DNA from: Christensenellaceae bacterium
GTDB taxonomy: Bacteria; Bacillota; Clostridia; Christensenellales; Christensenellaceae
Reading direction: 5' to 3'
NCBI GenBank assembly: GCA_017523755.1
Contig: JAFWWA010000030.1
Location: 1 to 64,000, forward strand
Length of the DNA: 64,000 bases
The notes under the pieces were generated by a model that worked only from the letters and a program-made list of their open reading frames with translations, was not told the origin of the DNA and ran no database searches. How positions within the stretch are numbered: position 1 is the first letter of the stretch; each line of letters starts with the position of its first letter. Both the position numbers and the translations under genes were made by a program. Positions 1 through 64,000 of the stretch are shown here, one piece after another.

Positions 1-12
1 AGAATACAAGTT

Positions 13-128
13 TCCGGTGGCGATGGCTGAGAAGAAACACCTGTTCCCATCCCGAACACAGAAGTTAAGCTCTCAAACGCCGAAAGTACTTGGCTGGGGA
101 CGGCCCGGGAGGATAGGTAGCTGCCGGA
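13..128 (+). rRNA. rrf: 5S ribosomal RNA
   Basis: The segment has the length and hallmark blocks of bacterial 5S rRNA: the terminal helix formed by TCCGGTGGC at 13-21 and GCTGCCGGA at 120-128, and the conserved CCCATCCCGAACAC block of loop B/C. It is probably the last gene of an rRNA operon whose 16S and 23S genes lie left of the window. Ends are set from the helix and may be off by a few bases. Confidence 0.95.
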
Positions 129-168
129 TTCTATTTTTAAAGGAGCTCTTGCAAAAGAGCTCGCATAT

Positions 169-244
169 GCCTCTTTAGCTCAGCTGGTAGAGCATTCGGC
201 TGTTAACCGAAGTGTCGTAGGTTCGAGTCCTACAAGAGGCGCCA
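169..244 (+). tRNA. tRNA-Asn(GTT)
   Basis: A full cloverleaf can be drawn: seven-base acceptor stem GCCTCTT/AAGAGGC, anticodon stem TTCGG/CCGAA with loop CTGTTAA giving anticodon GTT, T-loop GTTCGAGTC, discriminator G and an encoded CCA. It sits 40 bases after the 5S gene and is probably cotranscribed with the rRNA operon. Confidence 0.97.
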
Positions 245-246
245 GA

Positions 247-273
247 AAAGAGAGGTCTTATCCTCTCTTTTTT
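247..273 (+). terminator. Terminator of rRNA/tRNA-Asn transcript
   Basis: Arms AAAGAGAGG and CCTCTCTTT flank a six-base loop and are followed by a T run, a standard intrinsic terminator directly after the tRNA. Confidence 0.9.
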
Positions 274-330
274 GTTTTTCCTTTTTACATTTCTTTTACT
301 TCTTGCTTACATCTCAGCTCTTCCCTTACC

Positions 331-359
331 TTGAAACTGTCTTTCCCCTATGTTACTAT
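331..359 (+). promoter_or_regulatory. Sigma-A-type promoter of the dlt-like operon
   Basis: TTGAAA at 331-336 and TACTAT at 354-359 are separated by 17 bases, about 45 bases before the chosen start of the first gene. Confidence 0.6.
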
Positions 360-406
360 TATTTAGGCTTTACAGCGCTAAAATGCGAAAACTCGAAGGT
401 AGTTTC

Positions 407-2038
407 ATGAAGAGATCATATATATTAATATCCGTATTCCTTCTTATTATACTTACTCTTGTATCCTGCAACGGGAACAGTATCGATTTCGAATCTGCCC
501 CGAATCTTAATGACCTGTCGATAGAAATAGGCGAGGAGCTTCCGGGCATAGCCGAATATCTCACCGGAGAACATGATGACGCTTCTTTCGGGGAAGGATA
601 TGATCAGATTGATACATATAAAGTTGGCACATATGACGTACCTGTGATCATAAAAGGCAAGGAGTATAAATGTACTCTTACTATAAATGATACCGTCGCA
701 CCGACAGGCGTCGTAAGACCTCTTACGATCAGGCCCGGGGATGAGCTGCATGCGATGGCTTTCTTCGAATCGGTTTCGGACAAGACGCATGTAACGGCCG
801 AATTCACCGATGCTCCCGGCAGCAGTGTACCTGGAAGATATACTGTAGGGATAAAGCTGCTTGACGAAGCCGGGAACACCTCTGACTATACCGCCGATCT
901 GCTGATCTCCGCCATAGACCCGGTAACGATAGAGGCAAGGAGGGAGTTCCTTACGGCAGGAGACCTAACAGATATAGCCGGAGCTGTCCTTGTCGAAGAT
1001 TCCTTCGTACCTAATGTTCCTGGAGAACATGAGCTGCATGTGACCGTAAACGGCCAGGACAACATAGCGCTAGTGAATATCATCGATACGAAAGCGCCTG
1101 TGGCGTCCTCAAAGCACATGGACTGGTTCACGAAGGATCCCATAGACCCCTCCAAGATGGTGAGCGATGCGTTCGACGCTACAGAGATAACATACAGCTA
1201 TAAGGAAGAGCCTGATTTTGAGAAGGAAGGCTCCCAGGATGTTACGGTGATCCTTACTGATGCCGGCGGGAATTCGATAGAAGTGGCCTCGTCGATGACT
1301 CTTAAGGCTGACAATGAAGCGCCCGTCATATACGGGCTCCAGGATCATATGTATTTCTACAAGGGAGAGCCTATCTCATACCTGTCCACAGTATATGCTT
1401 TTGACAACTGCACATCGGGAGATGAGATACAGTTCGACATAGACAAAGCGAATGTTGACATATATACAGCAGGCAAGTATGACGTTAAGTATACCGCAAC
1501 AGACAAGTCCGGCAACAGCACATCAAAGACCGTCACGATAGAACTCGTGGAAAAGACGGTCTCGCAGGAGGAACTGGATCAGGTCATCGATAAGATCCTT
1601 TCCGAGATAACGACCGACGATATGACCATCGGGCAGAAGGCCTTTGCCGTGTATAATTTCATAAGGGACAAGATGGTCTACGTCAATGACTCCAACAAGA
1701 AAGACTATATAGGTGAAGCCTACAGAGGACTTACGAAGCTGAGAGGCGACTGCTATACGTTCTATGCGGCGACTGATGCTCTTATGAGAGCCATCGGGGC
1801 CGATACCATACAGGTACACAGGAAATACAATACCACGAGACCCACCGCCCATTACTGGCTGAAGGTGAATCTCGGGACAGGATGGTATCATGTCGATACG
1901 TGCAATCTGGGCCCCAGGAACTTCAACGCGTTCATGAGGACGGATAAGGAGTTCACCGACAGGGCTCCCACGTTCTGGATGTTCGACAGCAGCCTGTATC
2001 CGGCATCACCCACGACACCATATAAGAAAGATTATTAG
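407..2038 (+). CDS. Lipoprotein with Ig-like repeats and a transglutaminase-like domain
   Basis: The start is placed at the ATG at 407, which gives a clean signal peptide with lipobox LVSC (Cys21); an ATG 57 bases upstream would bury it. The long middle region consists of repeats of bacterial Ig-like type (phrases such as GRYTVGIKLLDEAGNTSDYT and AGKYDVKYTATDKSGNSTSK, DUF5011-like). The C-terminal ~100 residues form a transglutaminase-like fold with a plausible Cys449 (GDCYTFYA), His482 (TAHYWL) and Asp497 (YHVDTC) triad. It should be anchored outside the membrane and act on cell-wall or surface polymers. It is the first gene of the dlt-like operon, three bases before the adenylating enzyme. 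Substrate unknown; the domain family is confident. Confidence 0.85.
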   Translation: MKRSYILISVFLLIILTLVSCNGNSIDFESAPNLNDLSIEIGEELPGIAEYLTGEHDDASFGEGYDQIDTYKVGTYDVPVIIKGKEYKCTLTINDTVAPTGVVRPLTIRPGDELHAMAFFESVSDKTHVTAEFTDAPGSSVPGRYTVGIKLLDEAGNTSDYTADLLISAIDPVTIEARREFLTAGDLTDIAGAVLVEDSFVPNVPGEHELHVTVNGQDNIALVNIIDTKAPVASSKHMDWFTKDPIDPSKMVSDAFDATEITYSYKEEPDFEKEGSQDVTVILTDAGGNSIEVASSMTLKADNEAPVIYGLQDHMYFYKGEPISYLSTVYAFDNCTSGDEIQFDIDKANVDIYTAGKYDVKYTATDKSGNSTSKTVTIELVEKTVSQEELDQVIDKILSEITTDDMTIGQKAFAVYNFIRDKMVYVNDSNKKDYIGEAYRGLTKLRGDCYTFYAATDALMRAIGADTIQVHRKYNTTRPTAHYWLKVNLGTGWYHVDTCNLGPRNFNAFMRTDKEFTDRAPTFWMFDSSLYPASPTTPYKKDY

Positions 2039-2041
2039 ACC

Positions 2042-3553
2042 ATGACGACGAATATACTTGAGTACCTTGAGGCAACAGCCGAGAGGATACCTGACAGCCC
2101 TGCTTTTTCAGATGAAAAGCTCACGCTTTCCTTCCTTGAGTTCCTTAAGAGATCGAGAGCCGTGGGCTCGTTCCTTATAGGGAAAGGGGTAAAAAGAAGA
2201 TCCCCCGTCATGGTCATCATGAATAAGAAGCCCGATACCATAGCGGTATTTTTCGGTGTGGTCTACGCAGGATGCTTTTATGTTCCGATAGATCCCGATA
2301 TGCCGCCTGACAGGGTAAAGCTGATAACTGCGAAACTTGACCCTCAGTGTGTATTCACAGACAAAAAGAACTTTGATCCTGAAAAATACGGGCTCACATG
2401 TCCTGTTTTCGAACCTGACGAAGCGGAGTCAGCGCCTTTAATGGAAGAAGGACTCAGGGCTGTAAGGGATACATCAATTGATACAGATCCGATCTATGTC
2501 GTGTTCACTTCCGGCTCGACAGGGATACCCAAGGGAGTGCTTGCCTGCCATTCTTCGGTGATAGACTATGCCGAAGCATTTACCGGCATGCTTAAGCCTT
2601 CGGTCTCATCCGTGTTCGGCATGCAGGTGCCTCTATATGTGGACGCCTGCTTAAAGGAGATACTTTCAACGATAAAGTGCGGCTCGCACACGTGGCTCAT
2701 ACCAAGAAGCATGTTCATGTTCCCGGTAAGGCTCGTCGAGTATCTCAACAGGCATGAGATCAATACTCTGTGCTGGGTCGTATCAGCGCTTACGATCATA
2801 TCAGGTCTCGGTACTTTTGAAACGATAAGGCCTTCTCATCTGAGCACGGTATGCTTCGGGAGCGAGGTGTTCCCGGTAAGACAGCTGGCGCTGTGGAGGG
2901 AAGTACTGCCGGAATGCAGGTTTATAAACCTTTACGGACCTACTGAAGCCACGGGTATGTCTTCATATTATGAGCTGCCAAAGGACAGGATATTCGGACC
3001 TGATGACAGGATACCTGTCGGAAAGCCGTTTAAGAATACAAGGATATTCCTTCTTGATGATGATGACAAGGAAGCCATTGAGGGCGAGATCTGCATCACG
3101 GGAAGATGCCTTACATTAGGGTACTTCAGGGATGAGGAGAGGACGGCAAAAGCCTTCACCCAGAACCCGCTGAACCATGACTGCCATGAGCTCATCTACA
3201 GGACCGGCGACATAGGACGCTATGATGAGAACGGAGATCTTGTATTCGTATCAAGGAAGGACAGTCAGATAAAGCACATGGGACACAGGATCGAGCTCGG
3301 TGAGATAGAGCAGAATGCCGGTATGCTCGAGGGGATCTCTTCACAGTGCTGCGTGTATGACGATATAAGGAACCGCATAGTGCTGTATTACACGGGCGAG
3401 GCTGAGCCGAAAGACATCATGATGTCGCTTAAGTCGAAGCTTCCCTCATATATGCTCCCTTCGAAGTTAGAGAAACTCAAGGTGATGCCTGTCACTAACA
3501 ACGGGAAGATAGACAGGTCATCTCTTAGAAATAAAGCCAAGGAAGAAGAATGA
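2042..3553 (+). CDS. dltA: DltA-like amino acid adenylation enzyme
   Basis: The 503-residue protein belongs to the ANL superfamily: phosphate loop TSGSTGIPKG near residue 157, NLYGPTEAT block, YRTGDIGRYDENG, and the C-terminal catalytic lysine in NNGKIDR. Length and neighbours match DltA, which adenylates D-alanine and loads it onto the carrier protein DltC for esterification of teichoic acids. Here it is followed, with a four-base overlap, by a carrier protein and then an MBOAT protein. The amino acid cannot be read from sequence alone; the presence of a racemase in the same operon leaves open a substrate other than D-Ala. Cytoplasmic. Confidence 0.88.
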   Translation: MTTNILEYLEATAERIPDSPAFSDEKLTLSFLEFLKRSRAVGSFLIGKGVKRRSPVMVIMNKKPDTIAVFFGVVYAGCFYVPIDPDMPPDRVKLITAKLDPQCVFTDKKNFDPEKYGLTCPVFEPDEAESAPLMEEGLRAVRDTSIDTDPIYVVFTSGSTGIPKGVLACHSSVIDYAEAFTGMLKPSVSSVFGMQVPLYVDACLKEILSTIKCGSHTWLIPRSMFMFPVRLVEYLNRHEINTLCWVVSALTIISGLGTFETIRPSHLSTVCFGSEVFPVRQLALWREVLPECRFINLYGPTEATGMSSYYELPKDRIFGPDDRIPVGKPFKNTRIFLLDDDDKEAIEGEICITGRCLTLGYFRDEERTAKAFTQNPLNHDCHELIYRTGDIGRYDENGDLVFVSRKDSQIKHMGHRIELGEIEQNAGMLEGISSQCCVYDDIRNRIVLYYTGEAEPKDIMMSLKSKLPSYMLPSKLEKLKVMPVTNNGKIDRSSLRNKAKEEE

Positions 3554-3786
3554 TGTTAGAGAAACTGACAGAACTGTTAAAAGGACTGCATCCCGAAGCT
3601 GATATAGAGAACGAAGACGGCCTTATCGACAACGGGATACTCAACTCGTTCGACATAGTGACCATTATAGCCGAAGTCGACGACATGTTCGATGTCAAGA
3701 TACCCGCAAGCGAGATAGTGCCTGAGAATTTCAACTCAGTCAGGGCTCTGTCAGATCTTGTGGAGAGGATATCGGAAGAGTTCTAA
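3550..3786 (+). CDS. dltC: DltC-like carrier protein
   Basis: A 78-residue acidic four-helix protein of acyl-carrier type. The expected phosphopantetheine attachment serine is Ser33 in the motif NGILNSFDI. It overlaps the stop of the adenylating enzyme by four bases (ATGA), typical of translational coupling. In the Dlt pathway it carries the activated amino acid thioester from DltA to the membrane acyltransferase encoded next. Confidence 0.9.
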   Translation: MMLEKLTELLKGLHPEADIENEDGLIDNGILNSFDIVTIIAEVDDMFDVKIPASEIVPENFNSVRALSDLVERISEEF

Positions 3787-3789
3787 AAC

Positions 3790-5367
3790 ATGCTCTTTAC
3801 CTCGTGGTCTTTCATATTTTTCATAATACTGCTTACATGTGTTAACTATATCCTGCCTGTCAGATACCGCTGGATACTGTTTCTTATATCCAGCCTGTTT
3901 TTCTATGCCCTTTCGGGCGTGGCAGGGCTCATCTATCTTTCTGCTGCAGCGCTCATCATCTGGGTGCTTGCCCTTGTTATCGAGGACAGGAGGAACAAAG
4001 GCAGGGATGAGCTTAAAACGGTCCTTGCGGATGCATCTTCAGACGAGAAGAAAGCGTACAGGCAGAAGATAAAAAAGAGCATAGGAGTCGTGCGCTTTGC
4101 GGGCATCCTCATGCTCGTTGCCCTCCTTTTCGTATTCAAGTATTCAAAGAGCCTTTTCCCTTCACTTTTTGATGAAGGAAGCGGGGATGGCTTTTTAAGG
4201 TTTGCGGTGCCGATGGGGATATCCTTCTATACGCTTTCGGCTATAGGGTATCTCGCGGACGTCTCAAACAACAAGTACGGTGCGGAGAAGAATCCTCTTA
4301 AGCTCGCTTTATATCTGTCGTTTTTCCCGGCTCTCGTCCAGGGGCCGATAGCAAGGTTCGGGGAGCTTAAGGATACTCTTTTTGAGCCCGCTCCGTTCGA
4401 CGGCGGAAAAGTGATGGAAGCGGCGTTAAGGATAGCCTGGGGGTATTTCAAGAAGATCATAGTTGCGGACAGGATAGCCGCGGCGGTCGCGGTGCTCCAG
4501 AAGGATCCCGGGACCTATACGGGAATGTATTCGTTCCTGCTCATCGTATTCTATACAGTACAGATATACGCTGATTTCACGGGCGGGATAGACATAACGA
4601 TAGGAACGGCGAAGGCACTGGGGGTAAGACTCGCCGAGAACTTCGATCATCCCTTCTTCTCAAGGACGCTCGATGAATACTGGAGAAGATGGCATATGTC
4701 CATGGGATCATGGTTCAGGGACTATGTGTTCTATCCGGTATCCGCTTCGAAAGCTCTTCTGAAAGTCGCAAAGGCTTCGAGGAAAAGACTGGGAGACGGG
4801 TTCGGCAGGAGGCTGCCGGTATACATCTCGACTCTGCTTACATGGGCTCTTACGGGCATATGGCACGGAACTACGGTCAACTTCCTTGTCTGGGGGCTCC
4901 TTAACGGCATATTCATAATAATAGGGACCGAGATAGATCCGCTCTCAAGAAAGCTCCATGAAAGGCATGAAGGACTAAGGGATAACACGGCATTCAGATT
5001 CCTTCAGGCTTCAAGGACAGTTGCGCTTACGGCAGCATTAAGGCTGTTCGATCTGGCCCCGGACCCCATGACGACCGTGAAACGGTTCATATCGATATTT
5101 ACGGTATCCAATGCCGGCGAGGTGCTGGGCGGAGGATTTTCAGCCCTGGGCCTTTCGGTATACGATCTTGTGATCATTGCGGCAGGGATCGCGGTGATGT
5201 TTGCCGTATCCTTCATGAACAGGGACATGAGCGTTTATGAAAAGCTGAGAAAGCGCGGGTTCATATATCCCGTGATAGCTTTCGCGCTCCTTATCGTAGC
5301 GGTCATCATATTCGGAGCATACGGAACGGGCTACGACGCCAGCCAGTTCATATATAATCAGTTTTAG
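3790..5367 (+). CDS. dltB: MBOAT-family membrane acyltransferase (DltB-like)
   Basis: A 525-residue polytopic membrane protein. It shows the MBOAT blocks RRWHMSMGSWFRDYVFYP (near residue 300) and ALTGIWHGTTVNF, whose His near residue 359 is the catalytic histidine of the family, and a C-terminal pair of membrane helices. It should move the aminoacyl (or acyl) group from the carrier protein to an extracytoplasmic acceptor. It is longer than classical DltB of about 400 residues and resembles AlgI-type MBOAT proteins in its C-terminal extension. Three bases separate it from the carrier gene. Confidence 0.88.
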   Translation: MLFTSWSFIFFIILLTCVNYILPVRYRWILFLISSLFFYALSGVAGLIYLSAAALIIWVLALVIEDRRNKGRDELKTVLADASSDEKKAYRQKIKKSIGVVRFAGILMLVALLFVFKYSKSLFPSLFDEGSGDGFLRFAVPMGISFYTLSAIGYLADVSNNKYGAEKNPLKLALYLSFFPALVQGPIARFGELKDTLFEPAPFDGGKVMEAALRIAWGYFKKIIVADRIAAAVAVLQKDPGTYTGMYSFLLIVFYTVQIYADFTGGIDITIGTAKALGVRLAENFDHPFFSRTLDEYWRRWHMSMGSWFRDYVFYPVSASKALLKVAKASRKRLGDGFGRRLPVYISTLLTWALTGIWHGTTVNFLVWGLLNGIFIIIGTEIDPLSRKLHERHEGLRDNTAFRFLQASRTVALTAALRLFDLAPDPMTTVKRFISIFTVSNAGEVLGGGFSALGLSVYDLVIIAAGIAVMFAVSFMNRDMSVYEKLRKRGFIYPVIAFALLIVAVIIFGAYGTGYDASQFIYNQF

Positions 5368-5378
5368 GCGGTGGTACT

Positions 5379-6449
5379 GTGGACAAAATGAGAAAGTGCG
5401 CATCAGTGATAATAGTGATCGCGGTCTCTTTGCTCGTGCTTTATCTGGCACAGTGTCTTGTCGTGCCCAAATACATGTCAGGCGTCCTCGAGGGCGGAAT
5501 GACCCGCGAGTATTACGAGGAAGAGCTCCCGCATGACGTCATATTCATTGGCGACTGCGAGGTATATGAGAACATATCTCCCATAACGCTCTGGGAGGAA
5601 TACGGCATGGCGTCATATATAAGGGGCAGCGCGCAGCAGCTCATATGGCAGTCCTATTACCTCCTTAAGGAGACCTTCAGATATGAATCCCCGAAGGCGG
5701 TAGTCTTCAATGTGCTTTCGATGAAATATGACGAGCCCCAGAGCGAGGCCTACAACAGGATGACTTTCGACGGCATGAAGCCTTCGTATCTTAAATATGA
5801 GGCTGTAAAGGCTTCCGCGATGGAAGACGAGGATATCCTGAGCTACTTCTTCCCGATCTTAAGATACCATTCAAGGATGGCTGAGCTTACAGATGAAGAC
5901 ATAAGGTACATGTTCAGAAGAGACAGGATCACGCATGCCGGATATCTCATGCGCATAGATGTAAAGCCGATGACTAAGCTTCCCATGGCTCCGTCGCTCC
6001 CGGACTATTCGTTCGGTGAAGTGTGCTTCGATTATCTTGAGAAGATGAGGGAACTGTGTCAGGAGAACGGAGCTGAGCTTATCCTTATAAAATCGCCCAG
6101 CCTCTATCCCCACTGGTATCCCGAATGGGACGAACAGGTGCGGGAGTATGCGGAGGAAAAGGGGTTGATATATATCAACTATGCTGATAAACTTGATGAA
6201 GCAGGGATAGACATGAGCACGGATACGTATGACGGGGGGCTGCATCTGAATCTCTCCGGAGCGGAAAAGTTTGCGAAACAGATAGGCGCGATGCTCATAG
6301 ATAACTGTGATATCCCCGACAGAAGGGGAGAACCGGCATATGACAGGTGCTGGAAGGAAAAGTCGGATTTCTATTATGATATGATAGAAAGACAGAAAAA
6401 GGAACTTGAGGAGTTCGGCTATCTTAAGAGCTGGACATTGGGTAAATGA
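5379..6449 (+). CDS. DltD-like SGNH-fold membrane-anchored protein with Cys nucleophile
   Basis: An N-terminal membrane helix (residues ~5-28) is followed by an extracytoplasmic domain. Block I reads FIGDCEVYEN (Gly58-Asp59-Cys60-Glu61), where SGNH hydrolases have GDS; the C-terminal DxxH block is DGGLHLNLSG (Asp285/His289). This matches the DltD/AlgX-type partner of MBOAT proteins, which transfers or handles the acyl group outside. The start is taken as GTG at 5379 behind an AGGCGGTGG sequence; ATG at 5388 is an alternative. The Ser-to-Cys replacement is visible directly; activity is inferred. Confidence 0.8.
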   Translation: MDKMRKCASVIIVIAVSLLVLYLAQCLVVPKYMSGVLEGGMTREYYEEELPHDVIFIGDCEVYENISPITLWEEYGMASYIRGSAQQLIWQSYYLLKETFRYESPKAVVFNVLSMKYDEPQSEAYNRMTFDGMKPSYLKYEAVKASAMEDEDILSYFFPILRYHSRMAELTDEDIRYMFRRDRITHAGYLMRIDVKPMTKLPMAPSLPDYSFGEVCFDYLEKMRELCQENGAELILIKSPSLYPHWYPEWDEQVREYAEEKGLIYINYADKLDEAGIDMSTDTYDGGLHLNLSGAEKFAKQIGAMLIDNCDIPDRRGEPAYDRCWKEKSDFYYDMIERQKKELEEFGYLKSWTLGK

Positions 6450-6450
6450 T

Positions 6451-7050
6451 ATGAGAAGAAGGATACTTGCGCTGCTCATGGCTTTGGTAATGGTTTTCGT
6501 GCTTGCTGCCTGCAGCAGCAATGATAAGAAAGCGGAGCCTGAGGGAACGCCCGCAGACAGCACTGCTTCTGCAGAGACTTCCGAAAATAAGGAAGAGAAC
6601 AAAGAAGAGGAAAAAGAGCCCGAGACCGAAAACAAGGAGGATAATCCCCTTTATTTCGAATACAAGGGCGTTAAGATATGGATAATGGATGAGGCTGAAG
6701 CGGTCGAGAGCCAGCTGGGCGATCCTATAAGCGTTTTCGAAGCGGACAGCTGCGCTTTCCAGGGCAAGGACATCTTCCATTATTTCGACGGCGTGCAGTT
6801 CCAGATAAACGACGTTGAGGGAACTGACAGGATCACGGCGATAACGGTCGCAGACGATACGATAAAGATACCTCAGGGGCTCTCGATAGGAAATCCGGAG
6901 TCCAAGATAGAAGAGGCTCTGGGGGCCGAACACGAGACCGCTCCCGGGATGTACATATATACGCATGGGACCACGCGCCTTCAGATCGGTGTGAAGGAAG
7001 GAAAGGTCTCGGAGATCGTTTATGCATACAGCTTGGCAAAGAACGGATAA
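6451..7050 (+). CDS. Small lipoprotein of the dlt-like operon
   Basis: A 199-residue predicted lipoprotein: signal peptide with lipobox LAAC (Cys21), a low-complexity Glu/Lys/Asn linker (residues ~25-65), then a globular domain of about 130 residues that I do not recognise. The ATG at 6451 is chosen because it begins the signal peptide and lies two bases after the stop of the DltD-like gene; an upstream in-frame ATG at 6406 would add unrelated residues. Function unknown; its place suggests a periplasmic accessory of the aminoacylation pathway. Confidence 0.8.
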   Translation: MRRRILALLMALVMVFVLAACSSNDKKAEPEGTPADSTASAETSENKEENKEEEKEPETENKEDNPLYFEYKGVKIWIMDEAEAVESQLGDPISVFEADSCAFQGKDIFHYFDGVQFQINDVEGTDRITAITVADDTIKIPQGLSIGNPESKIEEALGAEHETAPGMYIYTHGTTRLQIGVKEGKVSEIVYAYSLAKNG

Positions 7051-7741
7051 AAAAGTCCTCGGGATATTAGGAGGCATGGGCCCTCTTTCAACTGTCGATT
7101 TCTTCTACAGGGTGGTAGACAGGACCGACGCTCAGGGCGACAGCGGGCATATACATGTCATAGTGGATTCCGACGCAGGGATCCCCGATAGGACCGAATG
7201 CATCCTTAAAGGCGACAACGGATGTCTTGAAGCGATAATAAGGAGCGCAAAGCGCCTTCATGCTGCAGGAGCCGAAGTAATAGCCATGCCGTGCAACACA
7301 GCTCATGCCTTTTTAAAGGAGATAAGGGACTCTGTTCCCGGCACGGTGTTCCTCGATATGGTGAAGCTCACCGTAAGGGAGATGGCCAGGAGGGGGATAA
7401 GGACGGCAGCCCTTCTTGCCACAGAAGGAACGATAAAGAGCGGGATCTACGAACGGGAATGCGAAAAGACCGGTATAAGGATGATGCTTCCTGGTGAGGA
7501 AGGCAGGAAGGAAGTCACGGATGTCATATATACCGCAGTAAAAGCCGGAAGGGAATATGACAGCGCACGGTTTATAAAAATGCTTGAAAAACTGCGTAAG
7601 GAGGGTGCCGAGGCCTTCATATTGGGCTGCACCGAGCTCCCGATAGCGTTTGACAGGTTCGGGATAGATCTTCCTTACGTCGATTCGACGGAAGTGCTTG
7701 CAGAGGAAGCCATAAGGGCCTGCGGCTATGATCTGAAATAA
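7022..7741 (+). CDS. Aspartate/glutamate racemase family protein
   Basis: The 239-residue protein has the family start GILGGMGPLSTVDFF and the two catalytic cysteines in AMPCNTAH (near residue 91) and LGCTELP (near 203). Such PLP-independent racemases interconvert L- and D-aspartate or glutamate. It overlaps the previous gene by 29 bases in another frame, so the start ATG at 7022 lies within the lipoprotein gene; no later start precedes the conserved GGMGP block. Its place at the end of the dlt-like operon suggests supply of a D-amino acid, but this is inference. Confidence 0.88.
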   Translation: MHTAWQRTDKKVLGILGGMGPLSTVDFFYRVVDRTDAQGDSGHIHVIVDSDAGIPDRTECILKGDNGCLEAIIRSAKRLHAAGAEVIAMPCNTAHAFLKEIRDSVPGTVFLDMVKLTVREMARRGIRTAALLATEGTIKSGIYERECEKTGIRMMLPGEEGRKEVTDVIYTAVKAGREYDSARFIKMLEKLRKEGAEAFILGCTELPIAFDRFGIDLPYVDSTEVLAEEAIRACGYDLK

Positions 7742-7766
7742 AAAAAGCGACATCGCCGCTTTTTGT
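7742..7766. terminator. Bidirectional terminator
   Basis: Arms AAAAAGCG and CGCTTTTT around a seven-base loop lie between two convergent genes, with A and T runs on the two sides. Confidence 0.75.
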
Positions 7767-7774
7767 TTTATATC

Positions 7775-8374
7775 CTATCTATAGAGCTCATCCATAAGTG
7801 AAAGGAGCTCTTTTATTTTTTCCTCAAGATCCGTCTTTCCCTTTATGACTTTATGGAAAGGATGGCCTTCCCAGGCTCGTTTCGTCCTCGTGTCGAGCCT
7901 CACGGCGTCCTCTATGCCCTCGGTCCTCGCGTCATTGTTCATAAGAGTATACATATCAGGTATCCCTTTTGCGGCAGTCTCGAGGTGGAAGATCCCGTCG
8001 TATCTTTTTAAGACATCCTCCTCCGTAAGCCCGTACATGCCGATTATCGAATCGAATTCCTCATCCGTCATATATGCCTTGTTGTCCATGAGACCCCTGT
8101 CAAAAACGATGAGTGTCCTGTCGAACTTCATCGTGAGAGCAGCCTGCTCTATGATCTCTTCCTTCTTTATCTGGAGCATGATCTGAGCTTTCTGGTATTC
8201 GAACGGGGTCCCGCAGGTCCAGGGAGCCACTCCTCCTCCGATGAGCTCGGTCGCGGTCTCTCCCACGGTTATGACGTGGATACCTTTCTTACGGAAATGA
8301 TCTTTTATGTATTTAAGCGAGGTGGATTTCCCGCCTCCGGGTCCGCCCGTGATGACAGCCTTCCTTATCTCCAT
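7775..8374 (-). CDS. AAA_28-type P-loop ATPase/kinase-like protein
   Basis: A 199-residue single-domain P-loop protein with Walker A GGPGGGKST (residues 10-18), a Walker-B-like LIVFDRGLMDNKAYM segment and a C-terminal helical tail. The pattern (VITGGPGGGKST, then GETATELI) is that of the AAA_28 domain family, related to nucleoside/nucleotide kinases. No substrate can be named. It stands alone, transcribed towards the dlt-like operon. Confidence 0.78.
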   Translation of the reverse strand: MEIRKAVITGGPGGGKSTSLKYIKDHFRKKGIHVITVGETATELIGGGVAPWTCGTPFEYQKAQIMLQIKKEEIIEQAALTMKFDRTLIVFDRGLMDNKAYMTDEEFDSIIGMYGLTEEDVLKRYDGIFHLETAAKGIPDMYTLMNNDARTEGIEDAVRLDTRTKRAWEGHPFHKVIKGKTDLEEKIKELLSLMDELYR

Positions 8375-8451
8375 GATGCACCTTCAGAAAATGATATCTT
8401 AATATCAATTATATTTGCGGAGATAAGCGCTTGCAATATTTATAAGAAAGG

Positions 8452-8480
8452 TTGACAATGGCTTTTTGTTAGTGTATCAT
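8452..8480 (+). promoter_or_regulatory. Promoter of tRNA-Glu
   Basis: TTGACA at 8452-8457 and TATCAT at 8475-8480 with a 17-base spacer, 15 bases before the tRNA. Confidence 0.85.
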
Positions 8481-8495
8481 ACTTATGCTACATAG

Positions 8496-8570
8496 GGCCC
8501 CATGGTCAAGCGGTCAAGACATCGCCCTTTCACGGCGGTAACAGGAGTTCGATTCTCCTTGGGGTCACCA
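8496..8570 (+). tRNA. tRNA-Glu(TTC)
   Basis: Cloverleaf with acceptor stem GGCCCCA/TGGGGTC, anticodon stem CGCC/GGCG with loop CTTTCAC (anticodon TTC), T-loop GTTCGATTC, discriminator A and encoded CCA. It forms its own short transcription unit. Confidence 0.97.
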
Positions 8571-8574
8571 TCAT

Positions 8575-8602
8575 AAACCTGCCATATGAGGCAGGTTTTT
8601 TT
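8575..8602 (+). terminator. Terminator of tRNA-Glu
   Basis: Hairpin AACCTGCC/GGCAGGTT with a six-base loop followed by seven T. Confidence 0.92.
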
Positions 8603-8611
8603 CTGCCCATA

Positions 8612-8640
8612 TTGAACAGGGGCATGCCCCGTGATATAAT
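8612..8640 (+). promoter_or_regulatory. Promoter with a 12-bp palindrome in the spacer (SDR/ThuA cluster)
   Basis: TTGAAC (8612-8617) and TATAAT (8635-8640) are 17 bases apart. The spacer contains the perfect palindrome GGGGCATGCCCC at 8619-8630. Such a position is typical of a repressor operator or of a MerR-type activator site. It lies about 145 bases before the SDR gene. Confidence 0.7.
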
Positions 8641-8735
8641 TTTTCATGGTGACAGGCTCTTATATTAAGAGCCGCATCGCATTTTAAAAAGTCTTTTTTC
8701 AGAATTCAAATCAAATAAGGACAAGCAGAAGAGAA

Positions 8736-8792
8736 ATGGTTTTTATGAGACTTTTTGCCGTGATCTCTTTCAGCGGGTATTTTTATGGATAA
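8736..8792 (+). CDS. Possible 18-residue leader peptide overlapping the SDR start
   Basis: An ATG at 8736 (a second in frame at 8745) opens a short frame reading MVFMRLFAVISFSGYFYG whose stop codon overlaps the ATG of the SDR gene (8785). The SDR gene itself has no clear ribosome binding site, so coupling to this small frame is plausible. There is no independent evidence that it is translated. Confidence 0.3.
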   Translation: MVFMRLFAVISFSGYFYG

Positions 8793-9552
8793 AAGAACAG
8801 TTTTTGTCACAGGTGCCGACAGAGGGCTCGGCCTTGAGATCTGCAGGCAGTTCCTTTCCCGCGGCTTCTTCGTTTTCGCAGGCCGCTATTTCTATAACTG
8901 GACTCTTCTTGATGATCTTAAGAAGGAATATCCCGACGATCTCATAAGCGTATCGCTCGATATCACCGACCCTGAAAGCATCAGCGCTGCCGTAGAGGAA
9001 GTAAAGAAGTATACGGACACCCTCGACATACTGGTCAATAATGCAGGCATCGGTGGAAAATGGGGACCCGGCCCCGGCGACATATTTGACCATGAGCTCG
9101 ATTTCGAGGATATGTTAAGAGTCATAAACGTCAATGCCATAGGGACATTAAGGGTCATGAACGCCTTCATAGATATGATCATCCCCAGCTTCCACAAGCT
9201 CATAGGCATAGTCTCCTCGGAAGCCGGCTCGATCGGCACATGCTGGAGATACGGCGGATTCGGATACTGCATGAGCAAGGCTGCCCTCAATATGGCGGGC
9301 TCCATCGTCCACAACAGGCTCCACAGGGAGTTCAACGGCCAGGTCATGCTCTTCAACCCGGGCGGGATGCCGTCATATCTGGGAGACACGAAGGGCCGCG
9401 ACGACGCCATGAACCTGAGGCCTATGAGAGAGGGCTTCACCGACGCGAAGACTTCCGCGGAGGGCATAGTAAGGCTGCTGCTCGAGCAGGAGCACTTCAA
9501 ATCCGACCATCCTGCATTCCTGCAGTACGGCGGAAACCAGATACCATGGTAA
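8785..9552 (+). CDS. Short-chain dehydrogenase/reductase
   Basis: A 255-residue classical SDR: cofactor motif TGADRGLG (residues 9-16), NNAG block, and the catalytic Ser~144, Tyr161 and Lys165 (YCMSK). It should reduce or oxidise a carbonyl/alcohol with NAD(P)H; the substrate is unknown. It is followed at about 80 bases by four ThuA-like genes, which in other bacteria are linked to sugar or sugar-alcohol oxidation, so a role in sugar derivative metabolism is plausible. Confidence 0.88.
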   Translation: MDKRTVFVTGADRGLGLEICRQFLSRGFFVFAGRYFYNWTLLDDLKKEYPDDLISVSLDITDPESISAAVEEVKKYTDTLDILVNNAGIGGKWGPGPGDIFDHELDFEDMLRVINVNAIGTLRVMNAFIDMIIPSFHKLIGIVSSEAGSIGTCWRYGGFGYCMSKAALNMAGSIVHNRLHREFNGQVMLFNPGGMPSYLGDTKGRDDAMNLRPMREGFTDAKTSAEGIVRLLLEQEHFKSDHPAFLQYGGNQIPW

Positions 9553-9564
9553 AAAAGATATCTT

Positions 9565-9605
9565 ACGGGCGGGGGGGCGGTCCCTGCCCGTTACATGATA
9601 TACTG
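9565..9605 (+). promoter_or_regulatory. Inverted repeat and possible extended -10 before the ThuA genes
   Basis: Arms ACGGGC (9565-9570) and GCCCGT (9586-9591) flank a G-rich loop with no T run, so it is not a standard terminator. It is followed by TGATATACT, which resembles an extended -10 element. It may be an operator or an RNA processing hairpin between the SDR gene and the ThuA genes. Confidence 0.4.
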
Positions 9606-9633
9606 CAAATAATACATTCAAGAGGTTAGCAAC

Positions 9634-10260
9634 ATGAAAAAAGCATTGCTGCTCGGCGACAGAGTTGCTCTGTACCATCCCGTTACGGGTGTAGACGAGG
9701 TCTTAAGAGGCATCTATGACGGTGTCTTCGATATCACCCTAGAAGAGGATTACGGAAAGCTCACGCTCGAGCGTCTAAAACAGTATGACATGGTCATCTC
9801 GTACTGCGACAGGTGGAGAGAGAAGGGAACGAAGACAGCTGCGGCCGCTCTCGTTTCGTATGTAGCCGACGGAGGCAATCTCCTTGCGCTCCATAACGGT
9901 CTCGTGATGGGAAGCAGCTCCTATGAGCTGGCGCTCCTTCTGGGAGCAAGATTCCTGGGGCATCCGTCACAGGTCCTCATAGACTACAGCAAGACTGATG
10001 TCGACCATCAGATCTCTGAGAGGTTCGAGGATTTCAAGACCACAGAGGAATCATATATGTTCGACTTCGACGATTTCACGAAGAAGCAGGTGCTCGTCGA
10101 GTCGAGATACGCCAAAAGCACGATACCCGCGGTATGGTGTCATAAGTACGGCTGGGGCAAGGTCGTATGCGTGGTGCCGGGGCATCAGACGGAATCGTTC
10201 CACGGCCCTGTAAAGAAGATACTTTACAAAGCCGGGCTATGGTTCATCGACAGGATATAG
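9634..10260 (+). CDS. ThuA-like domain protein, paralogue 1
   Basis: A 208-residue single-domain protein of the ThuA-like (class I glutamine amidotransferase-like) fold. Family marks: a Tyr/Asp-rich early strand (LKQYDMVISYCD), the block DGGNLLALHNG with its His, and the late block YGWGKVVCVVPGHQTESF with GH. ThuA proteins are associated with trehalose and related disaccharide use, but biochemical roles are poorly settled. First of four adjacent paralogues on the same strand; ribosome binding site AAGAGGTTAGCAAC. No signal peptide. Confidence 0.82.
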   Translation: MKKALLLGDRVALYHPVTGVDEVLRGIYDGVFDITLEEDYGKLTLERLKQYDMVISYCDRWREKGTKTAAAALVSYVADGGNLLALHNGLVMGSSSYELALLLGARFLGHPSQVLIDYSKTDVDHQISERFEDFKTTEESYMFDFDDFTKKQVLVESRYAKSTIPAVWCHKYGWGKVVCVVPGHQTESFHGPVKKILYKAGLWFIDRI

Positions 10261-10272
10261 GAGGGCATCAGA

Positions 10273-10923
10273 ATGAAGAAGAAACTGTTCCTTTCGGGAG
10301 ATTATACTTTCCCGCTGTTCCATCCTTTAAAGAATGTCGATACCGAGATATTCGACATACTCGGAAATGATTTTGAGTTCGCCCTCAATACAGAGCACTT
10401 CGAATCTCTCGAGGACTATGAGTATGAGAAGTTCGATACGGTCCTTTTATACAACGACCACTGGATAGACAAATCGCCTACGGTGCATCAGCAGGTACAG
10501 TCGCTCATACACTATGTGGTGAACGGCGGAGGACTTCTGGTAGTACACAACTTCGAGCCCGGAGTCGACTATGAGATGGCCCAGATGCTTGGCGGAGCCT
10601 TAAAGAAGACTCTGGTCCCGCAGAACCACAGGCATATCGACTATGTGCCTTCGGGGACAGACCATCCCATCATGAAGGGCGTAGGTCCGTTCTCTCTCGA
10701 GGATGATCTTTTCGACATCCATCACGACCGCCTGACAGAGAAGACCGTGCTCCTGAATGCGAAGATCGAAGAGGACATCGAGGTCCCCATGGCGTGGGCG
10801 ATAGAGTTCGGTATGGGAAGAGTCGTATACATCGCTCCCGGACACGACGTCAGCGCTTTTAAGGATCCTGAATACAGGAAGCTCCTAAGGAACGCCGCGC
10901 TCTGGACGGCAGGCGAGCTGTGA
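10273..10923 (+). CDS. ThuA-like domain protein, paralogue 2
   Basis: A 216-residue protein clearly related to the preceding one. It keeps the conserved blocks NGGGLLVVHNFEPG, SGTDHPIMKGVGPF (the family HPI segment) and FGMGRVVYIAPGHDVSAF. It starts 12 bases after paralogue 1 behind a GGAGGGC site. Cytoplasmic. With paralogue 4 it is the more canonical member of the set. Confidence 0.83.
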   Translation: MKKKLFLSGDYTFPLFHPLKNVDTEIFDILGNDFEFALNTEHFESLEDYEYEKFDTVLLYNDHWIDKSPTVHQQVQSLIHYVVNGGGLLVVHNFEPGVDYEMAQMLGGALKKTLVPQNHRHIDYVPSGTDHPIMKGVGPFSLEDDLFDIHHDRLTEKTVLLNAKIEEDIEVPMAWAIEFGMGRVVYIAPGHDVSAFKDPEYRKLLRNAALWTAGEL

Positions 10924-10945
10924 CCAAAAGGAAGGAGACCCTATA

Positions 10946-11563
10946 ATGAAAAAAGCACTTTTGATCGGAAACAGGGACTGCGCCGGATATATGAGTATAG
11001 CCGCCGCTGAAAAAGCCCTTCCTGAGATCCTTGGATACGCACTTGATACCGTATGCGAAGACGGTTTCTCCTCCATCGCATATGAAGACATAAAGGACTA
11101 CGATCTCATAGTCTTCATGCCCTGCGACTGGAAGGACAGGGACAACCTCGATGCTTCAGTCGAGCTGTTCAGATACATCCTTCACGGAGGGAATATGCTG
11201 ATAGTCGGCAACGGCCTCGATGTCGGAGACCGCCAGGAACTCAAAGTCATCTCCGCGTCGGTATATAAGGGAAGCTCATACTATACGGAGCTCGACATAG
11301 AGCCTACCGATTTGGGAAAGAAACTGTCGGGATGCGATGAGACCGTTACTGTCCGCGACATACCGCATTTCGTAAAGCCTGACGTTTTCAAGACGTCCGA
11401 CCTGCTCTACAGCTTCAGATACGGCAGCGTTTCATATCCCGCCCTCTTCGCGCAGAAGTGGAGCAGGGGAAAGGTAGCCTGCATGGCTCTTGATCTCACA
11501 TCGGAGAGCATATGCGCGCTCGCTCCCGTTTTAAAGGCGGCGGCAGCATATTTCAACAGCTGA
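10946..11563 (+). CDS. ThuA-like paralogue 3, lacking the conserved histidines
   Basis: A 205-residue member of the same tandem set. The fold pattern is kept (IKDYDLIVFMPCD, LHGGNMLIVGNG, KWSRGKVACMALDLTSESI), but the His of the VHN block is replaced (VGNG), the HPI segment is missing and the late GH motif is changed to ALD. It is in frame and has a strong AAGGAGA site, so it seems expressed. It is probably a diverged or non-catalytic subunit rather than a pseudogene. Confidence 0.78.
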   Translation: MKKALLIGNRDCAGYMSIAAAEKALPEILGYALDTVCEDGFSSIAYEDIKDYDLIVFMPCDWKDRDNLDASVELFRYILHGGNMLIVGNGLDVGDRQELKVISASVYKGSSYYTELDIEPTDLGKKLSGCDETVTVRDIPHFVKPDVFKTSDLLYSFRYGSVSYPALFAQKWSRGKVACMALDLTSESICALAPVLKAAAAYFNS

Positions 11564-11576
11564 AAGGAGAGGGACC

Positions 11577-12272
11577 ATGAAGAAAAAAGCTTTTTTATGC
11601 AGCAGCTTCGGACCGGGATTCCACCCGTTCCTTACGGGGACTGACAAGGAGATAACCTCGATCCTCGGCGATACCTATGATTTCGTAAAGATAACCGATG
11701 AGTTTAGGGACATGACGCTCGAGGATATGAGACAGTATGACTGCCTCATGTTCTACTCAGCTCCGTTCTGGGGACTTAAAGGGGACAGCGATTTCATAGC
11801 CAACCTGCTCGAGTACATTGCGACGGGCGGCAGCTTCCTCATAATGCATATAATATCCACAGGTGCGATACCCGAGACCGCCCAGGTGGTAGGAGGAGGC
11901 TTCAGGATGCATCCCCCGTTCAACAGGTTCAGATTCGAGCCGGAGAACAACGGCCATCCGATACTCGAGGGGATAGAGCCCTTCGAGCTCGATGACGAGA
12001 TGCATCAGGTCTATACCGAGGAGGTCCTCAACAGGACGATACTCCTGACTGTCAAGAATGACAACGGAAGGCCTCACGAGACAGGCCCCGTGGCGCATCA
12101 GGATATCTACGGAAAGAACAGCAGGAATAACGTGGAGCTGGCATGGTGCAACGAATTCGGCAAGGGCAGGATAGTTTACGCGTGCCCCGGACACAATGCC
12201 GATGACTACAGGCATCCGATGTTAAGAAAGTTCCTCAGTAACTGCGGCAAGTGGCTCGCAAGAGAGATATAG
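11577..12272 (+). CDS. ThuA-like domain protein, paralogue 4
   Basis: A 231-residue member of the tandem set. It contains GGSFLIMHIISTG, the family block NGHPILEGIEPFELDDEMHQVY and FGKGRIVYACPGHNADDYRHP. It is the closest of the four to textbook ThuA proteins. It follows paralogue 3 by 13 bases behind AAAGGAGAGGG. The final gene of the cluster, ended by a terminator. Confidence 0.85.
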   Translation: MKKKAFLCSSFGPGFHPFLTGTDKEITSILGDTYDFVKITDEFRDMTLEDMRQYDCLMFYSAPFWGLKGDSDFIANLLEYIATGGSFLIMHIISTGAIPETAQVVGGGFRMHPPFNRFRFEPENNGHPILEGIEPFELDDEMHQVYTEEVLNRTILLTVKNDNGRPHETGPVAHQDIYGKNSRNNVELAWCNEFGKGRIVYACPGHNADDYRHPMLRKFLSNCGKWLAREI

Positions 12273-12283
12273 GACGATTTACG

Positions 12284-12309
12284 ACAGCCGGCTCATGCCG
12301 GCTGTTTTA
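12284..12309 (+). terminator. Terminator of the ThuA cluster
   Basis: Perfect nine-base arms ACAGCCGGC/GCCGGCTGT with a TCAT loop followed by TTT. Confidence 0.85.
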
Positions 12310-12335
12310 TGTACCGCCCGAAGATTCGTGTCTCG

Positions 12336-12364
12336 TTGAAAAAATACCGCTTTGGTGTTAAAAT
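12336..12364 (+). promoter_or_regulatory. Promoter of trxB
   Basis: TTGAAA (12336-12341) and TAAAAT (12359-12364) with a 17-base spacer. Confidence 0.7.
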
Positions 12365-12392
12365 CAAACTATTAATATAAAGGAACCTGGGT

Positions 12393-13322
12393 ATGGACGT
12401 AAAAGTATATGATCTTATGATAATAGGCGCGGGACCGGCAGGGCTCACGGCCGCGGTATATGCGAAGAGAGCCGGCCTCGATACCGTGGTATTTGAAAAG
12501 CTGGCTCCGGGCGGGCAGATAGCCAACACTCATCTTCTCGAGAACTATCCCGGATTTCCGGAGGGCATAAGCGGGGCTGACTTCGCAGAGGCCTTAAGGA
12601 AGCAGGCGGTCCGTTTCGGCGCGGAGATAGTGAGCGATGAGATCATTTCATGCGATCTTTCAAAAAGGCCGTTTACCATAAAGGCCTTCGGCGGCGAGTA
12701 TAAGGGAAAGACCGTCATTATTGCCGGAGGCGCGGTACCGAGAAAGCTCGGCATAGAGGGAGAGAGCGATTTCCTGGGGCAGGGAATTTCTTTCTGCGCA
12801 ACATGCGACGGAATGTTCTTTAAGGGCATGGACGTTGCCGTGATAGGCGGAGGAGATACTGCCATAGGGGACGCCATCTACCTTTCGAACCTCTGCAGGA
12901 CCGTATACGTCATACACAGACGAGACGAGTTAAGAGCCGGGAAGCTCATAGCCGAGCAGGCAAGGGCAAAGGACAACATAGTATTCCTGCTCTCGAAGGT
13001 CCCCGAAAAGTTCTTCGGAGGTTTCGATTTCGAAGGGATAGTCCTAAGGGACGTAAAGACGGGAAAGACCGAGGAGCTCGCGGTCCAGGGCTGTTTTGAG
13101 GCGGTGGGCAACATACCGGACACAGCCTATCTTGAGGGGATCGAGCTCGACAGTAACGGCTATATAGCGGCGGGAGAAGACACCCGTACGAGCATAGAAG
13201 GCGTATTCGCAGCAGGCGACATCAGGACAAAGTCATTAAGACAGGTGGTCACTGCCGCGGCTGACGGAGCGGTAGCCGCCACGGAAGCGTACGAATTCAT
13301 AGAAAAGACGAAAAAATGCTGA
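12393..13322 (+). CDS. trxB: Thioredoxin-disulfide reductase
   Basis: A 309-residue two-domain flavoprotein. FAD motif GAGPAG (residues ~11-16), redox pair CATC (residues ~135-138, in [11 protein letters not shown]), NAD(P)H motif GGGDTA and the C-terminal FAD block GVFAAGDIR. Length and motifs match TrxB, which passes electrons from NADPH to thioredoxin in the cytoplasm. Own promoter; glmS follows after 47 bases, possibly on the same transcript. Confidence 0.93.
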
Positions 13323-13369
13323 AAAGCGGTTTATTTATAAGACTGAAGTAAGGAGAGACCCGTAGGAAT

Positions 13370-15196
13370 ATGTGTGGAATAGTAGGATACATAGGACCCA
13401 GGAAAGTGATCCCGGTGCTTCTCGGCGGACTTACGAAACTCGAGTACAGGGGATATGACAGCGCAGGTGTCGCATACCTTGATAACGGCAAGATCGAAGT
13501 CATAAAGGAGCAGGGAAAGCTCGATAACCTAAGAGAGAAATGCAGCGGGATAGAGACTGACAATACGCTCGGTATAGGGCATACGAGATGGGCGACGCAC
13601 GGAGCCCCCTCAAAGATCAATTCCCATCCGCACCTTAACGGATCGGGGACCATCGCCCTCGTCCATAACGGTATCATAGAGAACTATGTGGCTCTTAAGG
13701 AATGGCTCATAAAGAAAGGCGTGAAGTTCGTATCCGATACGGATACCGAAGTCGCCGTCCATCTTATAGACCACTTCTATTTCGGGGATCTCGTATCGGC
13801 AGTGAGGCAGGCGATAGAGATGCTCGAAGGCTCCTACGCGTTCGCGGTCATATCGAGCAATGAGCCCGACAGGATAGTTGCGGTAAGGAAGGACAGCCCG
13901 CTCATCATAGGAAAGGCCGACGGCGAAAACATACTCGCGTCCGACATACCGGCTCTCCTCGAGTATACGAGGGACGTATATTTCCTTAATGACAACGAGA
14001 TAGTCGAGATGAAGAAGGACAGCATAGACTTCTTCGATATTTACGGGACAAGGATCAAGAAACAGACGACAAAGATAGAGTGGGACGTGACGCAGGCTGA
14101 AAAAGGCGGCTACGACCACTTCATGCTAAAGGAGATCTACGAGCAGCCCAGAGCCTTAAGGGACACATTCTCACCCAGGCTCAAGAACGGTATCATAGAT
14201 ATCTCCGAGATGGGAATAGACGATGATTTCATAAAGGACCTTAAAAAGATCACGATAGTGGCATGCGGATCGGCTTCGCACGTAGCCCATGTCGGCAAGT
14301 ACGTCATCGAGCGCATAGCTAAGGTGCCGGTGGAGGTTGACATAGCGTCCGAGTTCAGATACAGGCATCCGCTCCTTATAAAGGACCAGCTCGTGATAGT
14401 CATAAGCCAATCAGGTGAGACGGCAGATACCATAGCGGCCTTAAGGGAGGCAAAGTCCCAGGGAGTAAAGGTGGCTGCGGTAGTCAACGTCATAGGCAGC
14501 ACCATAGCAAGGGAAGCCGACGCGGCCTTCTATACCTATGCCGGCATGGAGATCGCGGTGGCTACGACAAAGGCCTACGATACCCAGCTCCTTTCCATGT
14601 ACATGCTCGCCTACGCGATGGCAAGGACCAGGGGGACGATATCGGAAGAGGAATATGACAGGGCCGTAAGAGACCTGAGCCTCCTTCCCGAAAAGGCTGA
14701 GGAGACGCTGAAGCTCAAGGAAGCCGTCCAGAGGATCGCATATGAGAGATTCATGGACGAGGACGTGTTCTTCATAGGAAGGGGAGTCGATTATGCGCTC
14801 TCTATGGAAGCCTCGCTGAAGCTGAAGGAGATATCGTATATCCATTCTGAAGCTTATGCCGCAGGAGAGCTCAAGCACGGCACGATAGCCCTCATAGAGC
14901 CCAATACGCTCGTAGTGGCGATAGCCACGCAGGAGGACCTCATCGACAAGACGCTCTCTAACATAAAGGAAGTGAAGGCGAGAGGCGCCTACGTCGTGTG
15001 CGTGACGACTGAGAAATACAGGGCGAAGTTCGACCAGGGAGTGGACGAGTTCCTTATCCTTCCCGAGATAGCTGACATAGAGGCTCCGATCATAACGGTC
15101 ATACCCATGCAGATGCTCGCTTACTACATCACCTTGAACAAGGGCTTCGATGTAGATAAGCCGAGAAACCTCGCAAAATCGGTGACGGTCGAATAA
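13370..15196 (+). CDS. glmS: Glutamine-fructose-6-phosphate aminotransferase (isomerizing)
   Basis: The 608-residue protein starts MCGIVGYIG, so that the N-terminal Cys after Met removal is the glutaminase nucleophile. It continues with the GHTRWATHG block, two SIS sugar-isomerase domains (ACGSASHVAHVGK, ISQSGETADT, IGRGVDYALSMEASLKLKE) and the conserved C-terminus KPRNLAKSVTVE. It makes glucosamine-6-phosphate for cell-wall precursors. The 47-base leader is too short to hold the glmS ribozyme seen in many Firmicutes. Confidence 0.96.
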   Translation: MCGIVGYIGPRKVIPVLLGGLTKLEYRGYDSAGVAYLDNGKIEVIKEQGKLDNLREKCSGIETDNTLGIGHTRWATHGAPSKINSHPHLNGSGTIALVHNGIIENYVALKEWLIKKGVKFVSDTDTEVAVHLIDHFYFGDLVSAVRQAIEMLEGSYAFAVISSNEPDRIVAVRKDSPLIIGKADGENILASDIPALLEYTRDVYFLNDNEIVEMKKDSIDFFDIYGTRIKKQTTKIEWDVTQAEKGGYDHFMLKEIYEQPRALRDTFSPRLKNGIIDISEMGIDDDFIKDLKKITIVACGSASHVAHVGKYVIERIAKVPVEVDIASEFRYRHPLLIKDQLVIVISQSGETADTIAALREAKSQGVKVAAVVNVIGSTIAREADAAFYTYAGMEIAVATTKAYDTQLLSMYMLAYAMARTRGTISEEEYDRAVRDLSLLPEKAEETLKLKEAVQRIAYERFMDEDVFFIGRGVDYALSMEASLKLKEISYIHSEAYAAGELKHGTIALIEPNTLVVAIATQEDLIDKTLSNIKEVKARGAYVVCVTTEKYRAKFDQGVDEFLILPEIADIEAPIITVIPMQMLAYYITLNKGFDVDKPRNLAKSVTVE

Positions 15197-15211
15197 AGAA
15201 AAAGATCATGA

Positions 15212-15258
15212 AAAAGAAATATCCCGAAGCCTCTTCAGCTCCGGGATATCTTTTTTAT
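15212..15258. terminator. Bidirectional terminator
   Basis: AATATCCCG and CGGGATAT arms flanked by A and T runs lie between convergent glmS and the nitroreductase gene. Confidence 0.8.
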
Positions 15259-15265
15259 TATGACC

Positions 15266-15808
15266 TTATTTTATATCTATGCAGTGGCTCATATCGTAGC
15301 TGTGGGGAGCCTTGTCGGCGGCTTTCCTGCCCACGGCGACAGCCACTCCGTACTCGAGCTCATCGCCCATGCCTATTATCTTCCTCATCCTCGGAGCTTC
15401 GGGCCCCAGCTCGAAAGCGTGCTCCGGCATGCCGAGTATCACGGTATCGAGCCCTATCGACTTCGCGGCCAGGGCTATCGACTGTGAGGCTATCCCGCAG
15501 TCCACGAGCCCGTAATGCGAGCCTCTTGCTATCCCTATCACTATGAGAAGGGGAGCCCCGTAGCAGGTCTTCCTGTAGTTCTCAGGAAGGACTCCTCCGT
15601 TTATGGCTCGTGCCACGCAGCGGTCGACGTCGTCTATCACGTCTTTGTTCGTTATGAAGAAGAAGCGCTGTGCCTGAAGGTTCCTGGCTGTCGGAGACTG
15701 GAGGGCAGCCTCCTTTAAGACAAGTATCTCCTCATCGCTGAGAGCCTCGTCCTTATATGCCCTTATGCTCGATCTTTCCCTTATAGCGTCAAGTACCTGG
15801 TTGTCCAT
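15266..15808 (-). CDS. Nitroreductase family protein
   Basis: A 180-residue FMN-dependent nitroreductase-fold protein: N-terminal RSSIRAYKDE, ALQSPTARNLQAQRF, the central LVDCGIASQSIALAAKSIGLDTVILG segment and C-terminal GVAVAVGRK. Members reduce nitro groups, quinones or flavins with NAD(P)H. Substrate unknown. A single gene convergent with glmS. Confidence 0.88.
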   Translation of the reverse strand: MDNQVLDAIRERSSIRAYKDEALSDEEILVLKEAALQSPTARNLQAQRFFFITNKDVIDDVDRCVARAINGGVLPENYRKTCYGAPLLIVIGIARGSHYGLVDCGIASQSIALAAKSIGLDTVILGMPEHAFELGPEAPRMRKIIGMGDELEYGVAVAVGRKAADKAPHSYDMSHCIDIK

Positions 15809-15886
15809 TGATCAAAATTCCTTTCATGTCTGATACACATATTATACACTGAAGCGCCTTTCCGATAAACATGTTCCCCGCTGCTT

Positions 15887-15915
15887 TTGACTCACAGCCC
15901 CCTGTATGATAAAAT
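15887..15915 (+). promoter_or_regulatory. Promoter of the class II aldolase gene
   Basis: TTGACT (15887-15892) and TAAAAT (15910-15915) with a 17-base spacer. Confidence 0.75.
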
Positions 15916-15962
15916 CCATACGGGAAAATGAGGCCGGAAAACGGCGTTTTGGAGGTTATCCT

Positions 15963-16802
15963 ATGGGTGAACTGGTAAGGAGCATAGATCTTTTAAACGA
16001 CGGAAGAAAACGGGGATACGCTGTGCCCGCATACAACGCGTACGATTATTACAGCATAAGAGCGATTTTAAGGGCAGCGGAGCTGGCGGGAACTCCCGTC
16101 ATACTCATGCATCATTTCAGCTACGGCATAGATCTTGACACCTTTGCCGCCATAGCAAAGGCTCTGGGGAAAAAGGCAAAGGTGCCTTTCTCGATTCATC
16201 TCGACCATAGCCCGACATATGAGGAATGCATACGAGCTATAAAGGCGGGGTTCACATCCCTTATGATAGACGGTTCGCCTCATCCCTTTGATGAGAATGT
16301 CAGGATGACCCGGGACGTCGTAAGAGCCGCCCGTGCCTGCGGGATAGATGTCGAAGGCGAGATAGGACACGTGGGCTTCCACGATGTCGACAGGTCCCTC
16401 TTCACGAGGCCCGAGGAAGCAAAGGAATTTCTTGAGCTCACAGAGGTAGACGCTCTTGCGGTGTCTATAGGCAACAGCCACGGCGTTTATTTCGAGGAGC
16501 CCAGGATAGAGCAGGAGCTCCTAAAGGAACTGAACAGGATATCGACCGTACCGCTCGTGCTCCACGGGACATCGGGGATACCGGACGACCAGCTCATGGA
16601 GGCCGTGAGGAACGGCATAACAAAGACCAATATCGCCACCGAATACCTCATGAAGACGGTAGACGTGGTAAAGGGGCTCATTCTGACCGATAAGGAGCTC
16701 GATACCGCTCCTAAGGTCATGGAAGCGGCAGAGAAGGATGTCTCGGAATTCATAGCAAGGAAGATGCGCCTTCTGAACCCCGACAACGTAAGGATCCTTT
16801 AA
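15963..16802 (+). CDS. Class II fructose-bisphosphate/tagatose-bisphosphate aldolase family protein
   Basis: A 279-residue protein when started at the ATG at 15963 behind GGAGG; an upstream in-frame ATG at 15906 overlaps the promoter. Zn-aldolase motifs are present: SIHLDHSPTYEE (catalytic Asp and first Zn His near 81-82), GEIGHVG, SIGNSHGVY, and LHGTSGIP with a later Zn His. Such enzymes cleave ketose bisphosphates to DHAP and an aldehyde. Length and motifs fit the FbaA/GatY/KbaY group; which sugar is not decided by sequence reading. Confidence 0.88.
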   Translation: MGELVRSIDLLNDGRKRGYAVPAYNAYDYYSIRAILRAAELAGTPVILMHHFSYGIDLDTFAAIAKALGKKAKVPFSIHLDHSPTYEECIRAIKAGFTSLMIDGSPHPFDENVRMTRDVVRAARACGIDVEGEIGHVGFHDVDRSLFTRPEEAKEFLELTEVDALAVSIGNSHGVYFEEPRIEQELLKELNRISTVPLVLHGTSGIPDDQLMEAVRNGITKTNIATEYLMKTVDVVKGLILTDKELDTAPKVMEAAEKDVSEFIARKMRLLNPDNVRIL

Positions 16803-16822
16803 TAACCAGATAAGAGCATACA

Positions 16823-16851
16823 AAAAAGGCCGCATGGAAGCGGCCTTTTAA
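16823..16851. terminator. Bidirectional terminator
   Basis: AAAAGGCCGC and GCGGCCTTTT around a six-base loop between convergent genes. Confidence 0.88.
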
Positions 16852-16868
16852 AGTTCGTTTACAGCTTT

Positions 16869-17189
16869 TTACATTCTTTCCTGTTCGCAGTCGAACATGA
16901 ATATCGTAGCTCCGCCGATCTCTACCTGTACGGGAGTCGGGATGAAGTCCATGCTGGCTGTGGGAACGATCGGAACGACGTTGGTGATACGGCGCTTGCA
17001 GTATTCCTTTACAGTCTCCTTCACGTCGTCGACGAGCTCTTCCTCTACGCCGATAAGAAGGGTCGTGTTGCCTCTTCTTAAGAATCCGCCTGTGGTCGAG
17101 AGCCTGGTCACACGGATCTGCTTTTTATTGAGAGCGCCAAGAAGCTTTCCTGCGTCTTCGTCCTGTACTATCACTATCATAAGTTTCAT
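16869..17189 (-). CDS. darA: Cyclic-di-AMP receptor, DarA/PstA family
   Basis: A 106-residue PII-like protein beginning MKLMIVIVQDEDAGKLLGAL, the characteristic start of DarA. The block RLSTTGGFLRRGNTTLLIGVE and the C-terminal GATIFMFDCE are family marks. The start is the ATG at 17189 preceded by AGGAGGTAATTACC; an upstream in-frame start would break the site. DarA trimers bind c-di-AMP and are widespread in Firmicutes; the downstream target is unclear. Confidence 0.93.
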   Translation of the reverse strand: MKLMIVIVQDEDAGKLLGALNKKQIRVTRLSTTGGFLRRGNTTLLIGVEEELVDDVKETVKEYCKRRITNVVPIVPTASMDFIPTPVQVEIGGATIFMFDCEQERM

Positions 17190-17335
17190 GGTAATTACCT
17201 CCTGATTTAACAAAAAGAAATGTAATCAATATAGAAATCGTTTTTTCTGATGCTGTTAGCTAATATTATCATAAGGTGCCCCAAAATGCAAATATTTCTT
17301 CATATGATGCAGGAAAGAGGGCAAAACAGTGCCGG

Positions 17336-17551
17336 TCACTGCTCGGACAGCAGCACGTCGAAGGCCACGTCAACTATCGGCTGGCTGAACTCCGTAAGTA
17401 CGCTGTCAACGAACTCGTCCATGTACTTCTTCCTTATGGTATCCACCTGGTCCGTGGTGAATCCGCTGTTCATCAGGATCTCGCTCATGCGTTCCCCGTT
17501 TCCCGAAAGGCTTATGAGCCTGTTTATAGCTTCAAGTTTCTCTTTCAACAT
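17336..17551 (-). CDS. Small hypothetical protein
   Basis: A 71-residue acidic, helical protein with no signal peptide or membrane segment. A ribosome binding site (AAGGAAA) precedes the ATG and the frame spans a stretch with no competing gene. I do not recognise the family; the FVDSVLTEFSQPIVDVAFDV segment vaguely recalls short DUF2059-like helices. It lies divergently from the SGNH hydrolase gene. Confidence 0.6.
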   Translation of the reverse strand: MLKEKLEAINRLISLSGNGERMSEILMNSGFTTDQVDTIRKKYMDEFVDSVLTEFSQPIVDVAFDVLLSEQ

Positions 17552-17621
17552 GATAGGTTTCCTTATGTTTTTTACATCCAGATTATACCATATATCGCGG
17601 CCTTATTTGAGAGCTATCCGT

Positions 17622-17661
17622 GAAAACATATGTTTACATGAAGGACCGTCTGTCTTATACT
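17622..17661 (+). promoter_or_regulatory. Promoter of the SGNH hydrolase with overlapping palindrome
   Basis: TTTACA (17633-17638) and TATACT (17656-17661) are 17 bases apart. A perfect palindrome AAACATATGTTT (17624-17635) overlaps the -35 box, as expected for a LacI- or TetR-type repressor operator. Confidence 0.65.
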
Positions 17662-17719
17662 TTTAGATACAGGAAGGCAGAAACAGGCGGCATTAAAATA
17701 ATCATTAAGAGGTCATGAC

Positions 17720-18376
17720 ATGAGAGCGGACACACTGACTTATCTTTCGGACATACTCGACAGGCTTCCCGACCAGTGGCCGGCGACAGCGATACACAAC
17801 ATAGTCTGCCACGGGCACAGCGTGCCGGCAGGATACAACGCGACCCCGAGGGTCAACATGATGGAGGCGTATCCCGCCCTGCTCCACAGGGAGCTCACGA
17901 GCCGCTTCCCGTTCTCGGTCACGAACGTCATAGTGACTGCCATAGGAGGGGAGACCTCCGAGGGCGGCGAGAAGAGATTTAAGGACGATGTGCTATGCCA
18001 TAAGCCCGAGATCCTCACCATAGACTACTGTTTAAACGACAGGATGATAGGATATGTGAGGGCCGAGAAGGCCTGGAGGTCCATGATAGAGCAGGCGCTC
18101 AGGAAGGACATAAAGGTCATCCTCTTAACGCCCAGCTGGGACAACAACTTCTTTAAAAAGAACGAGGAGTGGAAGGCGCTCGAAAGGCACTGCTGGCAGG
18201 TAAGAAGGCTCGCCGACGAGTACGGCGTAGGCCTGGCGGATGTTTTCCTTGCTTTCGAAAGGTATATAAAGGAGGATCTCGACGCGGTGAACCTTCTCTC
18301 GCACGTGAACCATCCGAGCCGCCTCGGGCATGAGATAATAGCCTCTGAGATACTCAAGTTCTTCCTCGCAAGATAA
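17720..18376 (+). CDS. SGNH/GDSL-family hydrolase
   Basis: A 218-residue cytoplasmic protein with the SGNH blocks in order: CHGHSVPAG (block I, nucleophile Ser kept but GDS changed to GHS), AIGGETS (block II-like), DYCLNDRMI (block III Asn) and HVNHPSRLGH (block V with catalytic His). Likely an esterase/deacetylase acting on a carbohydrate ester. It lies upstream of two sugar-acid dehydratase genes but has its own promoter and a following hairpin. Confidence 0.8.
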   Translation: MRADTLTYLSDILDRLPDQWPATAIHNIVCHGHSVPAGYNATPRVNMMEAYPALLHRELTSRFPFSVTNVIVTAIGGETSEGGEKRFKDDVLCHKPEILTIDYCLNDRMIGYVRAEKAWRSMIEQALRKDIKVILLTPSWDNNFFKKNEEWKALERHCWQVRRLADEYGVGLADVFLAFERYIKEDLDAVNLLSHVNHPSRLGHEIIASEILKFFLAR

Positions 18377-18413
18377 CGGAAAGACAGCATTTGAGTTTTA
18401 TACGTTTTTTGGT

Positions 18414-18452
18414 GAGCGCCCGCTCCGTTTTATTCGGAATGGCGCTCTTTCG
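18414..18452 (+). terminator. Terminator-like hairpin after the SGNH hydrolase gene
   Basis: GAGCGCC (18414-18420) and GGCGCTC (18441-18447) with inner CCG/CGG pairs and a short T run. Confidence 0.6.
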
Positions 18453-18525
18453 TTTCCTGAAAACGCCATTAAAACGGCAAAATCACGGGCCTGGCCCGCT
18501 GCCGTAAAAACGGATAATTATGCGT

Positions 18526-18583
18526 CAGGAGAGTCCGCGCGGCCTCCTTTCCTGTTGACAAAACCATGTCCGTCATATAGAAT
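18526..18583 (+). promoter_or_regulatory. Promoter of the dehydratase pair with upstream inverted repeat
   Basis: TTGACA (18555-18560) and TAGAAT (18578-18583) with a 17-base spacer. Directly upstream, CAGGA and TCCTG surround the palindrome CCGCGCGG (18535-18542), a possible operator. Confidence 0.7.
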
Positions 18584-18633
18584 TTAGACTACAGGCAATA
18601 CAATCAAAGAATCTTTTTTTGGAGAGAATGATT

Positions 18634-19803
18634 ATGGCAAAAATAGTGGATGTTGAAGTGTTCAAGGTGCAGGCACCGAAAACATTTGACGGCAGTATGG
18701 GAGCCTTCATGAAGGCTGACGACAAGCGGCTTCCCTATATCACCTGCAAATCCATGCCCAGGAGGAACGGCGACATAAGCGGCGTCGTGCTCCAGGAAGG
18801 CGCCGTGGTAGTAAAGATCACTACCGAGGACGGCATCTACGGGCTCGGGAGCAGCGGTCTTTACAGGAACTGCACGGTGATAGTACAGGAAGTGCTCAAA
18901 CCCCTGCTCTTAGGCGCTGACGCGATGGAGATAGAGAAGCTCTGGGATATCATGTTCAAGGCTACGGTGGCTTTCGGAAGGAAGGGTGCCGTGATACAGG
19001 CCATCTCCGCCGTCGACATAGCTCTCTGGGACCTCATGGGAAAGACCATGGGGATACCGGTATACCAGCTCCTGGGCGGCAAGGTCAGGGACAAGATAAA
19101 GGTCTACGCTACCGGAAACGATCTTGAGCGCTTCAAGGCCATGGGATACAAGGCCAACAAGATACCCGCTCCGGGCGGCCCCGGACAGGGACTCGAGGGC
19201 TTCAAGGCCAATATAGCCGCGGCCCAGAGGGTGGCCAGGATAATGGGCGAGGACGCCGAGATAATGTACGACTGCTGGCAGGGCTGGGACATTGAGTTCA
19301 CGGTCAAGGTCTGCAAGGAATTAAAGAAGCAGAACCTGAACGTCAGATGGATAGAGGAGCCCCTCATGGCTGACGATATAGACGGACACGCAAGGCTCAA
19401 GGATCTCCTTAACCCGATGGGCATACTCGTAGCCACAGGCGAGCACGAGTATACGAGATGGGGAGCAAGGGAGCTCATAGAAAAGAAAGCCATCGACATA
19501 ATGCAGTGCGATATATGGTACAGCGGCGGCATTTCCGAAATGAGGAAGATGCTGGCATACGCGAAGGCCCACAACGTCTATGTCGTGCCTCACTGCAACG
19601 GCATGCCCGTTTATCACGTATCGATCTCGAGCCTGCAGTCTCCCTTTGCTGAAACGCTGGTCCTCCAGTCGGCGGCGAACGATGCCAACAGGCTGTTCCT
19701 CGGAGAGCCTCAGGTGGTCGACGGATTCCTCGACGTTCCCGACAGACCGGGCCTTGGCTACGAGCTGAACTACGACTGGGGCAGGATGCTCCCGTACAGC
19801 TGA
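18634..19803 (+). CDS. Enolase-superfamily sugar-acid dehydratase (rhamnonate dehydratase-like), copy 1
   Basis: A 389-residue mandelate-racemase-subgroup protein. The barrel shows Mg ligands Asp near 213 (IMYDCWQGWD), Glu near 239 (RWIEEPLMADD) and Glu near 267 (ATGEHEYTRWG), and a catalytic His in VVPHCNGMPVYH. The GEHE-TRWG, SPFAE and GEPQ-VDG blocks match L-rhamnonate dehydratase rather than galactonate or mannonate dehydratases. The start at 18634 is preceded by GGAGAG; two earlier in-frame Met codons are too close to that site. The adjacent gene is a paralogue. Confidence 0.82.
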   Translation: MAKIVDVEVFKVQAPKTFDGSMGAFMKADDKRLPYITCKSMPRRNGDISGVVLQEGAVVVKITTEDGIYGLGSSGLYRNCTVIVQEVLKPLLLGADAMEIEKLWDIMFKATVAFGRKGAVIQAISAVDIALWDLMGKTMGIPVYQLLGGKVRDKIKVYATGNDLERFKAMGYKANKIPAPGGPGQGLEGFKANIAAAQRVARIMGEDAEIMYDCWQGWDIEFTVKVCKELKKQNLNVRWIEEPLMADDIDGHARLKDLLNPMGILVATGEHEYTRWGARELIEKKAIDIMQCDIWYSGGISEMRKMLAYAKAHNVYVVPHCNGMPVYHVSISSLQSPFAETLVLQSAANDANRLFLGEPQVVDGFLDVPDRPGLGYELNYDWGRMLPYS

Positions 19804-19838
19804 GACGGAAGAGAAACTTTTTAGGAGCGTAACAAGAT

Positions 19839-21083
19839 ATGAAGATAACGAATGTTGAAGTATATAAATTCTTTTCGCCCAAGAGGAAGACCGACGATGC
19901 CTGGGGAAAGTGGCCCATAGCTAAGCCCCTGTCTCTTTATGAGGATTTCATGAAGGAGAAGGATTTCGATATCCTTGACCTCGTCGCAGGCGCATGCGTG
20001 GTAAAGATCACGGCTGAGGACGGGACCTACGGTCTCGGCTACACAGGTCTCTACAGGGAGAGCGCAAGCTTCCTCGAGGAGTGCTTAAAGCCCCATCTTA
20101 TGGGAATGGACGCCTTCGAGATAGAGTACGCGTGGGACATCATGTACAAGTCCTGCTGCGCTTACGGCAGGACGGGCCTTCTCATACACGCCGTCTCGGC
20201 CATCGACATGGCTTTATGGGACCTTTACGGAAAAGCCGTAGGCCAGCCCGTATACCAGCTTTTAGGCGGCAAGGTGAGGGATAAGATCAAGGCCTATGCA
20301 ACGGGCCCCGATTTCAAGCTCTATAAGTCTCTCGGATACAAGGCTGCCAAGATCCCTATGCCCTACGGAGCGATGCACGGAAAAGAAGGCATGAAGAAGA
20401 ACATCGAAGCCATCGCCGGCGTGAAGGAGATAATGGGCGACGACGCGGAGATCATGCTCGACTGCTGGATGAGCTGGGACACCGACTATACGGTGAGGAT
20501 CGCCAAGGAGCTCGAGAAATATAACGTGAGATGGGTGGAAGAGCCCACCATGCCCGACGACTATGACGGCTATAAGCGCTGCAAGGAGATACTGAACGGG
20601 CACGGCATCCTGGTAGCCGGAGGAGAGCACGAGTTCACAAGATGGGGAGCAAGGAAGCTCATCGATCTCAAGTGCGTCGACATACTCCAGTGCGATGTCT
20701 GCTATGCGGGCGGTATATCCGAGCTGAGAAAGATAAACGCCTACGCTGAGGCAAACGGGGTCAAGCTGATACCCCACAGCCACAATCTGCCGACATATCA
20801 CTTCTCGATCTCCAGCAAGAACTCTCCCTTCGCCGAGACGCTGCTCGATCCCAACGTACCGAGACTGTTCACGGGAGAGCCCCAGATCGAGAACGGCTTC
20901 ATAGACGTTCCCGACAGACCGGGATTCGGATATGAGCTCAATATGGACTACGGCGCGTTCTACAAGTACGAGGACGGAAAGTATCTCTACGACTATAAAT
21001 TCCGCACGAACCTCAAGGACGCTTCCCTCTGGAACGTAGGCATACCCAATGAGACGAACACTTATGTGAAAGGCAACGAGTGA
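19839..21083 (+). CDS. Enolase-superfamily sugar-acid dehydratase (rhamnonate dehydratase-like), copy 2
   Basis: A 414-residue paralogue of the previous gene, 35 bases downstream. It has KIPMPYGAMHGKEGMKKN, Mg ligands in MLDCWMSWD (Asp near 208), RWVEEPTMPDDYDGY and GGEHEFTRWG, and catalytic His near 312 in PHSHNLPTYHFS, plus NSPFAE and GEPQIENG. These follow the L-rhamnonate dehydratase pattern closely. It has a 20-residue C-terminal extension and an insertion near residue 20-45 relative to copy 1. Product would be a 2-keto-3-deoxy sugar acid. Confidence 0.85.
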   Translation: MKITNVEVYKFFSPKRKTDDAWGKWPIAKPLSLYEDFMKEKDFDILDLVAGACVVKITAEDGTYGLGYTGLYRESASFLEECLKPHLMGMDAFEIEYAWDIMYKSCCAYGRTGLLIHAVSAIDMALWDLYGKAVGQPVYQLLGGKVRDKIKAYATGPDFKLYKSLGYKAAKIPMPYGAMHGKEGMKKNIEAIAGVKEIMGDDAEIMLDCWMSWDTDYTVRIAKELEKYNVRWVEEPTMPDDYDGYKRCKEILNGHGILVAGGEHEFTRWGARKLIDLKCVDILQCDVCYAGGISELRKINAYAEANGVKLIPHSHNLPTYHFSISSKNSPFAETLLDPNVPRLFTGEPQIENGFIDVPDRPGFGYELNMDYGAFYKYEDGKYLYDYKFRTNLKDASLWNVGIPNETNTYVKGNE

Positions 21084-21093
21084 TCTTCTTAAG

Positions 21094-21345
21094 ATGAGAG
21101 TCTGGACAAAGATATACAGGAACAATAAGATAGTGGGCAGCCATACGGCTGAGAGCCTGGAGCAGGACCAGGGCTTAGCGCTCCTCCGCTGCATGGAGGA
21201 GATATGCAAGAAGCTGGACCTTGCGGAGCCCGTCTGGGTATCCAAGCACAGCCGTGATCTGTCGGTCTTCAGGAGGACGAAGCTTTATCCCTCCGACTTC
21301 ATGGAGCCCGTCAGTTTCGACTACTGCACTGTCGAGATACTGTAA
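21094..21345 (+). CDS. Small conserved-looking hypothetical protein
   Basis: An 83-residue protein starting MRVWTKIYRNNKIV, 10 bases after the dehydratase stop. It has no membrane segment. The pattern (short basic N-terminus, helix with CMEEICKKLDL, then PVWVSKHSRDLSVFRRTKLYPSDF) looks like a real small cytoplasmic protein of the kind common in Clostridia, but I cannot name a function. No strong ribosome binding site, so translation may depend on coupling. Confidence 0.65.
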   Translation: MRVWTKIYRNNKIVGSHTAESLEQDQGLALLRCMEEICKKLDLAEPVWVSKHSRDLSVFRRTKLYPSDFMEPVSFDYCTVEIL

Positions 21346-21357
21346 GGACAACAAAAT

Positions 21358-21386
21358 AAGGACTCCCCTCACGGGAAGTCCTTTTC
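21358..21386. terminator. Terminator between convergent genes
   Basis: AAGGACT (21358-21364) pairs with AGTCCTT (21377-21383), with inner CCC/GGG pairs and a following T run. Confidence 0.8.
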
Positions 21387-21404
21387 CTTTTATCGTAATG
21401 CTGT

Positions 21405-22385
21405 TTATCTTCTGGTGCCGTCGAAGTCGAGGTTCTCGGCGATGGCATCGTCGATGGCCTTTATCTGCTCCTCTGTGAGCTCCCAGTCGAAGGTAGCGCA
21501 GTTCTCTTTTGCCTCAGCGGGATTCCTTACTCCTACAAGAGCGGTCGAGACGTAATCCTTCTGGGTCGACCAGTTGATGGCGATCTGTGCAAGAGGCTTT
21601 CCGGTAGCTTGTGAGATCCCGTCCATAACGGCAAGGACCTTCATGACCTTGCTGAATCTCGGCTCCTGGAAGAAGGGATAGAATCCGTTCCTCGGGTCTC
21701 TGGGACCGAATGTCGGGGGCTCCCTGAAAGCACCGGTTAGGATCCCGGCACCGAGCGAACCGTATGTGAAGGTGTTGATGCCCTTGTTGACGCACCACTT
21801 CATCAGCTCCTCGTCTCTTCTTGCTACCATCGAATACGGAGGCTGAATGGCGTCGATCTTGCATACCTTCTCGCAGGTGAGGATCTGCTCCTTATTGAAG
21901 TTCGAAAGACCAACGAAACGGATCTTGCCCTGTCTCTTTAGGGTGTTCATGGCTTCCATGGTCTCCGAGAACGGGGTGTCGAGGTCCGGCCAGTGTACGA
22001 AATAGAAGTCGATATAGTCAGTATTGAGCCTTCTTAAGGATTGCTCGCATTCGTACAGGAGATCTTCGTATCTTCCGTCGCGCTGATATCCGGCTCCCGT
22101 CCTTACCGCCTTAAGGGTGAGGGCTGAAGCGCCTGTCTTTGTCGAGATGAGTATCTTTGATCTGTCGAGTCCGGCTATCGCTTTCCCGACGACCTTTTCC
22201 GAATAACCGTTGCCGTAGTCGGGAGCGGTATCTATGAGATTGACGCCGCCTTCAAGCATAGCGCGGATGGCGTCTATGGAATCCTTCTCGTTCACTTCAC
22301 CGTATCCTGCAGCGCCTATTGCCCAGGTCCCAACGGCGAGAGCTGAAACGTCTACGTTCTGTGATCTGAAATGTTTGTAACGCAT
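21405..22385 (-). CDS. Aldo/keto reductase
   Basis: A 326-residue TIM-barrel oxidoreductase when started at the ATG at 22385 behind AAAGGAGAATATGAC. Family marks: LIDTAPDYGNGYSEKVVGKAI with catalytic Asp and Tyr, ISTKTG with the Lys, FYFVHWPD with the His. Such enzymes reduce sugar or other aldehydes with NAD(P)H. Own promoter with a palindrome at the start site. Near sugar-acid genes but on the opposite strand. Confidence 0.9.
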   Translation of the reverse strand: MRYKHFRSQNVDVSALAVGTWAIGAAGYGEVNEKDSIDAIRAMLEGGVNLIDTAPDYGNGYSEKVVGKAIAGLDRSKILISTKTGASALTLKAVRTGAGYQRDGRYEDLLYECEQSLRRLNTDYIDFYFVHWPDLDTPFSETMEAMNTLKRQGKIRFVGLSNFNKEQILTCEKVCKIDAIQPPYSMVARRDEELMKWCVNKGINTFTYGSLGAGILTGAFREPPTFGPRDPRNGFYPFFQEPRFSKVMKVLAVMDGISQATGKPLAQIAINWSTQKDYVSTALVGVRNPAEAKENCATFDWELTEEQIKAIDDAIAENLDFDGTRR

Positions 22386-22410
22386 GTCATATTCTCCTTT
22401 GATCGTACTC

Positions 22411-22448
22411 TGTACGTACATTATATACCGCCCGGCGTGATATATCAA
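22411..22448 (-). promoter_or_regulatory. Promoter of the aldo/keto reductase with a start-site palindrome
   Basis: On the minus strand TTGATA (22448-22443) and TATAAT (22425-22420) are 17 bases apart. The perfect palindrome TGTACGTACA (22411-22420) lies just downstream of the -10 box. Confidence 0.7.
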
Positions 22449-22525
22449 TAGATTTTACAATTTTTAAAAATCAAAATTGCATTTTACGAGTCATTAGGCA
22501 GAAAGCCGGACCTGCGTTTCTGGAA

Positions 22526-22557
22526 TAAAAAAAGCCGTGACAACGGCATTTTTTTAA
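22526..22557 (-). terminator. Terminator of the membrane protein gene
   Basis: AGCCGT/ACGGC hairpin with A run on one side and T run on the other, downstream of the minus-strand gene ending at 22581. Confidence 0.8.
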
Positions 22558-22580
22558 ACCACATCGTATTTTCTTTATAG

Positions 22581-23366
22581 CTATTTTATTAGAGAGATTA
22601 TGAGAATGCCGACGACGAATATTGCAAAAGTGACCGCTGCGGACACTCTGGTCCTGGTGTTGTTTATCTCGTCGAAGGTGACGCTCTTCCTTATCCCGCC
22701 CCACATGAAGAAGTATTTTCTTAACGCCAGGTATTTGATCTCCGGTATGTTTAAAAGGAGGCATTCGCCGAGCTTGTATATGAATGACATCAGGTAGAAC
22801 ATGAGCGGCATCGAGGTGACGGCCGCGAAGGGCACGGCAAAGGGGGCGAACCTGCTCATCGAATCCTGCTTGATGCTGCCTATGGTAAAGATGTATAGAA
22901 GGAAGAGCCCTATCGGGATCAGTATGCAGGCGGCGTATTCGAGGCCCTTTAAAAGAGTGTAGACGATCTCCATCCGGGTCGCGGGCTCATAATGATAGAG
23001 AGCCTCGGAGGTCTTTAAGGAGTAGTATCTGTTCTCCTCCCTGTAGTTGTCACGGTCAAAGCCTATGTGCTCCTTCTCCTTATCGGTCATGAACATCTCG
23101 TCCCTTCTGTGGCAGAGGGAGAAGTATTCGCGCTCGGTAAGATGATACCTGTCGAGATACATTATGTCGCGTATGAAGACGCCCTGAAGATCGAGAAGGT
23201 ATATACCTCCTATCTCGAGCGACAGGAAATCCTTCCTCTTTTTCATGCAGCAGCAGTGGATAAGGGGATCGGCCGTACCTACGGTATCCTTTTCGGCAAA
23301 ATACAGCTGGTAGTTATACGGGCGGGCACCTGTCCTGAACCCGAACAGCAACATCTCTTTCTGCAT
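22581..23366 (-). CDS. Hypothetical membrane protein
   Basis: A 261-residue protein with a long soluble N-terminal part (~135 residues, with a CCC motif at residues 38-40) and three predicted membrane helices (LEYAACILIPIGLFLLYIF, then AVPFAAVTSMPLMFYLMSFI and a C-terminal AVTFAIFVVGILIISLI). It is reminiscent of YcxB-like small membrane proteins in architecture, but I do not recognise the family. Single gene with its own terminator. Confidence 0.7.
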   Translation of the reverse strand: MQKEMLLFGFRTGARPYNYQLYFAEKDTVGTADPLIHCCCMKKRKDFLSLEIGGIYLLDLQGVFIRDIMYLDRYHLTEREYFSLCHRRDEMFMTDKEKEHIGFDRDNYREENRYYSLKTSEALYHYEPATRMEIVYTLLKGLEYAACILIPIGLFLLYIFTIGSIKQDSMSRFAPFAVPFAAVTSMPLMFYLMSFIYKLGECLLLNIPEIKYLALRKYFFMWGGIRKSVTFDEINNTRTRVSAAVTFAIFVVGILIISLIK

Positions 23367-23439
23367 CTCTTACTTCCGCCATCGAGCTTTAAAGTATTCT
23401 ACGGGATTATACTATACCAAGGACGCCCAAAAATCAAAT

Positions 23440-23514
23440 GACGCAAAAAAACGCCCTCTCTTATGAAGGTCTGTATACCGGACTTCCGTCACGAGGGCGT
23501 CGTTTTCTTATACC
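23440..23514. terminator. Terminator between galT and the upstream region
   Basis: AAACGCCCTC and GAGGGCGT with A and T runs at the two ends; the long loop itself contains GGTC/GACTTCC pairing. It lies directly after the galT stop on the minus strand. Confidence 0.65.
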
Positions 23515-23517
23515 GTC

Positions 23518-24522
23518 TTACTTAAGGGAGGACCAGGATGAATCGGGACGTTTTGCCAAAAATCTTTCAAGGGCTTCCCTTAATTCCTGAGCCTTGGCTT
23601 CGGGAGAAGTGACGTTGCAGTACGCTCCGAGGCTCGTCTCCACCGAAGCCCTGAAATACTGCACGTTGGCTGCACGGAGCGGCGGATAGAACTCCACGTG
23701 GAAGTGGTAGCAGTCCTCGCCCTCGCCGTCCATGTTCACGGGGGTCTGATGGAATCCCATCATGTAGGGGAACAGCCTGTCGAATACGTTGTCGAAGGCG
23801 CCGGTAACATGGAGCAGTATCTCGGCAAAATCATCCTTCATCTTGTCCGTGAACTGGTTCATGTTGCATATATGCTCTTTGGCTGAGATGTTGACCCCGT
23901 AGGGGAAAGCGGTGTAGTAGGGGAGATAGGCGACGAAGCTGTCGTTCTCGTCTATGACCCTTATCTTCGCTTCGACTTCGGCGTCCCTGGCGTCGCAGAT
24001 GAGGCAGTGTCCGGTCTCCTCAAAGTATTTCTTCGAATTGGCAAGCTCCTTCTTCGGGGTCTCCGGGATCCTGTCGAAGGCGTAGAGCTGCCCGTGAGGA
24101 TGGGGCATCGTGGTGCCGGACTCGGCGCCCCTGTTCTCGAATATGAATATGTACTTTATCTTCTCGTCCTCTGACAGCTCCTTAAAACGGCTGCACCAGA
24201 GGTCTACGAGCTTCCTTATGTGCGGCAGAGGCAGCTCGGGCAGTGTTATCGTGTGCCCCGGGTGATAAAGGATGACCTCGCATTTGCCGTATACCGGCTT
24301 TGCCTTAAAGAAGCCTCCCTCGTATCCGTCAGTCGTCGAAAGCTCCTGCCTCATGACAGGAAAATCGTTGTCGTATTCGTAAACGTCGTATCCCTCGTCG
24401 GGGACGAGCCCTGATCCCGGACAGAAGGGACAGAAGTCCTTGGGCATCGTGGGCCTTTTGGCCCTGTTCGAGGCCACCATTATCCAGTCTCCGAGCATTG
24501 GGTTGTATCTGATCTCAGCCAT
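23518..24522 (-). CDS. galT: Galactose-1-phosphate uridylyltransferase
   Basis: A 334-residue HIT-superfamily nucleotidyltransferase. The active-site motif HPH is at residues 141-143 (TTMPHPHGQLYAF), with Zn-type cysteine pairs CPFC near 34 and CLIC near 175. It exchanges UMP between UDP-glucose and galactose-1-phosphate in the Leloir pathway. galM lies 22 kb away in this window; no galK or galE is nearby. Divergent from the KDPG aldolase gene. Confidence 0.93.
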   Translation of the reverse strand: MAEIRYNPMLGDWIMVASNRAKRPTMPKDFCPFCPGSGLVPDEGYDVYEYDNDFPVMRQELSTTDGYEGGFFKAKPVYGKCEVILYHPGHTITLPELPLPHIRKLVDLWCSRFKELSEDEKIKYIFIFENRGAESGTTMPHPHGQLYAFDRIPETPKKELANSKKYFEETGHCLICDARDAEVEAKIRVIDENDSFVAYLPYYTAFPYGVNISAKEHICNMNQFTDKMKDDFAEILLHVTGAFDNVFDRLFPYMMGFHQTPVNMDGEGEDCYHFHVEFYPPLRAANVQYFRASVETSLGAYCNVTSPEAKAQELREALERFLAKRPDSSWSSLK

Positions 24523-24580
24523 AATCCGCTCCTAAAAAAACATTTGTATAAATTATACCATAATATCGGTATGAGGGAGT

Positions 24581-24609
24581 TAGACAACGATAGTATTTTG
24601 GGATAAAAT
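24581..24609 (+). promoter_or_regulatory. Promoter of the KDPG aldolase fusion gene
   Basis: TAGACA (24581-24586) and TAAAAT (24604-24609) with a 17-base spacer. Confidence 0.55.
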
Positions 24610-24643
24610 ATATGTACACGAATACCAAGGAGAATAAAAGATC

Positions 24644-25600
24644 ATGAGTGTTATGAGATTGATAGAAGATACAGGCCTTATACCCGTAGTGTCGGTAGCC
24701 CCCGAAAAAGCGGTCGATCTTGGACGCGCACTCGAGGCGGGCGGAGTGCCGATACTGGAGATAACCTTCAGGAGGGAAGGTGCGGAGAAGGCTATAGAGA
24801 ACGTCGCAAAAGAGCTGCCTAAGGTCGCTGTAGGAGCGGGCACGGTGCTTACACTTGAGCAGGCCAGGATGGCTGTAGACGCAGGCGCGAGGTTCATAGT
24901 AGCTCCCGGCTACGATCCCGATCTGGTAGAGTTCTGCCTGAAAAAGGGAGTGGACGTAGTCCCCGGCGTTTCGACACCGTCGGAGGTAACGACGGCGATG
25001 AAGGCAGGGCTAAAAGTCCTAAAGCTTTTCCCGGCAGAGTCCATAGGCGGGACCAGGACCCTGAAGGACCTGGCGGGGCCGTTCCAGAGCATCAGATTCA
25101 TAACGACGGGCGGGATGAGCCTCGAGAATCTGGGAGAGTATACGAGGCAGAAAAACGTCCTTGCCGTAGGCGGGAGCTTCATGGCTCCTTCCGCCCTCAT
25201 TTCCGCCGGCGATTTCGAAGGCATAACCGCTCTTACGAAGACCGCCGTTAAGGAGATGTTCGGCTTCAAGCTGATACATATGGGCATAAATGCCAAGGAT
25301 AAGGACCAGGCACGCGAATGGGCTATGCTCATGAACGCGCTGTTCGATTTCCCGGCGAACGAGACGGCGATATCGTACTTCGCCAGCACTGACATAGAGA
25401 TAATGAGCGGCGGCGGAAGGGGAGAGAAGGGACATATCGGCATAGGCACGAACTGCCTCAAGAGAGCGCTCACCTGGCTCGAGGAGAAGGGATATTCGCC
25501 CAATCTCGAGACGGCAAGATACGACGCTTCGGGCAGGATGACCTTCATATATCTCGATAAGGACATATGCGGCTTCGCTGTGCATATAAACCAGAGATAG
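24644..25600 (+). CDS. KDPG/KHG aldolase fused to a VOC-like domain
   Basis: Residues 1-~205 are a class I KDPG aldolase: Glu in LEITFRREGA, GAGTVLTLEQ, PGVSTPSEV and the Schiff-base Lys127 in VLKLFPAE. Residues ~210-318 form a second domain starting FKLIHMGINAKDKDQA and ending MTFIYLDKDICGFAVHINQ, which has the shape of a VOC/glyoxalase-like module. Ordinary KDPG aldolases are ~210 residues, so the fusion is clear. The enzyme should cleave a 2-keto-3-deoxy-6-phospho sugar acid to pyruvate and a triose phosphate, downstream of dehydratases such as those at 18.6-21.1 kb. Confidence 0.87.
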   Translation: MSVMRLIEDTGLIPVVSVAPEKAVDLGRALEAGGVPILEITFRREGAEKAIENVAKELPKVAVGAGTVLTLEQARMAVDAGARFIVAPGYDPDLVEFCLKKGVDVVPGVSTPSEVTTAMKAGLKVLKLFPAESIGGTRTLKDLAGPFQSIRFITTGGMSLENLGEYTRQKNVLAVGGSFMAPSALISAGDFEGITALTKTAVKEMFGFKLIHMGINAKDKDQAREWAMLMNALFDFPANETAISYFASTDIEIMSGGGRGEKGHIGIGTNCLKRALTWLEEKGYSPNLETARYDASGRMTFIYLDKDICGFAVHINQR

Positions 25601-25621
25601 GGCATGCGCATAAAGTGACAT

Positions 25622-25660
25622 GAAGGGCTTTCCTCATTGAACGGAAAGCCCTTTTCCTTT
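25622..25660 (+). terminator. Terminator after the KDPG aldolase fusion gene
   Basis: GAAGGGCTTTCC and GGAAAGCCCTTTTCC around a nine-base loop. Confidence 0.88.
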
Positions 25661-25735
25661 ACCCCGGGCATATATATGTGTTTAAGTTTTCACGAGAAAA
25701 TGTTATTATAGGATGAGAAATATTTTAGGAGCGGC

Positions 25736-26128
25736 ATGATGATCCAGATAGTACAGAGCACAGATGAGGAAAGAGCAGCCATAAGGCGCGGAGACGGGGA
25801 CCTTTCATACGATCTCAAGGACGAGAACGGGAAGATCGCGGCGGCCATCAACGCCAGGATGTTCGGAGATACCCTGGAGATAGAAGATTTCGTGTATGAC
25901 GACATTGCGAGCGGAGCGCTGGTGTTCGACGTGGTCATGCACTACGCCATGGAAAAGGGCATGGTGCGCATGGTCATAAACGAATACGACGAGGAGAAGA
26001 TCGGATTCCTGAAGAGGTATGACTTCGAGGAGGTCTACCGTGAGGGGACGCTCTGCCATATGAAAAAGAAGCTCCTTTCGGTGCACGAGTACGTGCGCGA
26101 ATACGTGATGAAACTGGACAGACACTGA
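25736..26128 (+). CDS. GNAT-like acetyltransferase-fold protein
   Basis: A 130-residue protein. The order of elements (beta strand LEIEDFVYDDIASGALVFDVVMHYAMEKGMVRMVI, then EEKIGFLKRYDFEEVYREGTLCHMKKKL) follows the C-terminal half of GNAT acetyltransferases, including a FLKRYDFE helix-strand, but the acetyl-CoA loop R/Q-x-x-G-x-G/A is not clear. It may be a degenerate GNAT domain. AGGAGCGGC site before two adjacent ATG codons; 35 bases before the PHP gene. Confidence 0.65.
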   Translation: MMIQIVQSTDEERAAIRRGDGDLSYDLKDENGKIAAAINARMFGDTLEIEDFVYDDIASGALVFDVVMHYAMEKGMVRMVINEYDEEKIGFLKRYDFEEVYREGTLCHMKKKLLSVHEYVREYVMKLDRH

Positions 26129-26162
26129 TATACAGTCCTATATAATGATTGCGAGGTAGACA

Positions 26163-27455
26163 ATGGATAAACTCAATACTTTTATCGAACAGCTGAATGC
26201 CCCTGAAAAGGAAGACAGGTTAAGAGCCGCCGAAGAGATCGCGGGGATGATAAAGAGGGGAGAGATCCCTGCCCCCGAGAGGAACGAGGACACGAACAAC
26301 CACGTCCATACGACATATTCCTTCTCTCCGTATTCCCCCGCTAAGGGCGTATACATGGCATATATGAGCGGGCTCAGGACCGTAGGCATCGTCGACCACG
26401 ACGCCATAAACGGAGCTGAGGAGTTCATAAGGGCCGGCGAGATATTCGGCATAACGACCACGATAGGCATGGAGATCCGCGTCAATTTCGAGAGCGTGGG
26501 ATATAAGGGGATAAACCTCAACAACCCCGATCAGCCTGGAACGGCATACATCACCTTCCAGGGCGTGCCCCACGACAGCATAAAGAAGCTCGACGCCTGG
26601 CTCGCGGAGAACGTGAGGAAGTACCGCCATATACGTAACAGGAAGATGGTGGAGAATATAAACGGCCTCGTCAACAGGCTCGGGGTATCCCTCGACTATG
26701 ACAGAGACGTGCTCCCGATATCGATGGCCCATGATGGCGGCGGAGTGACCGAAAGGCATATCCTTTTCGCTCTCACGCACAAGCTCATGGAAAAATACAC
26801 GACGGGTGAGGAGATGCTCTCCTTCTTCGAGAACGATATGGGGATAAAGGTCAAGGAATCGGCCAGGAAGCTCATCCTTGACAGGGCATGCCCGATATAC
26901 GACTACGATGTGTTAAACCTCTTAAAGAGCGAATTCGTTTCAAAGATGTTCGTCCCGGCTACGGACGAGCTGGTGGACGTTAAGGAAGCCGTGAGGTTCG
27001 CAAAGGAGATAGGAGCCATACCCTCGATATGCTACCTGGGAGACGTCGGTGAATCGGTGACAGGGGACAAGAAGGCTCAGAAGTTCGAGGACGAGATACT
27101 CGATGACTATATCCCCGTCATAAAGGAGATAGGCTTCGAGGCTCTGGCTTATATGCCCTCGAGGAACACGGACGAGCAGATAAAGCGCATAGACGCCCTC
27201 TGCAGGAAGTACGATTTCCTCCAGATAAGCGGAGAGGATATCAACCAGCCGAGACAGAAGTTCGTGTGCATGAAGCTCCGCGAGCCCGGATTCAAGCATC
27301 TTGAGGACGCTACATGGGCGCTCGTGGGACACGAATACGCGGCTACAGAGTGCAAGGAGAACGGTATCTACTCCGACAAGACGAAGAAGGAATACCCGGT
27401 CATGGAGGACAGGATAGCCGCCTTCAAGAAGATAGGCCTCAGATACAGAAGATAA
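26163..27455 (+). CDS. PHP domain metal-dependent hydrolase-like protein
   Basis: A 430-residue protein with PHP motifs: HVHTTYSFSPYSP (motif I), GIVDHDAINGAEEF (II), GMEIRVNF (III), MAHDGGG and a late LQISGEDIN. PHP proteins are usually phosphoesterases with a multi-metal centre. The long C-terminal part without similarity I recognise suggests a specialised phosphatase. It ends 10 bases before dnaX, so both may share a transcript. Start ATG follows GCGAGGTAGAC. Confidence 0.83.
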   Translation: MDKLNTFIEQLNAPEKEDRLRAAEEIAGMIKRGEIPAPERNEDTNNHVHTTYSFSPYSPAKGVYMAYMSGLRTVGIVDHDAINGAEEFIRAGEIFGITTTIGMEIRVNFESVGYKGINLNNPDQPGTAYITFQGVPHDSIKKLDAWLAENVRKYRHIRNRKMVENINGLVNRLGVSLDYDRDVLPISMAHDGGGVTERHILFALTHKLMEKYTTGEEMLSFFENDMGIKVKESARKLILDRACPIYDYDVLNLLKSEFVSKMFVPATDELVDVKEAVRFAKEIGAIPSICYLGDVGESVTGDKKAQKFEDEILDDYIPVIKEIGFEALAYMPSRNTDEQIKRIDALCRKYDFLQISGEDINQPRQKFVCMKLREPGFKHLEDATWALVGHEYAATECKENGIYSDKTKKEYPVMEDRIAAFKKIGLRYRR

Positions 27456-27465
27456 AAGGAAAGAC

Positions 27466-29016
27466 ATGGCTTCATACAGAGCGATATACAGACAGTTCCG
27501 CCCGAGAAGGTTCAGCGAGATAACAGGCCAGAAGACCGTGGTAAAGGTCTTAAGGAATCAGGTAAGGACAGGGAGCCCTGCCCATGCCTATCTTTTTGCG
27601 GGCCAGAGAGGGACCGGAAAGACGAGCGCGGCGAGGATACTCGCGATGGCTCTCAACTGTCTCGATCCTCACGACGGTGAGCCCTGCCTTGAATGCGCCA
27701 ACTGCCGGGATGCCCTTCAGGACAGCATGATAGACATCATAGAGATCGATGCCGCGTCGAACAACGGCGTTGACAACGCGAGGGACATAAGGGAAAAGGT
27801 GAACCTGGTCCCGGTGGCAGGCAGATACAAGATATATATCATAGACGAGGTCCACATGCTTTCGCCTGCCGCCTTCAACGCTCTTTTAAAGACGCTCGAG
27901 GAGCCCCCGGAATATGCCGTTTTCATACTGGCTACGACGGAGCTGCAAAAGGTGCCCAGGACCGTGCTTTCAAGATGCCAGAGATTCGATTTCAAGTCCC
28001 TTACGGATGCCGAGATCGAGGGAAGGCTCGAAGAGGTGGCGGGGCTTATGGGGCTCACGTATGAGGAAGAGGCTTTAAGGGAGATAGCAAGGGCTGCGGG
28101 CGGAGCCATGAGAGACGCCCTCTCCATACTCGAGACCTGCATAGACGATAAGAACAGCGTGACCCTTTCAAGCGTGTCTGATTCGCTCGGGCTCGCCGGA
28201 AAGGAAAGGATCAAAGCCCTCATATCGGCTCTTGACAGCTTTGACGGAGGACAGGCGATATCGGTGCTGAGAGAAGCGGAGGACGACGGAGCTCAGCCGG
28301 GCCAGGTGGTGTCTCAGCTCATACAGGTGATAAGGGACAGGCTCTTCGGTTCATACGTAAAGGGAACGGCCTCGGATGAGGAGACGAAGGAAGCCATAAG
28401 GAAGCTCGATATCCTTCAGGATGCCGAGACTCAGATGAGGACGGCTGTCAGGCCTTCGCTCATAACAGAGATAGCGATGATGAAGCTCACGCTTCCCGAA
28501 AGGGGAGACTCGTATCTGAGCGAGGAGTCGAGGATACTCAAGCTCGAGCGCCGCATGGATGAAGCTGAAAAGCTTATGAGGAGCGGAGCCCTGAAAGCGC
28601 CCGCAAAAGAGGCTTCAAAAAAGGAAGAAAAGCCCCGTGAGATCAGGCAGGAGAAGCCTGATGAGGATAAGGGGGCATTAAATGAAAACGCCGAGGACCT
28701 GTGGAACACCATAAAGAACGCGGTAAGGAAAGAGGACCCGATGCTCTACGCCCTCATAAAGACCGTATATGCAGAAGGCCTTGCAGGTTCGGTGCTGACG
28801 CTCGGTTCCACGCACAGGGCGCTCTTAAAGGGCTTAAGGTCAGGAAAGGAACAGTGGGACGCGCTTATGTCCATAGCGGCATCGGCTGCGGGACGCAAGC
28901 TCATAATAGATATAGGGGATGACGAGGAGGAGCAGGGAACGCCGGCGGACGACGACAGCGAGCTCCCGTTCTCGGATCTCCCGCTTGAAGACGATCAGAA
29001 CTACTTAGGTCAATGA
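27466..29016 (+). CDS. dnaX: DNA polymerase III subunit gamma/tau
   Basis: A 516-residue clamp-loader ATPase. It has MASYRAIYRQFRPRRFSEI, Walker A GQRGTGKTS near 46-54, the Zn-binding cysteine set in CLDPHDGEPCLECANC, Walker B IIDEVHMLSPAAFNALLK, the arginine-finger block VLSRCQRFDFK, and a low-complexity Glu/Lys linker before a C-terminal tau-type domain. It loads the sliding clamp in replication. First gene of the dnaX-ybaB-recR-bofA block standard in Firmicutes. Confidence 0.96.
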   Translation: MASYRAIYRQFRPRRFSEITGQKTVVKVLRNQVRTGSPAHAYLFAGQRGTGKTSAARILAMALNCLDPHDGEPCLECANCRDALQDSMIDIIEIDAASNNGVDNARDIREKVNLVPVAGRYKIYIIDEVHMLSPAAFNALLKTLEEPPEYAVFILATTELQKVPRTVLSRCQRFDFKSLTDAEIEGRLEEVAGLMGLTYEEEALREIARAAGGAMRDALSILETCIDDKNSVTLSSVSDSLGLAGKERIKALISALDSFDGGQAISVLREAEDDGAQPGQVVSQLIQVIRDRLFGSYVKGTASDEETKEAIRKLDILQDAETQMRTAVRPSLITEIAMMKLTLPERGDSYLSEESRILKLERRMDEAEKLMRSGALKAPAKEASKKEEKPREIRQEKPDEDKGALNENAEDLWNTIKNAVRKEDPMLYALIKTVYAEGLAGSVLTLGSTHRALLKGLRSGKEQWDALMSIAASAAGRKLIIDIGDDEEEQGTPADDDSELPFSDLPLEDDQNYLGQ

Positions 29017-29029
29017 AAGGATAAAGGAA

Positions 29030-29374
29030 ATGGCAAAAAGAGGTGGCTTTGGATTCCCAGGCGGCGGGAACATGCAGAGCATGATGCAGCAGGCTCAGAG
29101 GATGCAGCAGCAGCTTCAGAAGATACAGGAAGAAGCAGGCGAGAAGGAATATGAGGCTACTTCCGGAGGCGGTATGGTAAGAGCCATCGCCAACGGAAAG
29201 AAGCAGGTGGTAAAGGTCGAGATAAAGCCCGAAGCTGTAGATCCCGATGATATCGAGATGCTCGAGGACCTCATCGTTGCGGCCGTTAACGAAGCTCTTA
29301 ACACGGCAGAGGAATCGATGAACAGGGAAATGAGCAAAGTGACCGGCGGGATGAATCTCGGAGGACTCATCTGA
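29030..29374 (+). CDS. YbaB/EbfC family nucleoid-associated protein
   Basis: A 114-residue protein with the family pattern: Gly-rich N-terminus ([19 protein letters not shown]), coiled helix [18 protein letters not shown], the core [20 protein letters not shown] and a C-terminal MNLGGLI tail. Family members bind DNA as dimers. It sits between dnaX and recR as in most Firmicutes, and its stop overlaps the recR start by one base. Confidence 0.94.
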
Positions 29375-29970
29375 TGGCAGGACTTGATCCGCTCATCAGG
29401 CTCCAGGAGAGGTTCGCGTCTCTTCCGGGTATCGGTCCCAAAAGCGCCATGAGGCTCGCGTATCATGTCATAAACATGCCTCAGGATGAAGTGAAGGAAT
29501 TCGCGCAGGATATGTACAGGGCGAGGCTCGCCATAAGGTACTGCACCGTGTGCGGAAATCTTACGGACGGCGAGAAGTGCTCCATCTGCGAGGATGAGAC
29601 GAGGGACAGGAGCACCGTATGCGTCGTAAAGGACGTAAGGGACATCTGGGCAATAGAGAAGACACAGGAATACAGGGGCGTATATCATGTGCTGGGCGGA
29701 ACGATCTCTCCCTTAAGAGGGATAGGTCCCGATGACATAAGGATAGCCGAGCTCATTGAGAGGGTCAGGGAAGGCGGTATAAAGGAGATCATACTCGCAA
29801 CGAACCCCGACGTCGAGGGTGAGGCCACGGCGGTATATATCTCGAAGCTGATATCTCCGATGGGAGTAAGGCTCACGAGGATAGCCCACGGAGTGCCCGT
29901 AGGCGGAGAGCTCGAATACACTGACTCAGTGACTCTTGGAAAAGCTCTTGAAGGAAGGACGGCGTTCTAG
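29374..29970 (+). CDS. recR: Recombination protein RecR
   Basis: A 198-residue protein with the helix-hairpin-helix [15 protein letters not shown], the C4 zinc finger [16 protein letters not shown], a Toprim domain ([30 protein letters not shown]) and the C-terminal [12 protein letters not shown]. It acts with RecF/RecO in gap repair. Start ATG overlaps the previous stop (TGATG). Confidence 0.96.
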
Positions 29971-29978
29971 ACCGCGGT

Positions 29979-30218
29979 ATGGATATACTTATATATGCGG
30001 TGATCATACTTGCACTGGTCCTTGCGGCGAAGCTGCTTTTCTCATCGGTGCGTTTCGTTTTCAAGATGCTCATAAACTCGCTCGTCGGTTTCGTGCTCCT
30101 CATATGTCTGGCCGCGCTGGGCGTAAGGGTAAGGATAGACCTTATCACCTGCCTTATAACGGGCATACTGGGGATCCCCGGTGCAGTCATAATATTCATC
30201 ATCTCAAGATTCATGTAG
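29979..30218 (+). CDS. bofA: BofA-family membrane protein
   Basis: A 79-residue, almost wholly hydrophobic protein with two to three membrane helices and the family-typical FKMLINSLVGFVLL and GIPGAVIIFI segments. In Bacillus, BofA inhibits the pro-sigma-K protease SpoIVFB. Its place eight bases after recR is the usual one. Presence does not prove sporulation in this organism, since BofA-like genes persist in non-sporulating Clostridia. Confidence 0.9.
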   Translation: MDILIYAVIILALVLAAKLLFSSVRFVFKMLINSLVGFVLLICLAALGVRVRIDLITCLITGILGIPGAVIIFIISRFM

Positions 30219-30236
30219 ATGAGACGGAAATACCTA

Positions 30237-30276
30237 AGATATCCGTTCCCCTTCAGGGAGCGGGTATCTTTTTTCT
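30237..30276 (+). terminator. Terminator of the dnaX-bofA unit
   Basis: AGATATCCGTTCCC pairs with GGGAGCGGGTATCT around a CTTCA loop and is followed by a T run. Confidence 0.9.
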
Positions 30277-30304
30277 GCCTTTTTAAGTTTTTTCTTCGCC
30301 CCTG

Positions 30305-30352
30305 TTGATTTTTTTCCGTATATGTGTATAATGTAGTTAGCAGCGGCTAACT
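30305..30352 (+). promoter_or_regulatory. Promoter with start-site inverted repeat before the metal module
   Basis: TTGATT (30305-30310) and TATAAT (30327-30332) with a 16-base spacer. Immediately downstream lies AGTTAGC-N4-GCTAACT (30335-30352), seven-base perfect arms. The place and the metal-related genes suggest a metalloregulator operator; the half-site GTTAG recalls DtxR-family sites, but this is only resemblance. Confidence 0.7.
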
Positions 30353-30472
30353 GCCGGTGAATATCGCCTTTGCCGGTGAGATACCTCCTTACTCCTTCCG
30401 GCAGTCAGCCATGCCTGATCCCTTATCCTTTCCGTTCATAGAGGGATCGTAACGGGAAACGGAGATGATCAT
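30350..30472 (+). promoter_or_regulatory. Structured 5' leader of the HMA/ZIP genes
   Basis: The leader contains ACTGCCGG (30350-30357) pairing with CCGGCAGT (30398-30405), a direct repeat TGCCGGTGA (30352-30360 and 30371-30379), GATCCCT/AGGGATC (30417-30423 and 30442-30448) and TCCGTT (30431-30436), which can pair with AACGGA (30458-30463) next to the GGAG ribosome binding site. Alternative pairing could hide the start region. No known riboswitch class recognised. Confidence 0.5.
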
Positions 30473-30727
30473 ATGATAAAAACAGTACTTAAGATAGACG
30501 GTATGATGTGTTCTATGTGCGAGGCGCATATATGCGACACGATAAGAAAGGCAGTCCCTTCCGCCAGGAAGGTAACGGCGGACAGGAAGAAAAAGGAGGC
30601 CTCGCTTATAACTGAGACTGAGCCTGATCTTAAAGCCCTAAAGGACGCCATAGATGAGACAGGCTATACATGTCTTGACATCGGATCGGGACCTTACGTT
30701 AAAAAGGGTCTTTTCGGTCTGTTATGA
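30473..30727 (+). CDS. Heavy-metal-associated (HMA) domain protein
   Basis: An 84-residue single-domain protein with the ferredoxin-like HMA pattern and metal motif GMMCSMC near residues 10-16, followed by ADRKKKEASLITE and DAIDETGYTCLDI. HMA proteins carry Cu(I), Zn or similar ions. It overlaps the ZIP gene by four bases (ATGA), so the two are coupled. The extra C-terminal tail GSGPYVKKGLFGLL is not part of the fold. Confidence 0.88.
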   Translation: MIKTVLKIDGMMCSMCEAHICDTIRKAVPSARKVTADRKKKEASLITETEPDLKALKDAIDETGYTCLDIGSGPYVKKGLFGLL

Positions 30728-31503
30728 GGGCCGTCACGGCAGGACTGCTGATCCCGTTCCTAGGGACCGCGGCAGGATCGGCCTGCGTCTTCTTTTTAAA
30801 AAAGGATCTTAAGACCGGTATAGAGCGCGCCCTTACGGGCTTCGCCTCAGGAGTCATGGTGGCTGCATCGATATGGAGCCTCATTTTGCCTGCTGTCGAG
30901 CAGTCTTATGACAAAGGGAGATGGGCCTTTTTACCGGCCTTTCTAGGTTTCTGGGCGGGCATATTGTTTCTTCTCCTCCTGGACCATGTGATCCCGCATC
31001 TCCACAGAGGCATAGAAAAGGCCGAGGGACCTAAGAGCCGTCTTACAAGGACAGCCATGCTGGTTCTCGCCGTCACTCTCCACAATATCCCGGAGGGTAT
31101 GGCCGTAGGTGTGGTCTATGCCGGTCTCGTTTCCGGGACCGGGAATATAACCGCTGGAGGCGCATTGGCGCTTGCGCTGGGCATAGCGATACAGAATTTC
31201 CCCGAAGGGGCAATAATATCCATGCCTCTTTACGCTGAGGGCAGGAGCAGGACGTCGTCGTTCCTTCTTGGAGTCCTTTCGGGAGCGGTGGAACCGGTAT
31301 TCGGGGCACTGACCGTGATCCTGACCGGACTCATCGTCCCTGCAATGCCTTATCTGCTGTCGTTCGCGGCAGGAGCAATGCTCTACGTGGTAGTGGAGGA
31401 GCTCATACCCGAGATGTCTGCAGGCGAGCATTCGGATATCGGAGTCATCGCTTTTGCATGCGGGTTCAGCCTGATGATGGCGCTCGACGTGGCTCTCGGA
31501 TGA
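30724..31503 (+). CDS. ZIP-family metal transporter
   Basis: A 259-residue polytopic membrane protein of about eight helices. ZIP signatures HNIPEGMAVGVVY and QNFPEGAIISMP carry the metal-site His, Asn and Glu residues; an LHR/HLH loop (VIPHLHRGIEKAEG) lies between helices 3 and 4. ZIP (ZupT/GufA type) proteins import Zn or other divalent ions. Coupled to the HMA gene; terminator follows. Confidence 0.92.
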   Translation: MRAVTAGLLIPFLGTAAGSACVFFLKKDLKTGIERALTGFASGVMVAASIWSLILPAVEQSYDKGRWAFLPAFLGFWAGILFLLLLDHVIPHLHRGIEKAEGPKSRLTRTAMLVLAVTLHNIPEGMAVGVVYAGLVSGTGNITAGGALALALGIAIQNFPEGAIISMPLYAEGRSRTSSFLLGVLSGAVEPVFGALTVILTGLIVPAMPYLLSFAAGAMLYVVVEELIPEMSAGEHSDIGVIAFACGFSLMMALDVALG

Positions 31504-31550
31504 TCGAGCTCTCTGTCCTACATATAAAACTTTAAGTTATCCTCCATATG

Positions 31551-31585
31551 AAAAACAGCCGCAGGTGCTCCTGCGGCCGTTTTAT
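31551..31585. terminator. Bidirectional terminator
   Basis: GCCGCAGG/CCTGCGGC hairpin with A run left and T run right, between convergent ZIP and S41 genes. Confidence 0.85.
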
Positions 31586-31604
31586 ACTAAATACCTTTGT
31601 ATCG

Positions 31605-32777
31605 TCAGTCGAGGATCTGCAGGGCAGCCTGGAGCTGCTCATCGTCCTCTATCGTGCCGGATCTTGTCGGGGATGACTTTAAAAAGTCGGGCTGCAGGCC
31701 CTTCCCCTCTATGAGCTCTCCTTTAGGTGTATAGAACCAGGCTGACACGAGCTTTAATCCGTCGCTTGAATTCTGAAGATCGACATAGGAGAAGTAGGGG
31801 GCTTTTCCGGCGGTCTTCGTGCCAACCGTCCTTGCCGCCCCGTTGTCATGGAGAGCCGCGGTGAAGACCTCGGCGACTCCCGACGTCCCTCCGTCGGTTA
31901 TGATGACTATATCACCGTCAAAAAGCACGCCTGTCATCGCGTTCCATGTCTTCTCGTCCTTTCCCTTCGCCTGGGCCATGAGCCCTGCGTCTATGAAAAG
32001 ATCCGCGGCATCACAGGCCTGGCTGACGAAGCCTCCGCTGCAGTTCCTTAAGTCTATGACTATATCCTTCACGTCTTCCTTTTTTAAAGCTTCGACCGCG
32101 GTCCTCAGCTGGGAAGCGCTGTTCTGTGAGAACTCGAAGACCTTTATCATACCGGTCTTGTCTGACACCATGTCGGTGAAGACCACCTGATACTGCTCTG
32201 TCTTACGGGTGATGGCGATGTCATGCTCCTCACCGTTATTGACCGTCACGGTGACTTTCGTGCCGTCCTGTCCCATGAGGCGGAGGACGCCCTCCTCCAC
32301 GGTCATGAGCTCTGTCCTCATCCCGTCGATCTTCGATATCGAGTCTTTCTCGTTTATCCCCGCGTTGGCGGCAGGACTGTCCGCAAAGAGCTTTATGACC
32401 TCGAGATATCCCGTATTCTGGTTCTTCATGAGCATCATGCCCTGTGAGATCGAGCTCCCGTCGGCCCCGCTCCCCAGAAGTCTGAAGAGGCTGCCCGGGT
32501 AGTAGGCGCTGTAGCCGTCCTTAAGGGAGGTCACCATGCCTGACTTCGCGCCTTCGAGGACTGCCCCGTGGTCCGCTCCGTTAACGGAGTAGGTCTTTAA
32601 TGCATGATCTATCTCATCGAGCTCGAAATAGGACATTATGTCGGAGTATTCCTCCTCGCTTATATATATGTCGTTTTTCGTTCTGCCCTTCGTGAGCTTG
32701 TAGGTCACGAGCGCCGATACGGCTGACGCGGTGACGAATACCGCTATGAGAAGGGCTGTGACTTTCTTCTTATCCAT
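31605..32777 (-). CDS. S41-family (CtpA-like) peptidase with unusual active-site segment
   Basis: About 390 residues: N-terminal membrane helix (VTALLIAVFVTASAVSALV), PDZ domain (residues ~105-190, SPAANAGINEKDSISKIDG) and an S41 domain with VIDLRNCSGG and the Lys-containing GTKTAGK. The usual S-A-S-A-S-E block reads GGTSGVAE, where the catalytic Ser appears moved by one residue relative to the Lys. Secreted carboxy-terminal processing proteases cut envelope proteins. Start taken as ATG at 32777; a GTG at 32789 is possible. Confidence 0.85.
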   Translation of the reverse strand: MDKKKVTALLIAVFVTASAVSALVTYKLTKGRTKNDIYISEEEYSDIMSYFELDEIDHALKTYSVNGADHGAVLEGAKSGMVTSLKDGYSAYYPGSLFRLLGSGADGSSISQGMMLMKNQNTGYLEVIKLFADSPAANAGINEKDSISKIDGMRTELMTVEEGVLRLMGQDGTKVTVTVNNGEEHDIAITRKTEQYQVVFTDMVSDKTGMIKVFEFSQNSASQLRTAVEALKKEDVKDIVIDLRNCSGGFVSQACDAADLFIDAGLMAQAKGKDEKTWNAMTGVLFDGDIVIITDGGTSGVAEVFTAALHDNGAARTVGTKTAGKAPYFSYVDLQNSSDGLKLVSAWFYTPKGELIEGKGLQPDFLKSSPTRSGTIEDDEQLQAALQILD

Positions 32778-32883
32778 GATCCTTTTCACAAAATCCCGGT
32801 TTTTTCTTGATTATACACAAAGAAGCTGCTTTATTCAACATGCCGTCCCCGCTGCCCGGGGAATAATGTTTTACGGTTAACTG

Positions 32884-32932
32884 TTGTAACATGAAACAGT
32901 TTGTGCTATTAATAATTACAGGATAAAACTGT
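32884..32932 (+). promoter_or_regulatory. Promoter/operator region of the MarR gene
   Basis: TTGTAA (32884-32889) and TATTAA (32907-32912) have a 17-base spacer. ACAGTTT (32896-32902) and AAACTGT (32926-32932) form a perfect inverted repeat overlapping the promoter, suggesting autoregulation by the MarR protein. Confidence 0.55.
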
Positions 32933-32953
32933 TGAAAGGAACGGTGATCTTAA

Positions 32954-33460
32954 GTGGGAAGCAGGTATTTCGATGCTGTTCTGCATCTTGACAAGATGAA
33001 CCTTGTAAGAAGGATGAGGTTCTACGAGACCGCGAGGGACCTCGGTGTATACCACGGGCAGATGCCCATACTGTTCTACCTCCTGGACCACAACGGCTGC
33101 ACGCAGAAGGATATTGCGGAGGAGCTCATGGTCACGCCGGCCTCGATAGCCATATCGACCAAGAGGATGCAGAAGAGCGGGCTCATAGACAAGCAGGTAA
33201 GGGAAAGCAACTTAAGAGAGAATATCGTGACCATAACCGACAAGGGAAAAAAGCTGGTAGAGGAATGGAGAGAGGCGATGAAGGCCCTCGACGCGAAGCA
33301 GTTTTCGGGCTTTTCCGACGATGAGATAGACCTTTTAGTCTCCATGATAGACCGCCTCACGATCAATCTCGAGGGTGACAGCGACACCGGCAGGGACAGG
33401 ATGAGGGAACTCAAGAAAAAGGTCTCCGAGGCTGAAAGGAAGATGTCTTCGGGGCAGTGA
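32954..33460 (+). CDS. MarR-family transcriptional regulator
   Basis: A 168-residue winged-helix protein. The DNA-binding part reads GCTQKDIAEELMVTPASIAISTKRMQKSGLIDKQ, followed by a wing with NLRENIVTITDKGKKLVEEW. It starts with GTG at 32954; AAAGGA lies rather far upstream. MarR proteins repress nearby or own genes and respond to small molecules. Possible targets: itself, the deacetylase gene downstream or the ABC operon. Confidence 0.9.
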   Translation: MGSRYFDAVLHLDKMNLVRRMRFYETARDLGVYHGQMPILFYLLDHNGCTQKDIAEELMVTPASIAISTKRMQKSGLIDKQVRESNLRENIVTITDKGKKLVEEWREAMKALDAKQFSGFSDDEIDLLVSMIDRLTINLEGDSDTGRDRMRELKKKVSEAERKMSSGQ

Positions 33461-33513
33461 GGATCAGGCCTGCGCATGTCCAAAAAAATCTTGTTTTTAT
33501 GGCTTCGACGGTA

Positions 33514-33592
33514 TTGTAATCTCCTCCCGCGGCAGTATAATATATTCATAGACTTTGAACATGGAATTCGGGCATACACAATATATTGTGTA
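33514..33592 (+). promoter_or_regulatory. Promoter and 18-bp palindrome before the deacetylase gene
   Basis: TTGTAA (33514-33519) and TATAAT (33536-33541) have a 16-base spacer. TACACAATATATTGTGTA at 33575-33592 is a perfect 18-bp palindrome in the 5' untranslated region, a strong candidate operator. Confidence 0.7.
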
Positions 33593-33614
33593 GGTGCCGG
33601 GGACGGAGCACTTT

Positions 33615-35096
33615 GTGGACAGGAAAAGAGTTAGATACAGAGTGAACAGGAACAAGATGCTGAGGGCTGCCCTCATAGCGCTGTGCGCCGTAGTGATACT
33701 TACGGGCAGCATCATCATGATCTCGGGGATACTTAAGGACAAGAAAGAGACGGCAGAGACGCCCGATGTGTCGGCTTCACCTGTGTCGGATATCGATGAG
33801 GTGAAGGAGAGCTCCAGCCTCATACTTTCGAATATCAGCCAGGGAGTATCTTCATATTCCATAATCGAGACGAACGAGAACTGCAAGATCTACGCGACGT
33901 ATCCCAAGACCCTTTCCATAAAGATAGACAAGAAGCTGGAGAAGTACGTGAGAAGGACGGTCGACCATTTCGCGGGCGACTGCGACGTGGAGCAGGAAAA
34001 GCGCTCCGAGATAAAGATCACGTACGAGACCTTCACAGCGAACGATTCCGTCATTTCAGTTCTCCTTACAAAAAGAGAGAGCCGTACTCCGCTTTATCAG
34101 GAGCTCGTCGACGTGAAGGGATTCCTGTTCGACGCAAGGACGGATGAAGAGATCCCGTATGACGAATTCTTCACGGGAGAATACAGAAAATATATAAACA
34201 ACGCGCTGTTTGACAAGATAGGCGATGAGCTGGGCGGGGATCTGGATGAGCTCAACGAGATGGATCCCTCACCTGAGTTCATACTCAACAACAGCGGTAT
34301 AGACGCCGTATTCGACAAGAGGCAGTTCGGTATAGGAGAGGGCACTGTAAGGGTCACCTTCACGATACCGCAGATAGTCACCTTCATAGCTGACGCATAT
34401 AAGACCGGCATCTATGATGTCGATCCTGAGCCCATAGAGGATTACATGCCCGTCATGGAGGGCATAGACTCAAGCAAGAAGCTCGTGGCATTCTCGTTCG
34501 ACGACGGCCCCAACGGCGACACGACGAAGAGGATAGTGGCGGCACTTAAGCGCTATAACGCGCATGCGACGTTCTTCGTGGTAGGAAACAGGACGAAGAC
34601 TGAGAAGCAGAGAGACGCTATGAATGCGTGCATCGAGGCCGGCTGTGAGATAGGGAACCATACATACGCGCATACGAAGCTCACGGCGCTTTCGGAGTCT
34701 GAGCTCAGAAAAGCGATAGAAGACTGCAACGACGCCGTTGAGGAAGCTGTGGGAAAGAGGACATCCCTCTTAAGGCCTCCGGGAGGCAGCACGAACCAGT
34801 TCGTGAGGGACAATGCGGGATACCCGCTCATCAAGTGGGCAGTAGACACGAGAGACTGGGAGTCGAGGGACAAGGATCAGGTGCTGGCTCATCTTAAGAG
34901 CGAGACCTTCGACGGAGCGATAGTGCTCATGCATGACCTCTATGAATCGACTGCGGATGCCGTCGAGGAGATACTCCCCTGGCTCTACGATCAGGGATAT
35001 CAGGTGGTATCGGTATCCGAGCTCATGGCCGCAAGGGGCGTGAATATGAAGAAAGGCGAGGTCTACTTCAGCGCCAAGCCCGATGAAGTGCAGTAA
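33615..35096 (+). CDS. PdaC-like polysaccharide deacetylase
   Basis: A 493-residue protein when started at GTG 33615 behind ACGGAGC. After an N-terminal membrane anchor (LRAALIALCAVVILTGSIIMI) comes a ~200-residue domain of DUF4163/DUF3298 type, then a NodB domain: FSFDDGP, GNHTYAH, LRPPGGS, VDTRDWESR and VLMHDLY (motifs 1-5 with the Asp-His-His metal set). The arrangement is that of Bacillus PdaC, which removes acetyl groups from peptidoglycan or glycan. Extracytoplasmic; probably aids lysozyme resistance. Confidence 0.9.
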   Translation: MDRKRVRYRVNRNKMLRAALIALCAVVILTGSIIMISGILKDKKETAETPDVSASPVSDIDEVKESSSLILSNISQGVSSYSIIETNENCKIYATYPKTLSIKIDKKLEKYVRRTVDHFAGDCDVEQEKRSEIKITYETFTANDSVISVLLTKRESRTPLYQELVDVKGFLFDARTDEEIPYDEFFTGEYRKYINNALFDKIGDELGGDLDELNEMDPSPEFILNNSGIDAVFDKRQFGIGEGTVRVTFTIPQIVTFIADAYKTGIYDVDPEPIEDYMPVMEGIDSSKKLVAFSFDDGPNGDTTKRIVAALKRYNAHATFFVVGNRTKTEKQRDAMNACIEAGCEIGNHTYAHTKLTALSESELRKAIEDCNDAVEEAVGKRTSLLRPPGGSTNQFVRDNAGYPLIKWAVDTRDWESRDKDQVLAHLKSETFDGAIVLMHDLYESTADAVEEILPWLYDQGYQVVSVSELMAARGVNMKKGEVYFSAKPDEVQ

Positions 35097-35108
35097 GGGA
35101 TTATAAGC

Positions 35109-35139
35109 AAAGGCTCTTCCTTAAGGGAGAGCCTTTTTC
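35109..35139 (+). terminator. Terminator of the deacetylase gene
   Basis: AAAGGCTCT/AGAGCCTTT arms with TT tail. Confidence 0.9.
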
Positions 35140-35156
35140 ATATGCCGGGATAAACA

Positions 35157-35186
35157 AAAGACCTGCCGGATATCCGGCAGGTCCTG
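35157..35186 (-). terminator. Terminator of tRNA-Trp
   Basis: GACCTGCCGGATATCCGGCAGGTC-type perfect hairpin (arms GACCTGCCGG, 35161 onward) followed on the minus strand by TTTTGTTT. Confidence 0.85.
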
Positions 35187-35190
35187 TCTG

Positions 35191-35266
35191 TGGCAGGGGA
35201 GACGCGACTCGAACACGCAACCGACGGTTTTGGAGACCGCGACTCTGCCAATTGAGCTACTCCCCT
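35191..35266 (-). tRNA. tRNA-Trp(CCA)
   Basis: On the minus strand: acceptor AGGGGAG/CTCCCCT, D-arm TAGCTCAATTGGCAGAG, anticodon loop CTCCAAA (anticodon CCA), T-loop GTTCGAGTC, discriminator G and encoded CCA. Confidence 0.97.
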
Positions 35267-35279
35267 AAACGACTTCTTA

Positions 35280-35308
35280 AATATACAATACCGTCATGTG
35301 TTTGTCAA
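35280..35308 (-). promoter_or_regulatory. Promoter of tRNA-Trp
   Basis: Minus strand TTGACA (35308-35303) and TATATT (35285-35280) with 17-base spacing. Confidence 0.85.
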
Positions 35309-35330
35309 CATCCAAATGCGGCCCTCTTCG

Positions 35331-35360
35331 TTGACTTTAAATAGCCCTGAGGTTTACAAT
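35331..35360 (+). promoter_or_regulatory. Promoter of the sugar ABC transporter operon
   Basis: TTGACT (35331-35336) and TACAAT (35355-35360) with an 18-base spacer; divergent from the tRNA-Trp promoter. Confidence 0.65.
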
Positions 35361-35405
35361 TGATGTGGTCTTACACAAAAAATCTCTTATTATACGGAAG
35401 CTGAT

Positions 35406-36521
35406 ATGAAGATAAGATTTGAACATTTGACGAAGATCTTCCCCAACATGAACAAAAAGCTGCCTGATGTCGTTGCTGTCAACGACTTCGATTTTGAGAT
35501 CCCGGACGGAAAGCTGATAGGGCTTCTTGGACCTTCGGGATGCGGCAAGAGCACGGCTTTAAACATCATATGCGGGCTCGAGAGACCGACGAAGGGAAGG
35601 ATCTACTTCGACGACGATGACGTGACCGACCTGCCGCCCGAGAACAGGGGAGTAGGCATGGTGTTCCAGAACTACGCCCTATATCCGCATCTTACGGTCA
35701 AGGAGAACATCATGTTCCCGCTCAGGAACATAAAGAGGAGCGAGAGACCGTCTGAGGAGGAGATGGAGGAAAGGGTGCTTGAGGCCGCAAGGCTCGTGCA
35801 GATAGAGCAGCTCATGGAAAGGAAGCCCTCGCAGATGTCCGGCGGACAGCAGCAGAGGGTCGCGATCGCGAGAGCTCTTGTGAAGGGGCCCCCGGTGCTG
35901 CTGCTTGACGAGCCCCTGTCGAACCTTGACGCAAGGCTGCGCCTGCAGACCCGCGAGGAGTTGAAAAGGATACAGACCGAGACAGGCATCACTACCGTTT
36001 TCGTAACGCACGACCAGGAGGAGGCCATGAGCATCTCCGACCTCATAGTCGTCATGAAGGAGGGGGCGGTACATCAGATAGGCCATCCGCAGGACGTGTA
36101 CGACGATCCAAGGGATCTCTTCGTAGCCAAGTTCTTAGGAACGCCTCCAATAAACGTCTTCACGGGAGAGATAAGGAACGGCGGGCTCATGATAGGGGAC
36201 GAGGAAGTCCTCCGGGTATCGGGAGACGTCAGGGATCAGAAGGTATATATAGGCATAAGGCCTGAGGGCTTCGAGCTCTCAGATACCGGCGCTTTCACCG
36301 TGGACATGATCCGGGTCGAGGTCATGGGAAGGGATACGAGCGTGGTGTCAAGGCATGACGCTATGACGGGCGTCAGCATAAGGTCCATAATCCCTTCGGA
36401 TTCTGGCATAGACAGGAACGCTAAGAAAGTAAGGTTCGATCTTAAACCGCATAAGGTGGACCTCTTCGATATAGAGACCGAGGAGAGGATCACATGCGGG
36501 CTCATGAGGAGAGAGGGATAA
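35406..36521 (+). CDS. Sugar ABC transporter ATP-binding protein (MsmK/UgpC type)
   Basis: A 371-residue ATPase: Walker A GPSGCGKST, Q-loop GMVFQNYALYPHLTV, signature MSGGQQQRVAIARAL, Walker B VLLLDEPLSNLD, switch VFVTHDQEEAM, then a C-terminal OB-fold regulatory domain (~residue 235 on). This is the MsmK/MalK/UgpC type that energises carbohydrate importers. Its stop codon shares a base with the start of the first permease. Having a dedicated ATPase in the operon is notable, as many Firmicutes share one MsmK. Confidence 0.94.
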   Translation: MKIRFEHLTKIFPNMNKKLPDVVAVNDFDFEIPDGKLIGLLGPSGCGKSTALNIICGLERPTKGRIYFDDDDVTDLPPENRGVGMVFQNYALYPHLTVKENIMFPLRNIKRSERPSEEEMEERVLEAARLVQIEQLMERKPSQMSGGQQQRVAIARALVKGPPVLLLDEPLSNLDARLRLQTREELKRIQTETGITTVFVTHDQEEAMSISDLIVVMKEGAVHQIGHPQDVYDDPRDLFVAKFLGTPPINVFTGEIRNGGLMIGDEEVLRVSGDVRDQKVYIGIRPEGFELSDTGAFTVDMIRVEVMGRDTSVVSRHDAMTGVSIRSIIPSDSGIDRNAKKVRFDLKPHKVDLFDIETEERITCGLMRREG

Positions 36522-37414
36522 TGATATCCGGAAACAAAGCAAAGGGCTGGCTCTACCTTCTGCCTGCGCTGCTGTTCTTAGGGGCCTTCATGGTATACCC
36601 CCTCATAGACGTTCTCATATACTCCTTCGAGGAGGGATATAACTCGGCGTCGCAGACGTTCTTCGGAGTCGGAACATACAACTATTCATATGTCCTAAGG
36701 GATCCGTATTTCCTTGCGGCATTAAAGAACACGATCATACTCGTCATAATAACAGTGCCTCTTTCGACGGGCTTCGCGCTCCTGATATCGCTGGCGCTCA
36801 ACTCCGTAAGGAAGCTCAAGAACCTTTTCCAGACGGTGTATTTCCTTCCCTATGTCACCAACACCCTGGCGGTAGGTCTGGTGTTCATGATCCTTTTCAA
36901 GAAGACGGCATATACCGAGGGCATGGTGAACCTTCTCATAAACTGGTTCGGAGGGAGCTCGGTCGACTTCATAGACGGGCCCTACTGGGCAAAGATGTTC
37001 GTGCTCTGCTTCTATACTATATGGATCGTTCTGCCGTTCAAGATCCTCATACTCACCTCGGCGCTGGCATCGGTCAACGAGGATCTCTACAAGGCAGCCA
37101 AGATAGACGGCGCGTCCGGCTTCACGATCTTCAGGAAGATAACCCTTCCCATGATATCGCCTATGATATTCTATCTCGTCATAACGGGATTCATAGGCGC
37201 GTTCAAGGCCTACAGCGACTCGGTCGCCCTTTTCGGGACCGACCTCAACGCGGCAGGCATGAACACGATAGTGGGATATATATATGACATGCTGTACGGC
37301 AACAGCGGCGGGTTCCCGTCCTATGCCTCGGCAGCGGCCCTCATACTGTTCGTTATAGTGCTCACGATCACCTGCATAAACCTCATGATAAGCAGGAAGA
37401 ACGTTCATTACTAG
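36521..37414 (+). CDS. Sugar ABC transporter permease (MalF/LacF type)
   Basis: A 297-residue membrane protein with six helices and the EAA loop LYKAAKIDGASGFTIFRKITLPMI that contacts the ATPase. The start is the ATG at 36521 (overlap TAATG with the ATPase stop); an in-frame upstream Met lies inside the ATPase gene. N-terminal WLYLLPALLFLGAFMVYPLIDV is typical of MalF-type permeases. Confidence 0.93.
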   Translation: MISGNKAKGWLYLLPALLFLGAFMVYPLIDVLIYSFEEGYNSASQTFFGVGTYNYSYVLRDPYFLAALKNTIILVIITVPLSTGFALLISLALNSVRKLKNLFQTVYFLPYVTNTLAVGLVFMILFKKTAYTEGMVNLLINWFGGSSVDFIDGPYWAKMFVLCFYTIWIVLPFKILILTSALASVNEDLYKAAKIDGASGFTIFRKITLPMISPMIFYLVITGFIGAFKAYSDSVALFGTDLNAAGMNTIVGYIYDMLYGNSGGFPSYASAAALILFVIVLTITCINLMISRKNVHY

Positions 37415-37428
37415 GAAGGAGGGACGGT

Positions 37429-38292
37429 ATGGATTTTGAAAAGATAGAAAAAAGAGCCAGAAGGAAAAAGCTCTTGAAGAACATATTCGTATATACCTTC
37501 CTTGCGGTATGGGCGTTAATGGTGCTGTTCCCGTTCTACTGGATGCTGCTGACCTCCATCAAAAGCTACAGCTCCTACAACTCGGAATACGTGCCGAAGT
37601 TCTATGCCGAGCAGCCGACCTTCGACAACTATAAGGACGCCTTTACAACGGTGCCTCTTGCGAGATATTTCTCGAATACGATCATTTTCACGCTCATAAC
37701 GACGGCGCTCATGCTTATAGTCGCGGTGCTCGCGGCCTTCGCATTCTCGAGGCTTCAGTTTAAGGGCAGGGACCTCGTGTTCACGGGATTCCTGGCTCTC
37801 ATGATGATACCCAATGAGCTCGTGATAATAACGAATTTCCAGACCATAACGAACATGGACCTCCGCAACACCTTCACGGGGCTCATACTCCCAAGCGTCA
37901 CATCGGTATTCTACATCTATCTCTTAAAGGAGAATTTCGAGCAGATACCGGACGAGCTGTACAAGGCCGCGAAGGTGGACGGCACTTCGGACTTCATGTA
38001 TCTCATAAAGGTCATGCTTCCGATAAGCAGGCCCACGATAGTGACGATCACGATACTCAAGATCATAGAGTGCTGGAACTCATATGTCTGGCCGAGGCTC
38101 ATAACCGACGACCAGCTGTATTTCCTTGTGTCCAACGGTATACAGGAGATAAGGGAGAACGGCTTCGGGCGCGAGAACATACCCGCCATGATGGCCGCGG
38201 TGGTCGTGATATCGATCCCCCTCATAATCCTGTTCCTCATCTTCCACAAGAAGATAATGGAGGGCGTATCGAGAGGAGGCACGAAGGGATGA
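37429..38292 (+). CDS. Sugar ABC transporter permease (MalG type)
   Basis: A 287-residue six-helix membrane protein with the EAA loop ELYKAAKVDGTSDFMYLIKVMLPI and the MalG-type N-terminus (VLFPFYWMLLTSIKS). It forms the permease dimer with the preceding protein. Ends in a four-base ATGA overlap with the binding-protein gene. Confidence 0.93.
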   Translation: MDFEKIEKRARRKKLLKNIFVYTFLAVWALMVLFPFYWMLLTSIKSYSSYNSEYVPKFYAEQPTFDNYKDAFTTVPLARYFSNTIIFTLITTALMLIVAVLAAFAFSRLQFKGRDLVFTGFLALMMIPNELVIITNFQTITNMDLRNTFTGLILPSVTSVFYIYLLKENFEQIPDELYKAAKVDGTSDFMYLIKVMLPISRPTIVTITILKIIECWNSYVWPRLITDDQLYFLVSNGIQEIRENGFGRENIPAMMAAVVVISIPLIILFLIFHKKIMEGVSRGGTKG

Positions 38293-39881
38293 GAAAAGCG
38301 TTTTCACTGTTCCTTGTCCTTATATTCGTCCTTGCGCTTGCGGGCTGCCACGGGAGCAAGGGCTCGGAGCCCTTCGTCATGCCGGAGGAGCAGGATCTTG
38401 ATAAGAAGATAGAGATCAGCTTCTGGGCCAAGAACGATACGAACAAGACCCAGACCAGGATATATGAGAAGGCAATATCCGACTTCGAGGCCCTTTATCC
38501 GAACATAAAGGTGAACCTCAGGCTCTATACCGACTACGGCAGGATCTATAACGACGTAATAACGAACATAGCCACAAAGACCACCCCGAACGTCTGCATA
38601 ACGTATCCGGACCATATAGCGACATATCTTACGGGTGCCAACGTCGTGGTGCCGCTCGACGATATAATGACAGACGAGAGGTACGGCCTTGGCGGGAGCG
38701 CCCTGAGGTTCGACTCGCCCAGGAAGGACGAGATAGTCCAGAAGTTTTTAAACGAATGCTCCTTTGAGGGCCATTACTACGCCCTTCCGTACATGCGCTC
38801 GACGGAATGTCTTTACATAAATAAGACCTATGTCGAGAAGATGGGCTATGAGATCCCCGATATAGTGACATGGGACTTCGTATGGGAGGTGTCCGAAAAA
38901 GCCCTGGAAAAGGGTGAGGACGGGCTTTATAAGGTGAACGGGCAGAATATAATGATCCCGTTCATATACAAGTCCACGGACAACATGATGATCCAGATGA
39001 TAAAGCAGAAGGAATCTGGCTACTCTACGGAGGACGGGCAGATAGAGATATTCAACGACACGACGAAGGAACTCCTGTACACCGTGTCCGAGCACGCGAG
39101 GACAGGAGCCTTCTCGACCTTCAAGATATCCAGCTACCCCGGAAACTTCCTGAACGCCGGGCAGTGCATATTCGCCGTTGACTCGACAGCAGGAGCCACA
39201 TGGATAGGGACGCACGCCCCGAACTCGGACATAAGCCCGGACAAGTTCCGTGAATTCGAGACGGAAGTCAGGCTCATACCGCAGTTCGATCCTTCGGATC
39301 CCAAGATGATATCGCAGGGTCCTTCCGTATGCATATTCAACAAGGACGACGACCAGGAGGTACTGGCGTCATGGCTCTTCATGCAGTTCCTTTTAACGAA
39401 TGAAGTCCAGACAGCCTATGCCGAGACGGAAGGCTATATCCCCGTGACGCTCAAGGCACAGGAATCTCCCGAATACAGGGAATATATAGAAGCAGCGGGC
39501 ACAGATGACGCTCTCCACTATGACGTAAAGATAAAGGCGTCGAACCTCTTAAGGGAGAATACCGACCGCACCTTCGTGACCCCGGTATTCAACGGCTCTG
39601 CTTCGTTAAGGGACGCCGCAGGCCAGATGATAGAGAACGTGACCAAGTCGGAGAGACGCAAGGAGAAGGTCGACGAGGCCTATATGGAAAAGCTCTTTAA
39701 GGACGTCAACTCCCTTTACAGGCTGGACCAGAGGAACACCGCAAAAATGGGGGAGAAGAGCGAGCTCGGGAAACTCCCGGAGGGTTCTGTCATCCTCATA
39801 ACAGCTCTCATAGCTATTTGGGTCCTTCTTATAGCGTATTTCGTCTATGACAGGGTGAAAAACAGGAACGGGAACGGCTGA
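38289..39881 (+). CDS. Sugar-binding lipoprotein with an extra C-terminal membrane helix
   Basis: A 530-residue extracellular solute-binding protein: lipobox LAGC (Cys20), then an ISFWAKNDTNKTQT start typical of family 1 sugar-binding proteins, VNLRLYTDYGRIYNDVI and GQCIFAVDSTAGATW blocks. Unusually, it ends with a clear membrane segment (SVILITALIAIWVLLIAYFV) and a basic tail. The protein would thus be anchored at both ends. Start chosen at the ATG overlapping the previous stop, which opens the signal peptide. Confidence 0.88.
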   Translation: MRKAFSLFLVLIFVLALAGCHGSKGSEPFVMPEEQDLDKKIEISFWAKNDTNKTQTRIYEKAISDFEALYPNIKVNLRLYTDYGRIYNDVITNIATKTTPNVCITYPDHIATYLTGANVVVPLDDIMTDERYGLGGSALRFDSPRKDEIVQKFLNECSFEGHYYALPYMRSTECLYINKTYVEKMGYEIPDIVTWDFVWEVSEKALEKGEDGLYKVNGQNIMIPFIYKSTDNMMIQMIKQKESGYSTEDGQIEIFNDTTKELLYTVSEHARTGAFSTFKISSYPGNFLNAGQCIFAVDSTAGATWIGTHAPNSDISPDKFREFETEVRLIPQFDPSDPKMISQGPSVCIFNKDDDQEVLASWLFMQFLLTNEVQTAYAETEGYIPVTLKAQESPEYREYIEAAGTDDALHYDVKIKASNLLRENTDRTFVTPVFNGSASLRDAAGQMIENVTKSERRKEKVDEAYMEKLFKDVNSLYRLDQRNTAKMGEKSELGKLPEGSVILITALIAIWVLLIAYFVYDRVKNRNGNG

Positions 39882-39911
39882 CATAAAGTACAGCCACTCC
39901 GCCCGAAAAAC

Positions 39912-39939
39912 TTGATTTTACAGCATTTTTATGTATAAT
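39912..39939 (+). promoter_or_regulatory. Promoter of the OB-fold-like lipoprotein gene
   Basis: TTGATT (39912-39917) and TATAAT (39934-39939), 16-base spacer. Confidence 0.75.
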
Positions 39940-39981
39940 ATGTATGGTTATTAAATCGAATAATCAATGGAGGAATTCATT

Positions 39982-40713
39982 ATGAAAAAATTTTTAGCTG
40001 TAGCACTGGTCGTTATGATGGTCCTCTCTTTTGCAGCATGCTCCGCAAAAGAGGATCCGAAAAAGAAATCGAAGGGCGTCATGACCTATGCTGAGTACGA
40101 CGCTGCTGCTATCGATACCGAAGTAGTGGTAGAGACCTATGTTCAGGCCAAGCAGTCATGGTGGGAGAACAAGGCTACCATCTATACGCAGGACGGCGAC
40201 GGCGCATACTTCATCTACGAGCTCCCCATCTCTGAGGAAGACTTCAAGAAGCTCGAGCCCGGAACAAAGATCAAGGTCACAGGATACAAATCCGAGTGGT
40301 CCGGCGAAGTCGAGATAACAGATGCCAAGTTCGAGATCGAGAAAGGCACCTGGATCGCGCCCGCTACCGATGTTACCGCGCTCCTCGGCACCGATGAGCT
40401 CGTAAAGAAGCAGAACATGTTCGTAGAGTTCAAGGGCCTCACGATCGCTCCCAGCAAGGACGCTGACGGAAACGAAGTCCCGTTCCTCTACAAATGGGAC
40501 GGTTCCGGCCAGGAAGGCGATGACGTATACTTCAACGTTTCCTACAACGGAAACACCTTCCAGTTCCTCGTAGAGTCCTATCTCTGCGGCAAGGATACCG
40601 ACGTCTACAAGGCTGCCCAGAACCTCAAGGTCGGCGACACAGTCGATATGACCGGCTTCCTTTACTGGTATGAGGGCGTGAATCCGCACATCACCAGCAT
40701 CACCGTGAAATAA
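39982..40713 (+). CDS. Secreted lipoprotein with OB-fold-like repeats
   Basis: A 243-residue lipoprotein (lipobox FAAC, Cys20; start ATG at 39982 behind GGAGG). The mature part holds two similar modules with the pattern DTEVVVETYVQAKQSWW...ATIYTQDGDGAYFIY...LEPGTKIKVTGYK, which fits OB-fold (tRNA-anticodon/BOF-like) beta barrels. Codon use (ATC, AAG, GAA, CTC) differs from neighbours and suggests strong expression. Ligand unknown. Single gene with own promoter and terminator next to the sugar importer. Confidence 0.82.
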   Translation: MKKFLAVALVVMMVLSFAACSAKEDPKKKSKGVMTYAEYDAAAIDTEVVVETYVQAKQSWWENKATIYTQDGDGAYFIYELPISEEDFKKLEPGTKIKVTGYKSEWSGEVEITDAKFEIEKGTWIAPATDVTALLGTDELVKKQNMFVEFKGLTIAPSKDADGNEVPFLYKWDGSGQEGDDVYFNVSYNGNTFQFLVESYLCGKDTDVYKAAQNLKVGDTVDMTGFLYWYEGVNPHITSITVK

Positions 40714-40739
40714 GACGAAACGATCTTAAAGGAAAACAG

Positions 40740-40775
40740 ATATCCGGCAGGAAAAGCCCTGCCGGATATTTTTAT
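40740..40775 (+). terminator. Terminator of the lipoprotein gene
   Basis: ATATCCGGCAGG/CCTGCCGGATAT perfect 12-base arms followed by TTTTT. Confidence 0.95.
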
Positions 40776-40779
40776 ATCC

Positions 40780-40809
40780 TTGTTATACCGATGCATATGA
40801 AGTTATAAT
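40780..40809 (+). promoter_or_regulatory. Promoter of the YitT-family gene
   Basis: TTGTTA (40780-40785) and TATAAT (40804-40809) with an 18-base spacer. Confidence 0.55.
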
Positions 40810-40843
40810 CAGTATATAGAGATCATTTGAAAAGGAAACAGAT

Positions 40844-41704
40844 ATGGACAGGACAGGGAAAAGAAAGCTCGTCGATTTTCTCATGATGAATCTCGGGCTC
40901 ATACCGTTTACCATAGGCATATATTTCTTCAAGATGCCGAACGGCTTCTCTACAGGCGGCGTCACGGGCGTATCGATAATGGTGGGAAGGCTCACGGACG
41001 GAAGAGTGACTCCCGGCACCATGATCCTGATACTCAACATACTGCTGCTCGTTATAGGGTATCTGATACTTGGCAGGGAGATAGCCTGGAAGACGGCATA
41101 CTGTTCGCTCATGTATTCAGGCGTGACCTTCATGCTCGAACGTGTGTTCCCGATGGAGCAGCCGCTTACCGACCAGCCGTTCATGGAGCTCATATACGCC
41201 ATGCTCCTCACAGCTTCAGGCAGCGCCCTTCTTTTCCATTCGGACGCATCTTCTGGAGGCACGGACATAGTTGCCCTTATACTCAAGAAATACACCCATG
41301 TGCCGATAGGGACAGCGCTCTTCATAACGGACGCTCTCATAGCCGGTTCGGCTTTCTTCGTGTCGGGCATGAAGACAGGGCTCTATTCCGTCATGGGGCT
41401 GTTCCTGAAGGCCTTCGTCGTTGACGGGGTCCTCGAGTCTGTGGACCTCTGCAAATACTTCACGATAATAACCTCGAAGCCGAAAGAGATAAACGATTAC
41501 ATACTGACCGAGCTCAAAAGGAGCGCCACCGAGATAAAGGCTACGGGCGCCTTCACGAAGGAGGACAGGACCATGCTCTTAACGGTGGTAAGAAGGATGG
41601 AGGCCGTGAGGTTAAGAAGCGCGATAAGGGAGATAGACCCCGGAGCATTCATAGTAGTCACGAACACGTCAGAGATCCTTGGAAGGGGATTCCGTGGCAT
41701 TTAG
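40844..41704 (+). CDS. YitT-family membrane protein
   Basis: A 286-residue protein with five to six membrane helices and the family pattern (FFKMPNGFSTGGVTGVSI, HSDASSGGTDIVALIL) followed by a C-terminal DUF2179 domain (FTIITSKPKEINDYI, GAFTKEDRTMLLTVV). YitT proteins are common in Firmicutes and lack a settled function. Single gene. Confidence 0.92.
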   Translation: MDRTGKRKLVDFLMMNLGLIPFTIGIYFFKMPNGFSTGGVTGVSIMVGRLTDGRVTPGTMILILNILLLVIGYLILGREIAWKTAYCSLMYSGVTFMLERVFPMEQPLTDQPFMELIYAMLLTASGSALLFHSDASSGGTDIVALILKKYTHVPIGTALFITDALIAGSAFFVSGMKTGLYSVMGLFLKAFVVDGVLESVDLCKYFTIITSKPKEINDYILTELKRSATEIKATGAFTKEDRTMLLTVVRRMEAVRLRSAIREIDPGAFIVVTNTSEILGRGFRGI

Positions 41705-41722
41705 GAGCCTGATCACGGATAT

Positions 41723-41755
41723 GAAAAAAAGCAGAGCGCAGACTCTGCTTTTTTC
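41723..41755. terminator. Bidirectional terminator
   Basis: AAAAAGCAGAG and CTCTGCTTTTTT arms between convergent genes. Confidence 0.9.
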
Positions 41756-41763
41756 ATATGCCT

Positions 41764-42249
41764 TTACTCTTTGCCGATGACTGCCCTGTAGCCTTTGTCC
41801 CGGCTGCCCCTTATCGTTATATCGTATATCTTCCCGAACTCCATATCCACTGTGAGCGGATCTATGCGCCTTGTGATCTCTTCCGGATAGATGTTCTCAA
41901 AATTGGGATCGATATAGTCTGTTATGATCCTGAATTCAAAGGTCACGCTGATGCTGTCGCCTTCGCACCCGAGGTCTTCCCTGTTCCAGACGTTTATTAT
42001 GCTGTCATTATGCTTTATAAGGCTCTTGTCCGCGTTCGATATACCTCCCGAAAAGGAATGCCCGTCCGCCTCGTAATCGAATACGATGAGACCCACATCC
42101 TCATCGGTATCCATATTTATCCTTAAGGCCGTCTCGTCTTCACCGGGCTCGAACGGGGCGGCATTCCTTAGCCAGTAAAAGAGGAAGGCCCCGGCAAGTA
42201 TGAGCAGCAGTATCAGTACCGCGAAAAGTATCCTGTTTCTTTTTATCAT
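41764..42249 (-). CDS. Hypothetical membrane-anchored protein
   Basis: A 161-residue protein with one N-terminal membrane helix (LFAVLILLLILAGAFLFYW) and a ~130-residue extracytoplasmic acidic domain rich in beta strands (DVGLIVFDYEADGHSFSGG, SISVTFEFRIITDY). No recognised family. The gene is preceded by a terminator belonging to the next gene upstream, so it is an independent unit. Confidence 0.7.
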   Translation of the reverse strand: MIKRNRILFAVLILLLILAGAFLFYWLRNAAPFEPGEDETALRINMDTDEDVGLIVFDYEADGHSFSGGISNADKSLIKHNDSIINVWNREDLGCEGDSISVTFEFRIITDYIDPNFENIYPEEITRRIDPLTVDMEFGKIYDITIRGSRDKGYRAVIGKE

Positions 42250-42261
42250 ATCTGCCTTTAA

Positions 42262-42295
42262 AAGACCGCAGCTTTTTAAACAACTGCGGTCATGT
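42262..42295 (-). terminator. Terminator of the cysteine desulfidase family gene
   Basis: GACCGCAG/CTGCGGTC hairpin; on the minus strand it is followed by TTTTAAA. Confidence 0.8.
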
Positions 42296-42316
42296 CATTT
42301 ATCCTTTATATGACGG

Positions 42317-43588
42317 TCACTTGGTCATTATGTCGAGGATCTCCTTGTCGGTCTCCTTCATGCCCTTCGAGGCGAGCCTACCGATGTTGTTTATCGTATT
42401 CTCGACGCCCTTCTTTATTATGCCTTCGCCGTCCCTGAACTGATTGCCGTTAAGGTACATCTGGTATCCGAGGAGACCGGCCTCTATGGCTACGGCTATC
42501 TTTGCCGCGCATGACGGCTTTGCCCCGTCGCAGATCATTCCCGAAGCTATGGCGAGCGCGTTCACTATCGTATGGCTCACCGTCTTAAGATCCGCTCCGT
42601 TTAAGAATGCTATGCCGGCGGCAGAACCGCAGCCCGCGCTCACAGCTCCGCAGAAAGCAGAGAGCCTGCCGATGCTGGTCTTCTGGTGTATGGTTATGAG
42701 GTCAGAGAATACGACGCCCCTTATCATCTCTTCCTCGCTCATACCGTTCTCTCTCGCGAAGGTTATGACGGGGAGGCTGGCTGTTAAGCCCTGGTTCCCG
42801 CTTCCGGATACTATCACGACCGGGAGCTCGCATCCGCTCATCCTGGCGTCCGAGCCTGCCGCAGCCGCAGCCTTTACCTTCGTGAAGATGTTGTCGCCGC
42901 CTGTCTTTAAGATCGTCTGACCGATCCTGGCGCCCCAGTTGCCTTTAAGGCCTTCCTTGGAGATCGCGGTGTTGTAGTCGATCTGACGCTTTATTATGTC
43001 GTATACGTCCTCTATCTTAACGGAGTGAGCGAAGTCGTATATCCTTTCCACCGAGAGGCAGCTCCTGTCGGTCTCGCCTGAGGCAGCTTCGCCGGAGGCT
43101 TTGGAGAATATCTTTATACCGTCCTTCTTTATAAGGGTGATGTTAGTATGCTCATCTTCGATCACGACCTCGACCGAATGCCCGTCATGGGTCTGGGCAA
43201 GAAGGTCTATGTAAAGCATCTTGCTGTTTGAAGCCGTATCTATCTTTATGGGTATCCTCTCAAGTTCAGAGGCAAGTGTCTTCTTTTCCTCCTCGGTTAT
43301 CTTTGAGAGCACTTCCAGCTCGAGCGAGGGATCTCCCGATATGAAGCCTGCTACTATCGCCGCGCTTATGCCCTTGAGCCCGCCGGTATTGGGGACTACG
43401 ACGGCCTTTACGTTCTTTATTATGTTGCCGCATACGTACAGATGGCAGGAATCCGGCATCACGCCAAGGGTATCCTTTGCTTTTGCCGCTGCGAAGGCCA
43501 GCGCTATAGGCTCCGTGCATCCCATCGCGGGGAGGAGCTCCTCCTTAAGAATATCGACGTAACTACAGTAGATCTCCTTATCAAGCAT
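42317..43588 (-). CDS. cyuA: L-cysteine desulfidase / serine dehydratase-alpha family protein (UPF0597)
   Basis: A 423-residue protein with the CyuA/YhaM pattern: LLPAMGCTEPIALAFAAAKA near the N-terminus, VPNTGGLKG, GSGNQGLTASLPV, FCGAVSAGCGSAAGIAFLNG and GMICDGAKPSCAAKIA; the conserved cysteines fit a 4Fe-4S cluster. CyuA-type enzymes degrade L-cysteine to sulfide, ammonia and pyruvate anaerobically. Start is the ATG at 43588 behind GGGGTG; a GTG nine bases upstream is less likely. Confidence 0.88.
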   Translation of the reverse strand: MLDKEIYCSYVDILKEELLPAMGCTEPIALAFAAAKAKDTLGVMPDSCHLYVCGNIIKNVKAVVVPNTGGLKGISAAIVAGFISGDPSLELEVLSKITEEEKKTLASELERIPIKIDTASNSKMLYIDLLAQTHDGHSVEVVIEDEHTNITLIKKDGIKIFSKASGEAASGETDRSCLSVERIYDFAHSVKIEDVYDIIKRQIDYNTAISKEGLKGNWGARIGQTILKTGGDNIFTKVKAAAAAGSDARMSGCELPVVIVSGSGNQGLTASLPVITFARENGMSEEEMIRGVVFSDLITIHQKTSIGRLSAFCGAVSAGCGSAAGIAFLNGADLKTVSHTIVNALAIASGMICDGAKPSCAAKIAVAIEAGLLGYQMYLNGNQFRDGEGIIKKGVENTINNIGRLASKGMKETDKEILDIMTK

Positions 43589-43675
43589 ATCTTTCACCCC
43601 ATGAATAAAAAGTATTTACCATACTGGTATAAAATATACATATATTTTAACATCAGGAAAGCCCTGCCACAATAT

Positions 43676-43710
43676 ATAAAAAAGGCAGTATTTTTACAAT
43701 ACCGCCCCTT
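43676..43710 (-). terminator. Terminator of the TIM-barrel/acyl-CoA synthetase gene
   Basis: Minus strand GGCGGTATT and AATACTGCC-like arms followed by TTTTTT. Confidence 0.65.
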
Positions 43711-43725
43711 CGTTTATCCTGTGTG

Positions 43726-46257
43726 TCAGGCCGTCACTATCCTGCTGGCATCCTCGAGGCCCAGAAGCTTTATAGCGTCCTCGCGCATCTTGTATTTTAA
43801 GATCTTTCCCGCAGCGTTCATCGGGAAGCTGTCCACGAACACAACGTATCTCGGGGTCTTGTGCTTGGCCATGTGATCTCTCACGTAGGCCTTTATCTCC
43901 TCCTCGGTCGAGGTGACGCCTTCCTTTAAGATGACGCAGGCCATTATCTCTTCCCCGTAGGCCTTGTCGGGAACTCCTATTACCTGGACATCGGAGACCT
44001 TCTCGTGCGTGTAGATGAAGTCCTCGATCTCCTTGGGGTAGATGTTCTCGCCGCCCCTTATGATCATGTCCTTGATGCGGCCGGTTATCTTGAAGTTGCC
44101 GTCGGGGAGGCGTCTTGCCAGGTCTCCGCTGTGGAGCCAGCCGTCCTCGTCGATGGCAGCTGCCGTAGCCGCGGGCATCTTGTAGTAGCCCTTCATTATG
44201 TTGTATCCCCTTGCGCAGAACTCTCCGTCGACGTTGTCCGGGCACTCGATGCCGGTCTCGGGATCTACTATCTTGCACTCGACACCGAATATCTTTCCGC
44301 CAACGGTGTTGATCCTGGTCTCAAGAGAGTCGGTGGTCTTCGACATCGTGGTGGCGGGGGAGGCTTCGGTCTGCCCGTAGGTGATGCAGATCTCGGTCAT
44401 GTTCATCCTGTTCACGACGTCCTCCATGACCTTTATGGGGCAGGGGCTGCCTGCCATTATGCCTGTCCTCATATGCGAGAAGTCGGTCTTCTCGAAATCG
44501 GGATGGGAGAGCATGGCTATGAACATGGTGGGCACGCCGTGGAAGCAGGTTATCTTTTCCCTGTTTATGCAGTCGAGGCTTATCCTTGGCGAGAATGCCG
44601 GTATCGGCGACATCGTGACGCCGTGGGTCATCGAAGCCGTCATGGCGAGCACCATGCCGAAGCAGTGGAACATCGGGACCTGTATCATCATGCGGTCCGC
44701 GGTAGAGAGGTCCATGCAGTCGCCTATGGCCTTGCCGTTGTTGACCACGTTATAGTGGGTGAGCATTACGCCCTTCGGGAAGCCTGTCGTACCCGAAGTG
44801 TACTGCATGTTGCAGACATCGTGCTTGTTTATGGCCGCCGCGCGCCTTAAGACCTCTTCCTGAGGCACCGTGTCAGCGTAGGAGAGCGCTTCCTCCCAGG
44901 TGAGGCATCCGTTGACCCTGCTCTCGCAGGTGATTATGTTCCTTAAGAACGGGAGCCTTCTCGTATGGAGCGGCTTTCCGGGTTCATGGTTTTCAAGCTC
45001 GGGGCAGAGCTCCTTTATTATGCCGATATAGTCCGAATCCTTGTAGCCGTCTATCATGACGAGCGTATGCGTGTCGGACTGCCTTAAGAGGTACTCTGTC
45101 TCGTGTATCTTGTATGCGGTGTTCACCGTTACGAGCACGGCGCCGATCTTGGTCGTGGCCCAGAAGGTGAGGTACCACTGGGGTATGTTCGTGGCCCAGA
45201 TGGCCACATGGTCGCCGGGCCTCACTCCTAAGGCTATGAGGGCGCGGGCGAACTCATCGACATCGTCCCTGAACTCGCTGTAGGTCCTCGTATAATCGCA
45301 GGTGGTATACCTGAACGCGTACTGGTCCGGGAACTCCTGGACCATGCGGTCGAGCACCTGCGGGAAGGTATAGTCTATTATCGTCTCTTTAGGCCATACG
45401 TACTTTCCGGTCTTCCTCGCGTTGTCATACAGCCTTCCCGGAAGGGAATCCCCGTCCATGAACTGCTGCATGAAGTTTGCAAAATGCGGGAAGACTATGC
45501 CGGCGTTCGAAAGATCCGGGTCGTAGGACTTGAGCCACTCGAGTGAGATGTATCCCTCGTAGTTTATCGATCTTAAGGACTGCATGAACTGCGGGAACGG
45601 CATGTCGCCCTCTCCCATGATCCTGTAGCTGACCTTTCCGTCCTTATATACCGAGTCCTTTATATGGGTATATTTTATGAAAGCGCCGAGATTCTGCACG
45701 GTCTCCTCGGGTGATTCCGAGGCAAACCTGTAGGGGTGGTGCATGTCCCAGAGAGCACCTACGCTGTCGCTACCTGCCGCGGCAAGGAGCGCCGCCAGCC
45801 TGTCCGTATGCGAATATACGCCGTTCGTCTCGACAAGGAGCGTGACACCGGCTTTCTCCGCGTAGGGTATGAGGCGCTTAAGTCCTTTTAAAACGACCTC
45901 GTCGTCTACCTCGTCGTCGGGCTCGGCCGTATCGTCTCCTAAGATCCTTATATACGGCGTTCCGAGCTTCCGGGCAAGATCTATATATTCCAGGAGCTCG
46001 TCAAAGGTCTTATCGGCCCTGTCCTCAAACGACAGGCTTGAGCCTGATGAAAGGCAGGGTATCTCGAGCCTTATCTTACGCAGGTGTTCTACCGTGGCCC
46101 CTATGTTCTCGGGCTTGAACGGCTGGGCGTGCACGGAAAAGATATCGTTTCCGAGACCTCTTAGCTCGACTCCCGAGAAACCGAAGTCCTTTGCGATGGA
46201 GTAAATGTCTGCCCATGAAAAATCGGGACATCCCAGTGTTGAAAAAGAAAGCTTCAT
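43726..46257 (-). CDS. Fusion: xylose-isomerase-like TIM barrel plus AMP-forming acyl-CoA synthetase
   Basis: One uninterrupted 843-residue frame. Residues 1-~270 are a sugar-phosphate isomerase/epimerase-type (AP endonuclease 2) barrel with apparent metal ligands Glu near 143 (LLVETNG), Asp near 170 (ALWDMHHP), His near 198 (KYTHIKD) and Glu near 240 (ISLEW). Residues ~285-843 are an acyl-CoA synthetase: YTSGTTGFPKG (486-496), ITYGQTEASP, DGWLHSGDLARR, GRIKDMIIRGGENIYP and the C-terminal Lys in NAAGKILKY. It likely activates a carboxylic acid to its CoA thioester; the barrel may isomerise or epimerise a related compound. Preceded by a T-box leader. GGGGAG site before ATG. Confidence 0.88.
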   Translation of the reverse strand: MKLSFSTLGCPDFSWADIYSIAKDFGFSGVELRGLGNDIFSVHAQPFKPENIGATVEHLRKIRLEIPCLSSGSSLSFEDRADKTFDELLEYIDLARKLGTPYIRILGDDTAEPDDEVDDEVVLKGLKRLIPYAEKAGVTLLVETNGVYSHTDRLAALLAAAGSDSVGALWDMHHPYRFASESPEETVQNLGAFIKYTHIKDSVYKDGKVSYRIMGEGDMPFPQFMQSLRSINYEGYISLEWLKSYDPDLSNAGIVFPHFANFMQQFMDGDSLPGRLYDNARKTGKYVWPKETIIDYTFPQVLDRMVQEFPDQYAFRYTTCDYTRTYSEFRDDVDEFARALIALGVRPGDHVAIWATNIPQWYLTFWATTKIGAVLVTVNTAYKIHETEYLLRQSDTHTLVMIDGYKDSDYIGIIKELCPELENHEPGKPLHTRRLPFLRNIITCESRVNGCLTWEEALSYADTVPQEEVLRRAAAINKHDVCNMQYTSGTTGFPKGVMLTHYNVVNNGKAIGDCMDLSTADRMMIQVPMFHCFGMVLAMTASMTHGVTMSPIPAFSPRISLDCINREKITCFHGVPTMFIAMLSHPDFEKTDFSHMRTGIMAGSPCPIKVMEDVVNRMNMTEICITYGQTEASPATTMSKTTDSLETRINTVGGKIFGVECKIVDPETGIECPDNVDGEFCARGYNIMKGYYKMPAATAAAIDEDGWLHSGDLARRLPDGNFKITGRIKDMIIRGGENIYPKEIEDFIYTHEKVSDVQVIGVPDKAYGEEIMACVILKEGVTSTEEEIKAYVRDHMAKHKTPRYVVFVDSFPMNAAGKILKYKMREDAIKLLGLEDASRIVTA

Positions 46258-46296
46258 CTTTTCTCCCCTATAAGGCGCACAGGCCTTTTTTAAAAT

Positions 46297-46590
46297 AAAA
46301 AAACCGTCTCTTCATAAAGAGACGGATGTGTTTCCGCGGTACCACTCTTCTTGATACAGATGTATCCGGCTTTGGTACATCGACAGTGTCAATGCTTCCT
46401 TTGATAACGGAGGGGGCTCCGTAGGATCCTAATCTCGTTTCGGATCTCCGCTCTGAGGCGAGTCATGCATCCGTGCAGTCCTGCTGCCTCGCACCTTCCG
46501 GCAGCTCTCTTAAAAGACATCGCAGGATCTTTATCCTCTTTACAGCGTTTGACTTATCGTGAAGGGGAGGCTTTCTCCCGTTCACGCAAT
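46297..46590 (-). ncRNA. T-box riboswitch leader (predicted leucine-type)
   Basis: On the minus strand the T-box core AGAGTGGTACCGCGG is at 46348-46334, followed by terminator hairpin arms CCGTCTCTT/AAGAGACGG (46325-46304) and a T run, 40 bases before the ATG of the fusion gene. Upstream, a stem I can be drawn from 46547 to 46449 with lower pairs CGCT/AGCG and GAGG/CCTC and an apical AGAGAG...GGTG module. The specifier loop right strand contains CTC at 46462-46460, one base before the lower stem, which suggests Leu. The bulge TGGT would pair with a tRNA having discriminator A, consistent with tRNA-Leu and not with tRNA-Asp or tRNA-Cys. The class is clear; the specifier is inference. Confidence 0.9.
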
Positions 46591-46620
46591 AATCTATCAT
46601 AAGGCCGCCTTTCGTGTCAA
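46591..46620 (-). promoter_or_regulatory. Promoter of the T-box transcript
   Basis: Minus strand TTGACA (46620-46615) and TAGATT (46596-46591) with an 18-base spacer. Confidence 0.65.
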
Positions 46621-46651
46621 GGCTTTTTGTGGCCGGGACGCGCTTATGAGA

Positions 46652-46681
46652 TTGAAATGGAAGGCTTTTAAAGAGTATAAT
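46652..46681 (+). promoter_or_regulatory. Promoter of galM
   Basis: TTGAAA (46652-46657) and TATAAT (46676-46681) with an 18-base spacer; divergent from the T-box promoter. Confidence 0.7.
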
Positions 46682-46720
46682 CAGTATAGATAAAAATCCA
46701 TCTTGAAAGGAAATCGGGAT

Positions 46721-47788
46721 ATGTCATCAGTTACAAAGACTCTTTTCGGAAAGCTTAAGGACGGCAGGAAGATAAATATATTTAAGATCGAGAATAAGAA
46801 CGGCGCGTACGTCACGGTATCGGAGTACGGCTGCAACATAGTGAACGTCGTCGTGCCCGACAGGGACGGGAAGCTGGGGGATGTCGTCTTAGGCTACGAT
46901 ACCTTAAAGGAATACGAGGATCAGAGCGACTGCATGTCTTCGAGCTATTTCGGCGTGACGGTAGGAAGAGTGGCCAACCGCATAGGCGGTGCCGAGTTCA
47001 CCCTCAACGGGAAGACCTACAGCCTTACCAAGAACAACGGGAACAACAACCTGCACAGTGCTGAGGCGAACTTCGGATATCTGCCCTTTAAAGGGACGGA
47101 GATAGAGGACGGAGTCCTCATGAAGAGGGTGAGCCTTGCGGGAGAGGGCGGATTCCCGGGCAACCTGGTAGTGGGTGTGGCCGTGACCTTCGACGATGAC
47201 AACGTGCTTAAGTTCGAATATAAGGCAGTGGCTGACGATGATACTCTGGTGGCAATGACTAACCATTCGTTCTTCAACCTTGGAGGACAGGAGTCCGGCC
47301 CCATAACCGATGAGTATCTGAAGCTCAACGCTCCCTTCATGACGCCAATAAACGGCGAGATACTGCCCATAGGCGAGGTGAAGAGCGTAAAGGGAACTCC
47401 CTTCGACTTCATGGAATACAAGAGGATAGGGGACGATATAGGAGCCGACGACGAGCAGATAAAGCTGGCAGGCGGCTTCGACCACTGCTGGATACTAAAG
47501 AAGACCGAGCCCGGCGCCTTCGAGTTCGCGGCAAGCGTGCACGACGACAGGACAGGAAGGGGGATGGACTGCTTCACCACGAAGCCTGCCATCCAGTTCT
47601 ACAGCGGCAACTTCATCGTTGACGGCGGAAAGGGGAAGTACGGAGCGACATACTGCTACAGGGGAGCGCTCTGCCTCGAGACTCAGTACGTGCCTAACGG
47701 TATGCAGTGCTCGCATCTCGGCAGCCCTGTCTTAAGGAAGGGCGAGGAGTACCACCACGTGACGGCGTACAGGTTCTATACGCTTTAA
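46721..47788 (+). CDS. galM: Aldose 1-epimerase
   Basis: A 355-residue galactose mutarotase when started at ATG 46721 behind AAAGGA. Motifs: GVTVGRVANRIGGAEFTLNGK, NNNLHSA (His), TNHSFFNLGG (His) and LETQYVPNGM (catalytic Glu). It interconverts alpha and beta anomers of aldohexoses for uptake into the Leloir pathway; galT is elsewhere in the window. Monocistronic, with its own terminator. Confidence 0.93.
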   Translation: MSSVTKTLFGKLKDGRKINIFKIENKNGAYVTVSEYGCNIVNVVVPDRDGKLGDVVLGYDTLKEYEDQSDCMSSSYFGVTVGRVANRIGGAEFTLNGKTYSLTKNNGNNNLHSAEANFGYLPFKGTEIEDGVLMKRVSLAGEGGFPGNLVVGVAVTFDDDNVLKFEYKAVADDDTLVAMTNHSFFNLGGQESGPITDEYLKLNAPFMTPINGEILPIGEVKSVKGTPFDFMEYKRIGDDIGADDEQIKLAGGFDHCWILKKTEPGAFEFAASVHDDRTGRGMDCFTTKPAIQFYSGNFIVDGGKGKYGATYCYRGALCLETQYVPNGMQCSHLGSPVLRKGEEYHHVTAYRFYTL

Positions 47789-47807
47789 AAGAAAGACGGA
47801 TAACAGG

Positions 47808-47840
47808 AAAAGGACACAGCCAAGGCCGTGTCCTTTTTGT
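47808..47840 (+). terminator. Terminator of galM
   Basis: AAAGGACAC/GTGTCCTTT arms and T tail. Confidence 0.92.
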
Positions 47841-47855
47841 TTGCGTAAGACTTTA

Positions 47856-47957
47856 CTATCTGGTCGTATAGGTCTTAGCCGGGTGCTTCCTTAGCTCCTT
47901 TTCGTTGACCTCGATACCGAGCCCCGGTCCGTCGGGGACCAAAGCTGTTTTTGACAT
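47856..47957 (-). pseudogene. Remnant of an enolase-superfamily dehydratase (C-terminal tail)
   Basis: A 33-codon frame reading MSKTALVPDGPGLGIEVNEK and ending KTYTTR. The PDGPGLGIEVNE block is the C-terminal tail of mandelate-racemase-type sugar-acid dehydratases (galactonate/mannonate dehydratase group). The remaining ~350 residues are missing: the GH43 stop lies only 57 bases upstream. It has an AGGAGATAAC site before ATG, so it might be translated, but it cannot be an enzyme. It differs from the tails of the two dehydratases at 18.6-21.1 kb. Confidence 0.7.
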
Positions 47958-47973
47958 TATGTTATCTCCTTTG

Positions 47974-47997
47974 CCGGGCCCCCGATTAGAGGCCCGG
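47974..47997 (-). terminator. Hairpin after the GH43 gene
   Basis: CCGGGCC (47974-47980) and GGCCCGG (47991-47997) perfect arms; no T run follows, so it may be a 3' stabilising hairpin rather than a full terminator. Confidence 0.5.
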
Positions 47998-48014
47998 TCA
48001 GTTATTCCGTTATC

Positions 48015-49544
48015 TCAGTCAAGAGCGTTGTAGGTGAAAGACTTAAACGTAGCGCTTCCGTGGCCGGCGCAGAAGAATCCGCACTTAAGCCCGAACCAGT
48101 CGTTCACATAGAAGCACATGTTTATCTTCTTCCAGTTCACGCCGTCATAGGAATACCACGGTGAGATGATATCCTTATCATTCTTCAGCTTAAGCCATAT
48201 ATGGTTGCCGCTCCAGTCGGCCTTCTCGTTCTTCACGTAATGCTCGCGCACCTGCATCCATCTGGCGTTGTTGTTGTATACCTTTATGATATCCTGCTCG
48301 ACGGCTATGCCGCAGAGGGTGCCGAGATCGGGATTCATGTAGTTGCCGAACGGTGTGCCGAAGCAGATGCCCGAGATCGCGTGATACTCGGAGAACAGCT
48401 CGACCGTTATCTCCTGCGAGATATGCTGGCGCTGCATCATGATGGGATGCGAATCCATGAGGTGGCTGCCCGTGCCTATGAGAGTGAGACCGTCCTTATC
48501 AAATGAGACCCTTTCCTTAACGGTCGTGGTGTCGGAAGGCATCCAGTGGGGTCTTAATTCGGTCTCCTTCGTGAAGTCGTCAGACAGATGGTATTCGGAG
48601 TTTACCTTTTCCCCGCCTTTGGGCATCGGTATCGGCTCATCCTCCTTATATCTGGGATCCACCCTCCACCAGCCGTCCTCATCCCATATAACGGGCTCGA
48701 GAAGGGTAGCCTTGCCGCAGGTGGCCCTATGGCCTCTCGGGAAGCCTCCGTAGAGCAGATACCACTGCTCGTTATCGGGCCCAAGGACAAGGGTGCCGTG
48801 GCCCTTAGACCACCAGTATTCGTCCCTTGAGTCGGTATGCTTTATGGCGTTATAGGGGGAGAACTCCCAGGGACCGTGCACGCTCCTTGACCGGAGGGAT
48901 ACCACCATATGGCTCGTCGGCGGTCCCAGTGTCCCGCCCTGGGCGGTCGTGAGATAGAGCCATCCGTCCTTCCACAGAAGCTTCGGCCCCTCAGTGCACA
49001 TGCCTTCCACGTCCCACTCGTCCGGTATCGGCCAGTCGGGATATATTATCTTATAGTGGCCGGTCGCCTTAAGGCCGTCGTCAGAGAGCGGGAAGTACAT
49101 GTTCTGTGACATGAATATATAGCGCTTGCCGTCCTCTCCCACGACATGGCCCGGGTCTATAGAAGGTATGTTCTTGTATACTACCGTTGGCTCGGTCCAT
49201 GGGCCGTGCTTTATGTCCTTCGTCGTGGTGACATAAACGTCCCCGTAGTTCCAGTGGGGATCCTCGGTGGCGAGGAAGGCGTAGATATAGTAGGTGTCCC
49301 CGTATTTTATGAGGTCGGGGGCCCAGAGCCTTCCCGTGAAGTTCGTCACGGCATAGTAGAGGAATTCCCAGTTCACAAGATCTCTTGAGTGATAGATCGC
49401 GCATCCGCATGGGCCACCCATTCCGAAGGTCATGTAGTAATCGTCGCCGTCCTTAAGGGTGGAGTTGTCTCCGCCGGTAAAGATGACGGGATTCTTATAC
49501 ATGCCGTTCCCGAGGTCGGCCTGCTGTCTAAGATCTCTTAACAT
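48015..49544 (-). CDS. Glycoside hydrolase family 43 protein
   Basis: A 509-residue cytoplasmic protein (no signal peptide). N-terminal five-bladed propeller: base Asp in GGDNSTLKDGDDYY, Asp in NIPSIDPGHVVGEDGKRYIF and acid Glu in GMCTEGPKLLWKDGWLYLT. The C-terminal ~190 residues (from HLSDDFTKE) are a beta-sandwich as in GH43 xylosidases and arabinofuranosidases. It should remove xylose or arabinose from imported oligosaccharides. The start ATG follows AAAAAGGAGAAAGGC. The next gene upstream on the same strand is another glycosidase, with a terminator between. Confidence 0.88.
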   Translation of the reverse strand: MLRDLRQQADLGNGMYKNPVIFTGGDNSTLKDGDDYYMTFGMGGPCGCAIYHSRDLVNWEFLYYAVTNFTGRLWAPDLIKYGDTYYIYAFLATEDPHWNYGDVYVTTTKDIKHGPWTEPTVVYKNIPSIDPGHVVGEDGKRYIFMSQNMYFPLSDDGLKATGHYKIIYPDWPIPDEWDVEGMCTEGPKLLWKDGWLYLTTAQGGTLGPPTSHMVVSLRSRSVHGPWEFSPYNAIKHTDSRDEYWWSKGHGTLVLGPDNEQWYLLYGGFPRGHRATCGKATLLEPVIWDEDGWWRVDPRYKEDEPIPMPKGGEKVNSEYHLSDDFTKETELRPHWMPSDTTTVKERVSFDKDGLTLIGTGSHLMDSHPIMMQRQHISQEITVELFSEYHAISGICFGTPFGNYMNPDLGTLCGIAVEQDIIKVYNNNARWMQVREHYVKNEKADWSGNHIWLKLKNDKDIISPWYSYDGVNWKKINMCFYVNDWFGLKCGFFCAGHGSATFKSFTYNALD

Positions 49545-49571
49545 AGCTGCCTTTCTCCTTTTTTACATAAT

Positions 49572-49597
49572 AAAATGCCGGCAGAAGCTGCCGGCAT
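49572..49597 (-). terminator. Terminator of the upstream glycosidase gene
   Basis: ATGCCGGCAG/CTGCCGGCAT hairpin followed on the minus strand by TTTATTAT. Confidence 0.85.
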
Positions 49598-49604
49598 AGG
49601 ACGT

Positions 49605-51992
49605 TTAATCCATTATGATCTCGAACGCCAGAGCCGCGGGCCTGTCCGCGCCTCCCATGAGGAATTTTTTGCCGTTACGGGGAAGCTCATAAAGCCTGTT
49701 TCCGTAAACGTCAAGGGCGTATATCGCGCTGCAGTTCTCTATTATGAGCTCTCCGTCCGGATCGTCGCAGTAGAGCTTGCCGCCGAAGCCGAGCGAGATG
49801 TCTCCCGCCCACTTGTTTCCGTCGTTGCCGGTGTTGCCCGTAGCCATGATGACCATGTGCTTCGACTCATCAACGGCTTTTCCGTCCCTCGGGAGCAGTG
49901 AAAGGGTCATCTTCTCGTTCTTTATTTGAGCCTTTACGGGGCCAAGGCATATCTCACTGCCCTTAGGATAGCCCGAGAACACCTTCACGTACGGGGAATC
50001 TATAGTGAACTGCCCGTTTCCGAAATCGAACCTTATCTCCTTCGTGTCGGATACGAAGCAGTCAAGCCCCTGCAGGCCTGAATCACTGTCCCAGAGCCCC
50101 CATTTCTTCATGGCCGCGTCGGCGAACCTCGAGAATCCGGTATAGTCGGCGTTCCTCTCGATGCCGTCTATCTTGTCGAGGTCTATGACGGCGCTCCTGT
50201 CCGATACCGTGCCAAGATTCAGGAGCGGCTCAGCCTTTTCTCCCCTGTGCTTATCGAGGAAGGAGGTCCCAACGTATCTGTGCTCGAGCGCGTCCTCGTA
50301 CGGGGTCCTTGCGTAGATTATGGAATGTGAAGCCTTTGTGAAGTCTCCGTTCGAGGAGAATCCGGCGTTCACCATTAGGTCGGCGTCCCCGTCATAGCTG
50401 TCTTCCACGAATACGGTCCTCGACTTCGAGACGAAGGGAAGGAAGCCGTAAGGCATCTTGTAGTTCTCGGGGAGCATCTTCATGTCTTCCTTCGTATATA
50501 CCATGTCGATCGTCTTTTCAGCCTCTTTCACACAGCCCTTAAGGAATATCGAAGCCATGGCTCCGAACTGGCCGATGAGGGAAGGATCGTTGAACACGTT
50601 GTATACGTGGTCGATATAGTCGTCCTTAAGCGTCGTATAGTCGTCTGAGTGCGTGAAGCAGTAGAGCATGAGGCCGTCCCAGTTCTGCAGGCATGCGTAT
50701 GCCGCCTGCATGAGATAAGCGGTGGAGTGGAAGGGCATCCCGCCGTATTCGTTCCATTCGCTTATGACGTAGGGCTTGCCTTTTATTGCCGCGCCTGCCA
50801 GCTGCATGAGAAGATGCCCGTCCCTGATGTCAAATACGGGATAGGTGGCCTTTCTCGGATCCTGCTTCACATTCTCATGCCAACAGAAGCGTACGCCCAT
50901 ACCGTTCCTTGCCCCGCCCATCGGGTGGTTGTAGTAGGCGTTGTTCTCGCCCAGGTCTATCTCCCTTGTAGATGAATAGATATCGGCTATGCCGTGGAGC
51001 AGGTTGCAGCCGTTTACGGGGGCTTTGGCTCCGAGGCTCTTAACATGGCTTATCATCTCGTGATAGTAATGCTCGTTTAGAAGCATGCCGTATTCCATGT
51101 AGTCGGCGAACCTGGCGGGCGAATCCTGGCCGACCCAGTACTTTCTCGGGTCGCGGTAGGGCTGTATGTAGTCGCCGTATTCTATCGGCATGACCGTTCC
51201 TTCAGCCGGATCCTCAAAGTCAAGGAGCGCGCATTCGCCGTTCCTCGTCCAGGCTTTCTTAAGTCCCTCACGGTCTCCGTATTTTGATAGCAGGAAGGAG
51301 TTGAACCTGAGGCGGCGCTCGGTCTCATAGGGCTCTCTTGCCTTGTCATTAAGCTCCGCTATATTCACGAAGAACGCGCTGTTCTCGTTCGTTATCTGGA
51401 TAGCCATCACGACCGGGTCCTCGAGGAATGACATCCCGGTATAGGGGTTAACTGCTGACAGGTATTTCGTAGCGTAATCCTTCTGGAGCTCTATCATCTC
51501 CTCGTTGAATACCGTGACGGCCTTCATGCGCGAATACGGGGGAGTTACTTTAAGGTCGCCGGTATTCGTGAATGTCCTGTAGCAGTGAAGGTCTACCTGT
51601 ACGTAGATGCCTCTTTTTTTCAGCTGATATACGAAATACTGCAGCCTGTCAAGATTCTCAGGGTCGAGCTCGCGGCCCTTTCCCTTTTCGGAATAGTCTA
51701 TTATAGAGCGTCCGTTCGGGTTGTAGGAATCCTCAGCGTGAAGGCGGATGACGTTGCATCCTATTGAAGCCAGTCTGTCGGCATAGACCTCCGCGGTCTT
51801 CTTATCGGGCATTATGCCGGCGCCCGGGATATTGAAGCCCACGAACCTGGCTCTTTTGCCGTCCTCGAAGTAGAGGCTCCCATCCTTTATCACGGTATGC
51901 CCGTGTATACCGGCCGGCGCTTCAAGCAGGTCGGAGAAATCAAGTACGCCCGTGTTTCTTGTATGAGCGTTCAGCTTTATGTGTTTATCCAT
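49605..51992 (-). CDS. Clan GH-A-type glycoside hydrolase (cellulase-like family)
   Basis: A 795-residue cytoplasmic protein. A (beta/alpha)8 barrel (residues ~45-480) begins with FVGFNIPGAG and CNVIRLHAEDS, carries a candidate acid/base Glu in IQITNENSAFF and a candidate nucleophile Glu in YVISEWNEYGG, and is followed by ~300 residues of beta-rich domains. Pattern and fold fit GH5-like glycosidases, but I cannot assign the family or sugar. It lacks a signal peptide, so it would act on imported oligosaccharides. Own promoter with repeated motifs. Confidence 0.8.
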   Translation of the reverse strand: MDKHIKLNAHTRNTGVLDFSDLLEAPAGIHGHTVIKDGSLYFEDGKRARFVGFNIPGAGIMPDKKTAEVYADRLASIGCNVIRLHAEDSYNPNGRSIIDYSEKGKGRELDPENLDRLQYFVYQLKKRGIYVQVDLHCYRTFTNTGDLKVTPPYSRMKAVTVFNEEMIELQKDYATKYLSAVNPYTGMSFLEDPVVMAIQITNENSAFFVNIAELNDKAREPYETERRLRFNSFLLSKYGDREGLKKAWTRNGECALLDFEDPAEGTVMPIEYGDYIQPYRDPRKYWVGQDSPARFADYMEYGMLLNEHYYHEMISHVKSLGAKAPVNGCNLLHGIADIYSSTREIDLGENNAYYNHPMGGARNGMGVRFCWHENVKQDPRKATYPVFDIRDGHLLMQLAGAAIKGKPYVISEWNEYGGMPFHSTAYLMQAAYACLQNWDGLMLYCFTHSDDYTTLKDDYIDHVYNVFNDPSLIGQFGAMASIFLKGCVKEAEKTIDMVYTKEDMKMLPENYKMPYGFLPFVSKSRTVFVEDSYDGDADLMVNAGFSSNGDFTKASHSIIYARTPYEDALEHRYVGTSFLDKHRGEKAEPLLNLGTVSDRSAVIDLDKIDGIERNADYTGFSRFADAAMKKWGLWDSDSGLQGLDCFVSDTKEIRFDFGNGQFTIDSPYVKVFSGYPKGSEICLGPVKAQIKNEKMTLSLLPRDGKAVDESKHMVIMATGNTGNDGNKWAGDISLGFGGKLYCDDPDGELIIENCSAIYALDVYGNRLYELPRNGKKFLMGGADRPAALAFEIIMD

Positions 51993-52022
51993 GTCGTACT
52001 CCTGTTATTTAATTGTACTGCC

Positions 52023-52063
52023 TTTGAATACATTATACGACAAAAGGGAGCCTGTTTGAATAC
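52023..52063 (-). promoter_or_regulatory. Promoter of the glycosidase gene flanked by direct repeats
   Basis: Minus strand TTCAAA (52060-52055) and TATAAT (52037-52032) with a 17-base spacer. On the plus strand TTTGAATAC occurs at 52023-52031 and 52055-52063, exactly 32 bases apart, one copy over the -35 box and one at the transcription start, as expected for a regulator acting on one DNA face. Confidence 0.7.
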
Positions 52064-52106
52064 GGAAATGTTAAAAGGGGCCCAGATCAACATAAGGCTG
52101 ATATAA

Positions 52107-52240
52107 AAAAGCCCGGGGCCGAAGCCCCGGACCGGGAAAATGGTACCGGTCTGTGGAAAAAGGGTAAAATCCGCAGACCATCAAAGGACCGGACTGCGGG
52201 CAAACGGGTAAGTCATTTATATTGCCCGCGGTCGGAATAA
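52107..52240 (-). ncRNA. Structured RNA region with terminator, possible small RNA or long 3' UTR
   Basis: Read on the minus strand this gene-free stretch has GCGGGC/GCCCGC (52230-52197 region), GGTCTG/CAGACC (52179-52148) and a strong terminator CCGGGGC-TTCG-GCCCCGG with a T run (52130-52105). It lies between the XRE gene and the glycosidase promoter. It is either the 3' end of the XRE transcript or a separate small RNA. No known family recognised. Confidence 0.4.
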
Positions 52241-52320
52241 AGCTGTGTAATTACGGTAAATGTCAGGCAGAAGCCATCGACAGCATTATATCATGAAAGT
52301 CATATATCTTAAAACCTGCG

Positions 52321-52599
52321 TCATGAGCGTAAGAGGAGCTTTTTCTCTATCGTCACCACGACCTCTGACGGATCGACCTCCATGGCATAGCAAAGCCTTA
52401 TGAAAGTTGTGAGAGTAGGCGAACGAAGACCTCTTTCTATCGCGCTTAAATGAGTGCGGTTGATGCCGCACAGACCGCTTAAGATCTCCTGAGTTATCCT
52501 TTTTTTCTTTCTGTAATCGGCTATAACTCTTCCCGCTGTCAGCGCATCCACATTGAGTACTTTGCAGCAGTTCCATCTCTTGCTTTTCCCTTCTTTCAA
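52321..52599 (-). CDS. XRE-family helix-turn-helix regulator
   Basis: About 92 residues when started at TTG 52599 behind AGGGGG; longer frames run into AT-rich repeat DNA and are not credible. The HTH reads GRVIADYRKKKRITQEILSGLCGINRTHLSAIERGLRSPTLTTFIRLCYAMEV, a standard XRE (Cro/CI) domain covering most of the protein, with a short hydrophobic tail. It lies between the glycosidase genes and the polysaccharide operon, surrounded by repeated operator-like motifs, so it probably controls one or both. Confidence 0.8.
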   Translation of the reverse strand: MKEGKSKRWNCCKVLNVDALTAGRVIADYRKKKRITQEILSGLCGINRTHLSAIERGLRSPTLTTFIRLCYAMEVDPSEVVVTIEKKLLLRS

Positions 52600-52646
52600 A
52601 AAATCAATCCCCCTTACCTTACGAAAACACACCCATGCTGTCTGAA

Positions 52647-52696
52647 ATGTAAAATAGTGACATTCATAATTGTCCAAGATGTAAAAGAATGACATT
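52647..52696 (-). promoter_or_regulatory. Two operator-like repeats upstream of the XRE gene
   Basis: Two 18-base direct repeats (52647-52664 and 52679-52696; 16 of 18 identical, 32 bases apart) each contain the inverted form ATGT-N9-10-ACAT. They sit in the probable promoter of the XRE gene and suggest autoregulation. Confidence 0.55.
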
Positions 52697-52725
52697 TTTA
52701 TTTTACATGTGATTTTTGAGATTCT

Positions 52726-52743
52726 TGAATACAAAAGTATTCA
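52726..52743. promoter_or_regulatory. Inverted repeat TGAATAC-AAAA-GTATTCA
   Basis: Perfect seven-base arms with an AAAA centre. The arm contains GAATAC, the same core as the repeats at the glycosidase promoter and at 52876. Confidence 0.6.
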
Positions 52744-52835
52744 TTTTTCAAAAATTTTTATAACTCTGCCAATAAAAAAACGATAATCAGGGACTTAATA
52801 ACGTTTGAAAACTTAAAATATTAACATTGACCAAA

Positions 52836-52884
52836 AAAAAAAAACGAACGTTCGTGTTTTTTATAAAATTTTTTCTTTGAATAC
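52836..52884 (+). promoter_or_regulatory. Palindrome/terminator-like element and TTTGAATAC site before the polysaccharide operon
   Basis: ACGAACGTTCGT (52844-52855) is a perfect palindrome with A run left and T run right, able to end transcription from either side. TTTGAATAC (52876-52884) follows, inside an imperfect palindrome that ends with TCAAAG at 52893-52898. This separates the regulator from the polysaccharide operon. Confidence 0.55.
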
Positions 52885-52899
52885 TATAGTAGTCAAAGA

Positions 52900-53065
52900 A
52901 ATCAAAGAGACATTGTATCATATACCTTGAGCGATAATACACTTGTCTCGCGGAACTGCCTGATACAGGGCCTCCTTATATAACGTACGAGCTGTTACGT
53001 ACTATAAGAGCTGCTGATGGCGGTAAGAAAGGCAAAGCCGATGTGAGACCTGGGGGAGATACCGG
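52900..53065 (+). promoter_or_regulatory. Long 5' leader of the polysaccharide operon
   Basis: The 160-base region holds direct repeats ACGTAC 14 bases apart (52985-53001 area), a GCCTG/CAGGGC hairpin and a GGC-AAA-GCC hairpin before the GGGGGAG ribosome binding site. It may carry attenuation or antitermination signals, which are usual for long polysaccharide operons. No known riboswitch could be assigned. Confidence 0.4.
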
Positions 53066-53845
53066 ATGAACGAAAGGGAAAAGACCGTCATGCCGCAGGG
53101 CACTGATGAAGACAGCATAGATCTTCTTGAGCTTGCGCGCGTCCTGTGGGGAAGAGCCTTATTTATCATATTGGGGATGATAGTCGGAGCTGCTGCAGTT
53201 TTTGCGGTCATGAAATTTCTTATAACGCCCGAATATGAGGCGACTTCTACCATATATATATTCTCAAAGACGACGAGCATCACGTCTCTTGCGGACCTTC
53301 AGATAGGGAGCCAGCTTACCGAGGACTTCCAGATAATAGCGACCACGAGGGAGGTTGTCGAGTCTGTGATAGCAGAGCACAGCCTTGACGAGACCTATGA
53401 GACCCTTTCAAAGAAAATTAGCGTCAACAACCCCAACGCGTCGCATATGCTATCGATAACGGTGACCGACACCGATCCCGGAAAGGCTGCTGCCGTGAGC
53501 AACGCGATCTCCGACAAGCTGAGAGACCAGATAGCGGACATAATGAATACCGACAGACCGTCGGTCGTCGAGCGCGCGGTCATACCGAAAAAGCAGAGCA
53601 GTCCGAACGTAAAGAGGAACACCGTCATAGGCGCCCTTGCGGGAGCAGTGCTGGTAGCCGGATTCATAATAATAAGGTACCTGATGGACGATACCGTGAA
53701 GTCGAGCGACGACGTTGAGAAATACCTGGGACTCGATACTTTAGCGGAGCTCCCGTATATCCGTGAGAAGGGTAAGGCTAAGAAGCGGAGCGGGAACGGC
53801 TACTACGGATACTATGGACCAGGGGACGGTAAGAACAGGAAATGA
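53066..53845 (+). CDS. Polysaccharide chain-length/tyrosine-kinase adaptor (CapA/Wzz-type)
   Basis: A 259-residue protein with two membrane helices (ALFIILGMIVGAAAVFAVM near 30-50 and VIGALAGAVLVAGFIII near 190-208) enclosing an extracytoplasmic Wzz domain, and a short cytoplasmic tail rich in Gly/Tyr. In Firmicutes such proteins activate the CpsD kinase and set polymer length. First gene of the polysaccharide operon; four-base overlap with the sortase gene. The tail sequence NGYYGYYGPG resembles the Tyr cluster of CpsD. Confidence 0.88.
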   Translation: MNEREKTVMPQGTDEDSIDLLELARVLWGRALFIILGMIVGAAAVFAVMKFLITPEYEATSTIYIFSKTTSITSLADLQIGSQLTEDFQIIATTREVVESVIAEHSLDETYETLSKKISVNNPNASHMLSITVTDTDPGKAAAVSNAISDKLRDQIADIMNTDRPSVVERAVIPKKQSSPNVKRNTVIGALAGAVLVAGFIIIRYLMDDTVKSSDDVEKYLGLDTLAELPYIREKGKAKKRSGNGYYGYYGPGDGKNRK

Positions 53846-54693
53846 AAAGGTCCAGGCTCATAGCAGGTATAACGGGTCTCGTGATAATGGCGGCAGGAGT
53901 CGGGCTTTTGGGCTATGAGGGAGCCTCTTATATCCGTGACAGGAAGGCGCGCGAAAAGGAGCTTGAGGCTGCTTTAAGGGAGCCTGATATACGGCAGGAA
54001 GAGAAGACTGAATTACTGAGGGAAACGGAAAAGGCTCCTGAAGCGGCAGTTAACGCGGATAAGGAAGAAGAGCAGTCTGAAGCCCCGGTTCAGGAAGAAA
54101 AGGAGCCCTACGTCTCAAAGATAGATTTTGAGGCGCTTTGGGATATAAACACAGATATATACGCCTATATAGAGATAGACGGTACCGACATATCATATCC
54201 GGTACTGCAGTCGGTGACGAACGACGGATACTATCTCAACCATACGCCCGAGGGAAAGAGTGGAAGACCGGCGTCGATATTCACCCTTAAGGCCGACAGC
54301 AGGGATTTCACGGACTTCAATACCGTCATCTACGGGCACAACATGAAGAACGGTCTCATGTTCGGGAAGCTCAAGGAATACAGGGATGAGGAATATCTAG
54401 ATTCCCACAGAACGATAAGGATATACCTGCCTGACCGCGAGCTCGTATATAAGGTGTTCGCGGCAGTGGTATATGACGACAGACTGATAACGTCATACTA
54501 CAAAAATGACGATCCGGAGGCATGCGCGAGGTACCTCGATTCCATATACGGGAACAGGGATATCAACAGCCATGTTTTAAAAGACACAGAAGTGACGGAA
54601 GAAGACAGGATAATCACGCTCAGCACCTGTGTCAGAGGGCAGATGGATGCCCGTTATCTTATAGTGGCGGTGCTGACAGATGAGATCACATAA
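53842..54693 (+). CDS. srtB: Class B sortase
   Basis: A 283-residue protein with an N-terminal membrane helix, a charged linker (Glu/Lys-rich, residues ~30-95) and a sortase domain with catalytic His166 (VIYGHNM), Cys263 (LSTCVRGQ) and Arg271 (DARYLIV). The NGLMFGKLKEYRDEEYLDSH stretch is typical of class B sortases. It should cleave a sorting signal and attach the protein to the wall. Overlaps the Wzz-like gene by four bases and the LCP gene by 14. A candidate substrate with SPKTG is two genes downstream. Confidence 0.93.
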   Translation: MKRSRLIAGITGLVIMAAGVGLLGYEGASYIRDRKAREKELEAALREPDIRQEEKTELLRETEKAPEAAVNADKEEEQSEAPVQEEKEPYVSKIDFEALWDINTDIYAYIEIDGTDISYPVLQSVTNDGYYLNHTPEGKSGRPASIFTLKADSRDFTDFNTVIYGHNMKNGLMFGKLKEYRDEEYLDSHRTIRIYLPDRELVYKVFAAVVYDDRLITSYYKNDDPEACARYLDSIYGNRDINSHVLKDTEVTEEDRIITLSTCVRGQMDARYLIVAVLTDEIT

Positions 54694-55675
54694 ATTCTTA
54701 CTGAGCGCTGCGGCGGCACTCATAATGATCGCGGCTGCGGCAGTTGGAGCGATGTTTGCTTTTAAGGACGATCAGGAGGAAACAAAAACGCTCCCGGGAT
54801 ATGAGGACTCCTACGACTCTGAGAGCGATGATGAGGAGTGGGACAGCACTATAGTCGAGAACGGAGTCAGGTATAGGCTTGACCCTGATATAGAGACGGT
54901 GCTGTTTCTGGGAGTGGACGACGGCGGAGAGAAGTCAGAGCTCATAGCAGGCTCAGGCGGCAGGGCGGACACCATACTGCTCCTGATACTTGACGACAGC
55001 AAAAAAAGCATGAAAGTGCTCTCGGTATCAAGGGACACCATGGCCGAGGTCGACGCCTATAAGACGGACGGAAGCTATTCCTATTCGTCGCTTACGCATA
55101 TAAACATGCAGTACGCATACGGCGACAGTCCGACAAGGAGCGCATATCTGATGAAAAAGACGGTGTCGAAGCTCCTTTACGGGATAAGGATCGACGGATT
55201 CTTTTCTCTTACTGCAAAAGGCATAAGGAAGGCCGTGGACCTTATGGGTGGGCTTGAGATAACGATGCCTGACGATTATACGGAGATAGACCCGCGCTAT
55301 GAAAAAGGCGCTAAGCTAAAACTCTCCGGCGAAGATACGGAAAGGCTCTTAAGGTTCAGGGACATCACCGTTGCCGGCAGCAATGAGTCCAGGGTCGAAA
55401 GACACCTGAAGCTCATAGATTCGGTATTCACCGGACTTGGAGGCCGTATAGGCGGAAAGAATTTAAAAAAGCTGATGGATCTTGCGGGTGATGAGGCTGC
55501 TACCGATCTTGACGCGGAGACATTAAAGAAGCTTTCAGACTACTCTCTTGAGGAGAGGATGTACACTCTTCCGGGGTCTGTAGTGGAAGGTGAGGACCAC
55601 GATGAGTTCCATGTGGACGAAGAGGCCTTAAGGAAGCTCATAACCGGACTGTATTACAGGCCGGAAGAAGAATGA
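54680..55675 (+). CDS. LCP-family (LytR-CpsA-Psr) glycopolymer transferase
   Basis: A 331-residue protein with an N-terminal helix (LSAAAALIMIAAAAVGAMFAF) and an LCP domain: VLFLGVDDGG, GRADTILLLILDDS, VLSVSRDTMAEV and RLLRFRDI. LCP enzymes transfer undecaprenyl-linked glycopolymers onto peptidoglycan. Its presence suggests that the polysaccharide made by this locus ends up wall-linked. Confidence 0.9.
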   Translation: MRSHKFLLSAAAALIMIAAAAVGAMFAFKDDQEETKTLPGYEDSYDSESDDEEWDSTIVENGVRYRLDPDIETVLFLGVDDGGEKSELIAGSGGRADTILLLILDDSKKSMKVLSVSRDTMAEVDAYKTDGSYSYSSLTHINMQYAYGDSPTRSAYLMKKTVSKLLYGIRIDGFFSLTAKGIRKAVDLMGGLEITMPDDYTEIDPRYEKGAKLKLSGEDTERLLRFRDITVAGSNESRVERHLKLIDSVFTGLGGRIGGKNLKKLMDLAGDEAATDLDAETLKKLSDYSLEERMYTLPGSVVEGEDHDEFHVDEEALRKLITGLYYRPEEE

Positions 55676-55687
55676 ATCGTATTTTAT

Positions 55688-55701
55688 GAGGTGAGCACCT
55701 C
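55688..55701 (+). repeat. Short inverted repeat before the sortase-substrate gene
   Basis: GAGGTG-AG-CACCTC; possible mRNA processing or stability hairpin between the LCP gene and the surface-protein gene. Confidence 0.45.
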
Positions 55702-55738
55702 TTAAGATAAGTCTTTCAAAAAAGGAGGATATTTAAAT

Positions 55739-56281
55739 ATGAAGAAAATGCTCAAAGTCATGACGATCTTTACTGTTCTGACTCTTCTTCTCACCATGGT
55801 GACGGGGACTGTTTTTGCTGCAGGAAGCAAATCCGATGTCGTAGAAGTCGAGGCGAAAGCTGACGGCGCAGACGTTGAGCTCTCTTATGCCGATGCATCA
55901 GTGGAGCTTACAGCTAAGATAGCCGCGAGCAAGATCGATGGTGCAAAAGAAGAAGAGATGGATGTCATCTGGCAGAAGGATATCACATCCAAGACTCTCC
56001 CTGTGGATCTTACATTCAAGGTATCTCTTGATAAGGGCCAGGAAGGATATGTATATCACTATACCGATGGTGACTGGCAGCTTGTCGGTAAGGTCAACGC
56101 ATCTATCACTTTCAGCAGCCTTTCGCCTGTCGGCGTTGCTGTAAGAACGGTATCTTCCGATTCTTCAGGAGGAGACACTTCTCCCAAGACCGGAGACAGC
56201 GGACTGCTTCTGTCCCTTGCAAGCTTTGCTATAGTTATGGGCGGAGCCGTTGCGGGCATCTCTTTCAGAAAGAAAGACTGA
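55739..56281 (+). CDS. Cell-wall surface protein with SPKTG sorting signal
   Basis: A 180-residue secreted protein: signal peptide (residues 1-~28, cleavage near VFAAG), a ~115-residue beta-rich domain, a Ser/Gly linker and SPKTG at residues 148-152 followed by a hydrophobic helix (LLLSLASFAIVMGGAVAGI) and the tail SFRKKD. SPKTG/NPKTG-type signals are substrates of class B sortases in Clostridia, and a class B sortase lies two genes upstream. Very strong AAAGGAGG site and codon use suggest high expression. Confidence 0.9.
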   Translation: MKKMLKVMTIFTVLTLLLTMVTGTVFAAGSKSDVVEVEAKADGADVELSYADASVELTAKIAASKIDGAKEEEMDVIWQKDITSKTLPVDLTFKVSLDKGQEGYVYHYTDGDWQLVGKVNASITFSSLSPVGVAVRTVSSDSSGGDTSPKTGDSGLLLSLASFAIVMGGAVAGISFRKKD

Positions 56282-56291
56282 CAGGACAACT

Positions 56292-56318
56292 CTTTTGGGG
56301 GAGATGATCCCCCAAAGG
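56292..56318 (+). promoter_or_regulatory. Intercistronic hairpin overlapping the ribosome binding site of cpsB
   Basis: CTTTTGGGGG (56292-56301) pairs with CCCCCAAAGG (56309-56318). The right arm runs into the AAAGGAG site of the next gene, so it can hide it. No T run, so not a full terminator. Confidence 0.6.
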
Positions 56319-56331
56319 AGCTTTATGTTTA

Positions 56332-57066
56332 GTGACTATGATCGGGATCGTCGATTTACATTCACACATCCTGCCCTATGTCGATGACGGGGCGTTAAGA
56401 AAAGAAGAGTCTGACATGCTCATAGGCATGCTTTATTCACAGGGGGTACGCATAAGCTGTGCCACGCCCCATTTAAGAAAGGGCATGTTTGAGACGTCTG
56501 ACGAGGATATACTAAAGCAGTTTGAAAAACTTGAAGAAAGAACGAAGGCATCCGGGAATGATATTCGGATGTTTCTTTCAAGGGAATACCACTGCGATGA
56601 GCTTTTTATTGAGAAGCTCAGGCAGGGAAAGATACTGCCTCTTGGAAATAGTAAAGCTCTCTTAATAGAGTTTTCACAGTCACATTCCATAGAGGATATA
56701 GAGAAGTATATAAAGCTTGTCATGGATCATGGCTATGCTCCCGTTATAGCGCACATAGAGCGCTATCCGGTCTTTAAAGGTCAGCTTGACAAAGTCAGAC
56801 AGCTGGCAGATATGGGGGCATATATCCAGATAAATGCGGGGAGCATATTAGGCAGGGAAGGCATGAGGAGAGCCATGAGGTGCAGGAAGCTTATCAGCGA
56901 AAAAGCTGTACACGCTGTTGCATCTGATGCGCATGATCCGTATGACCGTCCAGCAGAGCTTGACCGCTGTTATGAATTGATCAGAAAAAGGTATGGGGAA
57001 CAGACAGCAAATGAACTGATGTATATAAATCCCCTTAAGATATTAGGCCTTTTAAAAGGAGAATGA
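56332..57066 (+). CDS. PHP-type protein-tyrosine phosphatase (CpsB/YwqE family)
   Basis: A 244-residue PHP phosphatase: DLHSHILPYVDDGA (metal ligands), ATPHLRKGMF, HIERYP and SDAHDPYDRP. These proteins dephosphorylate the CpsD kinase and adjust capsule synthesis. The start is GTG 56332 or ATG 56338; either keeps the domain whole. Located between the sortase substrate and the kinase. Confidence 0.9.
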   Translation: MTMIGIVDLHSHILPYVDDGALRKEESDMLIGMLYSQGVRISCATPHLRKGMFETSDEDILKQFEKLEERTKASGNDIRMFLSREYHCDELFIEKLRQGKILPLGNSKALLIEFSQSHSIEDIEKYIKLVMDHGYAPVIAHIERYPVFKGQLDKVRQLADMGAYIQINAGSILGREGMRRAMRCRKLISEKAVHAVASDAHDPYDRPAELDRCYELIRKRYGEQTANELMYINPLKILGLLKGE

Positions 57067-57072
57067 CGTTAT

Positions 57073-57795
57073 ATGAAGAGTATCGGCCGCTTCACGGTAG
57101 TTGATCTTAAACTCGAAGAACCGCCTTATGAATTAAATGAAGAACTTAAACTATTAAGGACGAATCTGCTTTTCTGCGGAACGGATAAACGCGTCATTCT
57201 TATTACCAGCGCATTTTCAGGTGAAGGTAAGTCCACGGTCACACTTGATCTCTGCCAGACTCTTGCCGAGCTTGGTAAAAACGTGATACTTATCGATGCT
57301 GACTTAAGAAGATCTGTTCTTAAGGATAATGTCGAAGGAGCTCCTCAGGGTACAGGCCTTTCATATTATCTTTCAGGTCAGTGCGATGTCGATCAGATCA
57401 TCTGCAGGACGACTACTGAGAATCTCTCTGTAGTATTCAGCGGTGCTGTGCCGCCGAATCCTACGGAGCTGCTGGCAAATCCAAGGATGAAGGAGCTTAT
57501 CGACCTATGCAGACTGGAATATGACTATGTCATAATCGACTGCCCTCCGGTGGGGCTTGTAGTTGATGCTTCGGTCATAGCGCCTGTGTGTGACGGAAGC
57601 CTGATACTTATAGAGTCAGGAGAAGTCAAATATCGTTTGGCACAGGAAGTAGTGACAAAGCTTAAGCTGACCGGATGTCCGATATTGGGAGTCGTATTAA
57701 ATAAGGTCGGGCATAAGCGGAACGGAAGATATTACGGGAAATACTACGGGAAGTATTACGGTAAAAAGTATAAGAACTACTATACGAAGTACTGA
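57073..57795 (+). CDS. Bacterial tyrosine kinase (CpsD/CapB type)
   Basis: A 240-residue BY-kinase: Walker A SAFSGEGKST, Walker A' LIDADLRRSV, Walker B DYVIIDCPP, and a C-terminal Tyr cluster made of repeated YYGK units. Autophosphorylation on that cluster controls polymer export with the Wzz-like partner encoded at 53.1 kb. Seven bases after cpsB. Confidence 0.93.
   Translation: MKSIGRFTVVDLKLEEPPYELNEELKLLRTNLLFCGTDKRVILITSAFSGEGKSTVTLDLCQTLAELGKNVILIDADLRRSVLKDNVEGAPQGTGLSYYLSGQCDVDQIICRTTTENLSVVFSGAVPPNPTELLANPRMKELIDLCRLEYDYVIIDCPPVGLVVDASVIAPVCDGSLILIESGEVKYRLAQEVVTKLKLTGCPILGVVLNKVGHKRNGRYYGKYYGKYYGKKYKNYYTKY
57730..57765 (+). repeat. Three tandem 12-base repeats encoding YYGK
   Basis: TATTACGGGAAA, TACTACGGGAAG and TATTACGGTAAA in direct succession within the kinase gene. 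Gain or loss of a unit keeps the frame and changes the number of phosphorylatable Tyr. Confidence 0.85.
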
Positions 57796-57839
57796 GATTC
57801 AAGATGAGCTTAAATCAATTAGAAAGGAGGTCAGAGTAA

Positions 57840-59294
57840 ATGAATACAAAACAGCTCAAAGGCTGGTTAAAGCATGGCGATTTCATATTGCTGGATATAC
57901 TCTGTCTCCAGATCTGTTTTATTTTAAGTTTCTGGCTTATACGGGGCTATGGAAATCCATACGGCTTAAGTAGCTACCAGTACCAGGCAATAATCCTTAT
58001 AGTGAGCCAGTTCGCTGTGATCCTGTTCACGAACAATTACAGCGGCATTTTACGAAGAAAAAGATTCGACGAATTGGTTGCGGTGATCAGATATATCGTG
58101 TGGATACTGGTCATAGCATTTTTTTATCTGTTCCTCGTGAAGGATTCTGCTGAAGTCTCCCGCCTCCAGTTTGGATTTACAGCGGTATTCTTTATTATAC
58201 TGGGTTACTGTTTCAGACAACTGAACAAATATAGGGTGTTCAGAAGTGGTATAAGCAGGAACAGATCGATCGTTCTTATTACAGGAAAAGACTATGCTGA
58301 AGAAGCACTGGAGAAACTTAATGACCCGAAGATTTATAAGGACTATGTGGTCTCAGGAGTTATCCTTCTTGATTCAGATATCCCTGTTGAATTTGAAGGG
58401 ACAAATGTTCCTGTAACTTCATTAGGGGGAGAGGCAATGAGTGAACTTATCCATTCATGGGTGGATGAAGCATTTATACTTCAACCTGAGGATCTGCCTT
58501 TTCCGACACAGCTGGTCAATGACCTTATGACGATGGGCATTACTGTCGACTATTCCATGACAGCGATAAGTGATGATCGTTGGCCGGTAACAGATATACG
58601 GAAGCTTGGGAAATATAGGGTTTTGACAAGCAGTATAAAGTTTGTATCAGCAGGACAGCTCGCCTTAAAACGTGGACTGGACATCCTTGGCGGGCTAGTC
58701 GGTTGTATATTTACAGCGATATTGTATTGCTTTGTTGCGCCGCTCATACAGATTAAATCACCCGGTCCGGCTTTTTTTATACAAGAGCGTATTGGGAAGA
58801 ATGGTAAACCATTTAAGATGCATAAATTCCGTACTATGTATCTGGATGCTGAGGAACGCAAAGCTGAACTTATGACTAAGAACAGTGTGAGTGGCGGTAT
58901 GATGTTCAAAATGGATGATGATCCGAGGATCATAGGCAGTGAAAAGAAGAATAAGAATGGTAAGCCAATAGGCATTGGCAATATATTGAGATCTTTGTCT
59001 TTGGATGAATTCCCACAGTTTTTTGACATCCTGATTGGAAACATGAGTCTTGTAGGATGGAGACCATGTACGCTTCAGGAATGGGAGAAGTATGATTTGC
59101 AGCATCGTATCCGTGCCAGTATGAAACCTGGACTTACAGGCATGTGGCAAGTGAGTGGAAGAAGCCAGATCACTGATTTTGATGAAGTCGTAAGGCTAGA
59201 TCGTGAATATATTGAAAATTGGAGTTTGTGGCTTGATATTAAGATTCTACTTAAGACTGTATGGGTAGTGATTGTTAGAAAAGGCGCTAAATAA
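57840..59294 (+). CDS. Undecaprenyl-phosphate sugar-1-phosphate transferase (priming glycosyltransferase)
   Basis: A 484-residue polyisoprenyl-phosphate hexose-1-phosphate transferase: four to five N-terminal helices, a NAD-like middle part (SIVLITGKDYAEEALE), and the C-terminal catalytic domain KRGLDILGG, KMHKFRTM, RSLSLDEFPQ and KPGLTGMWQVSGRS. It starts repeat-unit assembly by placing sugar-1-phosphate on the lipid carrier. AAAGGAGG before ATG. The DNA becomes AT-richer within this gene. Confidence 0.93.
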   Translation: MNTKQLKGWLKHGDFILLDILCLQICFILSFWLIRGYGNPYGLSSYQYQAIILIVSQFAVILFTNNYSGILRRKRFDELVAVIRYIVWILVIAFFYLFLVKDSAEVSRLQFGFTAVFFIILGYCFRQLNKYRVFRSGISRNRSIVLITGKDYAEEALEKLNDPKIYKDYVVSGVILLDSDIPVEFEGTNVPVTSLGGEAMSELIHSWVDEAFILQPEDLPFPTQLVNDLMTMGITVDYSMTAISDDRWPVTDIRKLGKYRVLTSSIKFVSAGQLALKRGLDILGGLVGCIFTAILYCFVAPLIQIKSPGPAFFIQERIGKNGKPFKMHKFRTMYLDAEERKAELMTKNSVSGGMMFKMDDDPRIIGSEKKNKNGKPIGIGNILRSLSLDEFPQFFDILIGNMSLVGWRPCTLQEWEKYDLQHRIRASMKPGLTGMWQVSGRSQITDFDEVVRLDREYIENWSLWLDIKILLKTVWVVIVRKGAK

Positions 59295-59310
59295 AATGTC
59301 CTGACAAGCT

Positions 59311-59483
59311 AACTGTTACTTCTAATGTGCAATTTACATAGAATTGTTCTATATATAGTGTTTAGAGAGAATAAAGACGCAATATATAGTACCGAGATCA
59401 ATGAAAACCACTTCATATCGCGTCGTAAATGCCTTTTTCGAACATGAGCAAGAGAAAAGAAAACTATTACTTCTAATGTGCAA
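59311..59483 (+). repeat. 22-base direct repeats in the gene-free stretch before the vanZ-like gene
   Basis: Copies at 59311-59332 and 59462-59483 differ at one base. They enclose 129 bases without a gene. They may be operator sites or the ends of a deleted or decayed element. Confidence 0.7.
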
Positions 59484-59526
59484 AAATGCAGCGAAGGCGC
59501 GTGTGAGGCTCTAAAGGAAAAGAGAT

Positions 59527-59931
59527 GTGAGAAAGAAAACAGCAGCAATCTTCTTGATACTCGCTCTTCTCATGGTCCTGTTCTTCACATTTCAGAACCC
59601 GGAGAAGTCCAAAATCCTGAGCGAGAGTGTGAGAATGTAGCTTGGAAACATAGGGATAGATGTTGAGTATAAAAGATTGCGATCTAACGTCCACATCCTG
59701 GAATACTTCATCGTCGGATTGGCGGTGTGTGGGTTCTTTAAGAGTCGAGGTTGGAAGGTATGGGGTGGTGCAGCTGTAGGTTGCGGCATCGGCGTGATTG
59801 ATGAAAGGATCAAAGTATTGCTGCCGGGACGGGAATTGGAAATTTATGACCTGATTAGAAATTGTCTCGGTGTGCTTATTGCCGTTTCTATTACTGTTGT
59901 TGCAAAACGGTTGAAAAAACGTGAGGTGTGA
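59527..59931 (+). pseudogene. VanZ-like membrane protein with an in-frame stop
   Basis: From GTG 59527 (AAAGGA upstream) the frame encodes VRKKTAAIFLILALLMVLFF...ESVRM, then TAG at 59638-59640, and continues in the same frame with LGNIGIDVEYKRLRSN...HILEYFIVGLAVCGFF up to 59931. Together the two parts form a full VanZ-like protein of ~134 residues (signal-anchor helix, then three helices with the HILEYF and DERIK motifs). It looks like a recent nonsense mutation; read-through or a sequencing error cannot be excluded. A C-terminal frame starting inside at 59677 has no good site. Confidence 0.75.
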
Positions 59932-59932
59932 G

Positions 59933-60835
59933 ATGAAAGGAATTATTCTCGCTGGAGGGGCAGGAACCCGTCTGTATCCGTTGACTATGGTCACGTCGAA
60001 ACAGCTCTTGCCCGTATACGATAAACCAATGATCTATTATCCGTTATCAACACTAATGTTAGCGGGTATTCGTGACATTCTAATAATCTCCACACCTGAG
60101 GATACTCCTAGATTTGAGCATCTTCTTGGGGATGGCCATCAGTTCGGTGTGAGTCTCTCATATAAAGTTCAACCGAGTCCGGATGGTTTGGCGCAAGCAT
60201 TCATTATCGGCGAAGATTTTATTGGAGACGATCCGTGTGCCATGATCCTTGGAGACAACATTTTTTATGGGAATGGCTTTTCACATATCTTGAAGAAAGC
60301 TGTAGAAGAGACTGGAAATAATAAAGCAACTTTCTTTGGCTATTATGTTTCCGATCCGGAACGATTTGGGATTGTTGAGTTTGATGAGAATGGAAAAGTG
60401 CTCTCAGTGGAGGAAAAGCCCAGTAATCCTAAGTCTAATTATGCAATAACGGGTTTGTATTTCTACCCGGCAGGTGTAAGCGAGAAAGCTAAGAAAGTTA
60501 AACCATCAGCACGTGGAGAATTAGAAATAACAACCTTAAATGAAATGTATCTCCAAGAACAAGCATTGAATGTTGAATTGTTTGGACGTGGGTTTGCTTG
60601 GCTCGATACAGGTACAATGGATAGCCTTGTTGAAGCGGCAGATTTCGTTCAGATGATTGAAAAAAGACAGGGTGTAAAAATATCTGCTCCTGAAGAAATC
60701 GCTTATAGGTATGGTTGGATCAGCAAGGATGAGTTGATGGTATCTGCTGACAGGTATGGGAAAAGCCCCTATGGCCAACATCTAAAAGCAGTAGCAGAGG
60801 GTAAAGTTTATACAACTGTGAGGAACGGAAAATGA
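59933..60835 (+). CDS. rfbA: Glucose-1-phosphate thymidylyltransferase
   Basis: A 300-residue nucleotidyltransferase: [57 protein letters not shown]. It makes dTDP-glucose. The start is ATG 59933 one base after the vanZ-like stop; four codons of upstream in-frame Met (59921) overlap that gene. Clearly AT-richer than the left part of the window. Four-base overlap with rfbB. Confidence 0.95.
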
Positions 60836-61851
60836 CGATATTTGTTACTGGCGGCGCCGGCTTCATCGGCGGAAATTTCATCCACTATCATCTGAAAGAA
60901 CACCCGGAAGACAGGGTTGTATGTATCGACAAACTCACCTACGCCGGGAACCTGAGTACACTCGCTCCCGTGATGGGAAACCCCAATTTCCGCTTCTGTA
61001 AGCTGGATATCTGCGACCGGGAGGGAGTTTTTGCCCTCTTTGAAGAGGAAAAGCCCGATGTGGTCATCAACTTCGCAGCGGAAAGCCACGTGGATAGATC
61101 CATCGAGAACCCCGGCATCTTCCTGCAGACCAATATTATCGGAACGGCGACCATGATGGATGCCTGCCGTGCGTTTGGCAACGTGAGGTATCACCAGGTA
61201 AGCACGGACGAGGTCTACGGTGATCTTCCGCTGGACCGCCAGGACCTGTTCTTCACGGAGGAGACGCCGATCCACACCAGCTCGCCGTACAGTTCATCCA
61301 AGGCTGGAGCGGATCTGCTTGTCCTTGCCTACCTCCGTACATATGGCCTGCCTGTGACGATCAGCCGGTGCTCCAACAACTACGGTCCCTATCACTTCCC
61401 GGAGAAGCTGATCCCGCTCATGATCGCCAACTGCCTGAATGACAAGCCTCTCCCGGTCTATGGGCAAGGCCTGAACGTCCGCGACTGGCTGTACGTAGAG
61501 GATCATTGCAAAGCCATCGACCTGATTGTGAGAAAAGGCCGGATCGGCGAGGTCTATAATGTGGGCGGCCACAATGAGATGGCCAATCTCGACATTGTGA
61601 AGCTGATTGTCCATGAACTGGGCAAGAGTGAGGATCTCATCACCTACGTGACGGATCGGAAGGGACATGACATGCGGTATGCCATCGACCCCACCAAGAT
61701 CCACAACGAGCTGGGATGGCTTCCGGAGACCAAGTTTGCGGACGGCATCAAAAAGACGATTCAGTGGTATCTGGACAATAAGCCCTGGTGGGAAGAGATC
61801 ATTTCCGGGGAGTACACCAAGTACTACGAGCGGATGTACGGCTCTAGATAA
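60832..61851 (+). CDS. rfbB: dTDP-glucose 4,6-dehydratase
   Basis: A 339-residue extended [35 protein letters not shown] and catalytic YSSSK. It converts dTDP-glucose to dTDP-4-keto-6-deoxyglucose. Codon use differs sharply from the genes on both sides (many CTG, CGG, CGC, GGC, AAC codons) and the DNA is GC-richer, a sign of separate origin. rfbC and rfbD are not in the window; the product may feed the transaminase downstream. Confidence 0.95.
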
Positions 61852-61859
61852 GGGATTGA

Positions 61860-62579
61860 ATGCAGATTTCAGAAATATACATAAAGACAAAGAAAGTCGT
61901 TTTTCCTCTATCAATTGCCTTAATTGCGGATTTGCATGGGGTAGAAACAGGCCCAATCATCGAACAATTACAAACGATATGTCCTGATGTAATTACCATA
62001 GTGGGAGATGTTATAGATAAAGATGACGATTCATACCCACTTGCCTTTTTTGGAGAGTGCGTAAAGATAGCGGATACGTTCTTTTCATTGGGAAATCACG
62101 AAAGAAAGATTACAGAAGACAATATCAACGCAATATCGACTACTGGAGTAAGAATTCTGGATAACACTTGGCAAAAGTATAAAGAGTGCTTCTGTTTTGG
62201 GGGTATGACCTCCCCATTTGTGATGGAATGGCGTGAAACACAGCAGACAAGACTGAAATATGCACTTCCTTATTACAAATGGTTGGATGATTTTCAAAGA
62301 CAAAATGCCTTTAGGATATTGTTAGACCATCATCCAGAGAATTACGGCCGGGTAACGAGAGCTAAAGACATTGACCTCATCTTGTCCGGACATGCTCATG
62401 GTGGGCAGATAAGGATTCTTGGCCATGGATTATACGCTCCACATCAGGGTTTCCTTCCCAGATATACGAGTGGGGTATATGAAAACCGACTGGTTGTGAG
62501 TAGAGGACTATCAAATTCGAAGTTGATTCCGAGATTTGGTAATCCAAAAGAAATAGTTGTTGTAAATATTGCAAATTGA
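61860..62579 (+). CDS. Metallophosphoesterase
   Basis: A 239-residue calcineurin-like phosphoesterase without signal peptide: ALIADLHG, VGDVIDKDD, LGNHERKI, LLDHHPEN and SGHAHGGQI, all metal-site blocks of the family (YkuE/LpxH-like). Its place between two dTDP-sugar genes is uncommon; a role on lipid- or nucleotide-linked sugar phosphates is possible. Eight bases after rfbB; AT-rich. Confidence 0.87.
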   Translation: MQISEIYIKTKKVVFPLSIALIADLHGVETGPIIEQLQTICPDVITIVGDVIDKDDDSYPLAFFGECVKIADTFFSLGNHERKITEDNINAISTTGVRILDNTWQKYKECFCFGGMTSPFVMEWRETQQTRLKYALPYYKWLDDFQRQNAFRILLDHHPENYGRVTRAKDIDLILSGHAHGGQIRILGHGLYAPHQGFLPRYTSGVYENRLVVSRGLSNSKLIPRFGNPKEIVVVNIAN

Positions 62580-62605
62580 AAAATCATATAGAAGGAGTAA
62601 AGGGA

Positions 62606-63739
62606 ATGATTCACTTTAATGTTCCGCCCTTTGTTGGCACAGAATTCCAGTACATGAAAGAGGCTGTGGAGAACCACAAAATCTGCGGAGATGGGCCTTT
62701 CACAAAAAAATGCAATGAATGGCTGGAAAAACGCTTTGACGCAAAAAAAGTGATGCTCACAACCAGTGGATCTACAGCACTGGATATGGCAGCCTTATTG
62801 TGTGGCTTACATCCGGGAGATGAAGTAATTCTTCCCAGCTTTACTTTTTCTAGCACGGCTAATTCTTTTGTTTTGGCTGGTGCCACGCTTGTGTTTGTCG
62901 ATATTCGCCCGGACACGATGAACATCGATGAGACGAAGATCGAGGCAGCAATCACTGAAAAGACAAAGGTCATTGTCCCCGTTCATTATGCTGGTGTTGC
63001 CTGTGAGATGGATACGATCATGGATATTGCCAGAAGGCACAATCTCATGGTTGTTGAAGATGCGGCGCAAGGTGTGATGAGCACCTATAAGGGTAAAGCT
63101 CTTGGCACTATTGGTGACTTTGGATGCTTCTCCTTCCATGAGACGAAGAACTATTCCATGGGCGAGGGCGGCGCAATCATCATCAATAACGAAGCATATA
63201 TCGAAAAGGCAGAAATACTCAGGGAGAAGGGAACCAATAGAAGTCAGTTCTTCCGTGGACAGGTTGCGAAATATAACTGGGTTGACTTTGGTGACAGTTA
63301 TCTTCAGAGCGACTTGAATGCCGCATATCTGTGGGCTCAGCTTCAGGTTGCAGATGAAATCAATAATAATCGCCTGGCGACGTGGAATACATACTGGAAT
63401 GCTTTCAAGCCATATGCTGACAGAGGCCTGATTACTCTGCCTACGATTCCTGAAGGCAGTGTTCATAATGCCCATATGTTCTATATCAAGTTTAGCGATC
63501 TGGAAACCCGGCAAGCATATATAAAGTATATGAAAGACAACGACATTTTGTGTGTATTCCATTATGTTCCTCTTCATTCTGCTCCTGCTGGTGAGAAGTT
63601 CGGACGATTCCATGGCGAAGATGTCCATACGACGGCTGACAGCGATCGGCTTGTTCGCCTTCCCATGTATTACAACATTGATCCAGCAGACCTGCAAAAG
63701 GTAATCGAGAAAACAAAAGAGTTTATTGAAAATATGTGA
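62606..63739 (+). CDS. dTDP-4-amino-4,6-dideoxygalactose transaminase family protein (WecE/RffA)
   Basis: A 377-residue DegT/DnrJ/EryC1 aminotransferase. PLP Lys is in FHETKNYSMGEGGA; other blocks are KVMLTTSGSTALDMA, ILPSFTFSSTANSF and the WecE-like LREKGTNRSQFFRGQVAKYNWVD. With RfbA and RfbB it would give dTDP-4-amino-4,6-dideoxy-galactose (fucosamine). Start at ATG 62606 behind AAGGAG. Confidence 0.92.
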   Translation: MIHFNVPPFVGTEFQYMKEAVENHKICGDGPFTKKCNEWLEKRFDAKKVMLTTSGSTALDMAALLCGLHPGDEVILPSFTFSSTANSFVLAGATLVFVDIRPDTMNIDETKIEAAITEKTKVIVPVHYAGVACEMDTIMDIARRHNLMVVEDAAQGVMSTYKGKALGTIGDFGCFSFHETKNYSMGEGGAIIINNEAYIEKAEILREKGTNRSQFFRGQVAKYNWVDFGDSYLQSDLNAAYLWAQLQVADEINNNRLATWNTYWNAFKPYADRGLITLPTIPEGSVHNAHMFYIKFSDLETRQAYIKYMKDNDILCVFHYVPLHSAPAGEKFGRFHGEDVHTTADSDRLVRLPMYYNIDPADLQKVIEKTKEFIENM

Positions 63740-63766
63740 TTGATAGATTGAGATGGAGATTGTGGA

Positions 63767-64000
63767 ATGATACGAGTTGCAGCCATCATTGGGAAAATGG
63801 ATTCCGGTGGGAAAAAGAACCTGGTAATGGAGTACTACCGACATATTGATAGAAATATAGTCCAGTTTGATTTCATTTGTGATTCGGACTCACAGGCTAT
63901 TCCGGACGAAGAGATTGAAAGCCTTGGCGGAAGAGTATATCGAATTCCACCCTATAAAAAAATCTTTGCGAATATGAGGGAGATAAAACGTATTTGCAAA
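63767..64000 (+). CDS. Glycosyltransferase, partial (GT4-like N-terminus)
   Basis: From ATG 63767 the frame stays open to the window end (78 codons). It begins MIRVAAIIGKMDSGGKKNLV and continues DFICDSDSQAIPDEEIESLGGRVYRIPPYKK, the N-terminal pattern of GT4-like glycosyltransferases in polysaccharide loci. The acceptor and sugar are unknown. Confidence 0.8.
   Translation, partial: MIRVAAIIGKMDSGGKKNLVMEYYRHIDRNIVQFDFICDSDSQAIPDEEIESLGGRVYRIPPYKKIFANMREIKRICK

Follow-up and report, generated by a model that had tools for sequence, protein, structure and literature searches.

The window analysed here is the whole 64,000-nucleotide stretch of DNA from a Christensenellaceae bacterium (contig JAFWWA010000030.1), and it includes the head of a capsule locus. 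The six genes at this point (53066-57795, all on the + strand) encode Wzz, SrtB, LCP, an SPKTG protein, CpsB and CpsD, in the order given in a preliminary description of the region, and domain matches agree with the assignments of all but the SPKTG protein. The first gene encodes a Wzz/CpsC-type chain-length protein (53066-53845; PF02706, 1.9e-12; TIGR01006, 2.6e-42) with a Tyr-rich C-terminus (GYYGYYG). It is followed by genes for a class B sortase, SrtB (53842-54693), and a membrane-anchored LCP (LytR-CpsA-Psr) glycopolymer transferase (54680-55675). The gene for the small SPKTG wall protein, 180 aa in length (55739-56281), precedes those for a CpsB/CapC phosphotyrosine phosphatase (56332-57066; PF19567, 1.5e-68) and a CpsD BY-kinase with a Tyr-rich C-terminus (57073-57795; TIGR01007, 2.1e-58). 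The genes had also been described as overlapping. This holds for the first two junctions, Wzz/SrtB (4 bp) and SrtB/LCP (14 bp), but not for the other three, which are gaps of 63 bp (LCP to SPKTG gene), 50 bp (SPKTG gene to CpsB) and 6 bp (CpsB to CpsD).

Further along the + strand are a polyprenyl-phosphate sugar-1-phosphate transferase, the priming enzyme for the capsule repeat unit (57840-59294; TIGR03025, 5e-96) and a set of genes for capsule sugar supply (59921-63739), namely an RmlA-like nucleotidyltransferase (PF00483), an RmlB-like dehydratase (PF16363), a metallophosphoesterase (PF00149) and a DegT aminotransferase (PF01041). The capsule locus runs on beyond the end of the window, and open reading frames further along the contig (L413), read by eye, appeared to encode glycosyltransferases, pyruvyltransferases, a polymerase and a flippase. 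Wzz/CpsC, the CpsD kinase, the CpsB phosphatase, LCP and the priming transferase are also the components of standard Gram-positive cps operons (CpsABCD, where LCP is CpsA). However, the standard operons include neither a dedicated sortase nor a small sorted protein.

The small gene has a strong ribosome-binding site (aaaggagga, 55721-55729, + strand), and a stem-loop lies shortly 5' of it (55680-55709, + strand; fold of 55673-55740, z -3.5). Directly 3' of the gene is a terminator-like stem-loop of 13 bp with a weak U tail (56290-56320, + strand; z -4.75), which may act as a partial terminator or as a site of mRNA processing. Across loci, the median z for stem-loops 3' of the small gene was -2.87, compared with -0.2 to -0.6 for the other genes of the operon, and the tendency holds even where the small gene is in mid-operon, as in the window. 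This suggests that the small protein may be made in excess over the downstream products. An Rfam search of the operon returned no genuine match.

The sortase and LCP enzymes

The best PDB matches of the window sortase were SrtB structures, and it matched the class B model TIGR03064 (4.1e-43) with 147.4 bits, slightly below the cut-off of 153.75; it also matched PF04203 (1.2e-12). The catalytic residues H166, C263 and R271 are retained and were invariant in an alignment of 14 sequences. The LCP domain (PF03816, 3.4e-19; PDB LCP matches, 2.3e-12) includes the conserved Arg residues R118 and R225/R227.

The SrtB is predicted from its sequence to cleave and transpeptidate the SPKTG motif. The C. 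difficile SrtB recognizes (S/P)PXTG (PMC4155245), and the SPKTG motif of the small protein (56180-56194, + strand) fits this specificity, which is consistent with SrtB as its anchoring enzyme. This SrtB was also the only sortase found in the host genome, a metagenome-assembled genome (MAG) that is 69 % complete. As far as could be tested, both points favour this SrtB over some other sortase as the anchor of the small protein. The C. difficile enzyme resembles the window SrtB in being a class B sortase that uses an SPKTG-type motif instead of LPXTG. However, it is associated with neither a capsule operon nor an LCP, and its substrates include larger adhesins and hydrolases (PMC4155245).

Conservation of the SrtB-LCP-small protein triad

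Sortases were present in all 18 Christensenellaceae genomes searched, 66 in total. The search for the small protein gave homologues in four genomes only, that of the window and three others. In each of the three others, the small gene adjoins the sortase that is the best match to the window SrtB, and an LCP gene is beside them. The order in one (G008) is identical to that in the window, Wzz-SrtB-LCP-SPKTG-CpsB-CpsD, and in two (G002 and G004) it is CpsB-Wzz-CpsD-VanW-SrtB-LCP-SPKTG, VanW being assigned from a domain match. Two more triads were found in G001 (L083 and L089), where capsule genes are not nearby. Only six of the 66 Christensenellaceae sortases are by an LCP, and all six are accompanied by a small SPKTG protein.

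When a profile of the small protein was used to search the class, the same module was recovered in other families (e.g. L196 and L198). A survey with this profile then covered 250 genomes, one per genus, from one large Lachnospiraceae-like family, and 40 neighbourhoods were read. There were 39 small homologues (defined as 300 aa or less), and an LCP is no more than two genes away from 35 of them. SrtB is within two genes of 26 and within six genes of 29, and capsule genes are within six genes of 25. For ten, there is no sortase within six genes, and this counts against a role of the small protein as a capsule carrier.

The preliminary description had proposed a survey of the neighbourhoods of srtB. 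In the SrtB-based search, in which organism names were available, an LCP is at most two genes from SrtB in 72 of the 79 loci, and a small anchored protein is present as well in 65. These loci are from Lachnospiraceae, Christensenellaceae, Oscillospiraceae, Clostridiaceae and Coriobacteriia (Olsenella, Enorma and an Eggerthellaceae MAG). In the genus that includes M. glycyrrhizinilyticus, LCP, SrtB and the small protein are side by side in 26 of 58 genomes.

Pooling all surveys gave 128 triads, 113 of them non-redundant, in Clostridia and Coriobacteriia. Wzz, CpsB or CpsD is within six genes in 61 of the 113. The absence of these genes from the neighbourhood of about half of the triads, which is due in part to contig ends, also counts against the carrier role. 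Nevertheless, as far as could be tested, the sortase-substrate pair is not found mostly away from polysaccharide genes, as it is beside an LCP in most relatives. The order of the three genes is permuted, with at least four arrangements, the commonest being SrtB-LCP-small (49), LCP-SrtB-small (48) and small-SrtB-LCP (19), so the set survives rearrangement. With 113 non-redundant occurrences, the arrangement goes far beyond what chance would produce, and the triad is conserved and not accidental.

The LCP-linked sortases also cluster in one region of a tree of 148 SrtBs. The label 'LCP-linked' changes five times on this tree, compared with a mean of 36.6 for shuffled labels (none of 500 shuffles was as low), in a data set where many of the LCP-linked entries were found via the small protein and the Christensenellaceae entries are exhaustive.

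A requirement for a sortase in capsule display has been reported for M. gnavus, where srtB4 (RGna_12035) and the adjacent LCP gene (RGna_12040) are each needed (PMC13121745). The srtB4 cluster (RGna_12030-12060) includes a tyrosine phosphatase, RGna_12055. The authors mention candidate sorted proteins near sortases, and their main text names neither a substrate nor a mechanism for srtB4 (PMC13121745). In the literature searched, we found no other paper that brings together sortases, LCPs and capsules in Lachnospiraceae. Like the srtB4 cluster, the window and its relatives have srtB by an LCP gene in a capsule locus with CpsB, CpsD and Wzz; the window differs in gene order and in its host, a member of the Christensenellaceae. 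In M. glycyrrhizinilyticus, a congener of M. gnavus, the order is CpsB-Wzz-CpsD-LCP-SrtB-SPKTG protein. This order fits the numbering of the M. gnavus genes, in which RGna_12030 would be the small gene. No M. gnavus genome was found in the collections searched: a scan with a 16S primer pattern gave nothing, and a member of the genus (G921) was set aside because its nearest proteins differ from known M. gnavus structures, which leaves the M. gnavus small gene as a prediction and counts against the carrier role.

These findings bear on an alternative in which the LCP makes the standard linkage of capsule to peptidoglycan and the sortase and SPKTG protein are an independent surface protein system that shares the operon. 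Linkage to peptidoglycan is the standard role of LCPs in Gram-positive capsules (PMC12220298; PMC7831098), and sortases are often encoded next to their substrates. However, mere sharing of an operon would not readily explain why the trio is kept through many changes of gene order, also where capsule genes are not nearby, why the LCP-linked sortases have their own region of the tree, or why M. gnavus no longer displays its capsule once srtB4 is lost (PMC13121745). We consider this alternative unlikely.

The small protein and its ends

The window protein has a complete sorting signal, with a signal peptide (residues 1-27), the SPKTG motif (148-152), a predicted membrane helix (153-177) and a basic tail (RKKD). 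Cleavage is predicted near residue 27, and the mature protein would begin with A-G-S, followed by a beta-sandwich (35-137) and a Ser-rich linker ahead of the motif. AlphaFold models the beta-sandwich confidently (pLDDT about 90 or more over most of it), together with a disordered Ser/Gly linker and the C-terminal helix. Pfam and PDB profile searches returned nothing specific and the protein belongs to no Pfam family; matches to the Pfam and TIGR cell-wall anchor models were marginal only. A fold search against the PDB gave no match at E < 0.001, and a function can therefore not be read from the fold. Weak FIIND matches were seen in two relatives.

In a first alignment of seven sequences, the sorting motif apart, only A27 and S30 were invariant, and both are at the signal cleavage site. 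The codon for Ser30, the proposed acceptor, is at 55826-55828 (+ strand), and the residue is two or three positions past the predicted cleavage site. Ser is enriched at the mature N-terminus. With cleavage sites placed by a simple rule and not by a trained predictor, a Ser is found within the first six mature residues of 108 of 120 non-redundant LCP-linked small proteins, compared with 125 of 332 other secreted ORFs. By the same rule, Ser-Pro is found within the first eight residues of 66/120 compared with 5/332 (Fisher p 1.5e-39), and mature position +3 is Ser in 57 % compared with 8 %. An HMM-free version of the comparison gave 52/79 and 2/47. The mature window protein itself begins with AGSK and not with SP, which counts against the carrier role.

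The C-terminal motif is also retained. Among the 113 non-redundant triads, SPKTG (55) predominates by a wide margin, followed by SPQTG (14) and APKTG (10), which agrees with the (S/P)PXTG specificity of the C. difficile SrtB (PMC4155245). There are exceptions that count against the carrier role, as about 20 small proteins end directly after the motif without a membrane tail, and at two loci (L213 and L214) the domain is present and the motif is absent. A coiled-coil protein that has the same C-terminal domain at these two loci might have been the general form in Lachnospiraceae, but this idea was rejected because only 2 of 150 genera gave a match.

Between the two ends, the small proteins vary, with a beta-sandwich, an InlB-B-like repeat or simply a short linker. 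The extreme is represented by 11 triads with a tiny member (75-133 aa) that consists only of signal peptide, SP, linker, [SA]PxT motif and tail. All 11 keep the SP and the motif, and about 25-80 residues would remain after processing. As both ends persist while the middle varies or is missing, selection appears to keep the two ends.

This pattern does not sit well with a role for the SPKTG protein as a wall-anchored lectin or scaffold, in which the capsule would be held non-covalently, the LCP would place some chains directly on peptidoglycan and SrtB would anchor the lectin only. The beta-sandwich that was modelled confidently in the window protein, and in many relatives too, could bind sugar, and a lectin would also account for the need for a sortase in M. 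gnavus. However, the 11 tiny triad members are without any folded domain, others have the unrelated InlB-B-like repeat, and the small protein is tied more tightly to LCP than to the capsule genes. A lectin is, in our view, improbable.

The close tie to LCP could instead mean that the small protein helps LCP or polymer export, for example as a chaperone, initiator or length gauge, and that anchoring merely holds it in place. It is a constant neighbour of LCP, even without an adjacent sortase, and in the window its gene is between those for LCP and CpsB. Here again, the tiny versions leave little space for a helper fold, and it is the middle of the sequence that diverges fast and the ends that persist. 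We regard a helper role as very improbable. The domain-less small versions and the srtB4 phenotype are less consistent with an independent surface protein, a lectin or a helper than with a protein that bridges capsule and wall.

A probable protein bridge between capsule and wall

The proposed bridge has a precedent in Actinomyces oris. There, LcpA loads glycan onto GspA, the product of a neighbouring gene, and a sortase afterwards attaches GspA to the wall (PMC6381275). A 2021 review calls LcpA/GspA a so far unique case (PMC7831098). As in A. oris, the lcp gene adjoins the gene for a predicted sortase-anchored protein in the 113 non-redundant triads. Unlike the triads, A. oris uses the housekeeping SrtA, and its glycan pathway is not encoded in a single operon.

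We propose that the LCP loads capsule polymer onto the small protein and SrtB ties that protein to peptidoglycan, and we consider this the probable arrangement. A Wzx/Wzy-type polymer would be built on a lipid carrier, with its length set by Wzz, CpsD and CpsB. The finished polymer would then be passed by LCP from undecaprenyl-pyrophosphate to the small secreted protein, where the most likely acceptor is the conserved serine of the free N-terminus. SrtB would cut the SPKTG motif and join the C-terminus of the small protein to peptidoglycan. The small protein would thus carry the polysaccharide covalently, as the bridge between capsule and wall, and the capsule would be held via a protein or peptide and not directly on the glycan strand. 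Against this, to our knowledge the Firmicute LCPs studied so far transfer polymer to peptidoglycan. A sortase working directly on the polymer was also considered and was dropped because there is no precedent.

The preliminary description had suggested that polymer attachment and protein anchoring occur together, with the small protein perhaps carrying or organising the polysaccharide. The arrangement of genes on which this was based is confirmed, and the interpretation is partly supported. The link between attachment and anchoring is strongly supported by the conserved and shuffled clusters and fits the need for srtB4 in M. gnavus (PMC13121745), whereas the bond between polymer and protein, the acceptor residue and the order of steps are what we infer.

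The locus in the window is thus best described as what is likely to be a capsule operon with its own attachment module. More tentatively, and with rather less confidence than we have in the bridge itself, we suggest that in many Clostridia and some Coriobacteriia LCP may place the polymer, by phospho-transfer, on the conserved N-terminal serine of the mature small protein, whose C-terminus may be attached to peptidoglycan by a dedicated sortase of class B. This could be a second, widespread mode of capsule anchoring in Gram-positive bacteria. The textbook view of Gram-positive capsules is that LCP enzymes attach them directly to peptidoglycan. If the bridge is correct, protein-bridged capsules would be common in gut Clostridia, beyond the single Actinomyces case. 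It would also account for the sortase requirement in M. gnavus, whose capsule display has been linked to colonisation and inflammation, and would supply both the missing M. gnavus sortase substrate and a residue to mutate.

Small proteins and neighbours of the sortase and LCP genes

The small SPKTG protein gene is followed directly by a stem-loop (56290-56320), and the corresponding genes in relatives also tend to have a stem-loop immediately downstream, including those that lie mid-operon. A possible role for this structure is that of a partial terminator, which would lift the output of SrtB, LCP and the small protein above that of CpsB and CpsD. The small proteins of two independent relatives (loci L197 and L134) gave weak matches to FIIND (PF13553; E 0.05 and 0.12), which may reflect a common beta-sandwich shape only.

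About 20 distinct small proteins encoded beside LCP or SrtB (loci L268, L271, L272, L287, L296, L306, L317 and L387-L395) end in SPKTGE, APKTGEF or similar at the stop codon. A hydrophobic tail and basic end are absent from these proteins and are not encoded past the stop either, leaving the sortase motif with nothing to retain the protein in the membrane. Two genomes from a single genus encode, next to SrtB and LCP, a protein of 285-299 aa (L213, 6367-7266; L214, 7353-8210) that has a signal peptide, a coiled coil and, at its C-terminus, a conserved domain, and that lacks a sorting motif.

Tyrosine-rich tails and other genes

Wzz (53066-53845) and CpsD (57073-57795) both have Tyr-rich C-terminal tails, GYYGYYG and YYGKYYGKYYGKKYKNYY, respectively. 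Such a tail appears to be unusual on Wzz. CpsD and SrtB flank a VanW-domain protein gene (L067, 8218-9507; L068, 8157-9458) in C. intestinihominis and Christensenellaceae genome G004. An 843-aa ORF on the minus strand of the window (43726-46257) reads by eye as a putative fusion protein that joins an isomerase-like TIM barrel to an AMP-binding ligase.

Origin of the capsule locus

The window SrtB (53842-54693) clusters with Lachnospiraceae capsule sortases and that of G008, a Christensenellaceae genome, and not with those of Christensenella G002 and G004. This grouping, together with the presence of the module in only 4 of the 18 Christensenellaceae genomes, suggests that capsule loci have been horizontally transferred.
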